A stretch of 64,000 bases of DNA from a virus: positions 1-64,000 of IMG/VR virus record IMGVR_UViG_3300030117_001894, one strand, 5' to 3'. Positions 1-64,000 of the stretch are shown one piece after another; position 1 is the stretch's first letter, and every line of letters starts with the position of its first letter. The position numbers and the translations under genes were made by a program. Below the pieces are notes generated by a model, which was not told the origin of the DNA, did no database searches, and saw only the letters and a program-made list of their open reading frames with translations.

Positions 1-984
1 CAAAGAACTAAGAACTTATTAAAGTTAGCTCTTAATACAAAGTATCGTAGAATCCTTACAGGTTTTCCCGTAACGCAATCACCGTTAGATTTATATAGCC
101 AAAGTGCATTTTTATCTACACAGTTATTGGGTTACTCATCGTTCTATTCATTTCAAAACAGATATGCAAAAGTTATTAATAGAAATATGGGGCAACGAAC
201 TTTTAGACAGGTGGTCGGCTATCAAAACTTAGAAGAACTAACTGATAATGTAAATGAGTTCTCTTACAGAGTGTTAAAGAAAGAATGTTTAGACTTGCCT
301 GATAAAGTTTATCAACGCAGGGAAGTTGAATTAACACCTGAACAAAAGAAAGTTTATAAACAATTAAAAGATTATGCTATCGCACAATTAGAATCTAGTG
401 AATTAGTAAGTGTTACTTCTGTTCTAACACAGATTCTTAGACTACACCAAGTTGTTTGTGGTTTCGTTAAACACGATCAAGGTGATGAAGTAGAAATTAA
501 AAACAATCGTTTAGATAGTTTATTAGACGTATTAGCAGAAACTCAAGGTAAAGTTATTATCTGGGCTAACTATCAATACGATATTAAACGTATCTTAAAA
601 ACATTACACGATACTGTAGGCACAGAAGCAGTAGCAACCTACTACGGTGAAACGTTAGATGAAGATAGACAAAAAATAATTAAATCATTTCAAGATCCTG
701 ATTCACCACTTACTTATTTAATTAGTAATGTACAAACAGGGGGTTATGGTATTACATTAACCGAAGCAAGTACCGTGATTTATTATTCGAATAATTATGA
801 TTTAGAAAGACGTTTACAATCGGAAGATAGGGCTCACCGTATAGGACAAACAAATAAAGTTACTTATATTGATCTTATTGCCAAAGGTACGGTTGATGAA
901 AAGATCGTAAAAGCTCTTAGAAATAAACTCGACCTAGCACAAGAAGTACTAGGTGATGAAAAGTGGAAGGACTGGATTACCTAA
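1..984 (+). CDS. SNF2-family helicase, C-terminal part (5' end outside window)
   Basis: The frame is open from the first base, so this is the C-terminal 327 residues of a longer protein. Near the start YRRILTGFPVTQSPLDLYSQ matches SNF2 motif III, and the RecA-like second lobe ends with TGGYGITLTEA (motif V) and SEDRAHRIGQT (motif VI). Such ATPases translocate on duplex DNA; in phages they are usually assigned to replication, recombination or anti-restriction. It is the only convincing plus-strand gene here, and its stop overlaps the stop of the convergent virion gene by 8 bp. Family assignment is firm; the role is inferred. Confidence 0.9.
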   Translation, partial: QRTKNLLKLALNTKYRRILTGFPVTQSPLDLYSQSAFLSTQLLGYSSFYSFQNRYAKVINRNMGQRTFRQVVGYQNLEELTDNVNEFSYRVLKKECLDLPDKVYQRREVELTPEQKKVYKQLKDYAIAQLESSELVSVTSVLTQILRLHQVVCGFVKHDQGDEVEIKNNRLDSLLDVLAETQGKVIIWANYQYDIKRILKTLHDTVGTEAVATYYGETLDEDRQKIIKSFQDPDSPLTYLISNVQTGGYGITLTEASTVIYYSNNYDLERRLQSEDRAHRIGQTNKVTYIDLIAKGTVDEKIVKALRNKLDLAQEVLGDEKWKDWIT

Positions 985-1642
985 TTTTTGGGGGCATTAC
1001 GCCTCGAGAAGAAACTAAATTATCAAACACCTCTTGTTTTTGTAAATCTTTTAATATAGAACCAAAAGTTTTAGCATCTCTATCAGAAAGAGTTCTACCA
1101 CTTTGACCAGACAGCACCTCTCTGTGTAAAGCTACGTCTTTATCAGAAATAGCTCGACCTGTTTGAGAATTATCTTTCACATTTTCCATGATCATTTGTT
1201 TCAAAACTTCAGCGTCTGTTAAAGGCAGACCGTCTTGAGCATATAAAGGTCCACCATTTTTCACCAGCATCGGGTCTTCTTGACCAACCTGTGCTATCAT
1301 CTGAGTTGCGGTTTGTAAGATATCGATAGCTGTTTGAGGATCTCCACCCGTTCTACCCATCGTCGCTTCAGCTAACATTGCTGCGTCTTGTTCAACCGAT
1401 ACAGGTTCTTCTACAGGCATATCTTGACCCCCCATTCCTGGTGGGGGTCCCATTGGGGGTTGTCCGCCACCCATCGAAGCTATACCACTGTTCATAAGAG
1501 GCTCTCCTGTCATTGAAACCTGATTTGGTATATTAGGTTGTGGTTGTGGTTGTGGTGGTCCTCCCATTGGTGGTCCTGGAGGAACGTTTTGTGTGCCGCC
1601 TGTTGTTCGTATGCTCATTAAATCTTCTATTCCGTTTGCCAT
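977..1642 (-). CDS. Pro/Gly-rich virion-associated protein with repeated GR(T/A)(L/I)SD motif
   Basis: About 221 aa, starting at MANGIEDLMS, where GGAG sits just upstream; a further 17 in-frame codons upstream lack such a site. Residues 15-75 are Pro/Gly/Gln-rich (GPPMGGPPQPQPQ), followed by an Ala-rich helical part. Near the C-terminus are two copies of one motif, QTGRAISDKDVALH and QSGRTLSDRDAKTF, which also occurs once in the 581-aa protein at 6310-8055. It is the last gene of the late operon and probably an internal virion protein. No enzyme domain recognised. Confidence 0.75.
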   Translation of the reverse strand: MANGIEDLMSIRTTGGTQNVPPGPPMGGPPQPQPQPNIPNQVSMTGEPLMNSGIASMGGGQPPMGPPPGMGGQDMPVEEPVSVEQDAAMLAEATMGRTGGDPQTAIDILQTATQMIAQVGQEDPMLVKNGGPLYAQDGLPLTDAEVLKQMIMENVKDNSQTGRAISDKDVALHREVLSGQSGRTLSDRDAKTFGSILKDLQKQEVFDNLVSSRGVMPPKIR

Positions 1643-1643
1643 T

Positions 1644-2561
1644 TTATCTCCGTGGTTTAAAACCTGATTGGAACACTTGAGTAAGTGTATCATTTTGTTT
1701 ATTTAAGGGCAACCTAGATAGCCCACTATTTAACATATTATTATTTCCCATAGGTACTCGACCACCACCTTTCATTCCTGTTGGTTTAGGTCTAAGCGGA
1801 CTATTTTCGAATCCTGGAGTGCTACCAAAAACACTTGGATCCATCGGTCTTGTATATCCTGCATTAACATTATCTAAAGGTCGTTCGTAAGGGATAACTG
1901 TTTCATATGATCTACGTACAGGTGGTATATAAACTTCTGGTGGTATTGTTCCTGGAGGTCCTTCTCCTCCTCCTGGAATATATCCATCGGGTAAATCTCC
2001 TGTTACGGGATCGGTAATTACTACAGGGGTTGTAGGATCTCCTGGAACTAAAACATAATCACCACCAGTTTCAGGATCAACAAAAGGATAGTCTGATACA
2101 GGAATATCAACATCGATTACATCATCATTCACTATACCTAATTCAGGAATGTTGAAATTAAAGTCAGGAAAATCAACAACACTTAAATCTGGTTCAGGCG
2201 TAGGTGTATTAAATACTTCTGTATACGGATTATCAACGAACGTTGGTATATCAGGAATATTTGTTAAATCTACATCTTCAAAACTAAGATCAGGTGAAGT
2301 AAAAGGTACATTAAATAACGTAGGATTAAAATTTGTATAATCGATATTTGGTGCTGTCGGTAACGAAGCTATCCCTTGTTCAGCTTCAGTTGCTTGTATA
2401 TCTTTAAAATCAGCAACGTCTGCTTCGTATTGATCTGTTGCGTTACCTCTAGCATTGTTCGCTTCTTTACGCATATTCATAACGTCGACAAGTTCAGGAT
2501 TCATTATTCCTGTCATATCGAAATCTTCGAATTGGAACATATTGTTATTAAATCTAGCCAT
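1644..2561 (-). CDS. Asp/Pro-rich putative virion protein
   Basis: 305 aa, not recognised by family. The N-terminal 65 residues look helical. The middle is low-complexity and Asp/Pro/Phe-rich (repeats such as PDLSF, IPDIPTF, VDFPDF), and the C-terminus holds a GMKGGGRVPMG glycine stretch of the kind common in phage ejection proteins. Its ATG overlaps the stop of the 1248-aa gene (TAATG), implying translational coupling within the late operon. Confidence 0.75.
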   Translation of the reverse strand: MARFNNNMFQFEDFDMTGIMNPELVDVMNMRKEANNARGNATDQYEADVADFKDIQATEAEQGIASLPTAPNIDYTNFNPTLFNVPFTSPDLSFEDVDLTNIPDIPTFVDNPYTEVFNTPTPEPDLSVVDFPDFNFNIPELGIVNDDVIDVDIPVSDYPFVDPETGGDYVLVPGDPTTPVVITDPVTGDLPDGYIPGGGEGPPGTIPPEVYIPPVRRSYETVIPYERPLDNVNAGYTRPMDPSVFGSTPGFENSPLRPKPTGMKGGGRVPMGNNNMLNSGLSRLPLNKQNDTLTQVFQSGFKPRR

Positions 2562-5500
2562 TAGTTAGTTGTTCCTGCTTCTTCTGTATCGATCTCCTCG
2601 TTAGTAGGAAATAACCAATTCGCTGTATCACTCGCCACACCGCTGATCGTTGCTCCTACTAAAGGAGGAGCCCATAAAGGAGCTGTACTCATACCCCCTC
2701 TAAGATTAGCGGGGAGTATTCCTGACTCCGTAGGCGTTGCTGCTGTTCTTAGCCATTCGTCTATTAAATTAGAGTATTCTTGACTACGGAAAGGACTATC
2801 AGAGTCTGAAAGAAAAGCAGTATCACTTTCACTTTCACCGTAAAGGGCTCTTAAATCTCTACCTATATCATAAGCATGAACACTGTCTAAAGTGTTAAGA
2901 AAACGAACAGCATCCGTTACGTTTTGTTTTCTATTAAGTTGTTTTGCTACTTTTTCTAACTTTTTTTCATCTAAAATTATTTCACCTAAAAACCTATTAA
3001 CTTTATCAGCTAAAGCTCTTTCTCTCCAACCCAGTCTCCAAGTGTAAGGGTTTAAAGGACCAAATAATAACCTACCTAAAACAGGCAATTCTACACCTTT
3101 TGCTTGTTTTGCAAATAAAGTGGCTCTTGCTCTTTCAGTTCCTATTTCTTCTGCTCTTTTCCAATATTGAACAGCCGCGTTTATTGTTCTTAAATCATCT
3201 ATTGTTTGTTTTCCTAAAAACGGTTCATAAAGTTTATCAAAACTTACATTAACTACTTTATCATTTTTACCCATAAGCGGGAAATCTTTTGTTAGTAGTT
3301 CATTAAGTTTATCTGCATCGATAACTTTTCTGCCTCCTTGATACTGCACTATTTGAGCATAGATATCTTGTCTAGCGGCGTGTTGAACGGCTGCTATTAA
3401 ATCTTTATCTCCATTACGCTTTAAAATTTGCATTAATTTCTGTCTTCTACCCACTGCTCCCGAAACATTTTCTAGTCCCCTTCCTCTAATTATATCAAGG
3501 ATCATTGTTTCAGGGTCTGCGTTTTTACCAAAAAGTGGAGCAAATTCATCATGTATTTTTTCTAACGTTTCTTCTCTCTTTCTAAGAGTTCTATTAACAA
3601 AATTTATAGAACTGTTCATGTCATCCCACTTAGGTCTAAGTATTTGACCTTCAAATCCTTTTTCAGGAAAAATAGATTTTATTAAACCTCCGTGTTTTTT
3701 CATCCATATATCGTGAGCTTTGGTCATTGCTGCAAAGTCTTTTTTGCCTTCAACAGACATAAAAGGCTCAATTACATCTCGTTTATAGTTCGCACCAATA
3801 GCTTTTTGTAATTGAAGTATTGTTGGTAAACCTTCTGGAACCGCCTCGTCTCTTAACATATGTATTAATGCGTCTGCTACAGGATGATAATCTGTACCTC
3901 CCGCCCTACCCGTCATTAAAGAATTTATTAATGCTTTTGGGTCGTCTTTTCCACTTTTTATTAATTGTTGAATAAATCGATGATTAGCAACTTCGCTCCT
4001 ATCTCTAAATTGATTTAATGTGTCCCAATAATCTTTACCCCACCCCGTTCGATTCATAAAAGCGTCAACGCCTTCTCCTGCAGGTTTCTTTTGCAACGCT
4101 GCTTTTCTTAACATAAGGTCCATTTGATTGTCAATCGCACCTATTAAATCTTTAATAGCTGCTGAAGTTGGTTCACTTATTTTACCACCTATAGAATTCT
4201 CTAATCCCCATAACTTAGTTCTCATCTCGTGCAGTTCACGAAAAGAGACATTAGCTCCTCCAATTTTTCCCTCACCAAAGCCTCTTAACCCTCTAATATT
4301 TACTATATCCTCTAATACTTCTGCAGTTTTAGGACCGTTAATATTTTCACTTAACCATTTTACAAGCTGTTTATCTTTCCTAAAAATCTCGCCTTTGCCT
4401 TTTTTAAACAGTGATTGTATTTCTTTTGCGAGGGGAGAAGAAGGAGTAATTTTAACATTTAGTCCTCCGTAAAGATCTTTTAGCTGATTTAACTTCTCGT
4501 TTACGGGTTTCATATATTGTTTTTGCATTAAAGCAAGACGAGAAATTTGAGGATTTCTCATCATCCCCACTACAGAGTCTGGGTCATCCACCATTTGAAA
4601 TAAATACTTACTTAGAGCAACATCTTCGCCAATTTCTCCTGGAAGTTTATTCGAGGCAGGGAGTATTCCAAGAGCTGTAATATCATCAATACCTAATTCT
4701 AATAATTCTTTTTCTCCTTTTTGCCAATTTAACATAGCGTTTTCAAACATATCCCAAGTTCGATCAATTTCGTCTTTTAATTGTTGTTCAATAACACCGC
4801 CTCTTTTACCTAATTGCTGACCTAAGTCTGCTGCCGCTTTATAAGCTCCTTCTTTGGTTCCCGTATTCATAAGAATATCTTGAACAAACAATAAACGTGA
4901 TGCGTCATTTTGTAGAATTTGATTTTCTAACATTTCGAAGGTCATATCTCCTGTTAATCCTTCTTTTCGCATTAAATTCACCATACTTAAAGCAAAATCA
5001 GCATCAGGTCCTAGTGACCCCTCACCTAAAAACATTTTATAATTTTTACCCGTAACTTGTAGAATACGTTTTTTTATTTCAGAGGGCGTTTTTCCTATTA
5101 GATCATCTAAGAGAGCGTTAGCTTCTTTACTTCCTTCTTCTATTCCTGCTGCTTTAAGACCTGCTTGGTAATCGTTTCTTAAATCCATCATTCTTGTTGC
5201 AATATAATCAGGAACAGGTTTGTTTGTTATAAAATTCCACGCTCCTCGCATACCCGCTAACCCAGCAGTTATTGTTGCGTTACCTGCTGTTGCAAAAGCA
5301 GCTAACATCCCTGAATCTTTAGCGGCTTGCCAATAATACTCATCAGGGCTCATCATACCTATATCTTTTGTAAAGGCTTCGTAACCAAGGGCTAGTCTAG
5401 TAAATTCTCCAAATCCTGCTCCACCCCCCATAGCAGCCGCATCGCGTCCCCACTCTATAAATTTTCGTGATGGAGATTTATAAAATCTTTGATAAGGTTT

Positions 5501-6307
5501 TCGCCATGCTCTAAGTATTTTTAATGCTCCCAGTTCTCCAGCAAGAGCAGGAGTTTCTCTTGTTAAAAATTCGGCAAAATCTCCGCCATCTACTCCTGGT
5601 GCATTAAAAGGAAAAGCTTCAACTAAATTACCCTCTTCGTCATATTCACGTCTAATAATAGGTCCTTGCTCTCCTATCGGTCTTCCAGGATATAAATATT
5701 CAGCTTCAGGTAAGCGATAACCAAAATCATCATACTGAACAGGACCGCTAATAATACTTTGAACATCTCTAGCTGATTTGTTCCTAGGCAAAGTAGCGGC
5801 TTTAAGTCTTTCCCATGTGCCTGTTCCTTCTTCAAAAGTAATTCCTTGTTTAGCTAAATCATGTGCTTTTGAATAAATGTTTACATGATGCCATTCAGGA
5901 TTTACATACCCTTGGGTACTAAAAAAAGCGTCCTCTGCCCCCATGATTCTTTTAATTTCATCAGGGTCAGTTGTTGGAACAAAATTTGGATTATTTATAT
6001 TAGTTTGTAAATAATTTTGCCATTCGTTAGTTTCTGTTATTCTAGGTCCAGGTTGAATGGAAATAGGTGGTCGGAGTTTTTTTCTTTCTGTATTTAATAA
6101 GTTTTCCATTTCTTCAGTAAACGTGATCCCTTCTTTTTTAAGATATATTTCATCGTATTTTGCTAAATCTTCTTCAGGCATTTGATCGTACAAAAACAAA
6201 AATTTTAATTGTTGGTCTTTGAATTTGTCTCCTACTAATACATTTGGATTAATAGCCGACGAGATAGGCGTATTTGCGTAGTCCTCTATGGTGTATTTTT
6301 CTGCCAT
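2561..6307 (-). CDS. Large internal virion (ejection) protein, 1248 aa
   Basis: Largest protein of the window, in the cluster of Gly/Ala-rich and helical proteins that closes the late operon. The body is mostly helical, with a glycine-rich, membrane-compatible stretch near residues 285-355 (AAAMGGGAGFGEF, AAFATAGNATITAGLAG). No peptidoglycan hydrolase or other enzyme motif was seen. Size, position and composition fit podovirus internal core or ejection proteins that leave the capsid ahead of the DNA; this is context inference. A predicted plus-strand frame inside it (4128-4472) is a shadow. Confidence 0.75.
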   Translation of the reverse strand: MAEKYTIEDYANTPISSAINPNVLVGDKFKDQQLKFLFLYDQMPEEDLAKYDEIYLKKEGITFTEEMENLLNTERKKLRPPISIQPGPRITETNEWQNYLQTNINNPNFVPTTDPDEIKRIMGAEDAFFSTQGYVNPEWHHVNIYSKAHDLAKQGITFEEGTGTWERLKAATLPRNKSARDVQSIISGPVQYDDFGYRLPEAEYLYPGRPIGEQGPIIRREYDEEGNLVEAFPFNAPGVDGGDFAEFLTRETPALAGELGALKILRAWRKPYQRFYKSPSRKFIEWGRDAAAMGGGAGFGEFTRLALGYEAFTKDIGMMSPDEYYWQAAKDSGMLAAFATAGNATITAGLAGMRGAWNFITNKPVPDYIATRMMDLRNDYQAGLKAAGIEEGSKEANALLDDLIGKTPSEIKKRILQVTGKNYKMFLGEGSLGPDADFALSMVNLMRKEGLTGDMTFEMLENQILQNDASRLLFVQDILMNTGTKEGAYKAAADLGQQLGKRGGVIEQQLKDEIDRTWDMFENAMLNWQKGEKELLELGIDDITALGILPASNKLPGEIGEDVALSKYLFQMVDDPDSVVGMMRNPQISRLALMQKQYMKPVNEKLNQLKDLYGGLNVKITPSSPLAKEIQSLFKKGKGEIFRKDKQLVKWLSENINGPKTAEVLEDIVNIRGLRGFGEGKIGGANVSFRELHEMRTKLWGLENSIGGKISEPTSAAIKDLIGAIDNQMDLMLRKAALQKKPAGEGVDAFMNRTGWGKDYWDTLNQFRDRSEVANHRFIQQLIKSGKDDPKALINSLMTGRAGGTDYHPVADALIHMLRDEAVPEGLPTILQLQKAIGANYKRDVIEPFMSVEGKKDFAAMTKAHDIWMKKHGGLIKSIFPEKGFEGQILRPKWDDMNSSINFVNRTLRKREETLEKIHDEFAPLFGKNADPETMILDIIRGRGLENVSGAVGRRQKLMQILKRNGDKDLIAAVQHAARQDIYAQIVQYQGGRKVIDADKLNELLTKDFPLMGKNDKVVNVSFDKLYEPFLGKQTIDDLRTINAAVQYWKRAEEIGTERARATLFAKQAKGVELPVLGRLLFGPLNPYTWRLGWRERALADKVNRFLGEIILDEKKLEKVAKQLNRKQNVTDAVRFLNTLDSVHAYDIGRDLRALYGESESDTAFLSDSDSPFRSQEYSNLIDEWLRTAATPTESGILPANLRGGMSTAPLWAPPLVGATISGVASDTANWLFPTNEEIDTEEAGTTN

Positions 6308-6309
6308 AC

Positions 6310-8055
6310 TTAACCTACACCTGACCTACCACGACCACGAGGTCCTGTGGGAACAGGAGGGAATTGAGTTTCTCCAGGACCTGTACTTCCACTACGTATT
6401 TGCTCTATCATTTCGAAGTATTTTTTATAGTAATCGTTTTCCCAATTTAATCCTGGAATCGGATCTCTTTTTACAGCATCTATTCCATGTTCTTTCCTAG
6501 CCGCTACTAACGTCATTAAATATTGATGATAGGGGTTATTCTCTATTCCTTCTCTAAGCCAAGCCTGTGGAATGCTATATAATTTTTGTGCCCCCGTTTG
6601 CTGGTCTATGGTGCCTGTTAACCATCGTTCTGACCAAGGAGTTGCATCGTTATAGTCTCTTCTATAATCTGCGGCTAAACTATTTTTCTCATGTTCCGAC
6701 ATTTTTATAGAAAGGGTGTTTAATTGTGAATTATACCAAGTAGTTAAAGCTCGTATTGCTCCTTGGGGATTTCTTGGTCCTTTATTACCCTCTCCAAAAG
6801 AAGCTCCTAACTGTTCTAAGTGTAATGCTAAATCTTTATCTGATAATGTTCTACCTGTCTGTCCATTGGCTGCTGCGGCTAAATAAGCTAAATTAATCAT
6901 AGCACTTCTAAATTCAGCATCGTTTCCTGCACTGCCAAACAGTTTTGTAAAATTAAGATCTTTCCTTATCGTTGTCATTGTTCCGTCTGCATTCATTACT
7001 TCTTCAGTGTAAGGAATTGCTTCTACGTTTAAAAAAGCATCAGACACCTTTCCTGTTTTTTGGTCAAGCCAACTTAAATTGTCTCCGTTTTCTATTTTAG
7101 GAGAAAATAACCCTATTTCTACTCCCGCTGCTTTTAGATTATTACCTAAACGAAGAACAGGACCTAGATACGTTGTAGTTATATCAGCACTTTGCATTAT
7201 ATTTTCTATAAGGTCATTTATTATAGGAGTTGCCCCTTTAAGCGTTGTAGCTGCTGTTTCTAATTTATCTCTTTCTTCCGTCCAAGTTTTTTTAGAATCT
7301 GCACCACTAGCTCTATAGCTATCTGGTCTAGGAGGCTCCCCAACAATCCAATTAGGGCTTCTATAATATTCTCCTGGTTTTACTTTTTTACGGGTTCCGT
7401 TTTCGTCTATGGTTACATCTTCTTTTTTCCCTAAACTTTGGATGTAAAATCCTCCATTAGGTCCTTCTATCGCACTACGAGCGATAGTTGAATCCTCTAT
7501 GTTGTAGGCAGGGCTAACGTTTAATGTTTTTGCTAATTGAGCTGTAGTGTAGTCTCCAATAAAATCAGTACGTGCAAGATCGCTTGCACTTCTAATTTTA
7601 TTTAAAGCACTTGAAGTTGATGTAAATGCAGAAAGTTCTCTAGGGTCAGTGAAAGCTAAAGCGGGGAGGTTTTCTAATGCCATTCGTCCCCATTTTTTCC
7701 AACCTGAAAGTTCTCGGCTTGGTCCATATAATTTATCCGCTTCATATCGAGCCTCATCTCCTTTTAATATTTCACTTTGAATATCTTCTAGCGAATATGT
7801 TTTCTCTACATCAGTTGGTGTAGGAGCAGGAGCAGGTGCTGGTTCTCCTGGGAAAAAATAGTTACCTAATCCCTGTAATAAAAAAGGTGCAATAGCTGCA
7901 TAAGGATTAACTTTAGCAGGAGCTTGAGGAGGAGTTTGTCTACGTGCGGTAGGAAATCTAACAGCCGCAGGAGCTAGTTTTACAGGTGTAATTCCAGGAC
8001 TTTGCTGTCCACCAAACTTAGGAAAAGGATTTAAACTAGGTAATCCGTTTGCCAT
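6310..8055 (-). CDS. Internal virion protein, 581 aa
   Basis: The N-terminal 85 residues are Pro/Ala-rich (APAPAPTPTD); the rest is helical and without a recognised catalytic domain. A segment NGQTGRTLSDKDLALHLEQL matches the double motif in the 977-1642 protein, so the two may share a domain or binding mode. The C-terminus is Gly/Arg-rich. It lies 2 bp upstream of the 1248-aa gene and its start overlaps the stop of the 382-aa gene. Probably part of the ejected internal core. Confidence 0.75.
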   Translation of the reverse strand: MANGLPSLNPFPKFGGQQSPGITPVKLAPAAVRFPTARRQTPPQAPAKVNPYAAIAPFLLQGLGNYFFPGEPAPAPAPTPTDVEKTYSLEDIQSEILKGDEARYEADKLYGPSRELSGWKKWGRMALENLPALAFTDPRELSAFTSTSSALNKIRSASDLARTDFIGDYTTAQLAKTLNVSPAYNIEDSTIARSAIEGPNGGFYIQSLGKKEDVTIDENGTRKKVKPGEYYRSPNWIVGEPPRPDSYRASGADSKKTWTEERDKLETAATTLKGATPIINDLIENIMQSADITTTYLGPVLRLGNNLKAAGVEIGLFSPKIENGDNLSWLDQKTGKVSDAFLNVEAIPYTEEVMNADGTMTTIRKDLNFTKLFGSAGNDAEFRSAMINLAYLAAAANGQTGRTLSDKDLALHLEQLGASFGEGNKGPRNPQGAIRALTTWYNSQLNTLSIKMSEHEKNSLAADYRRDYNDATPWSERWLTGTIDQQTGAQKLYSIPQAWLREGIENNPYHQYLMTLVAARKEHGIDAVKRDPIPGLNWENDYYKKYFEMIEQIRSGSTGPGETQFPPVPTGPRGRGRSGVG

Positions 8056-9203
8056 TATGAATAGTTTCCGTACATTGGATTACCATAAAAACCACCTATA
8101 CCACCAAATCTAGGATCTCCACCGTATTGTGTTCCTGTATTTAATGAAGGAGCATACATTGCATTAGTAGTTGGAGTAGCACCTGCATAACCGTAACCAC
8201 CTGCCAACGGTCCAAGAGCCGCGGTAATCGAACCAACGTTTTGTAATGTTTGCATCGGTAAGTTGTATTGACCAACAAAGTTTTGATAACCAAGATCCAT
8301 TAACGATTGTTGTCTGCCTCTACCTAATCCACCTAAAGCTAATTGTTGATTAATATCGTTTTGTTGTAATGTTTGTAATGCGGGAGCCATACTACCGTAT
8401 TGTTGACCTAATTGACCAAAGCCTTGAGTAAACTGAGAACCTAACCCTGCTAATCCTTGACCACCTTGTAATCCCATACCGAACATTCCTTGACCTAATT
8501 GTCCTTGTAATCCTGCGAATTGGGCTTGTCTACCTTGTTGTGCTTCGAATGCTTGTTGTGCTCTATTTGCTGCGTCTTGAAAACCACCTGAACGTATACC
8601 TGCAATCGCTTCTGCTACTCCACGTTCTTGTTGCCTAGCTAATTCACTTTGAGCTAACCTACCACGTGACCCACCAAAAGCTCCTTGGGAAACAGCTCTA
8701 TCTCTAAGAGCCATATCTTGTTGTGCCCCTTGTCGGTCTAAATCTGTAAGTGTTTGTTGAACAACTGCGTCTTCAAAAGGATTATAAAAACTACCTATCC
8801 CACGTGGGTCAAAAGACCTTGTAGCTCCTTGACCTGTAATATTAGCTTGAGAAGTTAAATCCCTACCGCTTCTTAAACCTTGAGATATTTCATCAGCCCC
8901 ACGTACTGTTCCTGCTCTAGAAACATCTGCGGCTTCGCTTAATAAATTCGCTTGTTCGCCTAAATAAGGTCTATAACTACCAATAGCCGCGTCTTGCAGA
9001 TCCATTGCATATCTTTCTCTAGGATCAAATTGAGCTACTCGTGGACCTGTATAAGTAAACGGACTACTATCAGGTCTCCCCATGTTTTCAAACTGGTCAG
9101 TTAAAAACTGTTTTGCGTAAGGAAAAATACCTGTACGTAAAAAATCGCCTATATAACCCGCGGGGGCTTGACTTGAATATTCTTGTTCTTCTCTAGTTGC
9201 CAT
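8055..9203 (-). CDS. Gly/Gln-rich internal virion protein
   Basis: 382 aa. Residues 80-230 form an Ala/Gln/Arg-rich helical region (QGAFGGSRGRLAQSELARQQ) and residues 230-330 are Gly/Gln-rich with short LGQGM/GLQGGQG repeats. The tail is rich in Gly, Tyr and Asn. This composition is typical of marine phage proteins placed between the tail and ejection genes. Function inferred from position only. Confidence 0.75.
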   Translation of the reverse strand: MATREEQEYSSQAPAGYIGDFLRTGIFPYAKQFLTDQFENMGRPDSSPFTYTGPRVAQFDPRERYAMDLQDAAIGSYRPYLGEQANLLSEAADVSRAGTVRGADEISQGLRSGRDLTSQANITGQGATRSFDPRGIGSFYNPFEDAVVQQTLTDLDRQGAQQDMALRDRAVSQGAFGGSRGRLAQSELARQQERGVAEAIAGIRSGGFQDAANRAQQAFEAQQGRQAQFAGLQGQLGQGMFGMGLQGGQGLAGLGSQFTQGFGQLGQQYGSMAPALQTLQQNDINQQLALGGLGRGRQQSLMDLGYQNFVGQYNLPMQTLQNVGSITAALGPLAGGYGYAGATPTTNAMYAPSLNTGTQYGGDPRFGGIGGFYGNPMYGNYS

Positions 9204-9206
9204 AAA

Positions 9207-10151
9207 TTATCCGTATCTTAAATTTCCCATTTTATTAAACGCTTCTAAACGAGCTAAACCTTTAGCATGACTACCATCACCCGCAGCATCAACAGCGGCT
9301 TTAGAAAGCATAAACTCACCGTTACTTGCCATTACAGGTATAAGGTCATCTTTAGGACCTCCTGGACCTCTCATCTGTCCTCCGTGAGGCATAAACATCG
9401 GTCTTTGTAATACTTTACCTTGATTAGCAAAAGTAACTTTAGAACCACCAATCGGTTGTATATTCATTTGTGCTGATCTTCTACGTGCTGAATTTCCTGG
9501 AAGTGTTTGTGTACTAACCATACTGCCTTTACGTTTAGGTGGATCAGTCATTAAAGTAGCAAGAACTTTAGTTAATGAACCTACTCCCGCTTCAAATAAT
9601 TCAGGATCTGTTGCATATATATTAGCAAATTTTTGTATTCCTGTTTGTTCTTGTCCTACTTCAGGTATTTGCATATCATCAATCGAAGGTTTTAATTCAT
9701 TTTGATCCATACTTATTTCTAAAGCATCAGGAGAATAAGGATCCATAGTTTCTATTTTAGTGAAATCAATCCCCTCAGGACTTTTTAAATCTTCTATAGA
9801 TAGCCCTAATATATCTAAAATACCACTACCATTAGCCTTATATTGAACAGGTCCACCGTATGCAAGACTAGCTAACCCTTCTAGGTCAACTCCTGATTGT
9901 TGTAACATCGCGATTAGTTTTTCTTCTTCAGTTAAGTTTTCTGGCTCTGCCATATTTTCAGCTTCGAAATCACCAAAGTCTTCTACCGTAGTACCTTGAA
10001 CAGGAGTAACTTGAATATCTCCTCCAGGTTGTAACGAAGGAGCAGTTCCTCCACCGATAGCAGCTTTAGGATCGTTACGTGTATTACTAGCGTATTTAGT
10101 TGCCGCTAACGTAGTTAAAGCGGGGACAATAATACCCCAAGGTATAGCCAT
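9207..10151 (-). CDS. Virion protein with C-terminal GGxMRGPGG...DLIPVMASNGEF signature
   Basis: 314 aa. Starts with a short hydrophobic stretch (IPWGIIVPALTTLAATKYAS). The C-terminal 60 residues hold GGQMRGPGGPKDDLIPVMAS, then NGEFMLSKAAVDAAG, a signature frequent in structural or internal proteins of marine tailed phages. The start overlaps the stop of the 35-aa gene (TAATG). It likely belongs to the ejection protein set; no enzymatic motif. Confidence 0.8.
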   Translation of the reverse strand: MAIPWGIIVPALTTLAATKYASNTRNDPKAAIGGGTAPSLQPGGDIQVTPVQGTTVEDFGDFEAENMAEPENLTEEEKLIAMLQQSGVDLEGLASLAYGGPVQYKANGSGILDILGLSIEDLKSPEGIDFTKIETMDPYSPDALEISMDQNELKPSIDDMQIPEVGQEQTGIQKFANIYATDPELFEAGVGSLTKVLATLMTDPPKRKGSMVSTQTLPGNSARRRSAQMNIQPIGGSKVTFANQGKVLQRPMFMPHGGQMRGPGGPKDDLIPVMASNGEFMLSKAAVDAAGDGSHAKGLARLEAFNKMGNLRYG

Positions 10152-10258
10152 TAGAATCGACTCCTAGCTTTTGTTTTCTTGCCTTTAGACGAATAAATTA
10201 CGAAGTCAGAACGACGACCTTTATTCTTTTTGTATGTCTTTTTATCAACTCCAACCAT
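10151..10258 (-). CDS. 35-aa basic peptide
   Basis: Small gene starting MVGVDKKTYKKNKGRR and ending KARSRF, preceded by GAGGAAACA and coupled by TAATG to the 314-aa virion gene. Very Lys/Arg-rich (about 40 percent), so probably nucleic-acid binding or packaged. It resembles in style the 37-aa basic peptide at 15166-15279. Function unknown. Confidence 0.65.
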   Translation of the reverse strand: MVGVDKKTYKKNKGRRSDFVIYSSKGKKTKARSRF

Positions 10259-10353
10259 TGTTTCCTCAGCGTTTATAAACGTTTTGCGAGTTATAGCTCA
10301 CCCCGTAAACTGCAGCACATGGCTGAATCTTTGATTATATATCAAAGAAAGGG
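10259..10353 (-). other. Short intergenic spacer with two palindromes
   Basis: 95 bp between the 60-aa and 35-aa genes. It holds CGTTTATAAACG (10270-10281) and a stem CTTTGAT/ATCAAAG with 5-nt loop (10330-10348). No T-run follows the hairpin on the minus strand, so it is not a typical terminator; it may be a processing or regulatory site. Confidence 0.4.
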
Positions 10354-10536
10354 TTAATGTAAAACCCTTTTATAGTCATCTTCGTTGTGATCAGTGATGA
10401 TTACGTCAAGCATACCGACGACATTTACGTTATATTGTTCCGCAGTTTTCTCTGCGGCTTCAAATGATTCTGCTACAATATTAGGACCTTCGTAAAAACG
10501 TCCGTCATGTAGAAACTCTGTAATAAAAACTCGCAT
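10354..10536 (-). CDS. 60-aa hypothetical protein
   Basis: Starts MRVFITEFLHDGRFYEGPNI; a compact mixed alpha/beta sequence with acidic residues. Its ATG overlaps the stop of the membrane coiled-coil gene upstream (TAATG). Not recognised. Confidence 0.65.
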   Translation of the reverse strand: MRVFITEFLHDGRFYEGPNIVAESFEAAEKTAEQYNVNVVGMLDVIITDHNEDDYKRVLH

Positions 10537-10895
10537 TAGCCGTTTAATGGGTTATCGTCCTTTTTATCTAATTTAGTTTCTACTTTACGTACGTTATCGT
10601 CTAAACTTTCTAAATCAGCTTTAATCGTAGCTATATCTGTTTTAATTTCAGTAACGTCTGGAACAGCTATACCGTCAATACTTTTTTCTAAAAACTGTAC
10701 TGATGTTTCGATAGCCGCAAAACGTTCTTCAATAATCTTTTGAGCGTCTTCGGTATCTCCAATACCACCAATCTTAGCTTCTAAGTTTTCTATTCTGTTA
10801 ACGTAAGTCGCACCTGTGTAGCCAAACCCTGCAAGAGTTGAAACAATACCCACAAGAGCTATTATTTGCGTTGTTTTATTTTGAAACCAATCCAT
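10536..10895 (-). CDS. Membrane-anchored coiled-coil protein
   Basis: 119 aa. One transmembrane segment at about residues 9-30 (IIALVGIVSTLAGFGYTGAT) is followed by a long heptad-like region (residues 32-112) with regular Ile/Leu spacing. A good GGAGAAATAAT site precedes the ATG. Topology resembles i-spanins or small holin-associated proteins, but a clearer spanin pair exists at 37444-38173, so its role is open. Confidence 0.7.
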   Translation of the reverse strand: MDWFQNKTTQIIALVGIVSTLAGFGYTGATYVNRIENLEAKIGGIGDTEDAQKIIEERFAAIETSVQFLEKSIDGIAVPDVTEIKTDIATIKADLESLDDNVRKVETKLDKKDDNPLNG

Positions 10896-10905
10896 ATTAT
10901 TTCTC

Positions 10906-13146
10906 CTATAACGGTGGTTGTAATTTTATTATATCGTTCATTTTGCTTATATTACTACCCGCAAGCCCATAAAACGCATTTATATTATCAGGCATCGTCT
11001 CAGTATAGATAGTTTTAGGCGTATACCATTGATCTTGATCAGCTAGTATAACGGTTTGATACGTATTAAATCCAGGAACAAAACCCATATAAGCAATAAT
11101 TGTATCTTCTGAACCGTATTCACCTGTTTCTTCTTGTTGGGCTTCTACTTCTTCCTGTGCGGTTTGTAAATTTTGTGCTATTAAATCTTCTACTGTAGTA
11201 TCTGTATCAGACGATGTATCCATGGAACTAATTGATGTATCTATTTGGTCTTGTACCGTATTAGTATTTACGTTAGCTACAACAACCGAAGTATTAACAT
11301 CGGTTGCATTCATAGAATCACTGGTAGAAGAACCAGAAACAGACATAGAACTCATGTCTAATACTTGATTTGTTTGTACTGTAGCGGAAGCAAACTGGTC
11401 TGACATACTTGGAGAACTGGTCGTACTTATACCTGCGTTACCTGACGAAGCCCCTGTAGAACTATTACCTACAGCGTTACCAGAAGCCGCACTATTACCT
11501 GTAGCATGAATACTATTACCAGAGTTAGTACCGCTAACACTTTGATTTGCTACTGTTATAGTAGAAGCAACAACTCGTAAAGCTATATCCCTACTAATAG
11601 AACTTTTACCTGTAGCTTCTTCTCTTTCCGCAGTTTGAAACTCTTCTTCAAAAACTTCTTCGAACTCTTCTACGATTTCTTCTCTTTCAATTCTTTCTTC
11701 TTCTATTTCTGCTTCTGCTATACGTTCTTCGATAGCTTCAAAAACTTCTTCTACTGCCTCTTCTTCGAAAATTTCTTCAATAAATTCTTCTTCTGGCTCA
11801 TCAAGATCAGCAAGTTCTTCTTCAATTCGTTCTTCAATTCGTTCATTAATTTCTTCTTCGAACCACTCTTCTAATTCATCTATAGAAGTAAATTCAATAA
11901 ATGTTTCAGGTTCACTGTAATCTTCTACTAGAAATGTTTCTTGGAATATAAATTCTTCTAATAATAGTTCTTCTTGATGATGAAAAGGATCATCTGCTCT
12001 AAACATAAAATCATCAATAAACGTTAGTGGTTCAGGTTCGTAAAAAACTATAAGTTCTTCTATAAAAGGATCTTCAAAATAATCGCTAGGGTTATCTCCA
12101 AACTCTTCAAAAGGGGGGAACATTTCTTCCTCATACATCTCTATAATTTCTATAGGATCTTCAAAACCATATTCATCGTAATCAAAATCATCTTCGAATA
12201 TACCTGTGGCAAATTGTTCTTGCTCATCAATAAAACCATAGTCAACATTAGTATCGTCAAAGAAAGCTACTGATTCTTCTTGGCTATAACCTGCACAAAA
12301 AGGTGCGTATTGTGGGTCTTCATCGCATTGTTGGTCGTCATAAGCCTCCCAATAACTAGGACAAGACAGGCTATATAATTGATCGAGATTACATTGTTGT
12401 GTTAAATAAGCTGCTGCATATCCTGCACAAGATTCGTTATTTAGTGGATTGCTACAATCTATAGCATTACCAGTACCCACACCATATAAAGAACCACCAC
12501 TTTCTAATAAAGTATTAGATGATGTGTTGTTCCAATCACTATTTACACATGAACTAGAATTAGTTGTACCTGTACTACATTCATCATGGTATAAATAAGT
12601 ATAAACTTGTGAAGTACCACTTCCTATCTCACCAATTAGAACATCGTGTTTAATTATATTTAACGCACCATATCTAAATTCAAAAGTATCGTTAGTCCAA
12701 AGTATGACTTCAAAACTGTTATCGGTGTTGCTTCTATTATATTCACGCAAGTTATACCAACCAAAAACAGTTTTATCGCTAAAACTTTTCGCTAACATCT
12801 TAGAGCCATTATCTCTAATTAAATCAGTCCAAAAAGGATATAAGGTATAAGTATGTTGTCCTGTTAATGGATCAGGCGTGTAATCATTACAGTAAGCACC
12901 TGTAGTTTTAAAATGTAAACAACCATTGGTAGCCATTCTACCTTGTGTAAAAGATTCACCATAGAAATCAAAGGTAAACCCTAGATTAAATGCAGATGAC
13001 ACTTGGTCATCTGCTGAATTTAAGTTTGTAGTACCTGATTCACCTGTTAAATCAATTAAAGGCTGATTGGCTTCGTATATATATTGACTTAATACATTAA
13101 GACTGAGTAAACAGACTACTATTGTGCATAAAATTCTTTTTTGCAT
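10906..13146 (-). CDS. Exported acidic protein with nidogen-like N-terminal domain
   Basis: 746 aa with a signal peptide (KRILCTIVVCLLSLNVLS, likely cut near residue 20). Residues 50-190 resemble an extracellular NIDO-like beta domain (LGFTFDFYGESF, ATNGCLHF, FEVILWTNDTFEFRYG). Residues 180-285 contain paired cysteines, 300-510 are extremely Glu/Asp-rich, and 510-670 are Ser/Thr/Asn-rich. Its start lies 28 bp inside the 3' end of the Thr-Asn-repeat gene. Secretion by the host before lysis, or surface display, is inferred; function unknown. Domain call is tentative. Confidence 0.75.
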   Translation of the reverse strand: MQKRILCTIVVCLLSLNVLSQYIYEANQPLIDLTGESGTTNLNSADDQVSSAFNLGFTFDFYGESFTQGRMATNGCLHFKTTGAYCNDYTPDPLTGQHTYTLYPFWTDLIRDNGSKMLAKSFSDKTVFGWYNLREYNRSNTDNSFEVILWTNDTFEFRYGALNIIKHDVLIGEIGSGTSQVYTYLYHDECSTGTTNSSSCVNSDWNNTSSNTLLESGGSLYGVGTGNAIDCSNPLNNESCAGYAAAYLTQQCNLDQLYSLSCPSYWEAYDDQQCDEDPQYAPFCAGYSQEESVAFFDDTNVDYGFIDEQEQFATGIFEDDFDYDEYGFEDPIEIIEMYEEEMFPPFEEFGDNPSDYFEDPFIEELIVFYEPEPLTFIDDFMFRADDPFHHQEELLLEEFIFQETFLVEDYSEPETFIEFTSIDELEEWFEEEINERIEERIEEELADLDEPEEEFIEEIFEEEAVEEVFEAIEERIAEAEIEEERIEREEIVEEFEEVFEEEFQTAEREEATGKSSISRDIALRVVASTITVANQSVSGTNSGNSIHATGNSAASGNAVGNSSTGASSGNAGISTTSSPSMSDQFASATVQTNQVLDMSSMSVSGSSTSDSMNATDVNTSVVVANVNTNTVQDQIDTSISSMDTSSDTDTTVEDLIAQNLQTAQEEVEAQQEETGEYGSEDTIIAYMGFVPGFNTYQTVILADQDQWYTPKTIYTETMPDNINAFYGLAGSNISKMNDIIKLQPPL

Positions 13147-14228
13147 TGTTTTTCTGTTTTAGTTTTTCTTGTATAAATTGTTTTTATGCCACCAACAACA
13201 TCTTTCTTTATTTTATCTCTGTTAGGGTTTCTCTCGTGTGTGCATTTAGCTATAAACTCTTCTAAAGCATCGTCTTTATCAGGTCTTTTGTGTGGGTTCT
13301 CTTGCCACGCTACAGTAGCTTCTTTACCTATTTTGCCCTCATACGGACAAGGCGTACCTGCCATTGACATAGCTTTAAATACTCTTTCGTCTTGGCATAA
13401 CAACGCAACTGATGCTACTTTCATGCCCATATCGTACAAATACTTGGATAATTTTAACCTTTCACAGTTTTTATCTGTAACTGTTTTACCACCTGAAAAA
13501 CCAAATACTTGTCCTTGAAACGCACCTGATACGCCAGTAGTACATAAATCTTGTGAATAAGACATTATAGATGGAGCAATAGCAGATGCAGGAGGAGCTT
13601 CTGATTTAATATTTTGGTTAATTGTCTGCGTGCTATTAGATTCGTTTATATTTCTGTTGGTGTTGTCTGATGTTGTATTGTTATTATTTTGATTAACATT
13701 ATTAGTAGTAACGTTGGAATCTGATTCAGATTTATTAATGTTCGTATTTGTATTGTTCGATGTTGAAGTCGAATTATTTGTATTGTTTACGTTTTGATTT
13801 ACTGTTGAATTAACGGTAGATGTTGACGTAGAAGTGTTAACGTTATTGTTTGTATTAGTATTGTTCGAAGTCGAAGTCGCTGTCGATGTGTTGATATTAT
13901 TATTCGTGTTGGTGTTGACATTAGTGTTCGAATTCGTATTCGTTGCTGTGGTCGTCGTCGTGTTCGTATTAACATTTGTGTTGCTGTTTGTGTTCGTGTT
14001 TGTGTTCGTGTTTGTGTTGGTGTTTGTGTTCGTGTTCGTGTTGGTAGTTGTCGTTGTATTGGTAGTATCTAAACTATTGTTTTCACAATATTGCGTTCCA
14101 TTAGTACAAGCTGTTCCTGCTTGTTGATTAGATTGAGCGTTTACAGAAACAGAAAAAACCGTTACTACAGCTATCCCTAATAGAAGTGCTACCCATGAGA
14201 AAAAATGATCTAATCTTCCTTTTTTCAA
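13119..14228 (-). CDS. Exported Thr-Asn-repeat protein (TTG start)
   Basis: 369 aa. It begins with TTG overlapping the holin stop (TTGA) with AGGTGA six bases upstream; no ATG gives the signal peptide (FFSWVALLLGIAVVTVFSVS, then VNAQ). Residues 53-205 are a low-complexity Thr/Asn/Ser tract including about ten pure TN dipeptides. The C-terminal 150 residues are a folded-looking Cys-containing domain (CTTGVSGAFQG, CTHERNPNRDK). It forms a pair with the exported acidic protein downstream. Not assigned to a known family. Confidence 0.75.
   Translation of the reverse strand: MKKGRLDHFFSWVALLLGIAVVTVFSVSVNAQSNQQAGTACTNGTQYCENNSLDTTNTTTTTNTNTNTNTNTNTNTNTNTNSNTNVNTNTTTTTATNTNSNTNVNTNTNNNINTSTATSTSNNTNTNNNVNTSTSTSTVNSTVNQNVNNTNNSTSTSNNTNTNINKSESDSNVTTNNVNQNNNNTTSDNTNRNINESNSTQTINQNIKSEAPPASAIAPSIMSYSQDLCTTGVSGAFQGQVFGFSGGKTVTDKNCERLKLSKYLYDMGMKVASVALLCQDERVFKAMSMAGTPCPYEGKIGKEATVAWQENPHKRPDKDDALEEFIAKCTHERNPNRDKIKKDVVGGIKTIYTRKTKTEKQCKKEFYAQ
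13984..14043 (-). repeat. Hexanucleotide coding minisatellite
   Basis: On the plus strand the unit GTGTT(T/C/G) repeats about ten times without interruption. On the coding strand it reads as ACN-AAC/AAT codons for Thr-Asn within the exported 369-aa protein. Six-base units keep the frame, so slippage would change only repeat length. Confidence 0.8.
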
Positions 14229-14611
14229 GAATCTTCACCTTTAAATTGTTTACTACTACCTGTTGTACCTGCGTATAAACCAAACCAAGCTGCACCTGCA
14301 CCAACTACAATAGAAATAAGACCTGATTGTTCAAATGTAGGTTCAGGAAGCTCCATAAACCATATTGTGCATTTATACAATAAAACAATATAAACGGTTA
14401 AAAAAGCTCTAGGGAAAATACGCCATGAATCTACTGCTTTCGCTAAATGAATCCATTTTTGATGTGGGTTAACTTTATCATCAGCCTCAAGATCTCTAAT
14501 TTTGTCTTTTAAATCAGATATTTCTTGTATCATCGCCATAAATTTGTTGAGATCCATCTCAACTTCATTACGATCCATATCTCCGCCAAATCTACCTTGT
14601 CCATCGTTCAT
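14225..14611 (-). CDS. GTA-type holin (3TM-holin-like)
   Basis: 128 aa. Residues 18-62 are a helical cytoplasmic region, followed by hydrophobic segments at about 68-88 (FPRAFLTVYIVLLYKCTIWF) and 95-115 (GLISIVVGAGAAWFGLYAGT). This layout and the terminal AWFGLYAGT resemble the holin family of gene transfer agents and marine phages. It lies among the nuclease and lysozyme genes, fitting membrane permeabilisation for lysozyme release. Confidence 0.75.
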   Translation of the reverse strand: MNDGQGRFGGDMDRNEVEMDLNKFMAMIQEISDLKDKIRDLEADDKVNPHQKWIHLAKAVDSWRIFPRAFLTVYIVLLYKCTIWFMELPEPTFEQSGLISIVVGAGAAWFGLYAGTTGSSKQFKGEDS

Positions 14612-14612
14612 A

Positions 14613-15044
14613 TTATTTCTCCGTTTCTACTGGAACAAACTCTCCTAACTCTATTAATTTACGTCTGTTTTCCATATGCTCTGCTTCAACGTCTTCTTTA
14701 CTTTGTCCATGATACCTAACTGCAAGAAAATTTAATATCATTTTTTCGTTAATATTAATACCGTCTACGATAACAGCTCCTAGAACACGTCCATACTTAC
14801 CTTTAGAATCTTTGAGTTTAGATTGTAAAACAACTGTTTTACCGTTTGTTATTGAATCTTTTAAGAACTTAGCCGCAAGTTTACCTCTGGCTTTTTCGTC
14901 TTTATTTCTGGTTCTTGATTCAGGTGTATCAATCCCATAAAGACGTACACGACACTTGTGAAGAATAGAAAACCCAAGATCAAGGATAACATCAATAGTG
15001 TCGCCATCAACCACCCTAGTAACCGTACAGTTATATTCATACAT
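14613..15044 (-). CDS. Thermonuclease-family (SNase-like) endonuclease
   Basis: 143 aa, the size of a single SNase OB-fold domain. VVDGDTID opens the fold. Catalytic residues match staphylococcal nuclease: Arg34, Asp39 and Glu42 in RLYGIDTPES, and Arg86 in KYGRVLG. Expected activity is Ca2+-dependent cleavage of DNA or RNA. There is no signal peptide. Its place between holin and lysozyme genes suggests late host DNA degradation or a virion role (inference). Confidence 0.9.
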   Translation of the reverse strand: MYEYNCTVTRVVDGDTIDVILDLGFSILHKCRVRLYGIDTPESRTRNKDEKARGKLAAKFLKDSITNGKTVVLQSKLKDSKGKYGRVLGAVIVDGININEKMILNFLAVRYHGQSKEDVEAEHMENRRKLIELGEFVPVETEK

Positions 15045-15125
15045 ATTTAATCTCCTTTCTAAGCGTCTATAGTGCGTTTTAAGAGCTTTTCTTTATTTCG
15101 GCGTGTGTTTCCTTCCTTTTCTAAA

Positions 15126-15147
15126 ATAAAGCTCCTCAGTGAGCTTA
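15126..15147 (-). terminator. Possible weak terminator hairpin
   Basis: Stem AAGCTC/GAGCTT with a 6-nt loop, followed on the minus strand by TATTTTAG. It lies in the 120-bp spacer downstream of the 37-aa basic gene and upstream of the nuclease gene. The U-run is interrupted, so termination would be partial. Confidence 0.35.
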
Positions 15148-15165
15148 GAAAACCGCTTTAAGCCA

Positions 15166-15279
15166 TTACTTCTTCTTCCCTTTTTTAATTTTCCTCTTTT
15201 TCATTTTCTTAGCATAAGCTTTTGCTGCTGCTTTCCCTTTAGGTGTGTATGAAAAATGTTTATTTCCTACTCTTGGCAC
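15166..15279 (-). CDS. 37-aa basic peptide (GTG start)
   Basis: Starts with GTG overlapping the lysozyme stop (TAGTG), with GGAGGA inside the lysozyme end as ribosome site. Sequence runs MPRVGNKHFSYTPKGKAAAK and ends in a Lys-rich tail (KKMKKRKIKKGKKK). Similar tiny basic proteins accompany structural genes in many marine phages. Probably nucleic-acid binding; role unknown. Confidence 0.7.
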   Translation of the reverse strand: MPRVGNKHFSYTPKGKAAAKAYAKKMKKRKIKKGKKK

Positions 15280-15725
15280 TATAATCCTCCTTTTAATACC
15301 CTATCTCTTAACCTAGTCGCACGAGGTCCTACTTGTGTAGCCCAACGACTATCCATCATCTCAACTGCAGCAGTATTCCAATCTTGTTTTTCTATTGCAG
15401 TTAAAAATTTTTGAAATTTTAATAACCTTGTAATACCTAAATTAAAACACATATTGGCTAATACACGTTTTATATCTTCAGGCTGATTAGACGCCCAAGG
15501 CATATTTCTTTCTAAATCAGTAAATACAGACTCTATATCTTTTTCAAAACATTCGATAACTCGTTCCTTTGATACTGGGGTTCCAACTGGTTCTCCGTAT
15601 TCGGGATCGCTTTCAAGTACAAGGTGACCAATACCAAAAGTGGGATAACCCAAATGATCATTGTAAATTTCATAGATACAACCTTCGTCAAACTCTAATT
15701 CTTCTCTTAATTTATTAATATTCAT
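15279..15725 (-). CDS. T4-type lysozyme (GH24 endolysin)
   Basis: 148 aa, start at MNINKLREEL. The GH24 triad is present: Glu14 (FDEGC), Asp23 (YNDHLGYP) and Thr29 (PTFGIGH), followed by the conserved GIGHLV. The C-terminal NLGITRLLKFQKFL and RDRVLKGGL parts fit the family, and length is close to T4 lysozyme. It cleaves the MurNAc-GlcNAc bond of peptidoglycan. No signal or anchor sequence, so release needs a holin. A longer frame starting upstream overlaps the previous gene and lacks an RBS. Confidence 0.93.
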   Translation of the reverse strand: MNINKLREELEFDEGCIYEIYNDHLGYPTFGIGHLVLESDPEYGEPVGTPVSKERVIECFEKDIESVFTDLERNMPWASNQPEDIKRVLANMCFNLGITRLLKFQKFLTAIEKQDWNTAAVEMMDSRWATQVGPRATRLRDRVLKGGL

Positions 15726-15727
15726 AT

Positions 15728-16060
15728 TTAATTTATCCCTATTTCTATTGAGGTAGCTCCACCAGTAGCTACAGTTATATTGCCTATTTGTGCTACCGCT
15801 TGAACACCCTTTTCGTTGCCAGAATATAAATCTACCCATTGTTCACCAGTCCATAACTGTAACTGGTTAGTAGAAAGATTCCATATAATATCCCCGCCAT
15901 TAAATTTATTTATATTTCTTTGTTCTTCGTTTACTGCTAATGTTGCATCAATGTCGACTCTGTTTAAACTAAGTTCTAAAACTCTTACTAATCTATTAAA
16001 AGTTTCAGACGAAATCTCACCAATAGCAATAGGTAATTTAGTTTCTAATAATTTACCCAC
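15728..16060 (-). CDS. Small tail-associated protein
   Basis: 110 aa. The N-terminal half looks helical. The C-terminal half contains GDIIWNLSTNQLQLWTGEQW, a beta motif seen in many phage fibre or tail proteins. It overlaps the nozzle gene stop by one base and precedes the lysozyme. Structural role inferred from neighbours. Confidence 0.65.
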   Translation of the reverse strand: MGKLLETKLPIAIGEISSETFNRLVRVLELSLNRVDIDATLAVNEEQRNINKFNGGDIIWNLSTNQLQLWTGEQWVDLYSGNEKGVQAVAQIGNITVATGGATSIEIGIN

Positions 16061-17940
16061 TATCTTTTACCGTCTGGTCTAAAATTCAATCGCATTGCTC
16101 CTACTCTAAAACCAACACCTTCGGTGCTTCCTGAAGCTCCATCGTCGTCTGATTCTATACGTAAAACAGCTTGTCTACCTCTAACTCTTGTATCTATTTT
16201 AGTAGTTGCTGAATCACAAGTACTTGTTACTGCTGTTGTTAAACTTTCTCCTGGAAAATTTCTACGTTTTAAAACAACATTAACACTTTGTCCGCCGCTT
16301 CCTGTTGAACCTGTTCCTGTAAATTTAATATCAGGGATAATTCTACTAATAAATTGAAAATCTTCTCCTCCTGGATCAAGATCAAAATCACTTGATTCAA
16401 TAAACACGTTAGTCATAGCCGAACCGTCGTTATCGTTACCGATTTCGTGGTTATAAACGTACCCTACATCAGAGGAGGAAGATACTGCTTTAGGATTATC
16501 AAAAATACCTTCGTCTATCCACGCTGTTCTTGATAAAGTACCGATTGTCCAAACTTGTTCTTCATAATTAAAAACCACGTATTTATCTATAACTGTTGCG
16601 TCAGCACTACAATAAAACCACCCAACCTCGTCAAACGCTTTATTTACAAAACCAAATATTTGATAACTTTGTATTTCGTTTATATTACTAAAAACATAAT
16701 CTTGTACCGTACAGGGTATTTCTTGAACAGCTCCGTTATAGACATAGAAACCTTTTTTATCCATCCAAAAAACACCTTTTGGACTATTTACCATTGCGTT
16801 AGGACTAACTAACCCTACGCCTTCGTTTACAAGATTTAAACTAAAAGTAAACGGTTGACCTACAAAAGTCATAGAGTATAAAGAAGTATCTGTCCAAACT
16901 AAAATTTCTTGTTTTGCTCTAGTTGCTCCAACTATAGAAGAACCTGCAGATAATCTAAAAGAACCTGCTGTATTTGTAGATAAAGGCTCCCAGACTGCAG
17001 CATTTTCTTGGTCACTCCATGCAATGAACATAGGGTCAATAGAACCTGTTCTGGCTGTTCCTCCTGTATTTAAAGGATCAGCACCAAAACAAATAACGTG
17101 TCTATCTATATCAGAAACCATTACTTGTAACGCTTTAGTAGGTGTTAAGTTAGCTCCTGAAAGTTCAGAAAGAGCTACCGCTCTAGTAGAAAGACCGTTA
17201 GACTCATCCCAATAAAAAACTCCACCAAAACGCGGGTTTATGATTATATCTTCACCAAAATTATCATGTGACCATAAACGTAACTGGTTAGCAAAACTAA
17301 GAGCAGTTGTAGAACCAAAAGTACCTTCACCCCAAGTTCCCGCTCCCCAACCAGACGAAGGGACATAAACATCTAATCCAGTATTTATTTGATAAGAAGC
17401 ATCAGTAGCACTACCACCGTTACCTGAATCACTAGAATTTGCTGTAGCAGAAGCTGTAAACGTATAAGTGTTTGCAGTAGGAATGGAAGTTATCTGATGT
17501 TCTTGATTTAGAACAGAAGCTGTTATATTACCGCCTAAAGAAACAGCATTAGAAATAGTTACAAAATCATTAACAACAGCACCATGAGCTGTATCCGTAG
17601 CTGTTATTACAGCACTTCCATTCGTGGCTGAAAATGTCGTAACATTTTCGTCTACTGATCGTATAGGAGTTATATCATAAAAAGACGTACCTTCTAAAAT
17701 ATAATATTTCCAACTAGTTCCTAAACCTAAATATTTAGTTCCTTCTAAATCAACCCATGCGTGTAAACCTCTACCTGTGCCTTTAAATGAGTCTGAACTA
17801 GATTTAGACCATCCGCCTATTTTTTCAGGAAGACCTTTTCTAAAACGAACTAAATTAGAATCGAACCAGCCTCCTTCATTTGAATAAGCTGTCCCTTCCT
17901 TATTGATTCCAGGTTTGAAAAGGAACTTTTGTAAAGGCAT
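16060..17940 (-). CDS. Tail nozzle / DNA stabilization protein (P22 gp10-like)
   Basis: 626 aa, mostly beta. It opens with PLQKFLFKPGINKEGTAYSN, then EGGWFDSNLVRFRKGLPEKI and GGWSK, the usual start of podovirus stabilization (nozzle) proteins in metagenomic phages. It contains DNAAVWEPLS-like and GVFWMDKKGFYVYNG blade-type repeats. GGAG lies upstream of the ATG. It would cap the tail tube below the adaptor and hold the packaged DNA. Confidence 0.8.
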   Translation of the reverse strand: MPLQKFLFKPGINKEGTAYSNEGGWFDSNLVRFRKGLPEKIGGWSKSSSDSFKGTGRGLHAWVDLEGTKYLGLGTSWKYYILEGTSFYDITPIRSVDENVTTFSATNGSAVITATDTAHGAVVNDFVTISNAVSLGGNITASVLNQEHQITSIPTANTYTFTASATANSSDSGNGGSATDASYQINTGLDVYVPSSGWGAGTWGEGTFGSTTALSFANQLRLWSHDNFGEDIIINPRFGGVFYWDESNGLSTRAVALSELSGANLTPTKALQVMVSDIDRHVICFGADPLNTGGTARTGSIDPMFIAWSDQENAAVWEPLSTNTAGSFRLSAGSSIVGATRAKQEILVWTDTSLYSMTFVGQPFTFSLNLVNEGVGLVSPNAMVNSPKGVFWMDKKGFYVYNGAVQEIPCTVQDYVFSNINEIQSYQIFGFVNKAFDEVGWFYCSADATVIDKYVVFNYEEQVWTIGTLSRTAWIDEGIFDNPKAVSSSSDVGYVYNHEIGNDNDGSAMTNVFIESSDFDLDPGGEDFQFISRIIPDIKFTGTGSTGSGGQSVNVVLKRRNFPGESLTTAVTSTCDSATTKIDTRVRGRQAVLRIESDDDGASGSTEGVGFRVGAMRLNFRPDGKR

Positions 17941-17949
17941 TTAACTCTC

Positions 17950-18132
17950 CTACAATAGTTTATCCACACCTAAAGAAGCAGCAATTAAACCATATAACCC
18001 CCATAAAATAAGTTCTAATCTTTTGAACTTAGCAGAACCTTCGTCAAGACGTTTTTCTATATATTCATAACGAACAGCACATTCTCTTTCATGGGCTTCT
18101 AATTTAATTAATGCTTCTTTGGAAGTTGTCAT
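17950..18132 (-). CDS. XhlA-like small membrane protein
   Basis: 60 aa. It has an N-terminal helical segment with LEAHERECAVRYEYIEKRLD, then a C-terminal transmembrane helix (ELILWGLYGLIAASLGVDKL). This matches the hemolysin XhlA type of phage lysis-associated proteins. It begins a run of three tiny membrane proteins. Confidence 0.7.
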   Translation of the reverse strand: MTTSKEALIKLEAHERECAVRYEYIEKRLDEGSAKFKRLELILWGLYGLIAASLGVDKLL

Positions 18133-18135
18133 AGG

Positions 18136-18303
18136 TTATTTTTCTTTTGCTTTACCTACATTAATAGCACACCAATCTATCATTTTATAGATCTTGCTTA
18201 TAAATTCATCATCTTTTGGTGTTGGTGTTAAAGCACAAATTAATGATGCTCCTGAAATAATCCAAGGTGCTAATTGGATTATTTTTAATATCGTATCTAA
18301 CAT
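18136..18303 (-). CDS. 55-aa membrane protein
   Basis: Starts MLDTILKIIQLAPWIISGAS; one hydrophobic helix at residues 3-26, then a charged tail (TPKDDEFISKIYKMIDWCA). GGGAGAAAA precedes the ATG. Placed between XhlA-like and 28-aa membrane genes, so it may assist lysis. Not recognised beyond this. Confidence 0.65.
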   Translation of the reverse strand: MLDTILKIIQLAPWIISGASLICALTPTPKDDEFISKIYKMIDWCAINVGKAKEK

Positions 18304-18315
18304 ATTTTTCTCCCT

Positions 18316-18402
18316 TTAAAGTGGATGACTATCATCCATTAATAAAACAGCCATACTTGACACCGCAAATACTGCTAAAACCATCCATAATAAATCAATC
18401 AT
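18316..18402 (-). CDS. 28-aa membrane peptide
   Basis: Reads MIDLLWMVLAVFAVSSMAVL and then LMDDSHPL: a single transmembrane helix and an acidic tail. Its ATG overlaps the stop of the 189-aa fibre-region gene (ATGA), the usual sign of translational coupling, which supports a real gene despite its size. Confidence 0.55.
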   Translation of the reverse strand: MIDLLWMVLAVFAVSSMAVLLMDDSHPL

Positions 18403-18968
18403 GATGAAGGTGCATCAGGAAACTCTCCTAATGGTCTTACTGGTGGGTCAGCATCGTTATAGACATACAAAGCTGCAAGAGCATCTACATCTGAAACAGC
18501 ATTTATTTTTGTTTTCATGCTTTGTGCTGCTGTTCTTACACCTGTCCTATAAGTAGTCCAATCACTCGCTACTGTTCCACTTGTTTCAGTAGCTTTAACG
18601 ACCATCCAATCATTAGGCAACAATAAACTATAGGCTTGATTATCAACGATTGCACAATGCGATGTTTTTAGGTCTGATAAAGTTTTAGCTGTAGCTGTTC
18701 CATACGATGCTACAACTACATTGGTATAATTTGTACTATTTATTGTTACGCTAGATTGAAACGCATAAGATACATTTGTGTTAGTGTAATACTCGGGGTC
18801 TTTTTTATTTGTATTATCTTGCACAACATCATAAATCTTTATTGCATTTAATTCTGCTGTTGTCCAAAGTTCAAATATATTACTAGGATATTGGACATCT
18901 CCTAATATTAATTTTGTTGGTCGTGCAAAAACTTTACTTACACTTCCTGATTCTACTAATGCCCACAT
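18399..18968 (-). CDS. Fibre-associated protein with DUF4376-like C-terminus
   Basis: 189 aa. Residues 30-120 form a beta-rich region; the C-terminal part (DWTTYRTGVRTAAQSMKTKI, NAVSDVDALAAL) resembles the helical domain at the end of tail-fibre assembly or fibre proteins (DUF4376-like). It is the last of the fibre cluster. Likely a fibre chaperone or distal component. Confidence 0.65.
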   Translation of the reverse strand: MWALVESGSVSKVFARPTKLILGDVQYPSNIFELWTTAELNAIKIYDVVQDNTNKKDPEYYTNTNVSYAFQSSVTINSTNYTNVVVASYGTATAKTLSDLKTSHCAIVDNQAYSLLLPNDWMVVKATETSGTVASDWTTYRTGVRTAAQSMKTKINAVSDVDALAALYVYNDADPPVRPLGEFPDAPSS

Positions 18969-18971
18969 AAT

Positions 18972-20066
18972 TTACCTCGCTGTTGTTGGAATACTATTAG
19001 TATCTGTTGATGTTACGAATGGATGTTGAGCAAATGCTATGTATATCATTGTTTGCCCACTATGATTTATTGAACTTGTACCAAAACTACCAAGAGCTGA
19101 TGGTTTTACTCTAAATCCGTTACTTAACATATCTATTGCTTGGTCTGTAGCTTCTGCATCAGGTGTATTAGCCTCTAACATTAAACCATTTGGATTAAAA
19201 GTTCTTCTAGCATTATCAAAAATATACCAAGGTCTAGCTGCTGTTTCAGTATTTTTAATCATTACAAAAGCAGGAGAAAATCCTAAGTAGATAAATGGTC
19301 CATTTAGGGTTTCTCCATTGCCAGTGTAACTACCAAATTTAGAAAAGCCTTGTACTTCTTTCCAAGCATAACAAACAAAAGTATCATTAGGTTGGTTTAC
19401 ATCTGCTTGTTCACCTGTTTTAATTATTGAACTGGTTGGTGCTTCATTTCTCCACCAAGTAGAAGCTGATGCAACTGCGTTAGCTGAGTTTAATCTTAAA
19501 TAATTGTTTTGTGGAGTAGCTGCCATATCTTTATGATAAAGACCCCAATTTCTGCTACCACCATTTCTTCTTTTTATAAAGAAAAAATCAGGAACAACTC
19601 CTAACCCATGACCTAAATCTAAGGGTTCAATAGGGTCAAGTCCTGTGTATGTAAAAATACTTATTTTAGCTGTTGAATCTACTTGTACTGTAGTTGTTAA
19701 ATCGCCATCTGAATTACTTGATGTTGTTCCTCCATTAACTTTCCATGACCAGGCAACATAAGTATCACTACTTGTATTTACTTGTGCTAAAGCACCTACA
19801 GTAAAACCATCAGACCCTAAAGCTGTTAAACCTGTAGATTCTGTAGTTTCTGCAACAGTTGTGTTTGGTTCTAACATTTTCTGTACGCCTCTTGTAGAAT
19901 CCCACAACGAATGATCTGCTGATGCGTTTCTTTCTTTAATCCATACTAAATCAGGTTGCATAGCAGAATTACCATCAAATGTATTAGCTAATGATGATCC
20001 TGTGCCTGTATATAAATCTATTTGAAAATATGCTGAAGAATCGTCTATTGTTGTGTAATCTGCCAT
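18972..20066 (-). CDS. Tail fibre / receptor-binding protein (DUF7483-like)
   Basis: 364 aa with the series PDLVWIKERNASADHSLWDS, GSDGFTVG, TYVAWSWKVNGGTT and YTGNGETLNGP that recurs in fibre proteins of marine phages. Two halves repeat the same plan (PDLVWIKERN, then PDFFFIKRRNGGSRNWGLYH, then PAFVMIKNTE), so three related beta units can be seen. GGAGG-type RBS. Probably host-surface binding. Confidence 0.7.
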   Translation of the reverse strand: MADYTTIDDSSAYFQIDLYTGTGSSLANTFDGNSAMQPDLVWIKERNASADHSLWDSTRGVQKMLEPNTTVAETTESTGLTALGSDGFTVGALAQVNTSSDTYVAWSWKVNGGTTSSNSDGDLTTTVQVDSTAKISIFTYTGLDPIEPLDLGHGLGVVPDFFFIKRRNGGSRNWGLYHKDMAATPQNNYLRLNSANAVASASTWWRNEAPTSSIIKTGEQADVNQPNDTFVCYAWKEVQGFSKFGSYTGNGETLNGPFIYLGFSPAFVMIKNTETAARPWYIFDNARRTFNPNGLMLEANTPDAEATDQAIDMLSNGFRVKPSALGSFGTSSINHSGQTMIYIAFAQHPFVTSTDTNSIPTTAR

Positions 20067-21461
20067 TTATCCTCCAAACTCACTTAAATTCTTGGTGCAT
20101 AAAGCATAATAACCTGTGGGTGGTGCGTATTCAAAAGTTCCGTAGTCATTAGCATCACTTGCTGCACTTGATATTGTATAAGCACAATAACCACCAAAGT
20201 TATATTGCACTTCATCATCTATAGTTCCGTGAAATGGTGCACACATTTTATTTGCTGCATCATATAAAGAACTATCATCTACATTAGTTTGTTCTGTGCC
20301 ATTAATGTATAAAGTTATTTGGTTATCATCCATATTTAAAGCTATGCCACAAATATCATTAGCACTTACATCTGTAAACTGATCTACTGAACCATAAGTT
20401 TTTGAGCCGCCATTAAAATATTCTATTCTCGCTGCACCCATTGCAAACTGAAATGTTGAATTTATATCTTGTGGGTCGCTTGCTGCGTAAAAATTATCTC
20501 CATCATCAACAGCACTAACACCTATATAATGATTAGCAACTTCGATTAATTTACATTCCCAATACCATTTACCTGCTGTTACTGCAAAAGTACCTAATGC
20601 ACCTGAAACACCTCCTGTTGAAGTGTCATAGACTGTTGCTCCTTCACTCATTTTAGAATAAGCATACTTAGGTGTTATTAATGGATTAAGCGTACAAAAA
20701 TTATTAGATGGTGTGTCTGTAGCTTGATCTGCTGCTGCTATATTATTTTCTGTAAAATCTGTACCACCACTAGCATCATTACCCATATTAGAACTATCTT
20801 GAAAGTCTAAAAAGAATTTATTAGTTCCTGAAGGTTTACCTGATACATTCTTTGCTATCCAAATACCAGTATCGCTATCTGTTTCACCAAATTCTGTAGC
20901 TGCTGATGCTGTACCATCTTGATAGCATATTTCAGCCATATAGCCACTAAAAGGTGAATCATTATCAATGCTGTTATAACCTATGGTTTGCTTTTCAAAA
21001 TTTACACCTAAGTCAGCATCTTCAGCAGGATTATTGGTTGTAGCAAAAGAAGTTTCTTGTACGCCATTTATATATAGTTTTATTCTATCATTCGCTGTAC
21101 TTTGACTTGTATCAAAAGCTACAACGATATGATACCAAGCAGAAACATCACGAAAAACTCTATTAGTTTCTCTCCAAACAGTAGAGCCACCTGCAATTTT
21201 TAAAGTATCAGTATTTTCAAATTTTATATAGGTTCTACCAGTATCACTATCAGTATTGCCAAATGTAAAAAGATACATATGTGCACCAAGCTCTGTTCTT
21301 TTAACCCAACAACTTATAGTTCCTATATCTCTATTACCTTCACTTGATACTGTTCTATGTAAATATTCGGTATTATCAGCTTCAAACTTACAAGAATTAT
21401 CAACAGCATAAGGTCCTGTAGATACGCTACCTCTATTCGCTGTTCTCTGTAGGGTTTCCAT
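20067..21461 (-). CDS. Fibre protein with LamG-like and SPRY-like domains
   Basis: 464 aa. Residues 25-175 form a concanavalin/LamG-like sandwich (GTISCWVKRTE, WYHIVVAFDTSQST, KLYINGVQETSF). Residues 285-430 form a SPRY-like domain (KWYWECKLIEVANHYIGVSA, GIALNMDDNQITLYINGTEQ). Both fold types bind glycans or proteins, so this is a probable receptor-binding subunit. It starts 1 bp after the repeat-fibre gene. Confidence 0.75.
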   Translation of the reverse strand: METLQRTANRGSVSTGPYAVDNSCKFEADNTEYLHRTVSSEGNRDIGTISCWVKRTELGAHMYLFTFGNTDSDTGRTYIKFENTDTLKIAGGSTVWRETNRVFRDVSAWYHIVVAFDTSQSTANDRIKLYINGVQETSFATTNNPAEDADLGVNFEKQTIGYNSIDNDSPFSGYMAEICYQDGTASAATEFGETDSDTGIWIAKNVSGKPSGTNKFFLDFQDSSNMGNDASGGTDFTENNIAAADQATDTPSNNFCTLNPLITPKYAYSKMSEGATVYDTSTGGVSGALGTFAVTAGKWYWECKLIEVANHYIGVSAVDDGDNFYAASDPQDINSTFQFAMGAARIEYFNGGSKTYGSVDQFTDVSANDICGIALNMDDNQITLYINGTEQTNVDDSSLYDAANKMCAPFHGTIDDEVQYNFGGYCAYTISSAASDANDYGTFEYAPPTGYYALCTKNLSEFGG

Positions 21462-21462
21462 A

Positions 21463-23040
21463 TTAGGTTTGAGCCATGTTTTGACTTCTGCCTATTTCTT
21501 GCCAAACTGATCCGTTGTATCTAAATGCGAATATATCTGTTTTGGAAGCTGAGGCAGTAACAGTAGGAGCAGTACTTGCTGCAAACTCGAATACAGTATT
21601 CCAAGCAACTGTTCTAGCTGTGCCACCTTGAGCAATTTCAATACTAATGATAGCCCCTTCTACTGCATTACTTGGAGCAGATATGGTTGTGTTTTCACTT
21701 GTAACATAATATGCGTTGGCTGCTGCTGCTGCATCCCAAGCTGTTGCATTAGAGCTTGATGTTATTGCTACTTGAGAAATGTTTGCTGAAGTAGAAGCAG
21801 TAACTGTTTTAGCCATAGTTACTTTTTGATCTTCATCTATAGCAATCGCTGGTGTTGTACCAACTGTTGAACCTAAACCAATAACTAAATCGTCTGCTGA
21901 ATCATCTAAACCCACATAGTAATCTTGAGCATTGCCGTCAAACACTATTTTAGTGTCAACTGCTGCACCATCACCAATAGTTACAGAATCATCATCTATT
22001 GTAAGTATATTGTTTGTACCTACAGTAGAGCCTTCTCCAATAACTAATTTATCAGCAGAATCATCTAGTGCAACATAAAAGTCTTTGGCATTACCATCAT
22101 AGACTAATGCTGTATCTACTGCTGCTCCATCACCTAAAGTAACTGTATCATCAGTAATTGTAAGAATACTATTTGTTCCTACTGTAGAACCTTCACCGAT
22201 TAATAACTTATCAGCACTATCGTCTAAACCAACATAGAAGTCTTTAGCGTTGCCATCAAATACAATCTTAGTATCTTCTGCTCCTGCATCTCCTATTGTA
22301 AGAGTAGGAGTTGTGCCTTTTAAAGCCATAGTTTGAGCAACAATATCACCTGTAGTAGATGAGGCTGCTTGTCCTACACCAATAGATTGAGCAAACTTAA
22401 TATCTTGGTTTTCATCAATTTCAATAGCAGGAGTAGTTCCTACTGTCGATCCAAGACCTATAACCAAATCATCAGCACTATCGTCTAATCCTATGTAGAA
22501 ATCTTGTGCATTACCATCAAAAACTAATTTAGTATCTTCAGCAGTAGCATCACCTATGGTTAAAGTTGTGCCTTTAACATTTAAAGTGTCTGTTATTTGT
22601 AAATCAGTTAAAGCATCTACAACTGCTGCTCCACTGCCTGCTCCATCTAACATTACAATAGCTACTTTTCCATTAGCAACAGTTACATTAGATCCTGAGC
22701 CTTGAGAAATAATTATATTATAAGGTCCACTACTTCCTGAATCGGTGGTAGCATTTTCAATTATTTGTACTCTTTTCATGGTATTTGGACCAATCGTTAT
22801 AGTACAGTCAGAATCTAAAGCACCTGTGTATTTAAGGTACATTGCTCTACCTGCATCAGAGCTTCCATCTGCTACAGTAGTAGTATGAGTATCAGCATTT
22901 GATGTTATAGCTTCAGTACCATAGCCTAAAGCCTCACCAATTAATTCTAAGTTAGTATTAGTTGTTGTACCCCATGTGCCACTAGCATCACCAGTGTCCA
23001 TTTCATTGAGTCTTAAATTGTTTACGTATGTACTCGCCAT
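21463..23040 (-). CDS. Repetitive tail fibre protein
   Basis: 525 aa. Residues 165-410 hold four related units of the form (V/L)(F/Y)DGNA(K/Q)D(F/Y)Y(V/I)(G/A)LDDSAD, each followed by (L/V)IG(E/L)GSTVGT. The start (STYVNNLRLNEMDTGDASGT) and the C-terminal cap with GSVWQEIGRSQ are typical of fibres in marine phages. Repeats probably form a beta-solenoid-like shaft. CGGAGA precedes the ATG. Confidence 0.8.
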   Translation of the reverse strand: MASTYVNNLRLNEMDTGDASGTWGTTTNTNLELIGEALGYGTEAITSNADTHTTTVADGSSDAGRAMYLKYTGALDSDCTITIGPNTMKRVQIIENATTDSGSSGPYNIIISQGSGSNVTVANGKVAIVMLDGAGSGAAVVDALTDLQITDTLNVKGTTLTIGDATAEDTKLVFDGNAQDFYIGLDDSADDLVIGLGSTVGTTPAIEIDENQDIKFAQSIGVGQAASSTTGDIVAQTMALKGTTPTLTIGDAGAEDTKIVFDGNAKDFYVGLDDSADKLLIGEGSTVGTNSILTITDDTVTLGDGAAVDTALVYDGNAKDFYVALDDSADKLVIGEGSTVGTNNILTIDDDSVTIGDGAAVDTKIVFDGNAQDYYVGLDDSADDLVIGLGSTVGTTPAIAIDEDQKVTMAKTVTASTSANISQVAITSSSNATAWDAAAAANAYYVTSENTTISAPSNAVEGAIISIEIAQGGTARTVAWNTVFEFAASTAPTVTASASKTDIFAFRYNGSVWQEIGRSQNMAQT

Positions 23041-23061
23041 GTTTTATATCTCCGTACTTTC

Positions 23062-23074
23062 TTGATTGTATATG
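23062..23074 (-). promoter_or_regulatory. 13-mer shared by two late intergenic gaps
   Basis: TTGATTGTATATG (plus-strand reading) lies in the 49-bp gap before the fibre gene and recurs exactly at 27809-27821 between the capsid terminator and the next gene. On the minus strand it reads CATATACAATCAA, which includes a TATACA-like -10. Candidate internal late promoter. Confidence 0.35.
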
Positions 23075-23089
23075 GTTTTTATCAAAATG

Positions 23090-23617
23090 TTAAGCAACTT
23101 CTTGCCAGTTAGGTGATTGAGAATCAGAAACAACTGACCAATCGGTAGTTACTCCTGGAACTACTTCTCCCCAAACGGTTAACCCACCTAATGCTGTTGT
23201 TGCTAAAACGTTAGTAGGATAAACCGTTGCTGTTGCTCCTACTGTTACGCTTCCAACGGATCCTGTTGCTGCTCCTAAAGTTATAGGAAGAACATTATTA
23301 GTTACTAAACCTTCCGTTCCTAAAGCTGTTGTTCCAACAACATTAGTTATAGCTACTTCAGCAGTACCTGTGGCAGTTTCAGTACCTAATGCAGAAGTAC
23401 CTGCTAAACCAGTAACTCCTGTAAGAGCAACACCTGTAGCAGTTGCTGTTCCTACTGCTCCTGTAGCATTAACTCCTGTTTCTGCTACATTTGCGTCTCC
23501 TGTTACAGTTTCGGAACCTAAAGCAGAAGTTCCTGCTAAGCCCGTTAGAGCAACAGAAACAGCTGTAGCCCCCCATGGACCTGAGCCCCAAGTACTTCGA
23601 CCCCAACCAGTAGCCAC
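23090..23617 (-). CDS. Ala/Gly/Thr-repeat virion protein (GTG start)
   Basis: 175 aa, GTG start with AGGA seven bases upstream. Opens with GWGRSTWGSGPWG, then repeats of about 20 residues around G(L/V)AGTSALG(S/T)ET and a WGEV/WSVVSDSQSPNWQEV end. This Trp-Gly opening and repetitive body is common in fibre or decoration proteins of marine phages. Function not known. Confidence 0.7.
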   Translation of the reverse strand: MATGWGRSTWGSGPWGATAVSVALTGLAGTSALGSETVTGDANVAETGVNATGAVGTATATGVALTGVTGLAGTSALGTETATGTAEVAITNVVGTTALGTEGLVTNNVLPITLGAATGSVGSVTVGATATVYPTNVLATTALGGLTVWGEVVPGVTTDWSVVSDSQSPNWQEVA

Positions 23618-23625
23618 TTAAATTC

Positions 23626-24057
23626 CTACGCTATTCTTATAATCGCGTTAGATGCGTCTGCTGTTGGGAAGGTTATTGTAAAACTACCTGCTGTAGATGT
23701 TTTATCTCCGCCAAAATCAAACACAGCAACTGCGGGATCACCTGATTGTGTATCATTATAGATCATACACCCTCTTGCTGTAACAGTAGCTGTACCAAAA
23801 GTTAAGTCAGCAAAGTCAGTAAACCCTGTTGTTCCTGAAGATGTTGGATTAATATTGGTTAATGCTGCACCGCCTGCAGTGTAATTTGTTCCTGATGCCT
23901 CTTGACTTGTGCTGTATGCTGTAGTAGCCGCAGTCATTGTTGCTGAACTTGTGTATAAAGCTAGTTTGAAAGAATTACCGCCAGAAGCAAGAAAATTATG
24001 TTTCCCTTCTAATAATTCTTTTTTAAAGCTCGTACACATTGCTTGTGTTATTGCCAT
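23626..24057 (-). CDS. Conserved virion protein, 143 aa
   Basis: Sequence AITQAMCTSFKKELLEGKHN, followed by FKLALYTSSATM and a FTDFADLTFGTATVTARGCM core, is a recurrent structural protein type beside fibre genes in marine phages. All-beta prediction. It overlaps the 96-aa gene by one base. Probably a fibre-base or tail-surface component. Confidence 0.7.
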   Translation of the reverse strand: MAITQAMCTSFKKELLEGKHNFLASGGNSFKLALYTSSATMTAATTAYSTSQEASGTNYTAGGAALTNINPTSSGTTGFTDFADLTFGTATVTARGCMIYNDTQSGDPAVAVFDFGGDKTSTAGSFTITFPTADASNAIIRIA

Positions 24058-24347
24058 TATAGTCTCCTGATAATATTAGCTAAGTCTTTTTGACCTTGCT
24101 GTTCTAATTGATTACCTATTGTACACATATGGTTTTTTATCGCCTCTTGCATATAATAGCTAACTATCTTTTTACACGCATCTCTAAATGCATGAGCTTG
24201 TGCCCTTATGGGTGCAGGAGCTGTATCGCTCACAGAAATTATTTTGTTAACCGCCATTTCAGAAACTTCTTCGACACTATGTCCTCTGTTGTCTGTGGTG
24301 GTTACTCCTAAACTGCCTACTTCTAAATCTGATCTTAAAGAAAACAT
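24057..24347 (-). CDS. 96-aa hypothetical protein of the tail region
   Basis: Mainly helical: residues 24-96 include APAPIRAQAHAFRDACKKIV and a Gln-rich end. No catalytic motif. It sits tightly between a tail-surface gene and the MptE-like gene. Not recognised beyond its recurrence in this setting. Confidence 0.65.
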   Translation of the reverse strand: MFSLRSDLEVGSLGVTTTDNRGHSVEEVSEMAVNKIISVSDTAPAPIRAQAHAFRDACKKIVSYYMQEAIKNHMCTIGNQLEQQGQKDLANIIRRL

Positions 24348-24348
24348 A

Positions 24349-25077
24349 TTAATACTCTTTCGGTTCTACAGAATTCAATTCTTCTAAATCATGTCTATTA
24401 ATCATTCCTACAGGTTTATTTTTTGGTTCCATCTGTACTTCAGATAATTTACAAACATTCATATCTTTACCGTCTTGATAAACAATCTTAGGATCATCAA
24501 GTCTATGATAACCGTATAGTTTCTCATGTAAAGGAATATCCATATCTAACAAGGTTGATCTAGGAGCAACTTCTATCTGCATTCCTGCATCAACACATTT
24601 AGATAACCAAAACTCAGTGCATGATCTACCTGCTTCTGCAAAATGCATATTGCTTCTATAAGTAAAATCGATCCCAAATAATGAAATTTTACCAACCTTA
24701 CTCCATAAAGCAAAAGCTATAGCGTATGGAATAGTATTATTAAAATAAGAACAACCTAAATCATGTACAACAAGTTCTATGGGATATTCTATAGCCGCGG
24801 GGACTCTCTCGTCTAATTCACAAGTGTAAATAGGAAAATTACATTTAGGTAACTTCTTTCTCATCATAGAAGTCATATTTCCTGCGTCTTCCGTATCAAA
24901 AAATCTACTCATCGGGTCTAAAATAAAAGCTCTATCGATATCAGGTAAAACACCAATCATTGCATTTATAGCCCAAACCTCATCAAACTCTACACTATGT
25001 GTTTGCGAAAGATGGAAATCTAGTTGACTTTGCCCCATAGCAACTATTGCAACGTTTTTACCTTCTAGTTCTTTCAT
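24349..25077 (-). CDS. MptE/DUF115-like Rossmann-type protein
   Basis: 242 aa. Begins LEGKNVAIVAMGQSQLDFHL, a Rossmann-like strand-turn with a Gly-containing loop, then DEVWAINAMIGVLPDIDRAF and GKISLFGIDFTY. This pattern recalls MptE-like and DUF115 proteins, which include pterin pyrophosphokinases and motility-linked glycosyltransferases. It overlaps the adaptor gene by 4 bp inside the tail operon. A nucleotide-sugar enzyme acting on host or virion surface is possible but not shown. Confidence 0.6.
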   Translation of the reverse strand: MKELEGKNVAIVAMGQSQLDFHLSQTHSVEFDEVWAINAMIGVLPDIDRAFILDPMSRFFDTEDAGNMTSMMRKKLPKCNFPIYTCELDERVPAAIEYPIELVVHDLGCSYFNNTIPYAIAFALWSKVGKISLFGIDFTYRSNMHFAEAGRSCTEFWLSKCVDAGMQIEVAPRSTLLDMDIPLHEKLYGYHRLDDPKIVYQDGKDMNVCKLSEVQMEPKNKPVGMINRHDLEELNSVEPKEY

Positions 25078-25730
25078 GTTTGTGGCTGTATTTTAAGTTG
25101 ATCGTTTCGAGCTTCGTCTCGAACGTCTTTATACTCGCCCAATACTTTCAATAAAGCTAAAGCTTCTTGAAACTTTTGTTCATATAACATAATAGTTTCA
25201 GGAGCTTCTTTCATAAACACAGCTCCTTCTACTAAAGCTCCGTATAGCATAGCATTAGGAGCATTATCAGAAAGCCATGTTTGATTATCATTCCCAACGG
25301 TTGTAAGAGAATTAGGTCTATAATTATAATGTAGTTCAAAATCTAACGTAGCGTTAGGTGTGGGGGCTAGTAAAAAAGTATTGTCATCAAACTGAGAATA
25401 ATATAAAGGTAATCCTTCTGTTGAGACTGCAGGAGTATAATCCCTAATCCAGGAAACGTGTTTTAATAATAAATAACTGTAATTACCTGAACTATCAATT
25501 AAAGCTAAACTAAAGGGCGATAAAAAATCTGAGGGGGTTGCTAAATAAGTATTACCTTGTGTAGCACTACCTGTAACGTTTTTACGAAAAACAGGAAGTT
25601 GTACTCCTTTTAAAATTCTTTCTTCTGTTGTTTGTATAAATGTATCTAAATTATTAACAAAAGTAGTTTCTGTATTATCTAAATAATCTTGTATTGCTGT
25701 TTTTAATGTTGCGTATGTAAATCCTGCCAT
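25074..25730 (-). CDS. SU10-type tail adaptor protein
   Basis: 218 aa. TYATLKTAIQDYLDNTETTF at the N-terminus, LLAPTPNATLDFELHYNYRP in the middle, and a helical end (YGALVEGAVFMKEAPETIML) match the adaptor family of SU10-like podoviruses, which docks on the portal. Its place in the head-tail joining set supports this. Confidence 0.75.
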   Translation of the reverse strand: MAGFTYATLKTAIQDYLDNTETTFVNNLDTFIQTTEERILKGVQLPVFRKNVTGSATQGNTYLATPSDFLSPFSLALIDSSGNYSYLLLKHVSWIRDYTPAVSTEGLPLYYSQFDDNTFLLAPTPNATLDFELHYNYRPNSLTTVGNDNQTWLSDNAPNAMLYGALVEGAVFMKEAPETIMLYEQKFQEALALLKVLGEYKDVRDEARNDQLKIQPQT

Positions 25731-26107
25731 TAGTCTCCACCTGCTTCTAAAGTACCTATTTCACCTGTTCCAAACTCTCCTTCAAACACATCACCGATAG
25801 GATCATCGGTAAAAGTCATTGTTCTAGTTCCGTTAGGACTTGTTGTACTATTGATAACTGCCGTTGAAGGATCTGTTGTAGTAACTACACCTAAACCTGC
25901 TTGTGGTAAAGGAACATCAGGTCTAGGTCTCCATAAAAGTTCTGCATCTGCACCTATACTAGGAGGATCTAATTGCGGGTGTTTAGGTTCGTAACACTCT
26001 TGACAAACTCTATTATTTTCCCAAGTGCCTCTAGCTTCTTTATAAGGGTATCTAAATCCGCAAGTATCGCAGATAAAGTAAGCATATTTTCCTGAAGCGT
26101 AAGCCAT
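25730..26107 (-). CDS. Zinc-ribbon virion protein
   Basis: 125 aa. A zinc ribbon is formed by CDTC (residues 13-16) and CQEC (36-39), followed by a proline-rich region and an acidic glycine-rich tail. It overlaps the adaptor and the next joining gene by one base each, so it is probably a small head-tail component. Function not known. Confidence 0.65.
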   Translation of the reverse strand: MAYASGKYAYFICDTCGFRYPYKEARGTWENNRVCQECYEPKHPQLDPPSIGADAELLWRPRPDVPLPQAGLGVVTTTDPSTAVINSTTSPNGTRTMTFTDDPIGDVFEGEFGTGEIGTLEAGGD

Positions 26108-26778
26108 TAGATATACTCTTGTTTAGGAACTAATCTTATATTAGAACGATCTTCATCATAACGTAAAGCGTTAGCTAAATCTCTTTCATATAAATCTTGT
26201 ATAACAGGAAGTTTCTGAACGTTTTTCTTTATACATAAATAATAAGCTAACCCAGATACTAAGCAAGGCATAAACCTTGTAGGTATATCTACATCATTAA
26301 GAGAAGCCGCAGCATCTTCTATCGTACGCCAAACATAGTAAATGAGTTTATCCGTTGAGTTCTCGGGCGTTGGATAAAGATGGATAGCAGGAGACTTTTT
26401 ACGTTCTAACCAAAATTCTGTAGAACGTGCTTTAGTTGCTTTATTAGGAACACCTATATATTCGTTTCGATCTATCCTATCTAATGGGTAATCTGTTACT
26501 ACACCACTTACAGTTTTTTGAATATAAGCGTCTAAAATATCAATATCATACGAATTAATCGTATACTCACTAGTACCTTCTGTAAGAGTTAACTCTACTT
26601 TAGTTACTTCCCACATTTGAATACCTCTGTTTGACCAATCGGCAAACATTATATTCATAGAACGACGTGCTGTAACAGCATCATAAGACGTACGAGCTTC
26701 TAATCCTGCAAGTTCGTACGCCTCTTCGATTGCGGTCGCTACATCTAAACTAAATGCACGAGTTCCCGAGGTTGCCAT
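26107..26778 (-). CDS. Tail accessory factor (P22 gp4-like head-tail joining protein)
   Basis: 223 aa. Starts with a helical ATAIEEAYELAGLEARTSYD, ARRSMNIMFADWSNRGIQMW, followed by LTEGTSEYTINSYDIDILDA and VWRTIEDA. This arrangement is typical of gp4-like tail accessory factors that bind the portal ring and receive the nozzle. The neighbouring adaptor and nozzle genes agree. Confidence 0.75.
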   Translation of the reverse strand: MATSGTRAFSLDVATAIEEAYELAGLEARTSYDAVTARRSMNIMFADWSNRGIQMWEVTKVELTLTEGTSEYTINSYDIDILDAYIQKTVSGVVTDYPLDRIDRNEYIGVPNKATKARSTEFWLERKKSPAIHLYPTPENSTDKLIYYVWRTIEDAAASLNDVDIPTRFMPCLVSGLAYYLCIKKNVQKLPVIQDLYERDLANALRYDEDRSNIRLVPKQEYI

Positions 26779-26781
26779 GGT

Positions 26782-27207
26782 TTATGAACCTGGAGTTTCG
26801 TAATACTTTAAAAACTCGCACCAAACAGTGTATTCATTACCTGCGTCAGACGTTGAAGGAATAACTAAAAGTACATCTCCCGAATATCCTGTTGCTGCTG
26901 TATTCTTTAAACCACCGATATCACTAAAATCAAATGAATTATCGTAACCAAGTGTTAAAAAAGTTACATCTGTATCTGCATCCCAATCAAGAGAAGCGGG
27001 AGCATCAGGAGCTCCAGTACAGGTGTACCAAATTTTATTTAAAGAAACGTGTGCACATGAATTACCGTTTAATGTTGAAGCGTTTAAAGCAGAAACGTCT
27101 ACTAAGGTTGTACTACTAGCACTTCCGTCTGATAAAACAGAACAGTAAACAATAAGTTTTTTCTCACCATCTAATTGATTAGTTGGTCCTGTGACTGTAT
27201 TAGCCAT
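26782..27207 (-). CDS. Virion structural protein, 141 aa
   Basis: All-beta sequence (KKLIVYCSVLSDGSASSTTL, IGGLKNTAATGYSGDVLLVI). Strong AGGGAGGT RBS. It lies between the capsid module and the joining proteins, so it is probably a head or neck component. Not assigned to a family. Confidence 0.65.
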   Translation of the reverse strand: MANTVTGPTNQLDGEKKLIVYCSVLSDGSASSTTLVDVSALNASTLNGNSCAHVSLNKIWYTCTGAPDAPASLDWDADTDVTFLTLGYDNSFDFSDIGGLKNTAATGYSGDVLLVIPSTSDAGNEYTVWCEFLKYYETPGS

Positions 27208-27219
27208 AGTTTACCTCCC

Positions 27220-27726
27220 TTATGCGTCAGCAAACGGTGTAACTAAAGTTCCTGAGCCTAGTATTATGCCTTCTACTGCGTATTTAGCACTTGCCATAGC
27301 AGTAACTTTAACGATACTACCTGCAAGTCCGCCTTTAGTAGAACCATTCATTGTGATAACATCGTTAGATGCACCAGAAATAAAAGTTTTACCTGTTGCG
27401 TCTGTTACACCAGTGTAAAGCCCACCTACAAACTTATCTGTACCATCTGTTAAGATGTCCATGTCCGTTGCAGCAGTCTCTACTACGAAAAAGAATGAAG
27501 CACCTAAGTTATTTGTTTGATTAGGATCATCATCTCGTCCTGGAGCAGTAGCTACAATACTAGGTAAAGTAAACTTACCGTCTGCGTCATTACAAGTTAA
27601 TATTTTTCCTGCGTGGGAAGCCACTGTCAGGGATGTGTCTGCAGTTAAACTAACAATGTTAGCGTTACCTGCTGATATAAATCCTGCCAATGATTGGACA
27701 GGACCCGAAAAGGTTGATTTTGCCAT
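27220..27726 (-). CDS. Virion structural protein, 168 aa (decoration-like)
   Basis: Starts AKSTFSGPVQSLAGFISAGN and continues beta-rich (GKILTCNDADGKFTLPSIVA, FFFVVETAATDMDILTDGTD). Similar proteins appear next to the major capsid gene in many marine phages. CAGGAGGAA precedes the ATG. A decoration or head-tail role is inferred. Confidence 0.65.
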   Translation of the reverse strand: MAKSTFSGPVQSLAGFISAGNANIVSLTADTSLTVASHAGKILTCNDADGKFTLPSIVATAPGRDDDPNQTNNLGASFFFVVETAATDMDILTDGTDKFVGGLYTGVTDATGKTFISGASNDVITMNGSTKGGLAGSIVKVTAMASAKYAVEGIILGSGTLVTPFADA

Positions 27727-27808
27727 AATTTCCTCCTGGAAATAAGTTCTACAGTCTCGGCTTGTCTGCTAGGTCAGTCTATAGAACAGGTTAATAAATC
27801 CTAGTCTT

Positions 27809-27821
27809 TTGATTGTATATG
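27809..27821 (-). promoter_or_regulatory. Second copy of the late 13-mer
   Basis: Exact copy of the sequence at 23062-23074, lying 10 bp downstream (minus-strand sense) of the capsid terminator. Restarting transcription after a terminator is a natural place for a promoter. Confidence 0.4.
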
Positions 27822-27830
27822 ATTGCGAAT

Positions 27831-27860
27831 AAAAAGAAAAGGGGAACCGAAGTTCCCCTT
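27831..27860 (-). terminator. Terminator after the major capsid gene
   Basis: On the minus strand AAGGGGAAC, loop TTCG, GTTCCCCTT, then a T-rich tract TTCTTTTT. It lies about 20 bp after the capsid stop. A strong intrinsic terminator here would raise capsid mRNA relative to downstream tail genes. Confidence 0.9.
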
Positions 27861-27881
27861 TAAGATATTCACGTTAATGAA

Positions 27882-28790
27882 TTAGGCTCCTGGTGAACCG
27901 AAGATACCTCTCCAGTCACTCCAACCAAAGCTGTAACGTTCTCTTGCCTTGTATCTTACGTTACCAGTTTCGAAGTCACCTTCCATACTAGTAGATACAG
28001 GAGTTCTAACGAAATGTTTTAATCCGTTAGGAACATCAGTTTTGATGAAGAAAGCATCAGTATCTGTTAGATAATGATTTACAACGTAGCCTTCTGAGAC
28101 CATTCCCATATTTCTAATTGCATTAATATCATTATCTGAAGTACCAACTCTTCCTGGAGTTTCCATTAATCTATCCGCTACGAATTGCAAAGCAGGGGGA
28201 ATAATTAATTTCTTTGCTTGTGCATTCACTTTAAGGTTTCTTTCATCCTTAAACCCAGCGATATCAATCAATGATTGCTCTAAAGAAGTTTCATTAAGAT
28301 CAGCAGCTGTAGAAAGCTCGTTTGCCAAATCAACATTTCCAACGGTTGGATGGTCTGTAGCACAAAGCTCTTTTCCATCACCGCCAACGTAAGATGAACT
28401 AAAAGCATTGTTTAAAACATTAGCTGCTTTAACTTGCTTAGTTTGTTGCATCGAACGTGCTAGTGCTCTTGTGTATCTTGAAGAAAGAGTGTCATAAAGG
28501 TTATCCTCTATGGCTTCTTCAGTTAACGCAAAAGCTAATGCGATTGTTTCATGTGTAAAACGCGCAGTCCAGGATTCTTGAGCTGTGTCATAAATGACTG
28601 CGGCTCCTTCTCCTTTAGTCGGTGCTTCACCAAATCCACTTAACATCACTTCTTCCTCAAAAGCCCTTTCGGAGTTCTCAGTATCGAAGATGTCTTCGTG
28701 CTCGTTATTATACCTCTCATACTCTAATCCAAAGAGAGCATGGAGTCCAGGAACTAGTTCTTTAACTAGTTGTGCTCTGTTAATTGCCAT
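27882..28790 (-). CDS. Major capsid protein
   Basis: 302 aa. Opens INRAQLVKELVPGLHALFGL, then GEGAAVIYDTAQESWTARFT, HETIALAFALTEEAIEDNLY and ALARSMQQTKQVKAANVLNN, the pattern of Mu gpT-like HK97-fold major head subunits. AAGGAGAT upstream. It follows scaffold and decoration-type genes and carries its own terminator, consistent with very high expression. Confidence 0.85.
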   Translation of the reverse strand: MAINRAQLVKELVPGLHALFGLEYERYNNEHEDIFDTENSERAFEEEVMLSGFGEAPTKGEGAAVIYDTAQESWTARFTHETIALAFALTEEAIEDNLYDTLSSRYTRALARSMQQTKQVKAANVLNNAFSSSYVGGDGKELCATDHPTVGNVDLANELSTAADLNETSLEQSLIDIAGFKDERNLKVNAQAKKLIIPPALQFVADRLMETPGRVGTSDNDINAIRNMGMVSEGYVVNHYLTDTDAFFIKTDVPNGLKHFVRTPVSTSMEGDFETGNVRYKARERYSFGWSDWRGIFGSPGA

Positions 28791-28805
28791 TATTTATCTC
28801 CTTGG

Positions 28806-29345
28806 TTAGACAGCAAAGGTGCTAGTTGGGAATGTGAATAATCCTCTCGCATAAGCCCCTATTGAGTTGCTTGGTTGCGAAGCGAATCCCACACATAACG
28901 CCACACCACTTGATGTTGTTGCAGTTGCCCCTTCCTTTGATCTACCAGTAGTAGAACTACCAGCAGTTGTAGAAAGAGTATATTTATTACCGATAAAGCT
29001 TACTGCTGGTGTTCCAGCTGTAAATTGAGCTTCGTAAACGATTCCAGGATCGTTATAAACGAGAGCTTCTGCATCGGCACTTCCTTGAGTTGCAGTTGAC
29101 GCAGTCCAAACTTTAGAAAAAGTTGGAGTTCCGTCAGATGCGGTATAGTATACCCCGTAAAACACACCTATAGGAGTGCTAGTCGCGCCTGCTTGATTAA
29201 CGTAACCGCTTGAAAGAGTAACGACATCACCGCTATAAATAGCAGTTCCGTAGCCACTAGCGATTCTCATTTTTGCAGGACGAATAACACCACCATACAT
29301 ATGATACGCAGGGGTAAAACCATCTGGTTTATCTGTATTAGCCAT
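28806..29345 (-). CDS. Putative head decoration protein
   Basis: 179 aa, beta-rich: DGFTPAYHMYGGVIRPAKMR, ASGYGTAIYSGDVVTLSSGY, then PIGVFYGVYYTASDGTP. This start is characteristic of a capsid-associated protein that accompanies Mu gpT-like capsids in marine phages. It sits directly upstream of the capsid gene. Confidence 0.7.
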   Translation of the reverse strand: MANTDKPDGFTPAYHMYGGVIRPAKMRIASGYGTAIYSGDVVTLSSGYVNQAGATSTPIGVFYGVYYTASDGTPTFSKVWTASTATQGSADAEALVYNDPGIVYEAQFTAGTPAVSFIGNKYTLSTTAGSSTTGRSKEGATATTSSGVALCVGFASQPSNSIGAYARGLFTFPTSTFAV

Positions 29346-29382
29346 TGTTTTCTCCTTTGTCTATATACATTGTTATTATTAA

Positions 29383-29880
29383 TTACTTTGCATCGGCAGG
29401 TTTGCTACCGAAGGCAACTTTAGAAGTCCTTTGGATGTCTCCATCTTTAATAGGCATTCTAGCGTCGCTTTCTCGCATATAGTTCTGATCAACACCTTGC
29501 ATCGCGGAATCTGCTTGATCTTTAAAATAAGCATTACGCTCTGCTGCAGTTTCAACTGGAACTTTAGCAAGTATTAGTCCTCCGACTCCAATTACTCCAG
29601 TGTTACTACCACTATCAATCGTAGGAGCTTCGAAATCAGGATAATCTTCTGCTCTCACAGGTTCATATCCTTCTCTAATACGTTTAGACATATTAGATTT
29701 ATCATCCACTCCTCTGGTAGCTTCACGAATCCACCTGAACTGATATCCAGGAGGAGCTTCGGGTGCGTCTAACATAGACGGGGGAGACCAAGGGGTTCTG
29801 CGAGTTTGAGAGGCTCGTGTCTCGGCAGATCTAGAGTTACGATCTGATGTGACTTCTGGGGTTTTATTTTCTTCTGTCAT
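29383..29880 (-). CDS. Capsid-region protein, 165 aa
   Basis: Start chosen at MTEENKTPEV because AAGGAG lies seven bases upstream and the longer frame runs into the scaffold gene. The N-terminal 50 residues are charged and disordered (RNSRSAETRASQTRRTPWSP); a core GYQFRWIREATRGVDDKSNM, SKRIREGYEPVRAED follows. It overlaps no domain known to me. Likely a minor head or assembly protein. Confidence 0.65.
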   Translation of the reverse strand: MTEENKTPEVTSDRNSRSAETRASQTRRTPWSPPSMLDAPEAPPGYQFRWIREATRGVDDKSNMSKRIREGYEPVRAEDYPDFEAPTIDSGSNTGVIGVGGLILAKVPVETAAERNAYFKDQADSAMQGVDQNYMRESDARMPIKDGDIQRTSKVAFGSKPADAK

Positions 29881-29881
29881 T

Positions 29882-30778
29882 TTATACTCCTTCAATATGT
29901 CTAGCATATTCTTCTAACGGCACACCTAATCTTTTAGCTATTGCTACTTGGCTAGGTGTTAGCTTAATTTTGCGTGATGATTTTTTACCACTAGCACCTC
30001 GGCTAGAGGCGGCAACCTGTTGCACGGGGGCAGATTGCTCATTAGAAAACTTGTGTGGAAAATTTTCAGCCATACGTTTATCAACTTCAGCATAATAATC
30101 ATCAGAAGTTGGATCAACTCCTTCTTCTACTAATTCTTTATGTATTCCAAATGCTGCAAACGTCATTGCTTGGTCATCTCCAAACCATTCATTCTTTTCA
30201 GCCCATGCTTTAGCTTTAGGATCTGGTCCTGCAGCTTGTTCTGGCTGTAAAGAAGGTTGATAAGGCTCAACGGGAACTTCTTCTGGTTTTGCCTTTTCCC
30301 TAACTTGTTGTTGAGCTTGTAGTCTTCTAAGATTTTCTGCTTCAGCGGTAGCACGAGAAAGAACTGTAGTTGCTTCAACCACTGCTTCACTATCTCCTGC
30401 TTCTTGTGCATCTTTTAAAAGTCTCTTTGCTCCTTCAATTTCAGATTGTACTCTATTATCGTACTCTTTGAAAAGCGAAGTGTCAGAATTTTTTAATTTT
30501 TCTTTTAAATCAGTTGCTGTCTGATTTACGCTTTGTGCATAATTAACAGCTTCATCTCGCTGTCTTTCAGCTTCTCGCATCTTATAAGTAAGCTTATCGA
30601 TACGCTTTTGAACTGAATCAGATATTTGATCTAATTCATCTTTTGTTTCAACAGGAGCTTCTTTTTCTTCTTCAATTACTTTTTCATCTTTAATTGAATC
30701 ATCTACGTCTGCTTCCCGTACATCAACTTCCCCTTCAGGAAGTTCTAATTCTATTTTTTCGGCTTCGTTATTTTGCAT
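29882..30778 (-). CDS. Capsid scaffolding protein
   Basis: 298 aa. Acidic N-terminus, then a long coiled-coil region (residues 45-165) rich in Glu/Lys/Ala/Gln, and a basic C-terminal end (SSRKIKLTPSQVAIAKRLGV). An acidic, coiled-coil protein with a small basic C-terminal domain, directly upstream of the capsid genes and downstream of the portal, fits a scaffold. GGAG-type RBS. Confidence 0.75.
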   Translation of the reverse strand: MQNNEAEKIELELPEGEVDVREADVDDSIKDEKVIEEEKEAPVETKDELDQISDSVQKRIDKLTYKMREAERQRDEAVNYAQSVNQTATDLKEKLKNSDTSLFKEYDNRVQSEIEGAKRLLKDAQEAGDSEAVVEATTVLSRATAEAENLRRLQAQQQVREKAKPEEVPVEPYQPSLQPEQAAGPDPKAKAWAEKNEWFGDDQAMTFAAFGIHKELVEEGVDPTSDDYYAEVDKRMAENFPHKFSNEQSAPVQQVAASSRGASGKKSSRKIKLTPSQVAIAKRLGVPLEEYARHIEGV

Positions 30779-30795
30779 GAGTCCTCCTCAAGTTG

Positions 30796-31248
30796 TTATG
30801 ATAAAATTGCTTCTGGGTCATCGATACAAGCTAAGATTTCGTCATCATTTAAAAGACGCATATCGCCACCTTCTATTTGAAAACGAGCCCCCGCATATCT
30901 ACCGAAAATAACCCAATCACCTTCCTTACACCAAGGTCCTTCTGGAAACTTATGTAGATCACTATAAGCATCTGGTCCCATAGAAACTACGTAACCAACA
31001 ACAGTTGCTAACCTTTCCTTATCAACGGTTGATTTAGCTAAATGAATTCCACCCTTTGTTACTGATGACTGGGTGAAAGGTAATATTAAAATTCGATACC
31101 CCGTTGGACGTGGTAACGAACTTGCATGAGAGTCTAAAGTTTCAGGAGTAAGTACAGGCTCAGAAGCTAATTCTGCTTTAGCCGCTCCATTACTACCAAA
31201 ATTATCTACTCTATCTGGAACAGGTGTTTTTTCGACATTATCAGTCAT
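30796..31248 (-). CDS. GroES-like co-chaperonin
   Basis: 150 aa; start at MTDNVEK, six bases after GGAGG. After a 50-residue extension the GroES fold can be read: RPTGYRILILPF, GGIHLAKSTVDKERLATVVG, VVSMGPDAY, DWVIFGRYAGARFQIEGGDM and RLLNDDEILACI. It would cap host GroEL to fold capsid proteins, as T4 gp31 does. The hydrophobic mobile loop is altered (TQSSVTKGGIHL). Neighbours are scaffold and portal. Confidence 0.85.
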   Translation of the reverse strand: MTDNVEKTPVPDRVDNFGSNGAAKAELASEPVLTPETLDSHASSLPRPTGYRILILPFTQSSVTKGGIHLAKSTVDKERLATVVGYVVSMGPDAYSDLHKFPEGPWCKEGDWVIFGRYAGARFQIEGGDMRLLNDDEILACIDDPEAILS

Positions 31249-31438
31249 TTGCATCCTCCATATTAGAATGTAAGGTTTGAATTTCCTGTTCAGCGAAACT
31301 CAAACCTGCTATTTCACCGACTATCCTTTGGTATTGCTCAAAATCTTCAATACTTCCAGAAGCCAACGTTTGCGTGAGAGCTTCTTTTCTCTCACGATAT
31401 TTACGGAGCAAATGCTCCGTTGCTAAGATATAGTCCAT
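31241..31438 (-). CDS. 65-aa helical protein
   Basis: Starts MDYILATEHLLRKYRERKEA; wholly helical with charged heptads. It overlaps the GroES-like start by a few bases. Small helical proteins at this site occur in related phages; function unknown. Confidence 0.65.
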   Translation of the reverse strand: MDYILATEHLLRKYRERKEALTQTLASGSIEDFEQYQRIVGEIAGLSFAEQEIQTLHSNMEDAND

Positions 31439-31441
31439 TAA

Positions 31442-31645
31442 TTACTTAATAGAACGATACCAAAGAAGTCCTTTTGTCTGTCCATAAGCCGCTTTTACTT
31501 TAGCTTCTTCAGGCTTGTCTAAGCATTCACCTGCTTGAACAGACTGTGTTTTTGTTGTATCCTCTACGCTAGGAAAACTAGGAGACGCCTTTGTTTTCTT
31601 AGGTGATGGTGAAGGATATTTATCGTTATCGTAATAATCTCGCAT
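31442..31645 (-). CDS. 67-aa hypothetical protein
   Basis: Starts MRDYYDNDKYPSPSPKKTKA, low-complexity and Pro/Lys/Ser-rich, ending in GQTKGLLWYRSIK. It overlaps the portal stop by one base. Not recognised; probably a minor head protein. Confidence 0.6.
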   Translation of the reverse strand: MRDYYDNDKYPSPSPKKTKASPSFPSVEDTTKTQSVQAGECLDKPEEAKVKAAYGQTKGLLWYRSIK

Positions 31646-34074
31646 TATTTTTCTCCGTTTTGTTTTCGAGTTTCTCGAACTGTTTTAACTAATTCCGTAT
31701 AGTTCTTTTCTGCATCAACTTTAGCTTTTTGCTCTAGTTCTTGCAACTCTATTGCGGCTTTAGTATCTTGTACGCGTAAATCAGCTTCGATCTTCTCACG
31801 TTTAACTTGTGCGTCTAATTCAGCTTTCATTGCAGCTAATTGTGCATCTCTTTGATCGTCACCTTCTTTTTGCATCAACTGTTCTCTTTCAAGTTGTAGT
31901 TGTTGTTCAAACATTTGTCTTTGTGGATCTGGTGTTTGCATTGCTGCTGCCATCGCTTGTGCTTGACCTGTTACTTGTTGTGTTGCCGCTTGTGCCATAA
32001 GAGCTATCTCGTTCATTAATTCAGGCGGCATTTGTCCGTCTTGTATTTCAGGTAACGGTCTACCCATCGCTTGTTCTATTTGTAACCTATATAACATTGC
32101 CTGATGTTCTTGTATATTCGCACCGATAGCTTGTAATGCCACAGGATTTTGTTGCACCATAGGATTTTGCATAAACGCACTATGTGCTGCTATATATGCT
32201 TCATGATTTTGAAACTCGTAAGCTTTTATCGGATTACCTGTTAATACGGCTTGTTGTTCACTAATAGGATCACGTGGTGGTATTTCTTGTTCAGGTGGAA
32301 GCAATGCGTCAATATCTTTGATGTTTAACGCTAAATACATTTTCTTATAAGACTCACGTAAGTCATGTAATTCAGGTGCGGCTTGTGCCATTTGTAATTG
32401 TGTTTGAGCTAACGTAATTCTTTGCGTCATACTAAAAATATTAGGGTCAGAAACAGGTATAACGTCTACAGAACCATCGAAATCTTGTTTAAATACGTTT
32501 TCGGAAGCACCTTGTACTTGATATGGGTATTCAGGCGGTAAAAACTCACCAAACACTCTTTTTAGTATTTTAAACTCACATCTTTGTGCATAATGCAATC
32601 TTTTATGAATTGCGGACATAACTCGTTGCCCTTTTTCCATTAATGCTACGGTTGTGCCTACAGGAGCTTCAGAATTACCGTCGCCTGTCGGATCTTCTAC
32701 GGTTGCTGCGAATCTTTTACCTGAATCAACTAAAGCACCTAGTAAGGTAGTTAATGTACCGCTTGGTTCTTTATACGGTAGTGGTAAAAACGAATCTTGT
32801 AGTCTTCCTCCAGGAGCATCAACATCACGCCACTCTCCAGGTTGTAACGGATCATCATGACGCTGAATATTTAATCCTCTTGATTTAAATCCTGCGGGTA
32901 AATTAGAAAGCGTACCTGCATCAATCAACTGTCGTAAAATTGAAGTCACTGATTTAGTTAATCCACCCATCATATGGATTAAACCAAAACCATAAAAACC
33001 TAATCCTGGAAGAAACTTATAATGGGTAAAATATTCAATCTTTTTACGCATCGGATCGTTTTGATCGTAATTAGGTCTAATCGCTAGTACTTTATTATTA
33101 TCTTTACAAATAGTAACGATGTAAGGTAACGCTAATCCAGTTTCTTCACCGTTAGCGTCTACATCTTCGAAGCCTTCAAGGTCTAAATTGACATGCATTT
33201 CTAATAAAGTAAATTCTTCGTCGCTTATTGTTCTTGTTAAGCCTTGAAGTTCGTCAATTTTATCATCTACTTCGGTTAAATCAGGATTACTGGTCGGAGA
33301 CATCATATCGGTGTCTTTATAGAACCCAGAAAGCTGTAATTTACGTAATTCGTTCTCATTCATATGAATTACGTGGGTAATTCTTGGTGCAGTAAGTAAA
33401 TCTACTGCGTAATACGGAACAACAAGGTGTTCTGACTTAACAAAACGTGCAACTGCACGTCCTAATGCAGGATCGTAGTAAACTTTTTTGAAAGCGGAGC
33501 CAGAAAGCGGCAAATAAAACAATAATTGATCCATTTCTGGGTCATATTCTTCCATTTTGTACGTAATTTGGTAATTCATGAAGTTTTTTACACGATTTGC
33601 CTTTTCCATCTTAGCATTATCGGTAATTCCTAAAACTTCTGTATCTACAGGTCCTCCTGCGGGTAACATTTCTTTGTATGCTTGTGCTTGGAACTGTGTT
33701 ACTGCTTCAGCAAGGATCGGATGGTGTACTCCTGAAGCTCCAACGAAAGGTTGTGACCTAGAATCAGAACTAATTCCTAATAATTCTAAACCTTCGCTGT
33801 ATGTTTGAAACCAATCTTCTCTAGATTCTAAATCTTCTTCGTAAGATGAAACTAATTCTGCAGCAATAGTGTTTAATTCACGGTCGTCTAAAATTTCTGC
33901 TAAGTTTTCGCCAAACTTAGATGGTGTTTCTTCTTCCATATCGCTGCCACGTACAATAGAACCGTCAGGCTGAACAAAAAGTTCAGTTTCTTCGTCGGGT
34001 TGCTGTACTATTTCTAGTTCGACAGGGTCTTCAGAACCAGAACGCATAGGAATTGCTTGTTTTTCAATAGCCAT
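31645..34074 (-). CDS. Portal protein (P22-type)
   Basis: 809 aa, close to P22-type portals with a C-terminal barrel. Features include a long acidic N-terminus, ESREDWFQTYSEGLELLGIS, a stem and wing region, PIEGxGxxG-like GLGFYGFGLIHMMGGLTKSV (about 365-385), and a long Gln/Ala-rich helical C-terminus (residues 620-800) that would form the barrel. It lies next to terL and upstream of scaffold and capsid genes. The dodecameric ring is the DNA gate. Confidence 0.88.
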   Translation of the reverse strand: MAIEKQAIPMRSGSEDPVELEIVQQPDEETELFVQPDGSIVRGSDMEEETPSKFGENLAEILDDRELNTIAAELVSSYEEDLESREDWFQTYSEGLELLGISSDSRSQPFVGASGVHHPILAEAVTQFQAQAYKEMLPAGGPVDTEVLGITDNAKMEKANRVKNFMNYQITYKMEEYDPEMDQLLFYLPLSGSAFKKVYYDPALGRAVARFVKSEHLVVPYYAVDLLTAPRITHVIHMNENELRKLQLSGFYKDTDMMSPTSNPDLTEVDDKIDELQGLTRTISDEEFTLLEMHVNLDLEGFEDVDANGEETGLALPYIVTICKDNNKVLAIRPNYDQNDPMRKKIEYFTHYKFLPGLGFYGFGLIHMMGGLTKSVTSILRQLIDAGTLSNLPAGFKSRGLNIQRHDDPLQPGEWRDVDAPGGRLQDSFLPLPYKEPSGTLTTLLGALVDSGKRFAATVEDPTGDGNSEAPVGTTVALMEKGQRVMSAIHKRLHYAQRCEFKILKRVFGEFLPPEYPYQVQGASENVFKQDFDGSVDVIPVSDPNIFSMTQRITLAQTQLQMAQAAPELHDLRESYKKMYLALNIKDIDALLPPEQEIPPRDPISEQQAVLTGNPIKAYEFQNHEAYIAAHSAFMQNPMVQQNPVALQAIGANIQEHQAMLYRLQIEQAMGRPLPEIQDGQMPPELMNEIALMAQAATQQVTGQAQAMAAAMQTPDPQRQMFEQQLQLEREQLMQKEGDDQRDAQLAAMKAELDAQVKREKIEADLRVQDTKAAIELQELEQKAKVDAEKNYTELVKTVRETRKQNGEK

Positions 34075-34100
34075 GGTAATACATCATAGTATGATTTTCC

Positions 34101-35627
34101 TCAATAATAAACCATTTCTCTACGAAAGGGTTCTTCTTCCTCAAAATAATCACTCGAAAGTGTTAAAAATCCACCTTCCCTGAACCTAGCTAACGCTAAA
34201 GTCGTTGCATCAACTAAATCATCATGTTCTCCGTTAGGGAAATCAGAAACTTCATCCATAAGTTCTTCCCCCCAACGGTTATCAGGAACCCAAACCCGTC
34301 CATCTTGAAAAATAGGAGAGACAGAATTTAATCTAGCTATTTTATCTTGCCCTTTTCCAGGAGAAAAAGTGTTTACAGGTATTCCGATTCTACGTAATTC
34401 TTGTACTAAAGGTAAACCACTGGCTTTTGCTTCGATAATTACAGTCTCAGGTTGCCAATATTCGTACAAACGTAACGCTTCAGCTTTAAGTTCAGGAAAA
34501 TCGTAACGTTCTTTAATACAATCGATTAAAATTAAATGAGCTTCTCCCCCTTTATATAATTCTTCACCTATTTTTCCTTCAGGATAGAAAACACCCCATG
34601 TAGTTATAGCGGTATAGTCTGCTCTTTCTGATTTTAAAAACGCTGTATCAAAACTTTGAATTAAATAATCACATTTAGGAGGCTTTTCTTCTTCCCAAAT
34701 CTTAAACCACTCTTTAGGTATAATCGAAATACCTTCACCCGTGGGTCGTTGCATGTATTGAGCCGCCCATTTTCCTGGACTAACGGAAGCTTTAATACTT
34801 TCAAGTTCTTCTAATTTCCAAAAATTACCCCATAAAGGTTTACCGCTTGGTAATATTGCAGGAAACTCTATCACTTCCCATTGATCAGCTCCAGGATCTT
34901 GTGCCATCTTTTTAATTAATCGACCTGTTAAATCTTTTTTATTCCAACGGGTCATTACAATAACGATTGCACCTCCAGGTTGTAGCCTTTGTCGTGGACC
35001 TGCCATAAACCATTCGTAAGCTTCTTCCATGGCTTTATCGGACATAGCGTCTTGCTCTGAATGTGGATCATCAATAATAAACAAATCCGCACCTCTACCT
35101 GCTAGTGCACCACCAATACCTGCCGCGTAATATTCACCGCCTTTATTCGTTAACCATTTACCTGCAGAACGACTATCCGCTTTTAGTTCTGTTTCAGGAA
35201 ATAATGCTCCATACTCTTCTCCGTCAATTAAATCCCTAACTTTACGTCCGAAGTTAATTGCAAGGTCAGCGGTGTGGGTTGCTTCTATTATTTTTAATTT
35301 AGGATTTTTACCTAATAAATAAGCAGGGAATAAATGCGAGGCAAACTCAGATTTTGTATGACGAGGGGGCATATTAATAATTAAACGTTTAAGTTTACCT
35401 GTAGCAATATCATCAAAAGCTTTCGCCATTTTTACGTGATGATCACCGTTAATAAACTCAGCCCAAATAGATTTAACAAAAGCCATAAAGGTACTTGTGG
35501 ATTTTTCTTGGAATTCACGTTTTTCTAATTCTTCTAAAAGAATCGTAAATTCTTTAGCTTCTGCTTTAGATAAATGGGAAACATCTATTTCCCGTAAAGC
35601 TGCTAACTTATTTGCATTAGATGTCAT
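34101..35627 (-). CDS. terL: Terminase large subunit
   Basis: 508 aa. ATPase: Walker A MPPRHTKSE (86-94) and Walker B DLFIIDDPHS with Asp186/Asp187, then a coupling region VMTRWNKKDL. RNase H-type nuclease: Asp327 (SFDTAF), Glu399 (IIEAKASG) and HDDLVDATT (468-476). It pumps DNA into the prohead through the portal and cuts concatemers. It overlaps the ART-like gene by 4 bp. The small subunit lies 4.7 kb away rather than adjacent. Confidence 0.95.
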   Translation of the reverse strand: MTSNANKLAALREIDVSHLSKAEAKEFTILLEELEKREFQEKSTSTFMAFVKSIWAEFINGDHHVKMAKAFDDIATGKLKRLIINMPPRHTKSEFASHLFPAYLLGKNPKLKIIEATHTADLAINFGRKVRDLIDGEEYGALFPETELKADSRSAGKWLTNKGGEYYAAGIGGALAGRGADLFIIDDPHSEQDAMSDKAMEEAYEWFMAGPRQRLQPGGAIVIVMTRWNKKDLTGRLIKKMAQDPGADQWEVIEFPAILPSGKPLWGNFWKLEELESIKASVSPGKWAAQYMQRPTGEGISIIPKEWFKIWEEEKPPKCDYLIQSFDTAFLKSERADYTAITTWGVFYPEGKIGEELYKGGEAHLILIDCIKERYDFPELKAEALRLYEYWQPETVIIEAKASGLPLVQELRRIGIPVNTFSPGKGQDKIARLNSVSPIFQDGRVWVPDNRWGEELMDEVSDFPNGEHDDLVDATTLALARFREGGFLTLSSDYFEEEEPFRREMVYY

Positions 35628-36976
35628 TTAGTAGGGTTATAGCTAGGATTTAAATAAGCTCGTATAAAATCATCAAGTTGATCAGCGGGTATTTCTTCTA
35701 CAACGTTTAAAAATTTAGGGTCTAAAGCTAAAACCGTTTCTCCTTCACCTTTAAACTTTCTAGGTGGAAACAATATCGAATCGTAATCTTTTTTCATTAG
35801 TTGATTAGCTATATCTTCAGAAAATTGTGCGGGTGTTTTATTTACGCTTCCTGCTCCACCATGCAATATGGTGTCTAATTGATATTGCATTCGTCTAAGC
35901 GGCACATTTTCGCCCACGTCTCTACTTGGTCTAGCTATATAATTTAACATATCCTCTAATGAAACTCTAACATCTGACGGCATATTTTCTATATCTAAAG
36001 TTCTATTAAAATTAGGATTAATTCTATACGCAGAACCTTTTGCGGAAAATGATTTAAGTCTAGGATCAGCAGGATTTACAACAGAGTAAATACCACCTGT
36101 AGAAGGATAACGTTGTCCTGTTTTAAGATAGTTTAATTCTTTAGGTAATTTTAAAGTTCCAATACCTTTTTCAATACCTGTTGTAGGGCTACCGTGAAAA
36201 ATATCTATTTTACTTAATTTTGCCGCTGTTTGTTCTCCTGGATCTTTCTTTGTCGTGGTAAAAAGAGTTCCTTGCTGCGGTTCTTTAGGTTTTCGTCCAG
36301 GTTTTTTAGGTCCTTTATACGTATTTATTTCATAATCCAGTTTTGAAAGGGCTTTTCTTTTTGCAGCTGCCTCTCTTTGCACTGTTGAATCAACTTTATA
36401 AGCGTCACTGTTTTCGAGAATATTAATTTCTCTTGTAAGTGTATCTCTTTTATCTAGTCTTCTTGTTAAATAAGGATCAATTTTCATTCCTTGAGAACGA
36501 GCCTCATTTAGTTGCTTAATCTTTTTTGCTGTTATAGCTTTAATAGCCGCTTTTGTAGGCTCTTTAACTGCAGGTCCTCCTGGCATAACGTCTAATATAC
36601 TTAAAGCTACCCCCAAATCATCTCCACGCTCTTTTGCTAACTCATAAGAAAATCCTGGAAGAAACTCACCAATGCCTCCTTGTTGTTTTGGATCAATTAC
36701 ACCTAAAAGTTTTCTTGCAGTGTTGTATGCGTCTTTACGATAATTACCCGCAGCGTCCCCTTGTGCTATAGAAGGAGCTTTCCAGGAACTTCCAAAATTA
36801 AAAGGTAAGTAATCGCTCACTTCTCCTAATTTTAATAACAAACTAGCTAGTCCTTCAACTCTTTTTTCTGCAGGTGAAGGTTCGTAGGGCAATATACTTG
36901 GTCCTGTTGAGAGATTTTGTTCCAACAATACAGGAGGATGCGTATGGGATTCAAATACCGTTGGTCCTTGTGCCAT
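35624..36976 (-). CDS. Putative ADP-ribosyltransferase-fold protein
   Basis: 450 aa. The N-terminal 250 residues are helical and Lys/Arg-rich (KGPKKPGRKPKEPQQG). The last 200 show ART-like signatures in order: IDIFHGSPTTG (258-267), STGGIYSV (292-299), AYRINPNF, YDSILFP (398-404) and GETVLALDP (412-420), as in ART domains of polyvalent and toxin-like phage proteins. It is the first gene of the terL-portal unit. It could be packaged and injected to modify host proteins, like T4 Alt. Fold call moderate; activity inferred. Confidence 0.6.
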   Translation of the reverse strand: MAQGPTVFESHTHPPVLLEQNLSTGPSILPYEPSPAEKRVEGLASLLLKLGEVSDYLPFNFGSSWKAPSIAQGDAAGNYRKDAYNTARKLLGVIDPKQQGGIGEFLPGFSYELAKERGDDLGVALSILDVMPGGPAVKEPTKAAIKAITAKKIKQLNEARSQGMKIDPYLTRRLDKRDTLTREINILENSDAYKVDSTVQREAAAKRKALSKLDYEINTYKGPKKPGRKPKEPQQGTLFTTTKKDPGEQTAAKLSKIDIFHGSPTTGIEKGIGTLKLPKELNYLKTGQRYPSTGGIYSVVNPADPRLKSFSAKGSAYRINPNFNRTLDIENMPSDVRVSLEDMLNYIARPSRDVGENVPLRRMQYQLDTILHGGAGSVNKTPAQFSEDIANQLMKKDYDSILFPPRKFKGEGETVLALDPKFLNVVEEIPADQLDDFIRAYLNPSYNPTK

Positions 36977-37004
36977 TTTATTTACTTAATAATTTGTTAA
37001 TCAA

Positions 37005-37034
37005 AGTATAAGCCAACTAACGACAAAATGTAAA
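37005..37034 (-). promoter_or_regulatory. Candidate sigma70 promoter before the ART-like/terL operon
   Basis: Minus strand: TTTACA, 18-bp spacer, TATACT, 29 bp upstream of the ATG at 36976, within the 87-bp AT-rich gap. It lacks the GC before TTTAC that marks the early promoters, so it may be a late-module promoter. Confidence 0.5.
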
Positions 37035-37063
37035 ATGTTATATTTTAGGGATAAGTAAAGTGG

Positions 37064-37381
37064 TTAGGGTGAAAGGTGGAATCCTTGGTTCGCGGCAGCT
37101 TTTTTCTTAGCCCGTCGTTCCCTAGCCCTGAAATTTAAACTATCTTTCGTACTCCGTATTTCATCTTCCATATCCGCCCAAAATGCATCCCTGAACAACT
37201 GTTCGTGGTCCGCGGATAGTTTGGTATGAATAATTAAATCTTTATCTCTAGGAATCCAATCCGACCAAAACTGTTTACGTTGATCAGCCCATTGCCATTT
37301 AATCTCGCCTAGATCAGGTCGGCTATGTATGCGATACTCGAAGATTAGCGGTTCTTTGAATTTTGGTATTGTTTTTGGCAT
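37064..37381 (-). CDS. 105-aa hypothetical protein
   Basis: Starts MPKTIPKFKEPLIFEYRIHS. Aromatic-rich middle (KWQWADQRKQFWSDWIP) and a Lys/Arg-rich C-terminus (NFRARERRAKKKAA). It overlaps the 45-aa gene by 59 bp in another frame. Not recognised. Confidence 0.6.
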   Translation of the reverse strand: MPKTIPKFKEPLIFEYRIHSRPDLGEIKWQWADQRKQFWSDWIPRDKDLIIHTKLSADHEQLFRDAFWADMEDEIRSTKDSLNFRARERRAKKKAAANQGFHLSP

Positions 37382-37460
37382 TTTTCTTCCCGAATATTTT
37401 TTCCCAGTTATCTTGGTATTGATTACCTTTTTCTGGTCTACGTTTACTCCCCTTGCTCAT
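37323..37460 (-). CDS. 45-aa conserved basic peptide
   Basis: Reads MSKGSKRRPEKGNQYQDNWE then KIFGKKNAKNN. Short proteins starting MSKGSKRRP with a downstream W(D/E)xIFGKK recur in many phages near packaging or lysis genes. It overlaps genes on both sides. Function unknown. Confidence 0.65.
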   Translation of the reverse strand: MSKGSKRRPEKGNQYQDNWEKIFGKKNAKNNTKIQRTANLRVSHT

Positions 37461-37809
37461 CGTATTCCCTATAATACTCTACAATCGCTAAAATGTTCTT
37501 TGTGTAGCGTGTGATCTCTGCCATATTCATCGAAAGGTTTTCGTATTGTTGTGTAGTTAACGCATAGTATGCAACCGCAGGAGCTTTACCTTCTTTAACG
37601 AGTTGTAGGTATTCTTCCATGATCTCTGGAGTTAACACTTCAAATGTTACCTCGGTTGCTTGGATTTCCATGGGTAACGGTGGGTGATACATAGGAGCGG
37701 GTAATGCGATCGTATTAACATCTACAGGTTTAACTGTAGGTAATAACGAACAACCACTGACCGCGAACAACGCACCGAGGCTAATTATTAGTAATTTCTT
37801 CTTCTTCAT
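37444..37809 (-). CDS. Putative outer-membrane spanin lipoprotein
   Basis: 121 aa with a lipoprotein signal: basic start MKKKK, hydrophobic ISLGALFAV and lipobox VSGC at Cys20, followed by a proline-rich part (LPAPMYHPPLPME). It overlaps the end of the membrane-anchored coiled-coil gene by 29 bp, the classical Rz/Rz1 arrangement. As o-spanin it would join the i-spanin to fuse inner and outer membranes. This implies a Gram-negative host. Confidence 0.7.
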   Translation of the reverse strand: MKKKKLLIISLGALFAVSGCSLLPTVKPVDVNTIALPAPMYHPPLPMEIQATEVTFEVLTPEIMEEYLQLVKEGKAPAVAYYALTTQQYENLSMNMAEITRYTKNILAIVEYYREYDEQGE

Positions 37810-38173
37810 CTTTTACTGTTGTTAAATCTACAAGGTTATCTATTACTCGTTTAGTACCACGGTTAACCATTCCTTCTACAAGTTTAGGTTTGTTTAGTGC
37901 AAGGTTATCAAGATCGTGCTTAGCAAATGTGTTTCTTAATTTGTTTACTTCACGAAGTGCGTTTTGTTTTTCGGCTTCTAACGTACCAAGACTCGCGGTT
38001 AACTGTTCTTGTTTTGCTAGGTATTGTTTGATGGATTCGTTTTGCTCGGATATTTTTGTTTCCAGGATTATCTGATTACCTTTGAGCGTGGATATTTGGT
38101 TTAATAAGAACCACGAACCCGCCAACGATGCCGCCAATAGACCTCCGAGAACTAAGCTAAGTTTAAAACCCAT
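37781..38173 (-). CDS. Putative inner-membrane spanin (Rz-like)
   Basis: 130 aa. Transmembrane segment at residues 4-26 (KLSLVLGGLLAASLAGSWFL), then periplasmic coiled coil at about 27-85 (ILETKISEQNESIKQYLAKQ). Type II single-pass topology and overlap with the lipoprotein gene match i-spanins. Lysozyme and holin lie far away at 14-16 kb, so the lysis genes are split. Confidence 0.7.
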   Translation of the reverse strand: MGFKLSLVLGGLLAASLAGSWFLLNQISTLKGNQIILETKISEQNESIKQYLAKQEQLTASLGTLEAEKQNALREVNKLRNTFAKHDLDNLALNKPKLVEGMVNRGTKRVIDNLVDLTTVKDEEEEITNN

Positions 38174-38688
38174 TACGCATCTTTTGTTACTACGTTTTGA
38201 AACAGATCAAATAAGTCTCTAGGATATGTTCCTCTATGTTGGTTTTCATATTGTAAAATAGAAGGCATTATTTCTTGTGCAAACGGAGATAATGTTTCAG
38301 AACTAATAATATCGTTAAATTCTGGTTTTTTAACATTTTCTATAAAAAGAGAAATAAAATCTTTATATTCTTTATTAATGAGTTCTGGATTAAAATCTGT
38401 TTCTACATCAGGGTCGTAACCTTCTGAAAAGAAACTATAGGGACTTTTTTGATAATCTTTTTCAAATATATAACTCGGAGTAAATCTTTGTTTGTCTTGT
38501 TGTCTAAGTTGTTCCATAAACAAAGGTTTTTGATCATCATCTAATTCGGATAATATCTCGTTTATTCGATCAATACGAGGAGAGTTTTTTACTTCATCTT
38601 GTATTATTAAAGGACCCGCAAATGGACCTTCAGGTTTTTGAATATTAAATTTTCTAGCATCGGTTACTATGTCAAAGATTCCTGCCAT
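38173..38688 (-). CDS. 171-aa hypothetical protein
   Basis: Acidic, with motifs GIFDIVTDARKFNIQKPEGP and IDRINEILSELDDDQKPLFM. It is the first gene of the late side after the 38.7-39.07 kb noncoding zone and overlaps the i-spanin start by one base. Not recognised. Confidence 0.65.
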   Translation of the reverse strand: MAGIFDIVTDARKFNIQKPEGPFAGPLIIQDEVKNSPRIDRINEILSELDDDQKPLFMEQLRQQDKQRFTPSYIFEKDYQKSPYSFFSEGYDPDVETDFNPELINKEYKDFISLFIENVKKPEFNDIISSETLSPFAQEIMPSILQYENQHRGTYPRDLFDLFQNVVTKDA

Positions 38689-38779
38689 CCCAAAAGTATA
38701 TTCGAAAAAATTTTTTTCGCAAAATTTTTTTCATAGGGACTTATTTGAAAACTACTTGCAATCGAGAGGCTGAACCTAA

Positions 38780-38794
38780 GGGCGGGCGGGTGGG
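38780..38794 (+). other. G-quadruplex motif
   Basis: GGGCGGGCGGGTGGG: four G3 runs with single-base loops, the arrangement expected to give a very stable parallel quadruplex. It is on the plus strand, the template for minus-strand transcripts. Directly followed by ACCCGCGG, which could pair with part of it. Confidence 0.8.
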
Positions 38795-38954
38795 ACCCGC
38801 GGCTAGTTTTTAAAGGGGGGTATAGGGGTTTATGTGGCGCGTTCTAAGGGCAGGTAAGATAGGTCTTATAGTTATGGGTTAGGGTTAAGACTAACCTATA
38901 TGTATAGGGTATGTGTGTGCGTTGTAGGGCTATGAGTTAAGGTTAGCTGTGTAT

Positions 38955-39022
38955 TATAAGCTAGGCTTATAATGTAGGGGTAAATGGCGAGCTGTAAATA
39001 TAAGCTAGGCTTATAATGTAGG
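38955..39022. repeat. Twin 24-bp direct repeats with 17-bp dyads
   Basis: Two identical 24-bp copies, 38955-38978 and 38999-39022, 44 bp apart start to start (about four helical turns). Each begins with the inverted repeat TATAAGCTAGGCTTATA (7-bp arms, 3-bp centre). Repeated dyads at this spacing are typical of operators or replication iterons. Confidence 0.8.
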
Positions 39023-39023
39023 C

Positions 39024-39052
39024 ATAAAAAAGGGTTACGAATGTAACCCTTA
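39024..39052 (-). terminator. Terminator after the 39.07-39.46 kb gene
   Basis: Minus strand: AAGGGTTAC, loop ATTC, GTAACCCTT, then TTTTT. Nine-bp stem with U-run, 20 bp after the stop codon. It adjoins the second dyad repeat. Confidence 0.88.
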
Positions 39053-39069
39053 GGTAAGGTAGCTAGAGG

Positions 39070-39462
39070 TTAGCTAACTAAGGCGTTCTTGCCGTTAGAT
39101 TTATTCCATGCGTCATCACCCTTCATCTTAGAAATGTAGGTACGCATTATCTTACTAGGTGTCTGCTCATAGTGAGTACCATCAGCTCTTAACCATGCAA
39201 GCCTACCTTCAGCGGTTACGCTAAAGTCATCTATTTGTTTGACTGTAGCAGTACCACCTAGAAGATGTAGATAAGCTATGACAAGCTGTACTTGTCTAGG
39301 TGCTATACCTCTATCACTCAAGGCGTTATCAGTTAGCGATAACACCATTGATTGAGCAATACCGCCACCACCTTTACCAATAGGCGCAATGTCAGCAATT
39401 TCAGCTTTACGCTTAGCTATGTTAGCTTTAGCGTCAGCTATTTCTTTTTGTTGTTTATTCAT
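39070..39462 (-). CDS. Small winged-helix-like protein, 130 aa
   Basis: Start at MNKQQKEIAD, served by GAGGATATTC; five upstream codons lack a site. After a helical N-terminus the sequence APRQVQLVIAYLHLLGGTAT, VKQIDDFSV and YEQTPSKIMRTYISKM looks like a winged-helix layout shared with the proteins at 39888-40181 and 50375-50746. It has its own promoter and terminator. Possibly DNA-binding; not assigned to a family. Confidence 0.65.
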   Translation of the reverse strand: MNKQQKEIADAKANIAKRKAEIADIAPIGKGGGGIAQSMVLSLTDNALSDRGIAPRQVQLVIAYLHLLGGTATVKQIDDFSVTAEGRLAWLRADGTHYEQTPSKIMRTYISKMKGDDAWNKSNGKNALVS

Positions 39463-39530
39463 AATGAATATCCTCATCTCATACTAGGTTAGTTAGTTAG
39501 ATAGGTTAGAGAATTGCCTATCTATCTATT

Positions 39531-39558
39531 AATATACGCTCATTAGGATTAATTGCAA
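39531..39558 (-). promoter_or_regulatory. Promoter for the 130-aa winged-helix-like gene
   Basis: Minus strand TTGCAA, 16-bp spacer, TATATT, about 70 bp before the start codon. A good sigma70 match and distinct from the GCTTTACTTT class. The leader contains a stem based on GATAGATAGG/CCTATCT. Confidence 0.5.
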
Positions 39559-39588
39559 TACCTATATATAAATAAACTATATTAATTA

Positions 39589-39840
39589 CTAGCCTATTAA
39601 CTAGCCTATTAACTAGCCTATTAACTAAGGAATAACCTAACTAGGACGGACGGAGGGACGGAGGGACGGAGGGACGGACGGAGGGAAAAGAAAGACGGAT
39701 AGAGTAGAGTAGAGTAGAGTAGAGTAGAGTAGAGTAGAGTAGACGGGACTGGGACTGAGATTGGGATTGGGATTGGGAATAACGACGGATAGAGTGATAG
39801 AGTAGATTGAGCGATAGAGTAGATTGAGCGATAGAGTAGA
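39589..39840. repeat. Mosaic of five microsatellites
   Basis: Noncoding tract with, in order on the plus strand: CTAGCCTATTAA x3 (39589-39624); GGAC/GGAG tetramers x10 (39644-39686); AGAGT x8 perfect (39701-39740); hexamers of GGGA(C/T)T type x6 (39745-39780); GATAGAGTAGATTGAGC x2 plus a partial third (39796-39840). The last four are almost pure purine on the plus strand. It lies between a terminator and the next promoter. Open frames read through it are artefacts of the repeats. Confidence 0.92.
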
Positions 39841-39848
39841 GCGGACAC

Positions 39849-39871
39849 AAAAAAGGGGACCGAAGTCCCCT
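39849..39871 (-). terminator. Strong terminator with TTCG tetraloop
   Basis: Minus strand: AGGGGAC, loop TTCG, GTCCCCT, then TTTTT. It lies 17 bp after the stop of the 97-aa gene and ends its single-gene transcript. Confidence 0.93.
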
Positions 39872-39887
39872 CGTTCGCTGTCCGTGG

Positions 39888-40181
39888 TTAGCTGACAGTA
39901 ATCAGCTTTTCCTCGATCAAGCGTTTTCTATAATGCGCCCAAATGTCATTCGGCTCTTGGACTGTTTGCAGTCCCGCTTTAACCAATGCACTCTCGGTCG
40001 AACCGTCAGTGCCGATCAGCTCTCCCACCGTCATGGTGTGATCTTTCGCGGCAAGTAATGCCTCGATGATCTTCCCTGCTTGAGGTGGGAACTTTCCTTT
40101 CGGTGTAGCGATCAAAGTGATCACTGCATCGTAGTTAATTGACCCTCTTTGGGCTCCAGCTTTGTAGTTTTTATCTATCAT
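39888..40181 (-). CDS. Small winged-helix-like protein, 97 aa
   Basis: Contains PPQAGKIIEALLAAKDHTMT, VGELIGT, and PNDIWAHYRKRLIEEKLITV, parallel to the 124-aa protein at 50375-50746 (TPQMRALIL..., DPLRIFRFYAKRLVAENYF). Own promoter at 40232-40264, AGAAAGGAGAAA ribosome site and own terminator suggest high early expression. Probably a DNA-binding or nucleoid-type protein (inference). Confidence 0.7.
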   Translation of the reverse strand: MIDKNYKAGAQRGSINYDAVITLIATPKGKFPPQAGKIIEALLAAKDHTMTVGELIGTDGSTESALVKAGLQTVQEPNDIWAHYRKRLIEEKLITVS

Positions 40182-40231
40182 ATCTTTCTCCTTTCTAATG
40201 ATTGGGGTAACTAACCCCGTTAAGTTTTATA

Positions 40232-40264
40232 AGTATAATGGTGATTGGTACCAAAGTAAAGCAC
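40232..40264 (-). promoter_or_regulatory. Early promoter P1 (GCTTTACTTT class)
   Basis: Minus strand GTGC-TTTACT, 17-bp spacer, TATACT. The leader carries hairpin GGGGT/ACCCC (40204-40218) before AGAAAGGAGAAA and the ATG at 40181. Drives the 97-aa gene. Confidence 0.75.
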
Positions 40265-40310
40265 TAAAAAGAGTCTAGGATTACGCCACCAGGAGCGATT
40301 CGCACGAATC

Positions 40311-40841
40311 TTAGTCCGCGGCTATCTCTCCTTCAACAACTTTTGCATCCAAAGTTCTTTTCTTAATAAGGTTTTCGAGTCGATCGAGTATGTCGTCCTT
40401 TGACATCAGATCGATTTTCGCGGTTAATATTTCACGTCTATCGATGTAGAGTCCACCTGCCTTCCCTCGATGGACCTCGGCTGTGATGGCAGCGGATATT
40501 TGACCTTGGTCCTTCGCCTCCTCTCTAAGGTCGTGTAGAGTAGAGAGGTGATTCTCCAAGGAAACTGCATCTCTCTCAGAGGCTGCGATTTCCAAGTCGA
40601 TCAAATAATTCTTTACAACTGGGTTATGATTGAGTAATACGCTCCCTTGTGTCTTGGCACCCTTGCGATCCTTCGTATACCCTGCTTTTATCGCGGCTTC
40701 AGTGGCTGTTTGTCCTTTGAAGTACTCTTTACAAAATTTCTTTTGTTTAGAGTTGAGTGGTTGCCAAATCTTACCCTTGTCGTCAACAAATCCTTTACCG
40801 TCTTCTGTTGGCATTAATGACGTGTATGTCAGCTGTTTCAT
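40311..40841 (-). CDS. terS: Terminase small subunit
   Basis: 176 aa. LNSKQKKFCKEYFKGQTATE, then AAIKAGYTKD and GSVLLNHNPVVKNYL, is the N-terminal helix-turn-helix of the Terminase_2 family. The rest is helical for oligomerisation. It recognises the packaging start site and guides TerL. GGAGG precedes the ATG. It is separated from terL by lysis and hypothetical genes and by two noncoding zones. Confidence 0.85.
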   Translation of the reverse strand: MKQLTYTSLMPTEDGKGFVDDKGKIWQPLNSKQKKFCKEYFKGQTATEAAIKAGYTKDRKGAKTQGSVLLNHNPVVKNYLIDLEIAASERDAVSLENHLSTLHDLREEAKDQGQISAAITAEVHRGKAGGLYIDRREILTAKIDLMSKDDILDRLENLIKKRTLDAKVVEGEIAAD

Positions 40842-41118
40842 TCTACCTCCGAGCTTCGCATAAAGTTATTACAATCATATTAGTTTTATTAATAAATAAA
40901 TAGTTTTCTCATGCCCTCTAGGTAATCTTACCATAGTTTCTAATAAACTAATAGAATTCTATTAGTTTTGTAGAATCAAAGAATAGAGTAACCAAGAGAC
41001 TTACAGAACGAATCTATTAGTTTATTAGAGATATTAGTAGATTTGAAAAACTTTTTTGAAAAACTTTTTTAATTTTGAGAATAACAATACACATAGATTA
41101 ATAGAACACGATAGACAT
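40842..41118. other. AT-rich palindromic region upstream of terS
   Basis: 277 bp with no gene. A perfect 24-bp palindrome centred on GAATTC (40945-40968); a 17-bp sequence TCTAATAAACTAATAGA (40939-40955) and its exact inverse at 41013-41029; further ATTAGTTT copies; and a perfect tandem pair of TTGAAAAACTTTT (41043-41068). Such iterons and inverted repeats fit an origin of replication, a TerS recognition (pac) site or a control region for terS. Confidence 0.7.
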
Positions 41119-41154
41119 AAAAAACCCCCACACCACGGAACGCAGTACAGGGGC
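41119..41154 (-). terminator. Terminator after the 116-aa gene
   Basis: Minus strand: CCCC, a nine-pair inner helix rich in G-U pairs with UUC loop, GGGG, then TTTTTT. About 15 bp after the stop at 41170. It closes the P2 operon. Confidence 0.7.
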
Positions 41155-41169
41155 ATTTATAAGATAGAT

Positions 41170-41520
41170 TTATTTACGATAGTCTATAGTTAGTGGTCTT
41201 CTCGTTATAGTCCAACAGCTGAATCCGAAAGCATCGTGAATGTGCTCGTTCGATAATGTGTAAAGATAATCTTTATATACAAATATCTCTGCTTCGACAT
41301 TCCATCTCGATTTTTCTTTACCAGTATCTATTATTTCAACTCGTTCAACTGTTAGCATTTCCGACTTAGCAACTTTTAAGTTATCAATCTTACACGTGCT
41401 TCCTCGTGACTCATTATATCCATCGTCATCTTTGAATGTATATATCTCCGTATATAATGGACACATGGTCTTTTCCCAAGAGTCTTCCCGTGTGTGAATG
41501 TTTTCTAACCAGTCTTTCAT
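41170..41520 (-). CDS. 116-aa hypothetical early protein
   Basis: Starts MKDWLENIHTREDSWEKTMC; contains AKSEMLTVERVEIIDTGKEK and a C-terminal CWTITRRPLTIDYRK. Mixed alpha/beta. Preceded by AGAAAGGAGAAA, the standard early ribosome site. Last gene of the P2 operon. Not recognised. Confidence 0.65.
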   Translation of the reverse strand: MKDWLENIHTREDSWEKTMCPLYTEIYTFKDDDGYNESRGSTCKIDNLKVAKSEMLTVERVEIIDTGKEKSRWNVEAEIFVYKDYLYTLSNEHIHDAFGFSCWTITRRPLTIDYRK

Positions 41521-41539
41521 TTTATTTCTCCTTTCTTAG

Positions 41540-41782
41540 TTAAATTTCGTCCGTCTTATCGACGTCCATCCAGTCGAACCCATCTCTGGGTGCGAAATAT
41601 CGTTTACCGTCAGTATGGCTAACTGCAACTACCTCACCAAATCGTATTGGTAGATTAAAATCAGATAATATCTCGTTAGCTTCTTTCAAATCAATTTTCT
41701 TAGCTAATAAAATATACTGACCGTCTTTCTCGTAAGCGTCACTCGGTTCGGGATAACCCCTTAATTCAAATAATTCTTTCAT
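41540..41782 (-). CDS. 80-aa hypothetical early protein
   Basis: Start at MKELFELRGYPEPSDA, where AGAAAGGAGAAAT lies just upstream; ten codons further upstream run through that site. Contains YILLAKKIDLKEANEILSDF and a FGEVVAVSHTDGKRYFAPRD segment. Not recognised. Confidence 0.65.
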   Translation of the reverse strand: MKELFELRGYPEPSDAYEKDGQYILLAKKIDLKEANEILSDFNLPIRFGEVVAVSHTDGKRYFAPRDGFDWMDVDKTDEI

Positions 41783-41819
41783 TCTATTTCTCCTTTCTTT
41801 GCCCGAGGGCAAAGATTAT

Positions 41820-42497
41820 TTAATAACAACTAAAAGGATTGACGTTAAGCCCCTCCCACAGATACTCAAAGATATCACCAACACAGATAAACTCATGGAG
41901 CTTAAACCCTAGATTATCTCGAATCCAACGAACAGTAATATTACAATCACCATTTTGATTACCTTCATAGAGCACCACAGCGTGAGTCACTTCTGGACGC
42001 ATACGATTAGATAAACCATAAGAATCACTATAATAACCATTAGGAAAATAATCATATTGAGAACCACCGCTTTTTTCAGGCTTAGGAGTATACTTTTTAA
42101 GAGTTTCATACAAACCAGTATTTCGACCAGTTAGACAAGTAGTAGGTATAAACAAAGCATTACGATTATCAGTTTCTTGATGAGACAAACCTAAGAACAT
42201 AGGACCGTCACTGAACTTTTCAGGGATATCAAACTTACCCGTAGACTCATAACAAGACTTAGAATCAGTATAAAAACCATTATACAATTCAGACGGACAG
42301 AAGTTTAAGGAAGCATTATATAGATAAGGTTCGAACAAATCCAAAGCATTGAACGATTTAGCAGAGTAACAAACTAACCAATAACCTACGAATTCATTAT
42401 GGTTCTTTCTGATCGTATCAACCAATGGTTTGGTGTGATCTACCTTTTCTTTTAAAGCTGCAGTCAACTTAGTGTTTACATTTATTTTATTTTTCAT
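41820..42497 (-). CDS. 225-aa hypothetical early protein
   Basis: First gene of the P2 operon, with a hairpin leader and AGAAAGGAGAAAT. Tyr/Asn-rich with several cysteines (YWLVCYSAKSFNALDLFEPY, GDCNITVRWIRDNLGFKLHE). No family recognised; no signal peptide. Confidence 0.65.
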   Translation of the reverse strand: MKNKINVNTKLTAALKEKVDHTKPLVDTIRKNHNEFVGYWLVCYSAKSFNALDLFEPYLYNASLNFCPSELYNGFYTDSKSCYESTGKFDIPEKFSDGPMFLGLSHQETDNRNALFIPTTCLTGRNTGLYETLKKYTPKPEKSGGSQYDYFPNGYYSDSYGLSNRMRPEVTHAVVLYEGNQNGDCNITVRWIRDNLGFKLHEFICVGDIFEYLWEGLNVNPFSCY

Positions 42498-42556
42498 TTT
42501 ATTTCTCCTTTCTTTGTAGTTAAAATCGCTAAAAACCTTTTTTAGCGTATAGGTAT

Positions 42557-42590
42557 ATTATAACCGCGATTTTACACGCGATTAAAAGCA
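42557..42590 (-). promoter_or_regulatory. Early promoter P2
   Basis: Minus strand CTGC-TTTTAAT, 18-bp spacer, TATAAT. The transcript begins with a 9-bp perfect hairpin CGCTAAAAA/TTTTTAGCG (42527-42547) before the ribosome site of the 225-aa gene. Confidence 0.65.
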
Positions 42591-42632
42591 GTATTAGAGC
42601 CCTCGATTCGCCCGATTGTTAACAACCGAACA

Positions 42633-42660
42633 TAAAAAACCCCCGCATAAGCGAGGGTTA
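42633..42660 (-). terminator. Terminator of the P3 operon
   Basis: Minus strand: AACCC(T)CGC, loop TTAT, GCG(G)GGGTT, then TTTTTT, with one internal mismatch. About 35 bp after the 42694 stop, with an AGAGT array in between. Confidence 0.85.
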
Positions 42661-42675
42661 AGATTATGATTATTA

Positions 42676-42693
42676 AGTAGAGTAGAGTAGAGT
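42676..42693. repeat. Short AGTAG/TAGAG pentamer array
   Basis: Three and a half copies of the pentamer that forms eight copies at 39701-39740, placed between a stop codon and the terminator stem. Confidence 0.75.
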
Positions 42694-43101
42694 TCAGGCA
42701 CTCCAAGACCATTTACCAGTCATAGGAACTTTAAAGTATTCAGTCAAAGCACTAGCACCTTGAGAGCCACCTAACGATACAGATAAATAGAAATAGTTAC
42801 GATCACGGATAGAGTAAGCCACTTGAATAACACTATAAGAACCACCATCCGATACAGGGAAATAACAACTATCATAGATAGTAGACCATTTATCTGATGA
42901 ATCTTTTAATAATTCTTCAAGATGATCCTCATCATGTCCATCACACTCTCCGAAGTGGTAGCCTATCTCTGTATCGTCGTCTAATTGACTCAAGATAGGG
43001 TCTATTATTGCTTTCACTCTAGTAAACTCAGGATCTGGTTCACCATCATAAACGGAATCCCTCCAGTCGGTTAACAGATCTTTCTTTAATATTGTACTCA
43101 T
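42694..43101 (-). CDS. 135-aa hypothetical early protein
   Basis: Starts MSTILKKDLLTDWRDSVYDG; acidic (DDDTEIGYHFGECDGHDEDH) with a C-terminal beta-rich half. It overlaps the 82-aa gene by one base. Last gene of the P3 operon. Not recognised. Confidence 0.65.
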   Translation of the reverse strand: MSTILKKDLLTDWRDSVYDGEPDPEFTRVKAIIDPILSQLDDDTEIGYHFGECDGHDEDHLEELLKDSSDKWSTIYDSCYFPVSDGGSYSVIQVAYSIRDRNYFYLSVSLGGSQGASALTEYFKVPMTGKWSWSA

Positions 43102-43349
43102 TACGCCATCCCTTTATACTGAGTGACCATTATGTCTTGTACAAATTTAGGAATGTTCATGCTTCTAATATTTCGCTTCGTAACCTTCCTAAAACATCCC
43201 CCACGCCTAATGTATTCCGTTCCTGCGAAATTCACTGGAGGGAATCTTTTGTACAAGTCGTTGGTTTCTGGATCCACCCACCAAGTGGTTGAGGTGCCGT
43301 TACTGATTGGAGAGAGAACTCTCTCTTTGTAATCTAATTTATATTTCAT
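43101..43349 (-). CDS. 82-aa hypothetical early protein
   Basis: Contains TWWVDPETNDLYKRFPPVNF and GGCFRKVTKRNIRSMN. AAGGAGAAA precedes the ATG. Not recognised. Confidence 0.65.
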   Translation of the reverse strand: MKYKLDYKERVLSPISNGTSTTWWVDPETNDLYKRFPPVNFAGTEYIRRGGCFRKVTKRNIRSMNIPKFVQDIMVTQYKGMA

Positions 43350-43385
43350 AAATTTCTCCTTTTTTAGTTATCAATGGACCGCTCA

Positions 43386-43655
43386 TTATGCCCACGCTGA
43401 TTCGTAATAAGCGTCTTCTGACATCAAGCAATCACTAGGCTCTACTTCGTCTACGCTCGTATCGTAATCAGGATATTTAGTTTGTAACTTAATCGTTGAC
43501 TCCGCTACTTTATATCCCGTGTAGTAATCGTTGACATACTTTCCGAAGTAAGTCGCTGTTACTCGTGTGGTCGATGCGTCACAAGGTAGCCCTGCTTTCG
43601 CGTCTCTAATGCCTTGGTTATAAGCATTAATCTCTTCTTTAGTTAATATTCTCAT
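43386..43655 (-). CDS. 89-aa hypothetical early protein
   Basis: Starts MRILTKEEINAYNQGIRDAK; residues 10-55 resemble small phage proteins of the AYxxGxxDAxxG type. First gene of the P3 operon with AGAAAGGAGAAA. Function unknown. Confidence 0.65.
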   Translation of the reverse strand: MRILTKEEINAYNQGIRDAKAGLPCDASTTRVTATYFGKYVNDYYTGYKVAESTIKLQTKYPDYDTSVDEVEPSDCLMSEDAYYESAWA

Positions 43656-43774
43656 ATCTTTCTCCTTTCTTAATTAGCGGGAGTCTTTTTCTGTAGGTAG
43701 ACTCCCTGTTGTTAAATAACCTAGCAGTTCTGGTTTGCTACTCCTTGTTAATCAATCAATGTAATTATTAATTT

Positions 43775-43891
43775 TTAACTATATATAGTATAGCTAGGAT
43801 TTAGCGGAAATAAAGCAGTGTACGATACGATCACTAAAACCACTAAGGCGAACAAAAAGAATAAAAATATATTATCGTCTGGATCGTTCAT
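43775..43891 (-). CDS. 38-aa membrane peptide
   Basis: Reads MNDPDDNIFLFFLFALVVLV, then IVSYTALFPL: an acidic N-terminus and a single transmembrane helix. Its ATG overlaps the stop of the 89-aa gene upstream (ATGA) and GAGGT lies six bases before it, so translation is probably coupled. Promoter P3 is embedded in its last third. Function unknown. Confidence 0.55.
   Translation of the reverse strand: MNDPDDNIFLFFLFALVVLVIVSYTALFPLNPSYTIYS
43787..43816 (-). promoter_or_regulatory. Early promoter P3
   Basis: Minus strand CTGC-TTTATT, 16-bp spacer, TATACT. The leader has an 8-bp hairpin GGGAGTCT/AGACTCCC (43679-43706) before the 89-aa gene. The promoter lies inside the 3' end of the 38-aa membrane gene. 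Confidence 0.75.
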
Positions 43892-44157
43892 ACATACCTC
43901 GTTACTATTTCTAAATGTTCTGGGGGGATAGAGCTAACCTTTCCGATATATGCTGTCACATCGCCAATCCAATAAGATTTGGTTTTTTGTTCGAGATCGA
44001 CACAATCACTATCCTCTAACTCTGTTCCGAAGAACTCGTAGAGTAAGTCACGATCGGTTATAACATCATCGTTGTAATCTTGTATATCTGCAGTGATATA
44101 GTTCCACTCGGTATACTCACGCTCACCATCTTGTATTTCTATTGTATAAATAAGCAT
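43888..44157 (-). CDS. 89-aa hypothetical early protein
   Basis: Starts MLIYTIEIQDGEREYTEWNY; acidic, mixed alpha/beta, ending VSSIPPEHLEIVTRYV. Two bases after the zinc-finger gene. Not recognised. Confidence 0.65.
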   Translation of the reverse strand: MLIYTIEIQDGEREYTEWNYITADIQDYNDDVITDRDLLYEFFGTELEDSDCVDLEQKTKSYWIGDVTAYIGKVSSIPPEHLEIVTRYV

Positions 44158-44159
44158 AA

Positions 44160-44426
44160 CTACCTCCTAAATAGTGTGACTAAACTTTCCGTTGATATTC
44201 CCATAAAGTCGAGCTGTCTTATAATTCTTGCCTTACTTTCTTGAGATAGTTCTGCCCAACAATCTTCAGTTATCCAACTAATCACTTCTGATAGTCTATC
44301 TTCAGTGCTCATGTTTTCGAACATTTCTTTCTCTGCAATACAATCATTACAAGTTATAACTATGTGTGGGCTATCTCCATGTAGTGTGCAGCCACATGAG
44401 TCACATTCTAGTGTATTTGTATTCAT
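44160..44426 (-). CDS. 88-aa zinc-finger protein
   Basis: N-terminal zinc site CDSCGC (9-14) with CNDC (27-30), then a helical C-terminal region (LSEVISWITEDCWAELSQES). It overlaps the 78-aa gene by 4 bp. Possibly a small regulator that binds host machinery; unproven. Confidence 0.65.
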   Translation of the reverse strand: MNTNTLECDSCGCTLHGDSPHIVITCNDCIAEKEMFENMSTEDRLSEVISWITEDCWAELSQESKARIIRQLDFMGISTESLVTLFRR

Positions 44427-44659
44427 GCTTCTTTCCTCGTAAATAATGGTTTGGCGGCAACAAACTCGGTGTTCTCAATACCGTACTTCAATACGGTGTT
44501 AACAATCAAGTTCTGCTGTAATGCACACGCCATATGCATCAGTACAGCCTCTGATGGTATATGCTTATCGATGTAAGCGTTCAATTCTTCCGAACTTTCG
44601 TAAGTATGGAATAAATTCGACTCGTGAATCGAAAGTGGTTTCTTAGTTTGATCGGTCAT
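44423..44659 (-). CDS. 78-aa hypothetical early protein
   Basis: Starts MTDQTKKPLSIHESNLFHTY; helical. First gene of the P4 operon, with a short leader and AGGAGAAAG. Not recognised. Confidence 0.65.
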   Translation of the reverse strand: MTDQTKKPLSIHESNLFHTYESSEELNAYIDKHIPSEAVLMHMACALQQNLIVNTVLKYGIENTEFVAAKPLFTRKEA

Positions 44660-44691
44660 ATCTTTCTCCTATAATTTTTTAACCTATAAAT

Positions 44692-44721
44692 AGTATAAAG
44701 GGCATTTTAGCGAATTAAAGC
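44692..44721 (-). promoter_or_regulatory. Early promoter P4
   Basis: Minus strand CTGC-TTTAAT, 16-bp spacer, TATACT, two bases after the stop of the 74-aa gene. Leader to the 78-aa gene is about 25 nt with no hairpin. Confidence 0.75.
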
Positions 44722-44723
44722 AG

Positions 44724-44948
44724 TTAAGCAGAGTTTGGAAAAGGTTTCCAATAATCCGTTAAAACTGAATCTTTTGTTACGCAATCTAATTCTAAACAAG
44801 ATCCACACGGTTCACCATTTTTTAACGGTGTAGTGTTACTCACTGTTACAACTAAACATTCTTTGCAACGCTTTTTGTATTTATACTCTTTCGTCATAAT
44901 AATACTGCGTTCACAATCAGTCGAAAGTGGTTTAGTTTTATCATTCAT
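44724..44948 (-). CDS. 74-aa Cys-rich early protein
   Basis: CKEC and CGSC motifs (residues 28-31 and 48-51) plus two further cysteines suggest a zinc site. Starts MNDKTKPLSTDCERS with GGAG nine bases before; an internal MTKEYK could also start. It overlaps the 97-aa gene end. Confidence 0.6.
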   Translation of the reverse strand: MNDKTKPLSTDCERSIIMTKEYKYKKRCKECLVVTVSNTTPLKNGEPCGSCLELDCVTKDSVLTDYWKPFPNSA

Positions 44949-45234
44949 AGATCAAATCTCCTATTTTAGTTCTAATATCCTGTTCATATTCTTCACTATC
45001 AACAGGATGGTCACTCTTTATAAGGTGAATATTAAAATCGATCATAGGTAGTTTTATCTCGTTAACTATTTCTTCCCACTCAGCAAACTCTTTAAATGCT
45101 TCTGCTTTAGTGTTCACGTGAGGTTCGTCTATCTTTCCATAGACTGGCTCATCGGGATAACCTCTATGCCATCTGTAGTCCTCAGCATTCGCTGATCTAC
45201 CGTGTTTTCGTTTACTCTTTATAAAATAAATCAT
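44941..45234 (-). CDS. 97-aa hypothetical early protein
   Basis: ATG at 45234 chosen: GGAG lies seven bases before it, whereas the frame two codons longer would use TTG. Starts MIYFIKSKRKHGRSANAEDY; acidic C-terminus. First gene of the P5 operon. Not recognised. Confidence 0.65.
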   Translation of the reverse strand: MIYFIKSKRKHGRSANAEDYRWHRGYPDEPVYGKIDEPHVNTKAEAFKEFAEWEEIVNEIKLPMIDFNIHLIKSDHPVDSEEYEQDIRTKIGDLIYE

Positions 45235-45266
45235 AATCAATCTCCATATAATTTTTACCTATATAT

Positions 45267-45296
45267 AGTATAAAGCCGAGTATAGCGAATAAAAGC
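45267..45296 (-). promoter_or_regulatory. Early promoter P5
   Basis: Minus strand CTGC-TTTTAT, 16-bp spacer, TATACT, ten bases after the 145-aa gene stop. Short leader without hairpin. Confidence 0.75.
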
Positions 45297-45305
45297 AGCC
45301 CTGCA

Positions 45306-45743
45306 CTACCACCAGCACAACATTACCGCACCACGCTCACTCGCACAGCGTAATAATAATTCCAAGTCTTGGACTTCTTGATAACTATATTCATACGGTG
45401 AGGCATGATGTGTTTGATAAATAATCGTATCGGGTTCTAAAGTCAGTTCTTCTTCTCGAGCGTCCCATTCAATAGAGTGAAGTAGGTCAGCTAGGGCTTG
45501 AGCTTGTTCTTTTAACTCTTGAGCTGTAATATGAGCGTTTTCGCCTTCGATATGCCAAATACAATCTTCTTGCATCAACTCATCCATTAAAGGCTCGTAG
45601 AACTTACCTCGAAACGATCCGTCGGCACCAAAATTACTAAACATCCCACCGCATAAATTAATATCTTTTATACGTGGATCGTCTTCGTGCGTAAAATCTT
45701 TTCCACGGTCATTACCGTGTACAACATAACAATCTAATCCCAT
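45306..45743 (-). CDS. 145-aa hypothetical early protein
   Basis: Starts MGLDCYVVHGNDRGKDFTHE, includes GGMFSNFGADGSFRGKFYEP and ends ERGAVMLCWW. Proteins with the MGLD(C/A)Y start and a similar C-terminal Trp pair are seen in other phages; function unknown. GGAGGAA before the ATG. Confidence 0.65.
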   Translation of the reverse strand: MGLDCYVVHGNDRGKDFTHEDDPRIKDINLCGGMFSNFGADGSFRGKFYEPLMDELMQEDCIWHIEGENAHITAQELKEQAQALADLLHSIEWDAREEELTLEPDTIIYQTHHASPYEYSYQEVQDLELLLRCASERGAVMLCWW

Positions 45744-45745
45744 AA

Positions 45746-45922
45746 TTATTCCTCCGTTGGATCTTTGTATTCTAAGTTATCTATTTCATCCCAAACTTTT
45801 TGAATCAGATCATGTATTTTATTTCCATCTTCTGAATCAAAAACATCCTCTGGGATTGCATAATCAAGTTTAATCATTGCCTTTCGTAAAGGCGATACTA
45901 TTTTTTCTACTCCATCAGTCAT
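45746..45922 (-). CDS. 58-aa hypothetical early protein
   Basis: Reads MTDGVEKIVSPLRKAMIKLD and is mostly helical and acidic. It overlaps the upstream stop by one base (TGATG) and leads into the 145-aa gene, so all belong to the P6 operon. Not recognised. Confidence 0.6.
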   Translation of the reverse strand: MTDGVEKIVSPLRKAMIKLDYAIPEDVFDSEDGNKIHDLIQKVWDEIDNLEYKDPTEE

Positions 45923-46314
45923 CAGTTCATCTCCTTTTTATCAGGTATTGGTATAAATTGCATAAAAGGTTCTTCGACATGATCCTCAGGCATCCACTCG
46001 ATAGTTGCTATATAACTATCCCAGAAAGCTTCCTGAAATGGAAGACTAGTAGTCGCACCATCTTCATCATAACCAACAACTATGGCTCGATTTGCTAATG
46101 GTTGATGAAACTGCGATAATTTGAAATATCGCATATCGTTTTTAAGTAATGCTTCATCGTCAACTATCACCATCGTATTATCACTTAATGTAACAATATC
46201 AATAGGTCCTTCAAGTTGCATAAATTTCTTAGCGTCGGCTAGAGTAGAGTCTTCTCGCAACTCTACTCTTGAAGTACTCAGCTCGAACGGGTCTATAAGT
46301 AGTCCGTGTATCAT
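45922..46314 (-). CDS. DUF3846-like protein
   Basis: 130 aa. Middle segment NTMVIVDDEALLKNDMRYFK followed by NRAIVVGYDEDGATTSL resembles DUF3846 phage proteins of unknown function. Its ATG overlaps the upstream stop (ATGA). Confidence 0.6.
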   Translation of the reverse strand: MIHGLLIDPFELSTSRVELREDSTLADAKKFMQLEGPIDIVTLSDNTMVIVDDEALLKNDMRYFKLSQFHQPLANRAIVVGYDEDGATTSLPFQEAFWDSYIATIEWMPEDHVEEPFMQFIPIPDKKEMN

Positions 46315-46643
46315 TGTGCGTACACATCCACGTCAGCTCGGAAATCTGTATTTCTAATTTCCGCTGAGACAATTTCTTCGATACCTTCTTCAGTCCACAT
46401 AGCACCCTCTACTACATCGATACGAGCAGTTAATTCGGATAATACATTAAGAACTTTTTGCTCGGCTTCTTTCGATAAGTCAGCAGGATCGATTATTCGA
46501 GGCTGTAAGCTATCTAAGACATCAGTAATCTCGTGTAATGATCTTATCAAATCTGAATTAAAGTCGTTTGCATAAGACTGTTCTAAAAGACTGACGTTAG
46601 TTTTAAGGTCAGCCACCTGTTTTTGGATTTTTTCTATATCCAT
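46311..46643 (-). CDS. 110-aa coiled-coil early protein
   Basis: Almost entirely helical (KIQKQVADLKTNVSLLEQSY, EAEQKVLNVLSELTARIDVV). First gene of the P6 operon, with hairpin leader and AGAAAGGAGAAA. Function unknown. Confidence 0.65.
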   Translation of the reverse strand: MDIEKIQKQVADLKTNVSLLEQSYANDFNSDLIRSLHEITDVLDSLQPRIIDPADLSKEAEQKVLNVLSELTARIDVVEGAMWTEEGIEEIVSAEIRNTDFRADVDVYAQ

Positions 46644-46694
46644 ATCTTTCTCCTTTCTAGTTAGTGTTATTAAACCTATTTAATAACTAATACC

Positions 46695-46724
46695 ATTATG
46701 CCTAAGAGTACCGCGAAGTAAAGC
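46695..46724 (-). promoter_or_regulatory. Early promoter P6
   Basis: Minus strand CTGC-TTTACT, 16-bp spacer, CATAAT. Leader has a 9-bp hairpin GTTATTAAA/TTTAATAAC (46666-46687) before the ribosome site of the 110-aa gene. Confidence 0.75.
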
Positions 46725-46741
46725 AGTACTAGAGAACAAGA

Positions 46742-47062
46742 CTATACTTGACGATGATTTAAATCTTCGTCTTTTTTCCATAATCCATTTTCTAATTTAC
46801 CTGTTCGTTTAGATATCTCTTTGTAAGCCGCTATCATGCACTCCTCGAGCGTTAAACCTTTTTGTTCAGCTAAAACGATCAAACAAACAACACAATCCCC
46901 TATCCCGTCTTTTAATCCAGGTGCATCATCGTAGGCGAGGGCTCGAGCTGTCTCACCGACTTCTTCTACAAGTTTCAACATTTGTTTTTCAGGTTGTATA
47001 TCGGGACCATAAAGTAGACCACGTACTTCCGCCCAATCAACGATATCATCAATTACTTTCAT
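46742..47062 (-). CDS. MazG-like nucleotide pyrophosphohydrolase
   Basis: 106 aa from MKVIDDIVDW, chosen because AGGAGAG lies directly upstream; the longer frame overlaps the lipoprotein gene. MazG hallmarks: KLVEEVGETARALA (EExxE) and DGIGDCVVCLIVLAEQ (DxxxD). Such enzymes hydrolyse NTPs or modified dNTPs; in phages they are often linked with nucleotide-pool control. In this genome it could clear unwanted dTTP-type nucleotides, but specificity cannot be read. Confidence 0.8.
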   Translation of the reverse strand: MKVIDDIVDWAEVRGLLYGPDIQPEKQMLKLVEEVGETARALAYDDAPGLKDGIGDCVVCLIVLAEQKGLTLEECMIAAYKEISKRTGKLENGLWKKDEDLNHRQV

Positions 47063-47267
47063 CTCTCTCCTTTTTAGTTTCCATACACCAATGCCAAGCA
47101 TCATTTTCCATATACATAAATGCTCGACATTCTTCCAACCTTTTTTCCCATTCATTTAAGTTATCTTTCTCATTTAGATTTGTATCTGTAATTGTTGTTG
47201 AGCAACCAATCAAACCAACTGCTACCAGAATTAACCATATAAATTTGTCCTTAAATATTTCAATCAT
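47049..47267 (-). CDS. Small lipoprotein A
   Basis: 72 aa. Signal sequence FIWLILVAVG with lipobox LIGC at Cys22. The mature part has WEKRLEECRAFMYMENDAWH, then WCMETKKERDES, matching lipoprotein B at 49254-49466 (WRKQFEECR...WSKCMER). An early lipoprotein may block superinfection or act at the envelope; this is inference. Confidence 0.7.
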   Translation of the reverse strand: MIEIFKDKFIWLILVAVGLIGCSTTITDTNLNEKDNLNEWEKRLEECRAFMYMENDAWHWCMETKKERDESN

Positions 47268-47478
47268 ATTTCTCTTCGTTTTCCTCTAATTTATTTAATT
47301 CCGTCCAAGCTATAAGATTAAATTCAGTAAAAACAGGGTCTTTAAAATTAAACTTTTGTAATCTTTCTAAACAATCTTCTGCTTTATTTTTATTGTTGAA
47401 TATTTTAGTTCTAGTATTTTCATGCAATTCTGGTGTGTAGTACGCTCTCGCCATACCAAATTTAACTTCATATTTCAT
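47260..47478 (-). CDS. 72-aa hypothetical early protein
   Basis: Starts MKYEVKFGMARAYYTPELHE; includes KAEDCLERLQKFNFKDPVFT. It overlaps genes at both ends. Not recognised. Confidence 0.6.
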   Translation of the reverse strand: MKYEVKFGMARAYYTPELHENTRTKIFNNKNKAEDCLERLQKFNFKDPVFTEFNLIAWTELNKLEENEEKYD

Positions 47479-47725
47479 CTTCGTTTTCCTTAGATAAATC
47501 CCATAGTTCAGGATGCGGTCTAGGTGGTAGAGTTAAATCAAAAGATATTTGTTTTTTGTTTATTAGCCTGCGTAGAGCCTCATGAACGTGAAACATTTCT
47601 ATACGTCCGTTTTCGCCCTCTGGCATCTTAAATGCTATTTTAATGGTAGCAATCGGATAATCTTGTGATTCGTCCGTATGTGAGATTCTATAGCCTACAG
47701 CACCCATCATATTAAAATCACTCAT
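47468..47725 (-). CDS. 85-aa hypothetical early protein
   Basis: Contains ATIKIAFKMPEGENGRIEMF and HEALRRLINKKQISFDLTLP, mixed alpha/beta. It overlaps its neighbours by 4-11 bp. Not recognised. Confidence 0.6.
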   Translation of the reverse strand: MSDFNMMGAVGYRISHTDESQDYPIATIKIAFKMPEGENGRIEMFHVHEALRRLINKKQISFDLTLPPRPHPELWDLSKENEDEI

Positions 47726-47922
47726 AATTCACCTCTGTTATATGATTCCTGGATAACTACATCTTTTTTGCGTTTATCCTCGTAAGTTTTAACAATCTTT
47801 CCACAGGGATAAGTTAAGAGCCAGTAGTCTTTGCTAAAATCTTTGCTCATGCTGGGGATGTTTTTCCTTTCAGTAGTTAATAAGAGTTTCGCTCTTTCTA
47901 TCATTTCTTTATGTTGTGTCAT
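47722..47922 (-). CDS. 66-aa hypothetical early protein
   Basis: Starts MTQHKEMIERAKLLLTTERK after AGGAGGACTT. The same site-plus-start (GGAGGACTTATGACACAA) recurs at the next gene, 47931-48125. Not recognised. Confidence 0.6.
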   Translation of the reverse strand: MTQHKEMIERAKLLLTTERKNIPSMSKDFSKDYWLLTYPCGKIVKTYEDKRKKDVVIQESYNRGEL

Positions 47923-47930
47923 AAGTCCTC

Positions 47931-48125
47931 CTAAAAATAAACAATTTCTACAATATTTGTTTCAAAACAATCAGCATCTTCTTCACTACTGCCTTCTTCT
48001 ACTCTAATCTCGTTATGCCTTTTAAGCCAAGCGTCAAAGTTATTTGTTATGCCTTCAAAATACCGCTGACCCTCTTCTTGATCAACATAATGTATTACAT
48101 ATAATGTTTCTTTATCTTGTGTCAT
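47931..48125 (-). CDS. 64-aa hypothetical early protein
   Basis: Starts MTQDKETLYVIHYVDQEEGQ; a small alpha/beta protein with NFDAWLKRHNEIRVEEGSSE. It uses the duplicated initiation cassette noted for the previous gene. Not recognised. Confidence 0.6.
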   Translation of the reverse strand: MTQDKETLYVIHYVDQEEGQRYFEGITNNFDAWLKRHNEIRVEEGSSEEDADCFETNIVEIVYF

Positions 48126-48370
48126 AAGTCCTCCTTATAATCGAAACCTTCCAACATAGCATCCACTATTTTGTCATAATCGATAACGTCATCGGCTTCT
48201 AATGTATCAAATAATAATCCAATAGAACGTTGTAGTCTATTACGATCCATACGTGCTAAATATTCTTCAGACGTTTGATCAGCAATATAAGGTTCTAAAG
48301 CTATGGCGATCGTCGCAACAGCTCGTTCTACAGGATTTAAATCAAACTTTCGTTTAGCTTTTCGTGGCAT
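48122..48370 (-). CDS. 82-aa hypothetical early protein
   Basis: Basic start (PRKAKRKFDLNPVERAVATI) and acidic helical C-terminus. It overlaps neighbours on both sides. Not recognised. Confidence 0.6.
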   Translation of the reverse strand: MPRKAKRKFDLNPVERAVATIAIALEPYIADQTSEEYLARMDRNRLQRSIGLLFDTLEADDVIDYDKIVDAMLEGFDYKEDL

Positions 48371-48608
48371 CTTCGTTTTCTTTCTTCAAACGATTAATCA
48401 TCGTATTGAAAATATCGTTAACAACAACAGGTTCTTCTGTTTTGACCACGTTGGCTTCAACTTCTAGCTTTTTAAGGCGTTGAATTAACATTTTATTCAC
48501 ATCGAGTTGATTATTCATAAACTCTTGTGTTGAGCGTTGCGTTTTTACTAATAAATCGAGACTTTGTGTAATTGTATCGATCATTTGCATCATTTCATTC
48601 TTTTCCAT
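48354..48608 (-). CDS. 84-aa coiled-coil early protein
   Basis: Helical heptads (MMQMIDTITQSLDLLVKTQR). First clear gene after the long P7 leader, with AGAAAGGAGAAAT before the ATG. Function unknown. Confidence 0.65.
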   Translation of the reverse strand: MEKNEMMQMIDTITQSLDLLVKTQRSTQEFMNNQLDVNKMLIQRLKKLEVEANVVKTEEPVVVNDIFNTMINRLKKENEDATKS

Positions 48609-49048
48609 CTATTTCTCCTTTCTTATTAATAAACTGTAAAAAGTGTGGCTTATCAGTCTCGGTATGCAAGTGTTTTAACTGACTAACTTAGCTTCTCCCT
48701 TATTCAACCCCGAATTTAATCTAGGTATTGGCTGATCAAACCAACCTTTGAAAAGTACCACGTTGAAGGTCTAGTAGTTTTGAGTCACTTCTCGGGATAA
48801 CCTTCTCGCACCCGATGGCTGACTGTAAAAAAGTGTGGTGACGAGAGGATCTCGGTTTCCGCATATACCTCCGTTCATCCTAACCGACTCGAAAGTACAG
48901 GCTTTTACAAGGATCGGGACATCACCACGGTTTTGTGCCAGAGAGTCAAGCGGTCTAACTAAAAAACCCCGCTTGGTATCATTATTTAATGGAGTAGTCA
49001 TATGAAACTCTCTGGGCTTATCAAACTTGTTCTAATAAACATAACTAT
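48609..49048 (-). ncRNA. Structured, probably noncoding P7 leader or RNA
   Basis: 440 bp with less A/T than its surroundings and no well-supported gene. It contains a perfect 9-bp stem CCAGAGAGT/ACTCTCTGG (48938-48946 with 49007-49015) enclosing CAAGCGG/CCGCTTG (48947-48953 with 48969-48975), then GTGGTGA/TCACCAC closing about 90 nt, and two copies of CTGTAAAAA(A)GTGTGG (48634-48648, 48823-48838), which read CCACAC-T5/T6-ACAG on the transcribed strand. It follows promoter P7. A 76-codon frame (48771-49001) has only a weak site and atypical composition. Confidence 0.5.
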
Positions 49049-49080
49049 ATTATAAAGTACCAAAATTAGCAAAGTAAAGC
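49049..49080 (-). promoter_or_regulatory. Early promoter P7
   Basis: Minus strand GTGC-TTTACT, 18-bp spacer, TATAAT, starting one base after the 63-aa gene stop. The next likely coding start (48608) is about 430 nt away, unlike all other promoters of this class. Confidence 0.8.
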
Positions 49081-49081
49081 A

Positions 49082-49273
49082 CTATTTCACCTCTTTGATT
49101 CGTGCCATTGCTTTAGTTCTCCGATATATCGCACGACCACATTTTGGATCTAAAAAGATTGTAGGTGATAGAGTACCAAACCTATCTTTAGTTTGTACGT
49201 GTCGAGTTTCTCGCCAATCGACATCACCTTTTTCTAACACTTTGCGTAATAACTTAGCTTTCTTTAAGTTCAT
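49082..49273 (-). CDS. 63-aa basic early protein
   Basis: Start at MNLKKAKLLRKVLEKGDVDW, ten bases after GGAG; the frame upstream overlaps the lipoprotein gene. Contains TRHVQTKDRFGTLSPTIFLD and a Lys/Arg-rich end. Not recognised. Confidence 0.6.
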   Translation of the reverse strand: MNLKKAKLLRKVLEKGDVDWRETRHVQTKDRFGTLSPTIFLDPKCGRAIYRRTKAMARIKEVK

Positions 49274-49466
49274 AATCCCGCTCCATACATTTTGACCATT
49301 CGTCACGTTTAACTTCTTCAGGATAGGCTGTATACAACTTATCCCGACATTCTTCAAACTGTTTACGCCAAACCGCAGGGTCGTATTTATCGTTCCATTC
49401 TTTAGTTTCTGGAACGTATGTTGCACATCCTGTAATTATAAACGCTGTTAATAATCGATAAATCAT
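49254..49466 (-). CDS. Small lipoprotein B
   Basis: 70 aa. A short signal MIYRLLTAFIITGC with lipobox ITGC (Cys14). The mature part (WRKQFEECRDKLY, DEWSKCMERDYELKES) parallels lipoprotein A at 47049-47267, including the two cysteine positions. The pair are likely paralogues. Envelope function, perhaps exclusion of other phages, is inferred. Confidence 0.65.
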   Translation of the reverse strand: MIYRLLTAFIITGCATYVPETKEWNDKYDPAVWRKQFEECRDKLYTAYPEEVKRDEWSKCMERDYELKES

Positions 49467-49780
49467 AATTCGTCTGACATTATATTGTCAGGTAAATCTA
49501 CATGTGGTAGCTTGTTATAATCTTCGTATTCCATATCTAAAAAGAACCTTTCATTCTGTTCTGGATTAGGTCCTGGAATTACAAACATAGCTCTAACTTC
49601 TATATCGTTATGGTCGAGCGTGTAAGTAATTGGTAATTTGACTTTTTCTAAATCGTAGCCTAAGTCTAATAAAACTTCGTTAATCATCCCCACATCAGGA
49701 TATCTGTTTTTGTTGGAGTCTTCGGCTTTTTGTGTAAGATTTTCTAATATCTCAATGGTTGCATATTTAACTTGTGCCAT
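49463..49780 (-). CDS. 105-aa hypothetical early protein
   Basis: Starts MAQVKYATIEILENLTQKAE after GAGGAAAAAG; acidic, with PITYTLDHNDIEVRAMFVIP and GPNPEQNERFFLD. Its first 15 bases lie inside the end of the previous gene. Not recognised. Confidence 0.65.
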   Translation of the reverse strand: MAQVKYATIEILENLTQKAEDSNKNRYPDVGMINEVLLDLGYDLEKVKLPITYTLDHNDIEVRAMFVIPGPNPEQNERFFLDMEYEDYNKLPHVDLPDNIMSDEL

Positions 49781-49946
49781 CTTTTTCCTCTAAACATCTT
49801 TCTTTTAATTCTTCATAGGTATCAAAAGCATTATGATTTTCTGTAAAATCATTTACCCAATCTATCAATCCCTCCCTAGTTATTATTTGGAAACTTTCAT
49901 TAGTGCTATGATTAAAGAAATGTATTGGTTTAAAATCAGCTTTCAT
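49767..49946 (-). CDS. 59-aa hypothetical early protein
   Basis: Reads MKADFKPIHFFNHSTNESFQ and ends LEEKDGTS. The end overlaps the MAQV start of the 105-aa gene, and the same EEKDGTS/MAQV junction occurs at 50118-50131. Not recognised. Confidence 0.6.
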   Translation of the reverse strand: MKADFKPIHFFNHSTNESFQIITREGLIDWVNDFTENHNAFDTYEELKERCLEEKDGTS

Positions 49947-49957
49947 CTTCGTTCTCC

Positions 49958-50131
49958 TTAACAGTAAGTTATATTTTCAGCATCAAAATAAATTTGGTCT
50001 GCATCAATAGGAACATTAAAACTTTTGCAAACACTTTGCCAAGCTTCAAGGCTATCAAAATCATCTAAATACAAAGCTGTTTTATTCTTTGCATCTAATT
50101 CTGCGTTCTTGCATTCTCTAACTTGTGCCAT
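49958..50131 (-). CDS. 57-aa hypothetical early protein
   Basis: Starts MAQVRECKNAELDAKNKTAL after GAGGAAAAAG; contains LYLDDFDSLEAWQSVCKSFN. It overlaps the end of the 67-aa gene. Not recognised. Confidence 0.6.
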   Translation of the reverse strand: MAQVRECKNAELDAKNKTALYLDDFDSLEAWQSVCKSFNVPIDADQIYFDAENITYC

Positions 50132-50321
50132 CTTTTTCCTCTATAAGATTATCGATCGCTTCATACATAACATTATGTACTGCTTTTTCAAAAAGCTCGT
50201 GATCTTCATTATTAATTTGAATAAACGGATCTCTTAACATTGCGTGTATAACATGACGTGCTAAAACTGCCACGTTGGTTTTACACGTTAATCCGCTTTT
50301 CTTAGTTATTTCTATATCCAT
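50118..50321 (-). CDS. 67-aa hypothetical early protein
   Basis: Helical, with ARHVIHAMLRDPFIQINNED and a C-terminal IEEKDGTS identical to that of the 59-aa protein. The first 20 residues (MDIEITKKSGLTCKTNVAVL) are mixed. Not recognised. Confidence 0.6.
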   Translation of the reverse strand: MDIEITKKSGLTCKTNVAVLARHVIHAMLRDPFIQINNEDHELFEKAVHNVMYEAIDNLIEEKDGTS

Positions 50322-50332
50322 AATTTTCCCCT

Positions 50333-50369
50333 AAAAAATAAGTGCACAACGATCATCGCTGTGCACTTA
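50333..50369 (-). terminator. Strong terminator after the 124-aa gene
   Basis: Minus strand: TAAGTGCACA, 11-nt loop, TGTGCACTTA, then TTTTTT. Ten-pair perfect stem six bases after the stop at 50375, ending a single-gene P8 transcript. Confidence 0.92.
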
Positions 50370-50374
50370 ACAGA

Positions 50375-50746
50375 TTATACCTTTGCAAAGTAGTTTTCTG
50401 CAACAAGTCTTTTAGCATAAAATCTAAAAATCCTGAGTGGATCTTGACCTGTAGTCAGATTACCTTTCTTCACTGCAAGAGCTACTAGATCTTGTGCGGT
50501 AAAACTAGCAGAGTCTAATTCACTCTTTTTAGCTTCACTAGCAGTTAAAATCAAGGCTCTCATCTGCGGAGTAAAACCTTTGGCTTCAGGAACTTCACCT
50601 ATGAACTTATATAAAGTTCTAGATGCTCCTTTGCCTGTTGAACTAGGCTTAGGAACTGCTGTTACTTTAGCTTTGCTCAAAGGTTTCGTTGCTGCTTTCG
50701 CAGGAACTCTCTTTGCAGAAGTGGGTGTAGATGTTGCTGTTTGCAT
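50375..50746 (-). CDS. Basic winged-helix-like protein, 123 aa
   Basis: Start at MQTATSTPTSAKRVP with AGAAAGGAGAAAG directly upstream. The N-terminal 50 residues are Ala/Lys/Pro-rich like histone H1 tails. The C-terminal part (TPQMRALILTASEAKKSELD, TAQDLVALAVKKGNLTTGQD, PLRIFRFYAKRLVAENYF) matches the 97-aa protein at 39888-40181. Own promoter, hairpin leader and terminator suggest abundant early expression. Likely DNA-binding or nucleoid-like. Confidence 0.7.
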   Translation of the reverse strand: MQTATSTPTSAKRVPAKAATKPLSKAKVTAVPKPSSTGKGASRTLYKFIGEVPEAKGFTPQMRALILTASEAKKSELDSASFTAQDLVALAVKKGNLTTGQDPLRIFRFYAKRLVAENYFAKV

Positions 50747-50803
50747 ATCTTTCTCCTTTCTTATGGTTAACAAATTCTAACTTGTGTTAGAACAACTATT
50801 AAT

Positions 50804-50834
50804 AGTATGCCTACGAAATACGTGAAAGTAAAGC
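50804..50834 (-). promoter_or_regulatory. Early promoter P8
   Basis: Minus strand GTGC-TTTACT, 17-bp spacer, CATACT. Leader has a 7-bp hairpin TTCTAAC/GTTAGAA (50775-50792) before AGAAAGGAGAAAG. Confidence 0.78.
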
Positions 50835-50864
50835 ACTATAACGAGTACCTCATAGGCAGACTGT

Positions 50865-51125
50865 TTACAAGCTACGCCAAATACGGACGCCTGAGATTTC
50901 GTTTTCTAAACGATATCTAATAACAAACTTCCATTCGGGTTCTTGTTTTTTGCCAAAGCCTCGACTGGCTTGGGCTAAACGGTTTTTCATTCGCTGTGCA
51001 TTATCATCTGCTTTAAGTGGAAAGAAGATAGAGTCACCTACTTTCATCTTAGCAAACGGATAACTTGTTTGCGAACGTTGATCCTCAGGTAAAGGTATAC
51101 CTGATTCGATTATTGGTTCTTGCAT
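50865..51125 (-). CDS. 86-aa hypothetical phage protein
   Basis: SYPFAKMKVGDSIFFPLKAD followed by RMKNRLAQASRGFGKKQEPE and a C-terminal SGVRIWRSL. Small phage proteins with this kind of VGDSxFxP and VRxWR ending are common; function unknown. It overlaps the next gene by one base. Confidence 0.7.
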   Translation of the reverse strand: MQEPIIESGIPLPEDQRSQTSYPFAKMKVGDSIFFPLKADDNAQRMKNRLAQASRGFGKKQEPEWKFVIRYRLENEISGVRIWRSL

Positions 51126-51364
51126 TAGTGCACCTCCTTAGGTGGGTCGGAAAACTCAACTAGACCTTTTTCTTCTAGGTAATTTTTCCAGAACATTAAA
51201 ATTAATGATTGATCGGTAATACCGTGTAGTTCTTGACAGCCTTGAGCAATCATCGTATCGCGTATGAGAGAAGCTAACTCATCGTTAGCTCCCTCAAACA
51301 GTGCTGACCAGACCATGGCTAAAACTTCACCATCAACTAAATATGATTTAGGGTCTTTCGGCAT
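51125..51364 (-). CDS. 79-aa hypothetical early protein
   Basis: Helical; VLAMVWSALFEGANDELASL and MFWKNYLEEKGLVEFSDPPK. One-base overlaps on both sides place it in the P9 operon. Not recognised. Confidence 0.65.
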   Translation of the reverse strand: MPKDPKSYLVDGEVLAMVWSALFEGANDELASLIRDTMIAQGCQELHGITDQSLILMFWKNYLEEKGLVEFSDPPKEVH

Positions 51365-52398
51365 TATGCAGCCTCCGCATACTTCACAGCTAAATCTAGA
51401 GCTTTGGCTTTACGATTAGCCGCAGCACCAAACCACGAGCTGTGTAGAGCGTTGCCTTCGGTTACAGACTCACGTAAATGGTCTTCAACGTAGGTGATTG
51501 CGTTTAATGCACCCCACCACGTACCTTTAGCAGACTTCAGATTTGCACCTGGAGACTGTTCTAGAGCGTCAACTGCAAGAAGTGGAAACTTGTTAAATTT
51601 CTCAACAAGAGGTTCTTGCATACCTATCAACTTACCTTCAGCTTTAAGCTGTTGGTCGTGTTTATAAGCGGCAATCATATCAGGTTGATAAATTTCACCA
51701 ACATACTCAAGGAACTGAGAATGTTTAGCTTTCTTCTTAGAGAGTAAATTTGCAGCTTCTCTAAACTCTGTCATACGTTCAGCAGATAGCCCTAGAGCTT
51801 CTTCTGCGATCTGTATAACATCGTCATCGAATGCTTTAACGTGTGGCATACGGAAAGACGCTGTGCCACCGTGTTGTAAAGCCATCGTTAAAGTGTTGTT
51901 GCAAACAACTCTAATAGGTGTTAACTTAATGGTCATTGCTCGACCAACTATGTGAGGTTGGTTAATAAGCAAATACCCTTTAATAAGGTCGTCACCCGCT
52001 AATTCGAAGTCTTCTGAGATTTTAGCTAAACCCCAAATTTCTCCACCGTCTTTCAAACTACCTGCGGTTTCCATGGTCATATGACCAGCATCCGTAAAGC
52101 GTTTAAAGAATTTGAATACGTCTTCATTCTGTATAGGGACATAGTCTCTACCACAATGCGATAGTATTCGGTTATCGCTATCTCGAACAACGTGGAAGGT
52201 ATTTTCCGCTTGGATAAGACCTACATCGTCACTCCATTCAGGAGCGTCTATAGTATAACTAGGACGTTTGCTAACTGTCCAGTCTAACTGAGCCGCTTTC
52301 TGCATTTCAGATGGTTTAAGATTTGAATCCACCTCAACACCTAATCCGTGCCAAGGTACATCCCCCGTCCAAGCCATCGTTTCTACTTGGTGTGCCAT
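51364..52398 (-). CDS. DUF932 protein
   Basis: 344 aa from MAHQVETMAWTGDVPWHGLG (AGAAAGGAGAAAA upstream). This opening, GRDYVPIQNEDVFKFFKRF, LTPIRVVCNNTLTMAL and the C-terminal part fit DUF932, a phage and plasmid family of unknown function often found in replication-recombination regions. Length is typical. First gene of the P9 operon, preceded by two small hairpins. Confidence 0.85.
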   Translation of the reverse strand: MAHQVETMAWTGDVPWHGLGVEVDSNLKPSEMQKAAQLDWTVSKRPSYTIDAPEWSDDVGLIQAENTFHVVRDSDNRILSHCGRDYVPIQNEDVFKFFKRFTDAGHMTMETAGSLKDGGEIWGLAKISEDFELAGDDLIKGYLLINQPHIVGRAMTIKLTPIRVVCNNTLTMALQHGGTASFRMPHVKAFDDDVIQIAEEALGLSAERMTEFREAANLLSKKKAKHSQFLEYVGEIYQPDMIAAYKHDQQLKAEGKLIGMQEPLVEKFNKFPLLAVDALEQSPGANLKSAKGTWWGALNAITYVEDHLRESVTEGNALHSSWFGAAANRKAKALDLAVKYAEAA

Positions 52399-52464
52399 AA
52401 TTTTCTCCTTTCTAATGTGCATGGCTGCACTGGTTAATCACGTAGCCTATTAGCTACCTTTACC

Positions 52465-52495
52465 ATTATAGGTACGAAAGCTACGAAAGTAAAGC
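52465..52495 (-). promoter_or_regulatory. Early promoter P9
   Basis: Minus strand GTGC-TTTACT, 17-bp spacer, TATAAT: the best match of the class. Leader hairpins GTAGC/GCTAC (52442-52457) and GTGCA/TGCAC (52417-52430). Its -35 side overlaps the stop of the nuclease gene. Confidence 0.82.
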
Positions 52496-52870
52496 ACTAA
52501 CAAGAGCATCCCAGTCGTAGGGAATCGTGAGAGTTACAAGAGCTTTTGATTTATATCCAGTCTTAACGAGGTCTTGAATTCCTGTAAGGCTGTCGATATG
52601 GTAGAGCTTGATCTCATCGTTTTTACGAGCCATAACAAATACTTGACCACCAAACGATGCACGTTTCGCTAACCACGATATTTGCATAGGTCGTAGAGTA
52701 AGAGCATTACCTGAATGTATTTCTTTGAGCTCGATCCAGAACTCTTTACCTTTGGCACAACCGTTAACGTCAGGAACACCTGCTCCTGTCATACCTGTTT
52801 CAATTCTTTGTAAATGTATTTCAGGTAGATTTGACCTTAATAAGAGCCATAAATTTTTTTCTTTCGCCAT
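52481..52870 (-). CDS. PD-(D/E)XK endonuclease / resolvase-like protein
   Basis: 129 aa. ETGMTGAGVPDVNGCAKGKE, FWIELKEIHS gives the PD...ExK core (Asp in PDV, Glu and Lys in ELK), followed by RPMQISWLAKRASFGGQVFV, typical of VRR-NUC/Holliday-junction-resolvase-like phage nucleases. It may resolve branched DNA before packaging. It overlaps the zinc-finger gene by 50 bp. Confidence 0.75.
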   Translation of the reverse strand: MAKEKNLWLLLRSNLPEIHLQRIETGMTGAGVPDVNGCAKGKEFWIELKEIHSGNALTLRPMQISWLAKRASFGGQVFVMARKNDEIKLYHIDSLTGIQDLVKTGYKSKALVTLTIPYDWDALVSALLS

Positions 52871-53519
52871 ATTTCATTTTACGATAACGTTTCATAATCG
52901 AGCTTTTTGTTAAAATAGACCAACGTTCATTAAAAGAACGATTTCTTCGATGTTTAGATATATTTGGAGGTCGCCGCCAATCAATAAGTCTCAATTTCTT
53001 TAATTTAAACGATAAAGGATCAGGTCTGTATACAGTACCGTCTGAATATCTAGGTGTTGTATGTTCTTCATGTAATACACGATTGAGCCATTGCATATCT
53101 TCTTGTACATAGGGTTCATCGGTCGCTAAATATTCTATATGCTCTAAAATATCGTTATCTATAACCGCTTCGTCATAAGCACAACAAGACCAATTTTGAT
53201 ATTTATTTGATAATATCTGTTTACGTTTGCCTGATCCATAAGTCGAATATGGGTCTTTATTTTTAGAGTACTGATGTTGTTTTTGACAATGCTTAGAACA
53301 ATAATTTAATAACCCTGATTCTTTCCTATCGAACTCTACGGAACAATATACACACGATCGAGGAATGTCTACAACGGGTTTTTTATTTTCATTATTATGA
53401 AACGTATTATTACACTCTACACTACAAAACTTTCGTCTTTGTCCGTATAAAGTTTTCGAACATACCCTACACTCTCCGTTGTTCGGTATTTCTATTTGTG
53501 TATTACTTGCTAAAAACAT
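52821..53519 (-). CDS. Cys-rich zinc-binding protein
   Basis: 232 aa. Two treble-clef-like zinc sites: CRVC...FCSVEC (residues 18-36) and CVYC...YCSKHC (56-79), then a basic C-terminal half (SKHRRNRSFNERWSILTKSS). It could be an HNH-like or DNA-binding protein, but no HNH triad is clear. Promoter P10 lies so close that the mRNA would be nearly leaderless. Confidence 0.65.
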   Translation of the reverse strand: MFLASNTQIEIPNNGECRVCSKTLYGQRRKFCSVECNNTFHNNENKKPVVDIPRSCVYCSVEFDRKESGLLNYCSKHCQKQHQYSKNKDPYSTYGSGKRKQILSNKYQNWSCCAYDEAVIDNDILEHIEYLATDEPYVQEDMQWLNRVLHEEHTTPRYSDGTVYRPDPLSFKLKKLRLIDWRRPPNISKHRRNRSFNERWSILTKSSIMKRYRKMKYGERKKFMALIKVKST

Positions 53520-53527
53520 ATACCTTA

Positions 53528-53558
53528 AATATAAAAGGCAAAGTTTAGAAAGTAAAGC
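53528..53558 (-). promoter_or_regulatory. Early promoter P10
   Basis: Minus strand GTGC-TTTACT, 17-bp spacer, TATATT. The -10 ends only 8 bp from the ATG at 53519, so the transcript would start within a few bases of the codon. Confidence 0.75.
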
Positions 53559-53564
53559 ACTGTC

Positions 53565-53909
53565 TTAGCCTGACCAATCCCACCCAGTATGAGGGGCTGT
53601 TTTTTGATTATTAGCAATAAGCTTTATATCTCGTTCTTTTAACCAGTCGTCGAAAGCACGTTTAGTCTGATCAAGGTCCTGGTACAACGTTTTAAATTCA
53701 GACCATTTGTTCCGAGCAATTTGTGTACCATAGTAATAATCACCTTCACCGAGTTTACAGCGTGTAATAATCTGCCACACACGTTGTTTGGTTAAATTAT
53801 GCTCTTTACCCATTTGTTCTAGAGTAGTAGAGCTGTTAATCCATTGTTGGTACATTTGTCTGTACTTAATGGAGTATTCTTTAGCTTTTTCTTGTGAGAT
53901 ACCTTTCAT
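53565..53909 (-). CDS. Helix-turn-helix protein
   Basis: 114 aa from MKGISQEKAK, which overlaps the polymerase stop (ATGA). TLEQMGKEHNLTKQRVWQII resembles a sigma-factor region 4 type HTH. C-terminal region contains ARNKWSEFKTLYQDLDQTKR. A regulator of phage or host transcription is plausible; not proven. Confidence 0.65.
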   Translation of the reverse strand: MKGISQEKAKEYSIKYRQMYQQWINSSTTLEQMGKEHNLTKQRVWQIITRCKLGEGDYYYGTQIARNKWSEFKTLYQDLDQTKRAFDDWLKERDIKLIANNQKTAPHTGWDWSG

Positions 53910-55771
53910 TTTATTTCCTTTGTTTCGCCCCATGAACTTCCGAGTTCCTTATCCACTAGCAGGGGTACTGCAAGTTCTACACAAGTTTCCATTATTTCTG
54001 CAATCTTGTCAGCTTGTTCAGTGTTCTCTACCGAGATATCAACCTCATCGTGGACTTGTAGGTGAGGAACAATTCCTTCCTCCCACAGACCGAGCATTGC
54101 TAACTTCGTCATGTCAGCAGCCGATCCTTGAATCAACCGATTCAGAGCCTTGTATGTATATGATCTTTTTAAATTATCACCGTATTTTTCCTGTGCTTCT
54201 TCGTACGGTAGAGGTAGAGTGCGTTCATATCTATCTTCCCATAGATTAAACCTACAGCGTCTACCAGCAAACGTTCGTATATAGCCACGTTCCATGGCTA
54301 CTCTTGCACACTGATCTTGTAACCCTCGTATAAAGGGAACTTTATTATGATACTGCTGAAATAACCCCTCAGCTTCCGTATCGTCTATCCCTAGCTCTTT
54401 AATAAGCTTTTCTTTACCCATCCCATAGCTAAGTCCTAAGTTAATCGTCTTAGCCTGTTTACGCGGTATATTAGCCATATCTGCAACGATTTGGTGGAAG
54501 TCCGCGTTCTTTTCTGTATACTCTGTCACAGCCTCTTTAGCCCCTGCTAAGTTCATTCGATCAGCGTAATGAACGGTAAGCCTTGGCTCTTGTTGTGAGT
54601 AATCGAATATACCCCACTGACAATCTTCCTCTGGAATAAACAAAGAGCGTATTAAATTACCGATCTCTGGATCTCTTGCAGGAACTTGTTGTAGATTAGG
54701 ATTACTATAACTAAATCGACCACTAACCGTGCCTCCACGATCGTTACGCATAGCATGAGCTTCTGCGTGTATACGACCATTGAAACAGTGATCTTTAATC
54801 ATCTTATCGATGAAAGTAGTTCTAGCTTTATTAAGTTTCCTTGCTCGAACAATAAGTTGTGGTAACTCGTGTTCGTGTCCTTCTAACCAGTCTTTTTGAA
54901 AACTAGCCATACCTTTTGCTGTTCTAGGAAACCATATCTTGTTCTTTTCAAAGATAGCTTCTAACGATGCATTAGCCCATAAACTAACTTCTGCACCGTA
55001 TTTACGTTTAATCTCAACCTGTAACTTTTGTTCTTCGATCGATAACTTTTTACTAACGTCGTCAGCTTTTTGTTCATCGATTCTAACCCCTCTCCACCGC
55101 ATTTCTAACAATAGAGGAATAAGTCGGCATTCCATGTCGAGTATCTTTTCTAACCCTTGTTCTTGAACTTCGATCTTTAATTTTTGCCAAAGTTTTAGAG
55201 TTAGTGCTGCATCTTGCTCACCGTAAGGTCCAACGAACTTAGACGGTAGTTTATACATTTCTGATTTAGGATTTACCCCAAACGATAGAGCAGCGTTTTG
55301 TAATAACGATTCATCTTTCTTTTCGTTACAGTAAAACTCACCGAGGTTATCTAAAGAATAAGAATACCTATTCTCGTTTACTAAGGGAGCCGCTACGATC
55401 GTATCTAATATTTTACCGCCTACGTGTACGCCTTCTCTACGGAGCCACCCTACGTCGTATAAGGCGTTATGAAATATAACGTCTCGTTTTTCCGATGCTA
55501 GAGTGTTTTTTAACCAACGTAATACAATATCTTCGTCAAGATTACCTCCGCCAGCATGACGGATCGGGAAGTAACCCTTCCAACCCTCTGTTGCAACACC
55601 AATACCCACGATATGCCCACGACCTGTAGCCCATCCTGGACCACAAGTCATGAGATGTGGATCGTAAGTTTCTAAATCTACTGCGATCGTTTCTGTCTCA
55701 GAAAACTGAGGAAAAACTTCTGGAATAGACCAATCACTTGTTGGAGCGAACATAGGGGCTTGTAAAGTCAC
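53906..55771 (-). CDS. polA: Family A DNA polymerase with 3'-5' exonuclease
   Basis: 621 aa. Exonuclease: Asp32/Glu34 (VDLETYD), HNALYDVGWL with Asp106, YGEQDAAL with Asp187. Polymerase: motif A FDYSQQEPRLTVHYA (Asp390), motif B RKQAKTINLGLSYGMG (Arg437, Lys441, Tyr449), motif C LQVHDEV (His574, Asp575). The residue equal to E. coli Phe762 is Leu445. No 5'-3' exonuclease domain. This is the replicative polymerase, in one cluster with primase and helicase. Confidence 0.96.
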   Translation of the reverse strand: MTLQAPMFAPTSDWSIPEVFPQFSETETIAVDLETYDPHLMTCGPGWATGRGHIVGIGVATEGWKGYFPIRHAGGGNLDEDIVLRWLKNTLASEKRDVIFHNALYDVGWLRREGVHVGGKILDTIVAAPLVNENRYSYSLDNLGEFYCNEKKDESLLQNAALSFGVNPKSEMYKLPSKFVGPYGEQDAALTLKLWQKLKIEVQEQGLEKILDMECRLIPLLLEMRWRGVRIDEQKADDVSKKLSIEEQKLQVEIKRKYGAEVSLWANASLEAIFEKNKIWFPRTAKGMASFQKDWLEGHEHELPQLIVRARKLNKARTTFIDKMIKDHCFNGRIHAEAHAMRNDRGGTVSGRFSYSNPNLQQVPARDPEIGNLIRSLFIPEEDCQWGIFDYSQQEPRLTVHYADRMNLAGAKEAVTEYTEKNADFHQIVADMANIPRKQAKTINLGLSYGMGKEKLIKELGIDDTEAEGLFQQYHNKVPFIRGLQDQCARVAMERGYIRTFAGRRCRFNLWEDRYERTLPLPYEEAQEKYGDNLKRSYTYKALNRLIQGSAADMTKLAMLGLWEEGIVPHLQVHDEVDISVENTEQADKIAEIMETCVELAVPLLVDKELGSSWGETKEIK

Positions 55772-56124
55772 TTCTTCTTTTTAATCCTCGTGACTTTAGT
55801 TTTCTTAGCTTTTGGCTTTTTTGCAGAAGCTTTTTTCTTAGGAGCTTTTCCACCCACCCAAGCTTCGTTAACATCTGGAGTAGACTTATCATCTGCCTTA
55901 TATGTTCCCTTTTTCGTTCTAGCTCGTTTAGGAGCTTCTTTTACAGCTTCATAGATTTTCCCTGCTTTAATTTCGTCATCAAACTTCTTTAAAACAACTT
56001 CAGCATCTTTGATTGCTTTTTCTAGAACTTTTTCCTTTACACCTTTTTTAGGTTGTAGTTCTTCTTTTGGTAAAGGCTTGAAAAAGTTTAATACTTTTGT
56101 CAACCAACTATCTGTATTACTCAT
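55768..56124 (-). CDS. Lys-rich basic protein
   Basis: 118 aa. Residues 1-60 are helical (KEKVLEKAIKDAEVVLKKFD); the C-terminal 35 residues are nearly all Lys/Ala (KKKASAKKPKAKKTKVTRIK). Histone-H1-like tail suggests DNA binding. It overlaps polA by 4 bp, so it is co-expressed with replication. Confidence 0.65.
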   Translation of the reverse strand: MSNTDSWLTKVLNFFKPLPKEELQPKKGVKEKVLEKAIKDAEVVLKKFDDEIKAGKIYEAVKEAPKRARTKKGTYKADDKSTPDVNEAWVGGKAPKKKASAKKPKAKKTKVTRIKKKK

Positions 56125-56474
56125 TAGTAATCCTCCTTGCCGTCTTCTGCGGCATAATTAACATCGTCAGCTTCAACGCTAACCTCATTAGTACTAGCTA
56201 AAATAAATTCTTCAACTAATAATAAATATCTACGTAAGTCTCGAATATCATCGAGTAGACCTGCTTCGCCTTTGTAGACTTCACCTGCCTCGAATACATC
56301 CCACCCGTGCTTTTCAGACTGGTGTTCTATACGATCGAACTTACGTGCCAACATCATAAAAGCACCGACACCTCCACGACGTCTCCAAGAATCACCGTAC
56401 GAAGTCTCTGCTCGTTTAAGAGCTTCAAGATCGTTTTGGGCAATTTCTTTCATCTTTTCCCATTTATTGCTCAT
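56124..56474 (-). CDS. Nucleotide-metabolism-like protein (DUF1599/Nmad1-like)
   Basis: 116 aa from MSNKWEKMKEIA, with TAGGAGAAAA upstream; the longer frame overlaps the TS gene. RAETSYGDSWRRRGGVGAFM followed by MLARKFDRIEHQSEKHGWDV and DIRDLRRYLLLVEEF recalls the all-helical DUF1599-type family linked to nucleotide modification. It sits next to the TS homologue, which agrees. Family call is tentative. Confidence 0.6.
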   Translation of the reverse strand: MSNKWEKMKEIAQNDLEALKRAETSYGDSWRRRGGVGAFMMLARKFDRIEHQSEKHGWDVFEAGEVYKGEAGLLDDIRDLRRYLLLVEEFILASTNEVSVEADDVNYAAEDGKEDY

Positions 56475-57559
56475 TTGTTTTCTCCTATATCCGCATTGTT
56501 TAAAGTATAGGCAGTGTCTCGTTTGCGGATCCATTCAAAACACGCCTCCATCCAATCGAGAGCTTTAATAGACTGTACTTCTCGATATGAATTCAAATAA
56601 TCTCTTTCTTTATGATAATAAAATGCTTTTAACATAGGGATTGCTATGTCTGGGAAAATACGATTATCCCATTCAATATCATCTGTTCTTTTTAAAATTT
56701 CTTTTGCGTCATATCTAAAAGAATCAAAATAATCGAAAAAGAACCGTAACTCTCTATTAAAAGAATCAACCTCATTAATTAAGGGCATGGGTTCATAATC
56801 AATAAGATCATAATGATTTTTCTGATGTCTATAAGTATAGACATCTAGTTCCATTTCTTTTACCTTCTTCCACACTGGTGTATTAGGGTAGATATGAAAA
56901 CTATCACTAATTTGAGTATAGTCCCCCATAGAGAGATTTAAATGTTGAGCCATGTATTCTTGTAACATAGACATATGCACTACGTTCGCACCATAAGCCC
57001 CCCAAAGCATATCGTTAGAACGATTACAAACGGTCATACATAACTTACCATCACGTACCTTAAAATAAATATTCGTATTACAAGGTACATCCTTACGTTC
57101 TTTTTTCTTATTACAAGCTCTCGCTAAATCTTCCTTAGGATCCCACATCTGTAAAACTGCTCGTCTTTCGTAAGGGTTTTCTTTTAACAAACGAATCAAT
57201 GTAGCTAACTGATCTTTTTTCCAATAACTTCTCCATCGCCAACCATACGCCCCCCATAAAGTTTCACCGTCGTCAGAAAAATCTTCCATCGACTTAACAA
57301 AATAAGTTAGTGGTTCTAGGTCGTTATGACCATCAAGCATCCATAATCCTTCTATAAAATGAAAAAATGGATTAGCATCTCTTTGTTTTATTAAACAAAC
57401 TCTTTCCCACGGTTTTTTGTATACCGTAGTTACAGGTGTATTGGCTTCATACGTTATACCATTACGACTTTCCTGTATTCTGTATTCGGTAGAATCTTGA
57501 AATAAATCGATACCTCTTTCTAACGCGTCGTTTACGTTTCTTGCATTAATTACTTTCAT
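56471..57559 (-). CDS. Thymidylate synthase / dUMP hydroxymethylase family enzyme
   Basis: 362 aa. Catalytic Cys160 in DVPCNTNIYF; phosphate and base site CNRSNDMLWGAYGANVVHMS (Arg180, Ser181, Asp183, Asn192), DSFHIYPNTPVW (His222, Tyr224). Asn192, at the position that is Asp in dCMP hydroxymethylases, points to dUMP as substrate. Longer than ThyA because of N-terminal and C-terminal insertions. Phage members make dTMP or 5-hydroxymethyl-dUMP; sequence alone cannot decide, but the hypermodification-type neighbour at 57770 favours the latter. Confidence 0.85.
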   Translation of the reverse strand: MKVINARNVNDALERGIDLFQDSTEYRIQESRNGITYEANTPVTTVYKKPWERVCLIKQRDANPFFHFIEGLWMLDGHNDLEPLTYFVKSMEDFSDDGETLWGAYGWRWRSYWKKDQLATLIRLLKENPYERRAVLQMWDPKEDLARACNKKKERKDVPCNTNIYFKVRDGKLCMTVCNRSNDMLWGAYGANVVHMSMLQEYMAQHLNLSMGDYTQISDSFHIYPNTPVWKKVKEMELDVYTYRHQKNHYDLIDYEPMPLINEVDSFNRELRFFFDYFDSFRYDAKEILKRTDDIEWDNRIFPDIAIPMLKAFYYHKERDYLNSYREVQSIKALDWMEACFEWIRKRDTAYTLNNADIGENK

Positions 57560-57777
57560 AACGTATCTTGATAAGCTCCTACGATTACACTGATGACATA
57601 ACTTATATCATCCTCACTTAACACTGGAATTTTTCTTTTAATAAAAGCTATCGCAAGTCGTTCATTTGCGGGTACTTTTAGAAAGAAAGATACTTCCAAA
57701 AACTGTGTGTAATATATATCTATTTCGTCACCATAGTCTTGCAATAAATCTATTGCGTGATCACTCATTTTACCCAT
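57556..57777 (-). CDS. 73-aa hypothetical protein
   Basis: Helical and acidic (MSDHAIDLLQDYGDEIDIYY, ERLAIAFIKRKIPVLSEDDI). Overlaps genes on both sides by 4-8 bp, locked between the TS-like and hypermodification-type genes. Possibly a small partner of either. Not recognised. Confidence 0.65.
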   Translation of the reverse strand: MGKMSDHAIDLLQDYGDEIDIYYTQFLEVSFFLKVPANERLAIAFIKRKIPVLSEDDISYVISVIVGAYQDTL

Positions 57778-58699
57778 ATTTACTTTCTCCTATTGTATTT
57801 AGATCTTCGATAATTGGAAGATCATTATGTTTATACACCGATCGTGTTCTCCCCTCGTTCTTATATATTCGAGAGTATTTATCGAACTCACATAAACCCC
57901 CTTCGATCTCTCGCATTTCATAATTAGCACCGTTTCTAAAAATTATTGAAGGAGCTAATATTTTCTTTACTTGTTCAAATAGGTCTTGCATTTCCTCACA
58001 CCACGGATGACTTTTACGACAATAATCTAACGGTCTTCCTGTAAGACGATTAAGTCCTCGCATAGCTCCTGGACCTGCATTAGCCCACGTCATAATATCG
58101 TTAGCGTTCTCTAACAAATACGTATGCCTTAAATCAGTAACAACTTCGTACGCCATAAATGGACCCATGTATGGATAATCTCTAAGAATTAACCACGTTG
58201 CTTCTAAGGAAGATTCACCTTTTGCTAACTTTTCATGCATTCTGGCTAAAATAGATTCTTTAGCTTTCCAAATATGAGATACACATTCAGCAACTCCTGT
58301 TACTTTATCCATACCGTTTGGTGTTTTAATAATGTAAGCACCCGTGATCCATTTAGTTTGTTTAGTTATTTCATAAATAGCTTTCTTTCTATTCCATTTA
58401 CGTAATAGATTATGATCGATTAAAGTTCTCCCTGTTTCTATTAAATTAAACCAACGGAATATAATCGTAGCCATAAGAACGTCTTCTTCGTTTCGCATAG
58501 GCTCTCTTATATGTGTTCTAAACCAACGTGTTGTACGATCATCTTCTCTAAACACTTGGCAAAACTTGAACTCCTGCAGAATCGGATCGTCAGTCCAGGG
58601 AGGGGAAAGAACTGCAGATTCTTTTTTGATACGTATTGACTCACGTTCAGTTTGCCAATAGCAATAACGATCCAACTCTGCGGGAATAAACTTAGTCAT
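57770..58699 (-). CDS. DNA base hypermodification protein (HMUDK-helical / aGPT-Pplase type)
   Basis: 309 aa. ESIRIKKES, then PPWTDDPILQEFKFCQVFRE, DDRTTRW (34-59) is the hallmark opening of the 5-hmdU DNA kinase helical / alpha-glutamyl-putrescinyl-thymine pyrophosphorylase family. A helix-hairpin-helix-like YPYMGPFMAYEVVTDLRHTY (175-194) and AGPGAMRGL (208-216) follow, as in that DNA-glycosylase-like fold. The family acts in making hypermodified thymines from 5-hydroxymethyluracil in DNA. No P-loop kinase is fused. Family call from memory of the motif. Confidence 0.75.
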   Translation of the reverse strand: MTKFIPAELDRYCYWQTERESIRIKKESAVLSPPWTDDPILQEFKFCQVFREDDRTTRWFRTHIREPMRNEEDVLMATIIFRWFNLIETGRTLIDHNLLRKWNRKKAIYEITKQTKWITGAYIIKTPNGMDKVTGVAECVSHIWKAKESILARMHEKLAKGESSLEATWLILRDYPYMGPFMAYEVVTDLRHTYLLENANDIMTWANAGPGAMRGLNRLTGRPLDYCRKSHPWCEEMQDLFEQVKKILAPSIIFRNGANYEMREIEGGLCEFDKYSRIYKNEGRTRSVYKHNDLPIIEDLNTIGESKYG

Positions 58700-59556
58700 T
58701 ATTTTTTACGTAACACCCATGAACAGTTATTTGCATATTCAGGATAAAACGTTGCAGCAACAACTCGTAAAAATTGTCTACCATATCTGTTTTGTAATCT
58801 ATTGAATTGTTTCGGAGTCCAACCGTCCCATTCGTGTTCGCCTTCGGCGTCTTTTTTCATAGCTTTCTTTAAATTAGGTAGCTGTATAAACGTACCTGTT
58901 ACGTCAACTATTTCGAAGTTCCTTTCTAATTCTTCTTTTAGTTCTTGGAAACCCCACTCGTATACGTGGTCTTCAGGAAGTTTATCATTAGAGCCGTCGT
59001 GGTTAGGCGTAGATACAAAAGCTAATCCATTCGGTCGCATAACCCTAGTTGCATCGTCTAACCATGCACTAATAAACTCTCTCCCCATGTGTTCAATAAC
59101 TTCTGTCGTCCAGAAAAAATCTATACTTTCATCTTCTAAATCGAACACAGGGTTTACAGTTAAATCTTGTATACGTATTTCACCGTTAAAGTTCTGAAAC
59201 CATGTAGAATCAGCCAACTCTCCACCCGCATTAGACCAAAAAGGATTTTCTAATTCACAAGCAGGGTCAATATCGTAGCCATAATACGATCTGATAATAT
59301 CTGATTTCTTTACGACATAAGCTTTATATAGATTTCTAAGCGTCCAACACTCACCGCAACCAACTTCAAACGTATCAAGAGGTCTTTCTAACCGTTTAGC
59401 TTCAGCGATACACATAGAAGCAATCTTATCGAACCGACTCATATGAGCGAGTTCATCAGGTCTCCAGTTTGCTAATACACCTGCACTAGCGATATCCATT
59501 CTAGTATTTTTACTGTCGTTTTCGTTAACAGTTAATTTCTTTCTTATTGATGACAT
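58699..59556 (-). CDS. Class I SAM-dependent methyltransferase
   Basis: 285 aa from MSSIRKKLTVNE; ATAAGGAGAAAAA fixes this start, and promoter P11 lies upstream of it. Motif I FEVGCGECWTLRNLY, acidic YGYDIDPACE, then FFWTTEVIEHMGREF and MRPNGLAFVSTPNHDG are typical of Methyltransf_11/23-type enzymes. It directly precedes the hypermodification-type gene and could act in the same pathway; substrate unknown. Confidence 0.82.
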   Translation of the reverse strand: MSSIRKKLTVNENDSKNTRMDIASAGVLANWRPDELAHMSRFDKIASMCIAEAKRLERPLDTFEVGCGECWTLRNLYKAYVVKKSDIIRSYYGYDIDPACELENPFWSNAGGELADSTWFQNFNGEIRIQDLTVNPVFDLEDESIDFFWTTEVIEHMGREFISAWLDDATRVMRPNGLAFVSTPNHDGSNDKLPEDHVYEWGFQELKEELERNFEIVDVTGTFIQLPNLKKAMKKDAEGEHEWDGWTPKQFNRLQNRYGRQFLRVVAATFYPEYANNCSWVLRKK

Positions 59557-59580
59557 ATTTTTCTCCTTATTTAATAAAAT

Positions 59581-59614
59581 ATTATCCTTTACTTTTATAT
59601 ACAAAGTAAAGTAC
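59581..59614 (-). promoter_or_regulatory. Early promoter P11
   Basis: Minus strand GTAC-TTTACT, 18-bp spacer, GATAAT, three bases after the helicase stop. It starts the methyltransferase / hypermodification / TS / polA operon. Short leader with AAGGAGAAAAA. Confidence 0.65.
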
Positions 59615-59616
59615 TT

Positions 59617-61113
59617 TCACATTTGATAGCATTTTGTTGTTTTAGGCTCTATTAAATACAAATTTTCTTTTGTTCGTGTAATACCAACATAAAACACTCT
59701 GTTTTCTTCATCAGGGTTTTGTTGGTAATTTTTATATACCCTTGTAGTTATATCGGTAAGTAATACAACGTTAGTGGCTTCCCCACCTTTAGCTGCATGA
59801 ATCGTAGACAATCGTATACGTGGTTGTTTAGTAATCTTTTCTCCTCTACGTAACATGGCTCTTATGTAACTAACCTCTTTAGGACTTAATAATGTAAAAA
59901 CATCATACCAAACACCATCAGGCAAGTCTGGTAAATGACTTTTGAAATCTTCGTACTGTAAAACTAAATCAGTATCTAATAAATCTAGTTTCTTAGGTGT
60001 TTTAACTTTGATATATTTTAAAATATTAGCGCATTCCGCCAAAGTTACTGTTTGACCTTTACGTAATCGTTCCCAATAAACAACCGCTCTAACTTTTGCT
60101 TCTGAAATAGACGGTCGACCTTTGACTTCGAAGAACCAACCTTCGTTTCTACAGTATTCATCAACCCCCTCTAACAAATAATTTGTTCTAGCTAAGACTA
60201 ACCAATCACCTTGATCCATATTTACCTGTTCTATCGTAGCTTCCCAACGAACTAATCCTTCGTCTGTTCTAGGTTTCCATTCTTTATAAATACGTGAACC
60301 GACTTGACCTATACACTGACTAGCAACTTTGTGTACAGAAGAAGGTACTCGGTACGATTGTTTTAATACCATAGCGTCTGTAGAATTTTCTATAAGATAC
60401 TCTACGTCAGCTCCCGCCCATTTATAAATAGCTTGGTCATCATCTCCTGCCACATAAATCTTTTTGGCTTTTTCTGCTAGTTTACGCACCACTGACCATT
60501 GCAAAGGAGAAAGGTCTTGTGCTTCATCTACGAACATAACATCTAATGCAGGTATATCACCGTCAACTAAGAAATTTTGTAACATATCCGTATAATCAAC
60601 AAGCAGCCGATCTTCTTTAAATAACTTCAATCCTCGAGCAAAACGTTCTAGCTCAAACCAACCTACCGCATCTTCAACCTCGTGCCATTGTTCTTTTAGT
60701 GGTACATCTCTCATCCTAGCTAAGTTTTCTATAAACGCTAAACGATCATCATGCGTCATACCAAATAAATGACCATCGTCAGAAGTCGTCCTACCTGTAA
60801 GTTTTAAATTAAGTTTTTCATTTAAATCAGATATATCTGAGCCACTTACTACGCTTTCTCTAGTAAGTCCTAGTTGTCTAAAAGCTAATGAATGTAAAGT
60901 ACGGAAAAATGGCAGTTGTTTATTAGTAATACTAAAGCGATTCATAGCTCTTTCTTTACCTTCGTTTACTGCTTTTTTAGTAAATGTGAAAAACCCAATA
61001 CGTTCAGGTTCAGTACCATTTTCTAGTTCGTCTTCAATTAAACCAAGCAATGTACTGGTTTTCCCTGTTCCTGGCGGTCCAAGAATAACTTGTGTGTGGC
61101 TAGGCAGGGTCAT
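59617..61113 (-). CDS. SF1 (UvrD/Dda-like) DNA helicase
   Basis: 498 aa from MTLPSHTQVI; this ATG lies in the end of the zinc-ribbon gene, implying coupling. Walker A ILGPPGTGKTS, motif Ia FFTFTKKAV, Walker B VMFVDEAQDLSPLQ, motif III VAGDDDQAIYKWAGA, motif V LSTIHAAKGGEATNV and motif VI RVFYVGITRTKENLY. Expected 3'-5' or Dda-type unwinding in replication or recombination. No DnaB-type helicase is visible in the window. Confidence 0.93.
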   Translation of the reverse strand: MTLPSHTQVILGPPGTGKTSTLLGLIEDELENGTEPERIGFFTFTKKAVNEGKERAMNRFSITNKQLPFFRTLHSLAFRQLGLTRESVVSGSDISDLNEKLNLKLTGRTTSDDGHLFGMTHDDRLAFIENLARMRDVPLKEQWHEVEDAVGWFELERFARGLKLFKEDRLLVDYTDMLQNFLVDGDIPALDVMFVDEAQDLSPLQWSVVRKLAEKAKKIYVAGDDDQAIYKWAGADVEYLIENSTDAMVLKQSYRVPSSVHKVASQCIGQVGSRIYKEWKPRTDEGLVRWEATIEQVNMDQGDWLVLARTNYLLEGVDEYCRNEGWFFEVKGRPSISEAKVRAVVYWERLRKGQTVTLAECANILKYIKVKTPKKLDLLDTDLVLQYEDFKSHLPDLPDGVWYDVFTLLSPKEVSYIRAMLRRGEKITKQPRIRLSTIHAAKGGEATNVVLLTDITTRVYKNYQQNPDEENRVFYVGITRTKENLYLIEPKTTKCYQM

Positions 61114-61252
61114 TCTCAAAACCGTGATAGACCTCAACATAAGTATTACAATTAGGACAACTAAGATTAGTTACAATATCGTACTCATCATCGTCTTCTA
61201 TATCATGATCACCACCCCAAATTAATTCTGTATTACAGTGCCAACAATTCAT
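61100..61252 (-). CDS. 50-aa zinc-ribbon protein
   Basis: Reads MNCWHCNTELIWGGDHDIED with a second pair in LSCPNC. Two CxxC sites form a zinc ribbon. Tiny proteins of just this type are frequent in marine phage replication regions. Overlaps both neighbours (AlkB-like stop and helicase start). Confidence 0.75.
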   Translation of the reverse strand: MNCWHCNTELIWGGDHDIEDDDEYDIVTNLSCPNCNTYVEVYHGFENDPA

Positions 61253-61827
61253 AATCCGCTCCTAAAAGTTAAATTAACTCTTTCTTCCGCTCCTACTAAA
61301 TCAGGAACAGCGTGAGTTGATTTCATCTGTGAGTGTCCATCGAACATAATTACATCACCGTGATCAAGAAGATATAACTTCTCATCTTTTACAAAATTTT
61401 CCTTAAAATCTACATCACTGGTATTTGTATGTCGTTTTATATTATTTTGATAAGTTCTCCAAGCAAAAACTCTAGGTGCACCAAAACTTAAAGAAACGAC
61501 TACGTCATTAAGAGTAGGCACAGTATCGCTGTGGTGTGGTATACCTTTATCATCAGGATAAAAACCACATAAACAAAAAGTAAATTTGATCTCTTTATCG
61601 AAAACTCTGGAAGCTACATCTTCTGCCGCAACCTTGATTAATTGCATTTTATGAGTCCATGGTTCAGGCTCATATAACTTACCTGCGTAATTAAAAGTTG
61701 AATCACCAAACCCACGAGTCGGTCGACCTTTAACCATCGTACCTTCGAACATACGTTCACGAGGATCATCCCATTTATCTATCCCGTGTTCGAATTCAGA
61801 AAAGATATGTTTAATGTGTTTAATCAT
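61249..61827 (-). CDS. AlkB-like 2-oxoglutarate/Fe(II) dioxygenase
   Basis: 192 aa. FYPDDKGIPHHSDTVP gives HxD (His99, Asp101); the distal iron ligand is His172 (STHAVP), and RVNLTFR (Arg183, Arg189) matches the AlkB 2-oxoglutarate and substrate-binding Rx5R. LSFGAPRVFAWR and DHGDVIMFDG complete the jelly roll. It could repair alkylated bases or oxidise a methyl base; close to the hypermodification-type cluster, so a role there is possible. Confidence 0.88.
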   Translation of the reverse strand: MIKHIKHIFSEFEHGIDKWDDPRERMFEGTMVKGRPTRGFGDSTFNYAGKLYEPEPWTHKMQLIKVAAEDVASRVFDKEIKFTFCLCGFYPDDKGIPHHSDTVPTLNDVVVSLSFGAPRVFAWRTYQNNIKRHTNTSDVDFKENFVKDEKLYLLDHGDVIMFDGHSQMKSTHAVPDLVGAEERVNLTFRSGL

Positions 61828-63347
61828 AATAAGTTATCGTTAAATTCTGGTAAATCGTGTGGCTCATCTTGAGCTTTAAATTCTTCTATATACCAAACGT
61901 TTACTCCTCGTCCTTTTATGTTAAAAAAGTGTGGCTCTCCATGTAGTTGTTTTAGTTTAGATGTTAATTTATTTCTTTGATAGTCTTTAAAGTTATGTCT
62001 ATGTAAATATTCCATTAAATCACCAAGTCTAAAATAGGTTTTACCATTATCTGTCCATGGTTTATGCAATAAAAGCTCATCACGTTCTCTCGCAGGTCGT
62101 TCTGTACAAAAATTTTCTAATAACTCTAAAAAATGCCCTTCTGTGGAGCTTTCTTTAGGAACTTCGACCACGGTTAACGCATCTAGGAGCTGCTGGATGA
62201 TTTGTCTCCAGACGTTTTCCTTAACTTTCTGAGGTATCTTATTTAAAGAATCCATACACTTTCTTTGAAATCTGTTTTGATTTAGTAAGTCATCTGTCTC
62301 TAATTCTAGTCTGCCACCTTCCACATCTAAGAACCAAATCGGTGGATCACTATCTTGTTTAGTTAAATTACTAAATAAAGGTGTGCCACCATTAGCACCA
62401 ATTCCATATTTACGTGTTCGGCATAGCGGACTATTACAATGACTAGCTATCGGCTGATCATTACATTTATAAAAGTAATCTTTTCGTTGTACTTGCTTAC
62501 CCACGGTCAAAACTTCTTGTGCTCCTAACGGTGGTTGCATATATTTTATATTTACATCTTCTAACCTTTTTTCCCAATCATCTGGATATTTCTTTCTAAG
62601 GAACACTCCTACATTAAACAATCCTGAATTACGTGTACCTTTAGGAAACCCCTGTACAATTAAATGCTGTATACACGGAGGTGACTGATCTAGCCAATCA
62701 ATAGCTTCGTTTAATGGACTAGCTTCCAATTTTTCTAACTCATCTGGAGTTAAAGCTAATTCAGATGCGAAATTAAGGAATTCTTCTGGACTTAATGCTC
62801 CACCATCTCTACCGTAGGCATAACGTGTTGAGTTCTCTCCTCCGAAGTAGGGCATATTTAAAGTACTACCTCTATCACCGCGTTCTAATAATAGTTGTGT
62901 TTGTTTAGGAAATATTTCTGCTTGACCGTAGCCGATTGCCGCGGCTAGTTGTCTAAGCTTTCGTTGTAGCATCGAAGCCGCAACAGGTTCTTGTAGGAAG
63001 ATATAGATATGTGCTCCTCCGCTTTTACTTCGACAAAGTATTAGAGGTAATTCTTGTTTAGCTAGTTTCTTAGCGAGATCTTTTAAATCAAGTTGATACT
63101 CATCAACATCGATCGCTCCCCAGACACAGCTGTTGTTTTCATCTATCGCTACAATACCTACGCTTTGATGACCTGACAAGTGGTCATCCCACAGCTTCAG
63201 AAGATCTTTATCAGATAACTCCTTAGATATGGTGATGTTTTTACCACTTGCCTTGCCATCCTCTCGAGTTTCATCACTTGCGGTAAATGTACCGTAAGCT
63301 TTCCGCAATCCAGCATAGCGTGTAGCAAATTTCTCTGCCAACGACAT
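61824..63347 (-). CDS. AEP-superfamily primase (TOTE/PrimPol-like)
   Basis: 507 aa. Archaeo-eukaryotic primase core: WGAIDVDEY (Asp80, Asp82), CRSKSGGAHIYIF (Ser/His motif, His113), GQAEIFPKQ. Then SPPCIQHLIVQGFPKGTRNS and a Cys/His cluster near 310-326 (CNDQPIASHC, CRTRKYG) as in primase C-terminal zinc regions, and a helical end. It would synthesise primers for the family A polymerase. It overlaps the AlkB-like gene by 4 bp. Confidence 0.85.
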   Translation of the reverse strand: MSLAEKFATRYAGLRKAYGTFTASDETREDGKASGKNITISKELSDKDLLKLWDDHLSGHQSVGIVAIDENNSCVWGAIDVDEYQLDLKDLAKKLAKQELPLILCRSKSGGAHIYIFLQEPVAASMLQRKLRQLAAAIGYGQAEIFPKQTQLLLERGDRGSTLNMPYFGGENSTRYAYGRDGGALSPEEFLNFASELALTPDELEKLEASPLNEAIDWLDQSPPCIQHLIVQGFPKGTRNSGLFNVGVFLRKKYPDDWEKRLEDVNIKYMQPPLGAQEVLTVGKQVQRKDYFYKCNDQPIASHCNSPLCRTRKYGIGANGGTPLFSNLTKQDSDPPIWFLDVEGGRLELETDDLLNQNRFQRKCMDSLNKIPQKVKENVWRQIIQQLLDALTVVEVPKESSTEGHFLELLENFCTERPARERDELLLHKPWTDNGKTYFRLGDLMEYLHRHNFKDYQRNKLTSKLKQLHGEPHFFNIKGRGVNVWYIEEFKAQDEPHDLPEFNDNLL

Positions 63348-63361
63348 AAACCCCCTCCTTG

Positions 63362-64000
63362 TTAGATTGCGTCGTCAAACGTAGTGTCTTTTACGTCATC
63401 TCTTTGATGTTCCTCTTTTACTTGAACGTCTCCTGATCTAGCCGCAGACATAAAGTCTTTAGCCATCATCGCAACAGGTATCTCGGTAGCACCTTCTTGA
63501 TTTACAGAATATCCGTTCCAACTACCTTTATCGTTAGATTGTGTAGTTGTAGTAAGTCTATAAGTATAAGCAAACATAGGAGCTTCTACAGACTCACCCT
63601 TGCTGTTTTCTACTCTAGCCATTCTTAACATCGTTAACCATTTTCTAGCAACACCTAATTGTGTTGAAGTAAACGTTACTACTGCTTGTTGAGGAGCATC
63701 CCCGTGTAGAACTAATACAAAAAACTGTGCAGTTTCTACTATCTCGTTACCTTCTGGTGTATAAGACCGTCTAGTTTCAGGATCTTTAGTACATTTAGAT
63801 AAGATTGAAATGTCATGGTTAGCGTTTACTAGACCACCACCTTTTTCTCTAGGAATCCATTCGATGTACTTTTTATTATAAGCACAAGGAACGATAACTA
63901 TTCCTTCTTCTCCGTCATACGCTTCACCTGTAACAGTGTTGTACAGATCCCCTGCACTCGCACCTTGTACATAACTACCGTGTTGTTTTTGTAGTTGTGG
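63362..64000 (-). CDS. Replication-module protein, 5' end outside window
   Basis: The frame is open from 64000, so the internal ATG at 63631 is not the start; at least 212 residues are seen. Core SAGDLYNTVTGEAYDGEEGI, VIVPCAYNKKYIEWIPREKG and FVLVLHGDAPQQAVVTFTST, with an acidic C-terminus (DDVKDTTFDDAI). Proteins with this NTVTGE...VPCxYxxxYIEWxPR pattern occur in replication clusters of many marine phages; the acidic end would suit an SSB-like role, which is unproven. Confidence 0.75.
   Translation of the reverse strand, partial: PQLQKQHGSYVQGASAGDLYNTVTGEAYDGEEGIVIVPCAYNKKYIEWIPREKGGGLVNANHDISILSKCTKDPETRRSYTPEGNEIVETAQFFVLVLHGDAPQQAVVTFTSTQLGVARKWLTMLRMARVENSKGESVEAPMFAYTYRLTTTTQSNDKGSWNGYSVNQEGATEIPVAMMAKDFMSAARSGDVQVKEEHQRDDVKDTTFDDAI

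Follow-up and report, generated by a model that had tools for sequence, protein, structure and literature searches.

In the known pathways of thymine hypermodification, the base is phosphorylated, which enables an amino acid to attack it. Pseudomonas phages M6 and PaMx11 encode a thymidylate synthase homolog of the dUMP hydroxymethylase type (TS) and an HMUDK_hel protein (HEL) beside a family A DNA polymerase. Both also encode an amino-acid:DNA transferase and a P-loop 5-hydroxymethyldeoxyuridine (5hmdU) DNA kinase, whose gene directly precedes that of HEL. Thymidine hypermodification has been documented in M6 (PMC6449724). The same pair of TS and HEL near PolA occurs in HTVC023P-type pelagiphages, for which TS and aG/PT-PPlase1 partner genes were published in 2022 (Wittmers et al., PMC9599517). 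In the parts of that paper accessible to us, the type is assigned to the Podoviridae, the main text contains no mention of a methyltransferase, and the passages found are silent on a missing 5hmdU kinase or amino-acid transferase. In Stenotrophomonas phage AXL3, a methyltransferase adjoins a hydroxymethylase-type TS, and the phage DNA is resistant to restriction: of 37 enzymes, only 2 cut it, and the sites of these two consist of A and T alone (PMC7504290).

Here we analyzed a phage genome represented by a window of 64,000 nucleotides, the whole stretch of DNA under study. The genome is apparently complete, with terminal ends that overlap (99 of 100 bases matching). Its PolA is 54% identical to that of 023Pt_psg01 and 49% identical to that of Pelagibacter phage HTVC023P. 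By this sequence comparison the genome is related to HTVC023P-type pelagiphages, which supports its initial annotation as a probable marine podovirus, given the family assignment in the accessible parts of PMC9599517. TS and HEL are arranged in the same order as in M6 and PaMx11, but a methyltransferase (MT) occupies the position of the kinase, and the kinase and the amino-acid transferase are both missing (Table 1).

Table 1. Genes of the MT-HEL-TS cassette and the gene that follows it
Feature	Coordinates	Strand	Length (aa)	Description
MT	58699-59556	minus	285	Class I SAM methyltransferase; first gene of cassette
HEL	57770-58699	minus	309	aGPT-PPlase clade 1 / HMUDK_hel
Small helical protein	57556-57777	minus	73	Lies between HEL and TS
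TS homolog	56471-57559	minus	362	Thymidylat_synt family
Downstream gene	56124-56474	minus	about 116	Same gene run as cassette

The four genes of the cassette are contiguous with overlapping ends, as had been claimed at the outset; neighbors share 4, 8 and 1 bases. All four have dN/dS values well under 1 (MT, 0.04-0.07; HEL, 0.08-0.17; TS, 0.11-0.16; small protein, 0.15-0.20), and their order is repeated in related IMG/VR loci. Upstream of MT, after a gap of 60 bases, lies a UvrD-like helicase gene, and the stop of TS is overlapped by the start of the downstream gene, with the DNA polymerase gene further downstream. Because of this spacing on both sides, the transcription unit is probably longer than four genes. 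The single promoter originally proposed for the cassette did not hold up: the promoter-like sequence at 59610-59581 matches 9 of 12 positions, and such matches are rarer than in shuffled sequences (15 observed vs 31.4). We therefore rejected it as evidence for one operon.

HEL matched the HMUDK_hel profile (PF18723) with an E value of 8e-42 and 144 bits (cut-off, 25), residues 9-282 aligning with positions 4-278 of 281, and PHROG 2396 with 2.5e-61; the hypermodification proposal in the initial annotation depended on a match to HMUDK_hel or aGPT-Pplase. The protein is 35-43% identical to the HELs of M6 and PaMx11, keeps dozens of invariant columns in common with PaMx11, M6 and Epa5, and is sister to the PaMx11 and Epa5 proteins in the HEL tree. 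A close search of viral contigs with PaMx11 HEL returned PaMx11 itself and nothing else, and neither single-sequence nor profile searches found relatives of HEL among solved structures. In fold comparisons of the AlphaFold model (pLDDT 88), the best PDB match was the PaMx11 gp46 glycinyltransferase (8z2n; probability 0.93, E 0.36, TM 0.42-0.45), followed by HhH DNA glycosylases; the predicted fold thus weakly resembles those of a phage DNA transferase and of DNA glycosylases. We propose that HEL is a DNA-acting component that recognizes 5hmdU or flips the base.

Neither a 5-hmdU DNA kinase (HMUDK P-loop, PF18748; AAA_33) nor an amino-acid:DNA transferase (ADDT, PF18724) was found in this genome or in 14 related records, whereas M6, PaMx11 and Epa5 matched both. 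The absence of a P-loop kinase, first noted within the window, therefore holds for the entire genome, which is apparently complete, and for the related records. It covers recognizable phage-encoded genes, and a highly diverged kinase or one of the host may be present. Among window ORFs of at least 60 aa, the sole Walker A motif is that of the UvrD-like helicase. Across HEL loci, the kinase accompanies the amino-acid transferase in 50 of 51 cases, the glycosyltransferase in 0 of 26 and MT in 0 of 80. HEL is constant over 251 loci while its partner enzyme varies; although named after the kinase, it is separable from it, is present without one in several lineages and is not itself a kinase. No clear case of a kinase fused to HEL was seen among the HEL reading frames of 174 loci, and the only Walker-A-like string (L235 HEL, residue 135) lies inside the HEL match itself. 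In sister marine phages (loci L241-L262), a likewise kinase-free HEL-TS pair is flanked by the same helicase and polymerase genes, with a TET-associated glycosyltransferase (TAGT, PF20691) in place of MT; the TAGT gene is present in four sister records and absent from this genome and six relatives.

The assignment of MT to the class I methyltransferases was borne out by Pfam (Methyltransf_23, 4.9e-8; Methyltransf_11, 4.4e-6). Its profile matches are confined to the generic families Methyltransf_11/12/23/25/31, with none to a classical DNA methyltransferase family (N6-A, N4-C or C5). We set its start at the ATG at 59556; the reading frame is open up to a TTG at 59604. The folds nearest to its AlphaFold model (pLDDT 76) are small-molecule methyltransferases such as AtmM, RebM, MitM, TleD and SpnF, at a TM of about 0.45 and spanning so many acceptor types that the acceptor is not readable from the fold. 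Residues 1-31 at the N-terminus of MT, which are conserved, lie outside the modeled part. The linkage of MT, HEL and TS is constant: in all 80 MT-bearing contigs (kindred contigs fetched with MT), MT lies directly before HEL and within 166 bases of it, and MT is directly upstream in every related HEL locus not cut off before that position. The MT-HEL pairs form one clade with a single origin in the HEL tree; the 80 loci are therefore not independent, which weighs against the explanation we favor below. A pattern scan of bacterial genomes found no MT relatives.

TS matched Pfam Thymidylat_synt at 2.4e-22. Its best PDB match was the CMP hydroxymethylase MilA (4.8e-24), with thymidylate synthases at 1e-12 and weaker. 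The dUMP-type Asn reported in the initial annotation is present as N192, aligned with E. coli N177 at the specificity position; it and the catalytic C160 are invariant in 17 sequences. Met replaces Trp80 and Phe replaces Trp83, and both replacements as well as Asn177 are common to M6 and PaMx11. We propose from these sequence features that TS is a dUMP 5-hydroxymethylase, the kinship to MilA and the Trp80-to-Met replacement counting as indirect evidence.

Among 50,697 phage records, relatives of MT occurred in AXL3, PW916 and two Manatee Spring phages and in no others; a close search of viral contigs with the ct3Et533 MT gave no match. The pelagiphage MT and that of AXL3 are about 26% identical, which also weighs against our favored explanation. 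For the family match, hhalign gave 98.7% over 202 columns, phmmer gave 2e-15 and 8e-12, and 33 invariant columns and a C-terminal A..YP...N..W..RK signature are shared. The TS beside these relatives has Asp at position 177 (dCMP type), as in AXL3, in all 24 checkable loci (three of the four phage-record loci plus further viral-contig relatives with a TS in reach). The family thus accompanies a hydroxymethylase of either the dUMP or the dCMP type, which suggests the shared 5-hydroxymethyl group as its target. Unlike the cassette described here, that of the AXL3 group includes an NTP pyrophosphohydrolase, a dNMP-kinase-like gene and a dCMP deaminase and has no HEL; its lack of HEL is a further point against the favored explanation, in which MT would work with HEL. 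The resistance of AXL3 DNA concerns G/C sites, and its tie to the AXL3 methyltransferase is by association rather than experiment.

We consider it slightly better than an even chance that this phage modifies thymine without a kinase, SAM instead of phosphate activating the chemistry at the 5-hydroxymethyl oxygen. In such a pathway, TS would convert dUMP to 5-hydroxymethyl-dUMP, host kinases would phosphorylate it further to 5-hydroxymethyl-dUTP, and this triphosphate would be inserted by the phage polymerase where thymidine goes; hydroxymethyl-uracil probably takes the place of thymine. HEL would then recognize or flip 5hmdU in DNA, and MT, proposed to act on its 5-hydroxymethyl group, would methylate the oxygen from SAM, an already activated donor. 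The predicted product is 5-(methoxymethyl)-deoxyuridine (dT + 30 mass), and such a modification would protect the DNA from host nucleases. With the base hydroxyl as the attacker, the kinase and the amino-acid:DNA transferase would be dispensable, and both are absent. The earlier suggestion that a leading methyltransferase may yield a different final base is strengthened by these comparisons among loci; the identity of the base is a prediction.

An O-methylation in the nucleotide pool, with MT acting on hmdUMP before polymerization and HEL working separately on DNA, is unlikely. It would fit the pool enzymes that surround MT in the HEL-free AXL3 group, but here MT is always linked to HEL, whose fold is of the DNA type, and the phage encodes no dNMP kinase. 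In a comparison with the dNMP-kinase-like gene and dCMP deaminase of the AXL3 group, this genome gave no match to PF02223 or PF00383; a MazG gene is found at 46742-47155, away from the cassette. We find somewhat less probable still an M6-type pathway in which a host-encoded or unrecognized kinase phosphorylates 5hmdU and MT methylates a later intermediate, for example at an amino group. Host proteins are invisible in a phage genome, and HEL is sister to, and keeps the conserved residues of, HELs from the kinase-bearing PaMx11 and Epa5; however, the amino-acid transferase is absent too, the helicase P-loop stands alone among window ORFs, and the other kinase-free HEL contexts rely on an activated donor.

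MT might instead place another SAM-derived group on 5hmdU, such as aminocarboxypropyl, or carboxymethyl from carboxy-SAM, as class I SAM enzymes do elsewhere; a phage DNA enzyme uses carboxy-SAM (PMC12783734). This seems a little more doubtful again: enzymes of these families most commonly transfer methyl groups, and a general, not CmoA-specific, scan gave no CmoA-like match among 18 Pfam families in 53 window proteins. That TS is an ordinary thymidylate synthase supplying dTMP, with unrelated roles for HEL and MT, agrees with its Pfam and PHROGs label and yet is very improbable in view of its residue pattern, its kinship to MilA, its constant linkage to HEL and MT, and the presence of the same TS type in M6 with its documented hypermodification (PMC6449724).

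A broader version of the methoxymethyl proposal is more tentative, and we would sooner expect it to fail than to stand as a whole: 5-(methoxymethyl)-deoxyuridine, made by O-methylation of 5hmdU, would replace thymine in HTVC023P-type phages, its cytosine counterpart would be found in AXL3-type phages, and HEL would serve as a general component acting on 5hmdU-DNA with interchangeable donors (kinase and amino acid, nucleotide sugar, or SAM). We found no report of methoxymethyl pyrimidines in phage DNA in the accessible literature. If correct, the proposal names a specific new DNA base in a phage type described as ocean-widespread and defines a chemically distinct branch of thymine modification, in which the base hydroxyl attacks an activated donor rather than an amino acid attacking an activated base. 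As far as the accessible parts of Wittmers et al. (PMC9599517) go, the TS and HEL pair of HTVC023P-type phages was already known; the constant MT-HEL pairing, the absence of the kinase and amino-acid transferase, the pattern of partners across HEL loci and the association of the MT family with both dUMP- and dCMP-type hydroxymethylases are new. That one MT family is common to uracil- and cytosine-type cassettes can be tested in the isolated phage AXL3.

Only 59 of the scanned loci carry the AlkB-like gene at 61249-61827, so we set it aside as a pathway member. The 73-aa protein, which had no family match in searches including Pfam and PHROGs, is found in about 60 of the 80 related MT loci and in MT loci only, and is a putative accessory protein. 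The downstream gene is shared by HTVC023P-type phages and a subset of the other HEL loci; the 118 HEL loci that carry it span the MT, TAGT and some kinase groups.

Our results support well, and make highly probable, the view that the cassette encodes a thymine-modification pathway. The four open reading frames with overlapping ends that the initial annotation proposed are present, on the minus strand, and its placing of the helical protein HEL in the HMUDK_hel/aGPT-PPlase family is borne out by matches to the HMUDK_hel profile (8e-42) and PHROG 2396 (2.5e-61). The thymidylate synthase homolog (TS) matches Thymidylat_synt (2.4e-22), and the methyltransferase (MT) matches general class I methyltransferase families. 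All four genes are under purifying selection, with the strongest constraint on MT, including its 31-residue N terminus, which is disordered in the AlphaFold model. The promoter claimed for the cassette did no better than chance.

Coordinates of cassette genes and other genes discussed in the text
Sequence	Positions	Strand	Gene or product
Window	58699-59556	minus	MT
Window	57770-58699	minus	HEL
Window	57556-57777	minus	73-aa protein
Window	56471-57559	minus	TS
Window	56124-56474		~116-aa gene downstream of TS
Window	61249-61827		AlkB-like 2OG-Fe(II) oxygenase (2.4e-18)
Window	46742-47155		MazG-type nucleotide pyrophosphohydrolase
L179 (Acinetobacter phage nACB2)	5215-5913		Macro-domain gene (5e-10), next gene upstream of HEL
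L243 (TAGT-type marine phage)	2018-2512		Pyrimidine-dimer DNA glycosylase-like gene (PF03013, 1.3e-8), next gene upstream of HEL
L236	3-4796		HEL, TS, PIG-L deacetylase, APS kinase (2.7e-12), sulfotransferase-like gene, partial glycosyltransferase-like gene

The best PDB match of TS, both by sequence and by profile, is the CMP 5-hydroxymethylase MilA, which outranks all thymidylate synthases. Asn192 of TS corresponds to E. coli Asn177, which determines dUMP specificity (PMC8670742); MilA has Asp there. An invariant Met occupies the E. coli Trp80 position, with Phe or Tyr at Trp83, as in phages M6 and PaMx11. Since Trp80 of thymidylate synthase helps shield the methylene intermediate from water, its loss would fit a hydroxymethylase. 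The HEL model is all helical and confident (pLDDT 88), and its top PDB fold match is the PaMx11 gp46 5-phosphomethyl-deoxyuridine glycinyltransferase (8z2n; probability 0.93, though with E 0.36 and TM 0.42 to 0.45). The HhH DNA glycosylase MagIII ranks next, with OGG1 and endonuclease III further down; these matches are weak but point to a possible base-flipping, DNA-binding architecture.

In M6 and PaMx11, a 5-hmdU DNA kinase directly precedes HEL and an amino-acid:DNA transferase lies nearby, whereas profile searches found neither enzyme in the present record and 14 related records, in agreement with the initial annotation, which saw no P-loop hmdU kinase. The same profiles match in M6, PaMx11, and Epa5. 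AAA_33 was likewise missing from the present and related records, and among window open reading frames of at least 60 aa, only a UvrD-like helicase has a Walker A motif. Wider searches placed HEL in 251 loci, where a kinase is present in 50 of 51 with an amino-acid transferase near, 0 of 26 with a glycosyltransferase, and 0 of 80 with MT, counts that are not independent trials, since the loci share ancestry and for the most part were viewed within 5 kb only. The sole exception, nACB2, has an amino-acid transferase match but no kinase within range; it also carries a Macro-domain gene. Amino-acid addition would need an activated base, hence the kinase; SAM and nucleotide sugars are already activated donors, so that the 5hmdU hydroxyl could attack them directly.

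Sister marine HTVC023P-type phages with the same helicase (L241 to L262) have a TET-associated glycosyltransferase (TAGT; PF20691, 7.6e-25) in addition to HEL and TS, and neither MT nor a kinase, which suggests glycosylated hmdU; some modules also hold a dUTPase or 5'-deoxynucleotidase, and in TAGT-type phages (L243) a pyrimidine-dimer DNA glycosylase-like gene precedes HEL. The L236 gene set may place a sulfated sugar on hmdU. The HEL tree unites the MT group in a single clade (100/99) within a set also holding the PaMx11/Epa5 kinase group, and the TAGT group is placed elsewhere; kinase-free modules therefore seem to have more than one origin. The marine contig whose HEL is nearest the MT group has a weakly matching glycosyltransferase-like gene (0.005).

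We tentatively advance an O-methyl product as the most parsimonious interpretation. The MT model has a class I fold and, among solved structures, most resembles small-molecule methyltransferases, cyclopropane synthases, and mRNA cap methyltransferases; the top 50 fold matches include no DNA methyltransferase. HEL retrieved 80 related contigs, with the order helicase, MT, HEL, (small protein), TS, 56124-56474-type gene, PolA wherever the contig extends far enough. MT as a separate query had HEL immediately downstream in 80/80 contigs (gap of at most 166 bases), with much overlap between the two sets. MT relatives in 50,697 phage records are confined to the Stenotrophomonas phage AXL3, PW916, and two Manatee Spring phages. 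In AXL3, ct3Et533, and ctUtU524, MT lies alongside an NTP pyrophosphohydrolase, a dNMP-kinase-like gene, TS, and a dCMP deaminase; many phage contigs (L343 to L367) carry this cassette, with Asp177 in TS. With 22 further contigs added, the TS specificity residue is Asp in all 24 AXL3-type loci whose TS is in reach (three judged by eye from the motif), and none has HEL; in the present cassette MT occurs with HEL and a dUMP-type TS. One MT family is thus found with hydroxymethylases of both the dUMP and the dCMP type, and since their products share the 5-hydroxymethyl group, a 5-methoxymethyl product is predicted. AXL3 DNA resists 35 of 37 restriction enzymes, both cutters having A/T-only sites (PMC7504290); its cassette is a candidate pathway to methylated 5-hydroxymethyl-cytosine in a cultured phage.

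The viral record (65,914 bases) is apparently a complete genome assembled as a circle, because its first 100 bases recur as its last 100 with one mismatch and an SNF2-like helicase is split over both ends, although the catalogue lists it as linear. Its DNA polymerase is 54% identical to that of phage 023Pt_psg01 and 49% to that of Pelagibacter phage HTVC023P. The combination of TS and HEL is already known from HTVC023P-type phages: PMC9599517 reports TS together with HEL, there under its older name aG/PT-PPlase1, in clades V, VIII, and IX. The helicase-polymerase interval of HTVC023P and 023Pt_psg01 holds small genes only, and the cassette is therefore a module that is optional but fixed in position. 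Upstream of MT, past the helicase gene, lies an AlkB-like oxygenase, also seen in 59 of the loci scanned; the nucleotide pool is a possible target of the MazG-type enzyme. Standalone HEL genes (L275 to L342; L275 versus PF18723, 8.6e-94) occur on contigs from MAGs, mainly of Bacilli and Clostridia, and nearly all have no TS within range; of the 63 checked, 29 have a CxxxCxxC protein directly upstream, and the one such protein tested is radical SAM/SPASM.
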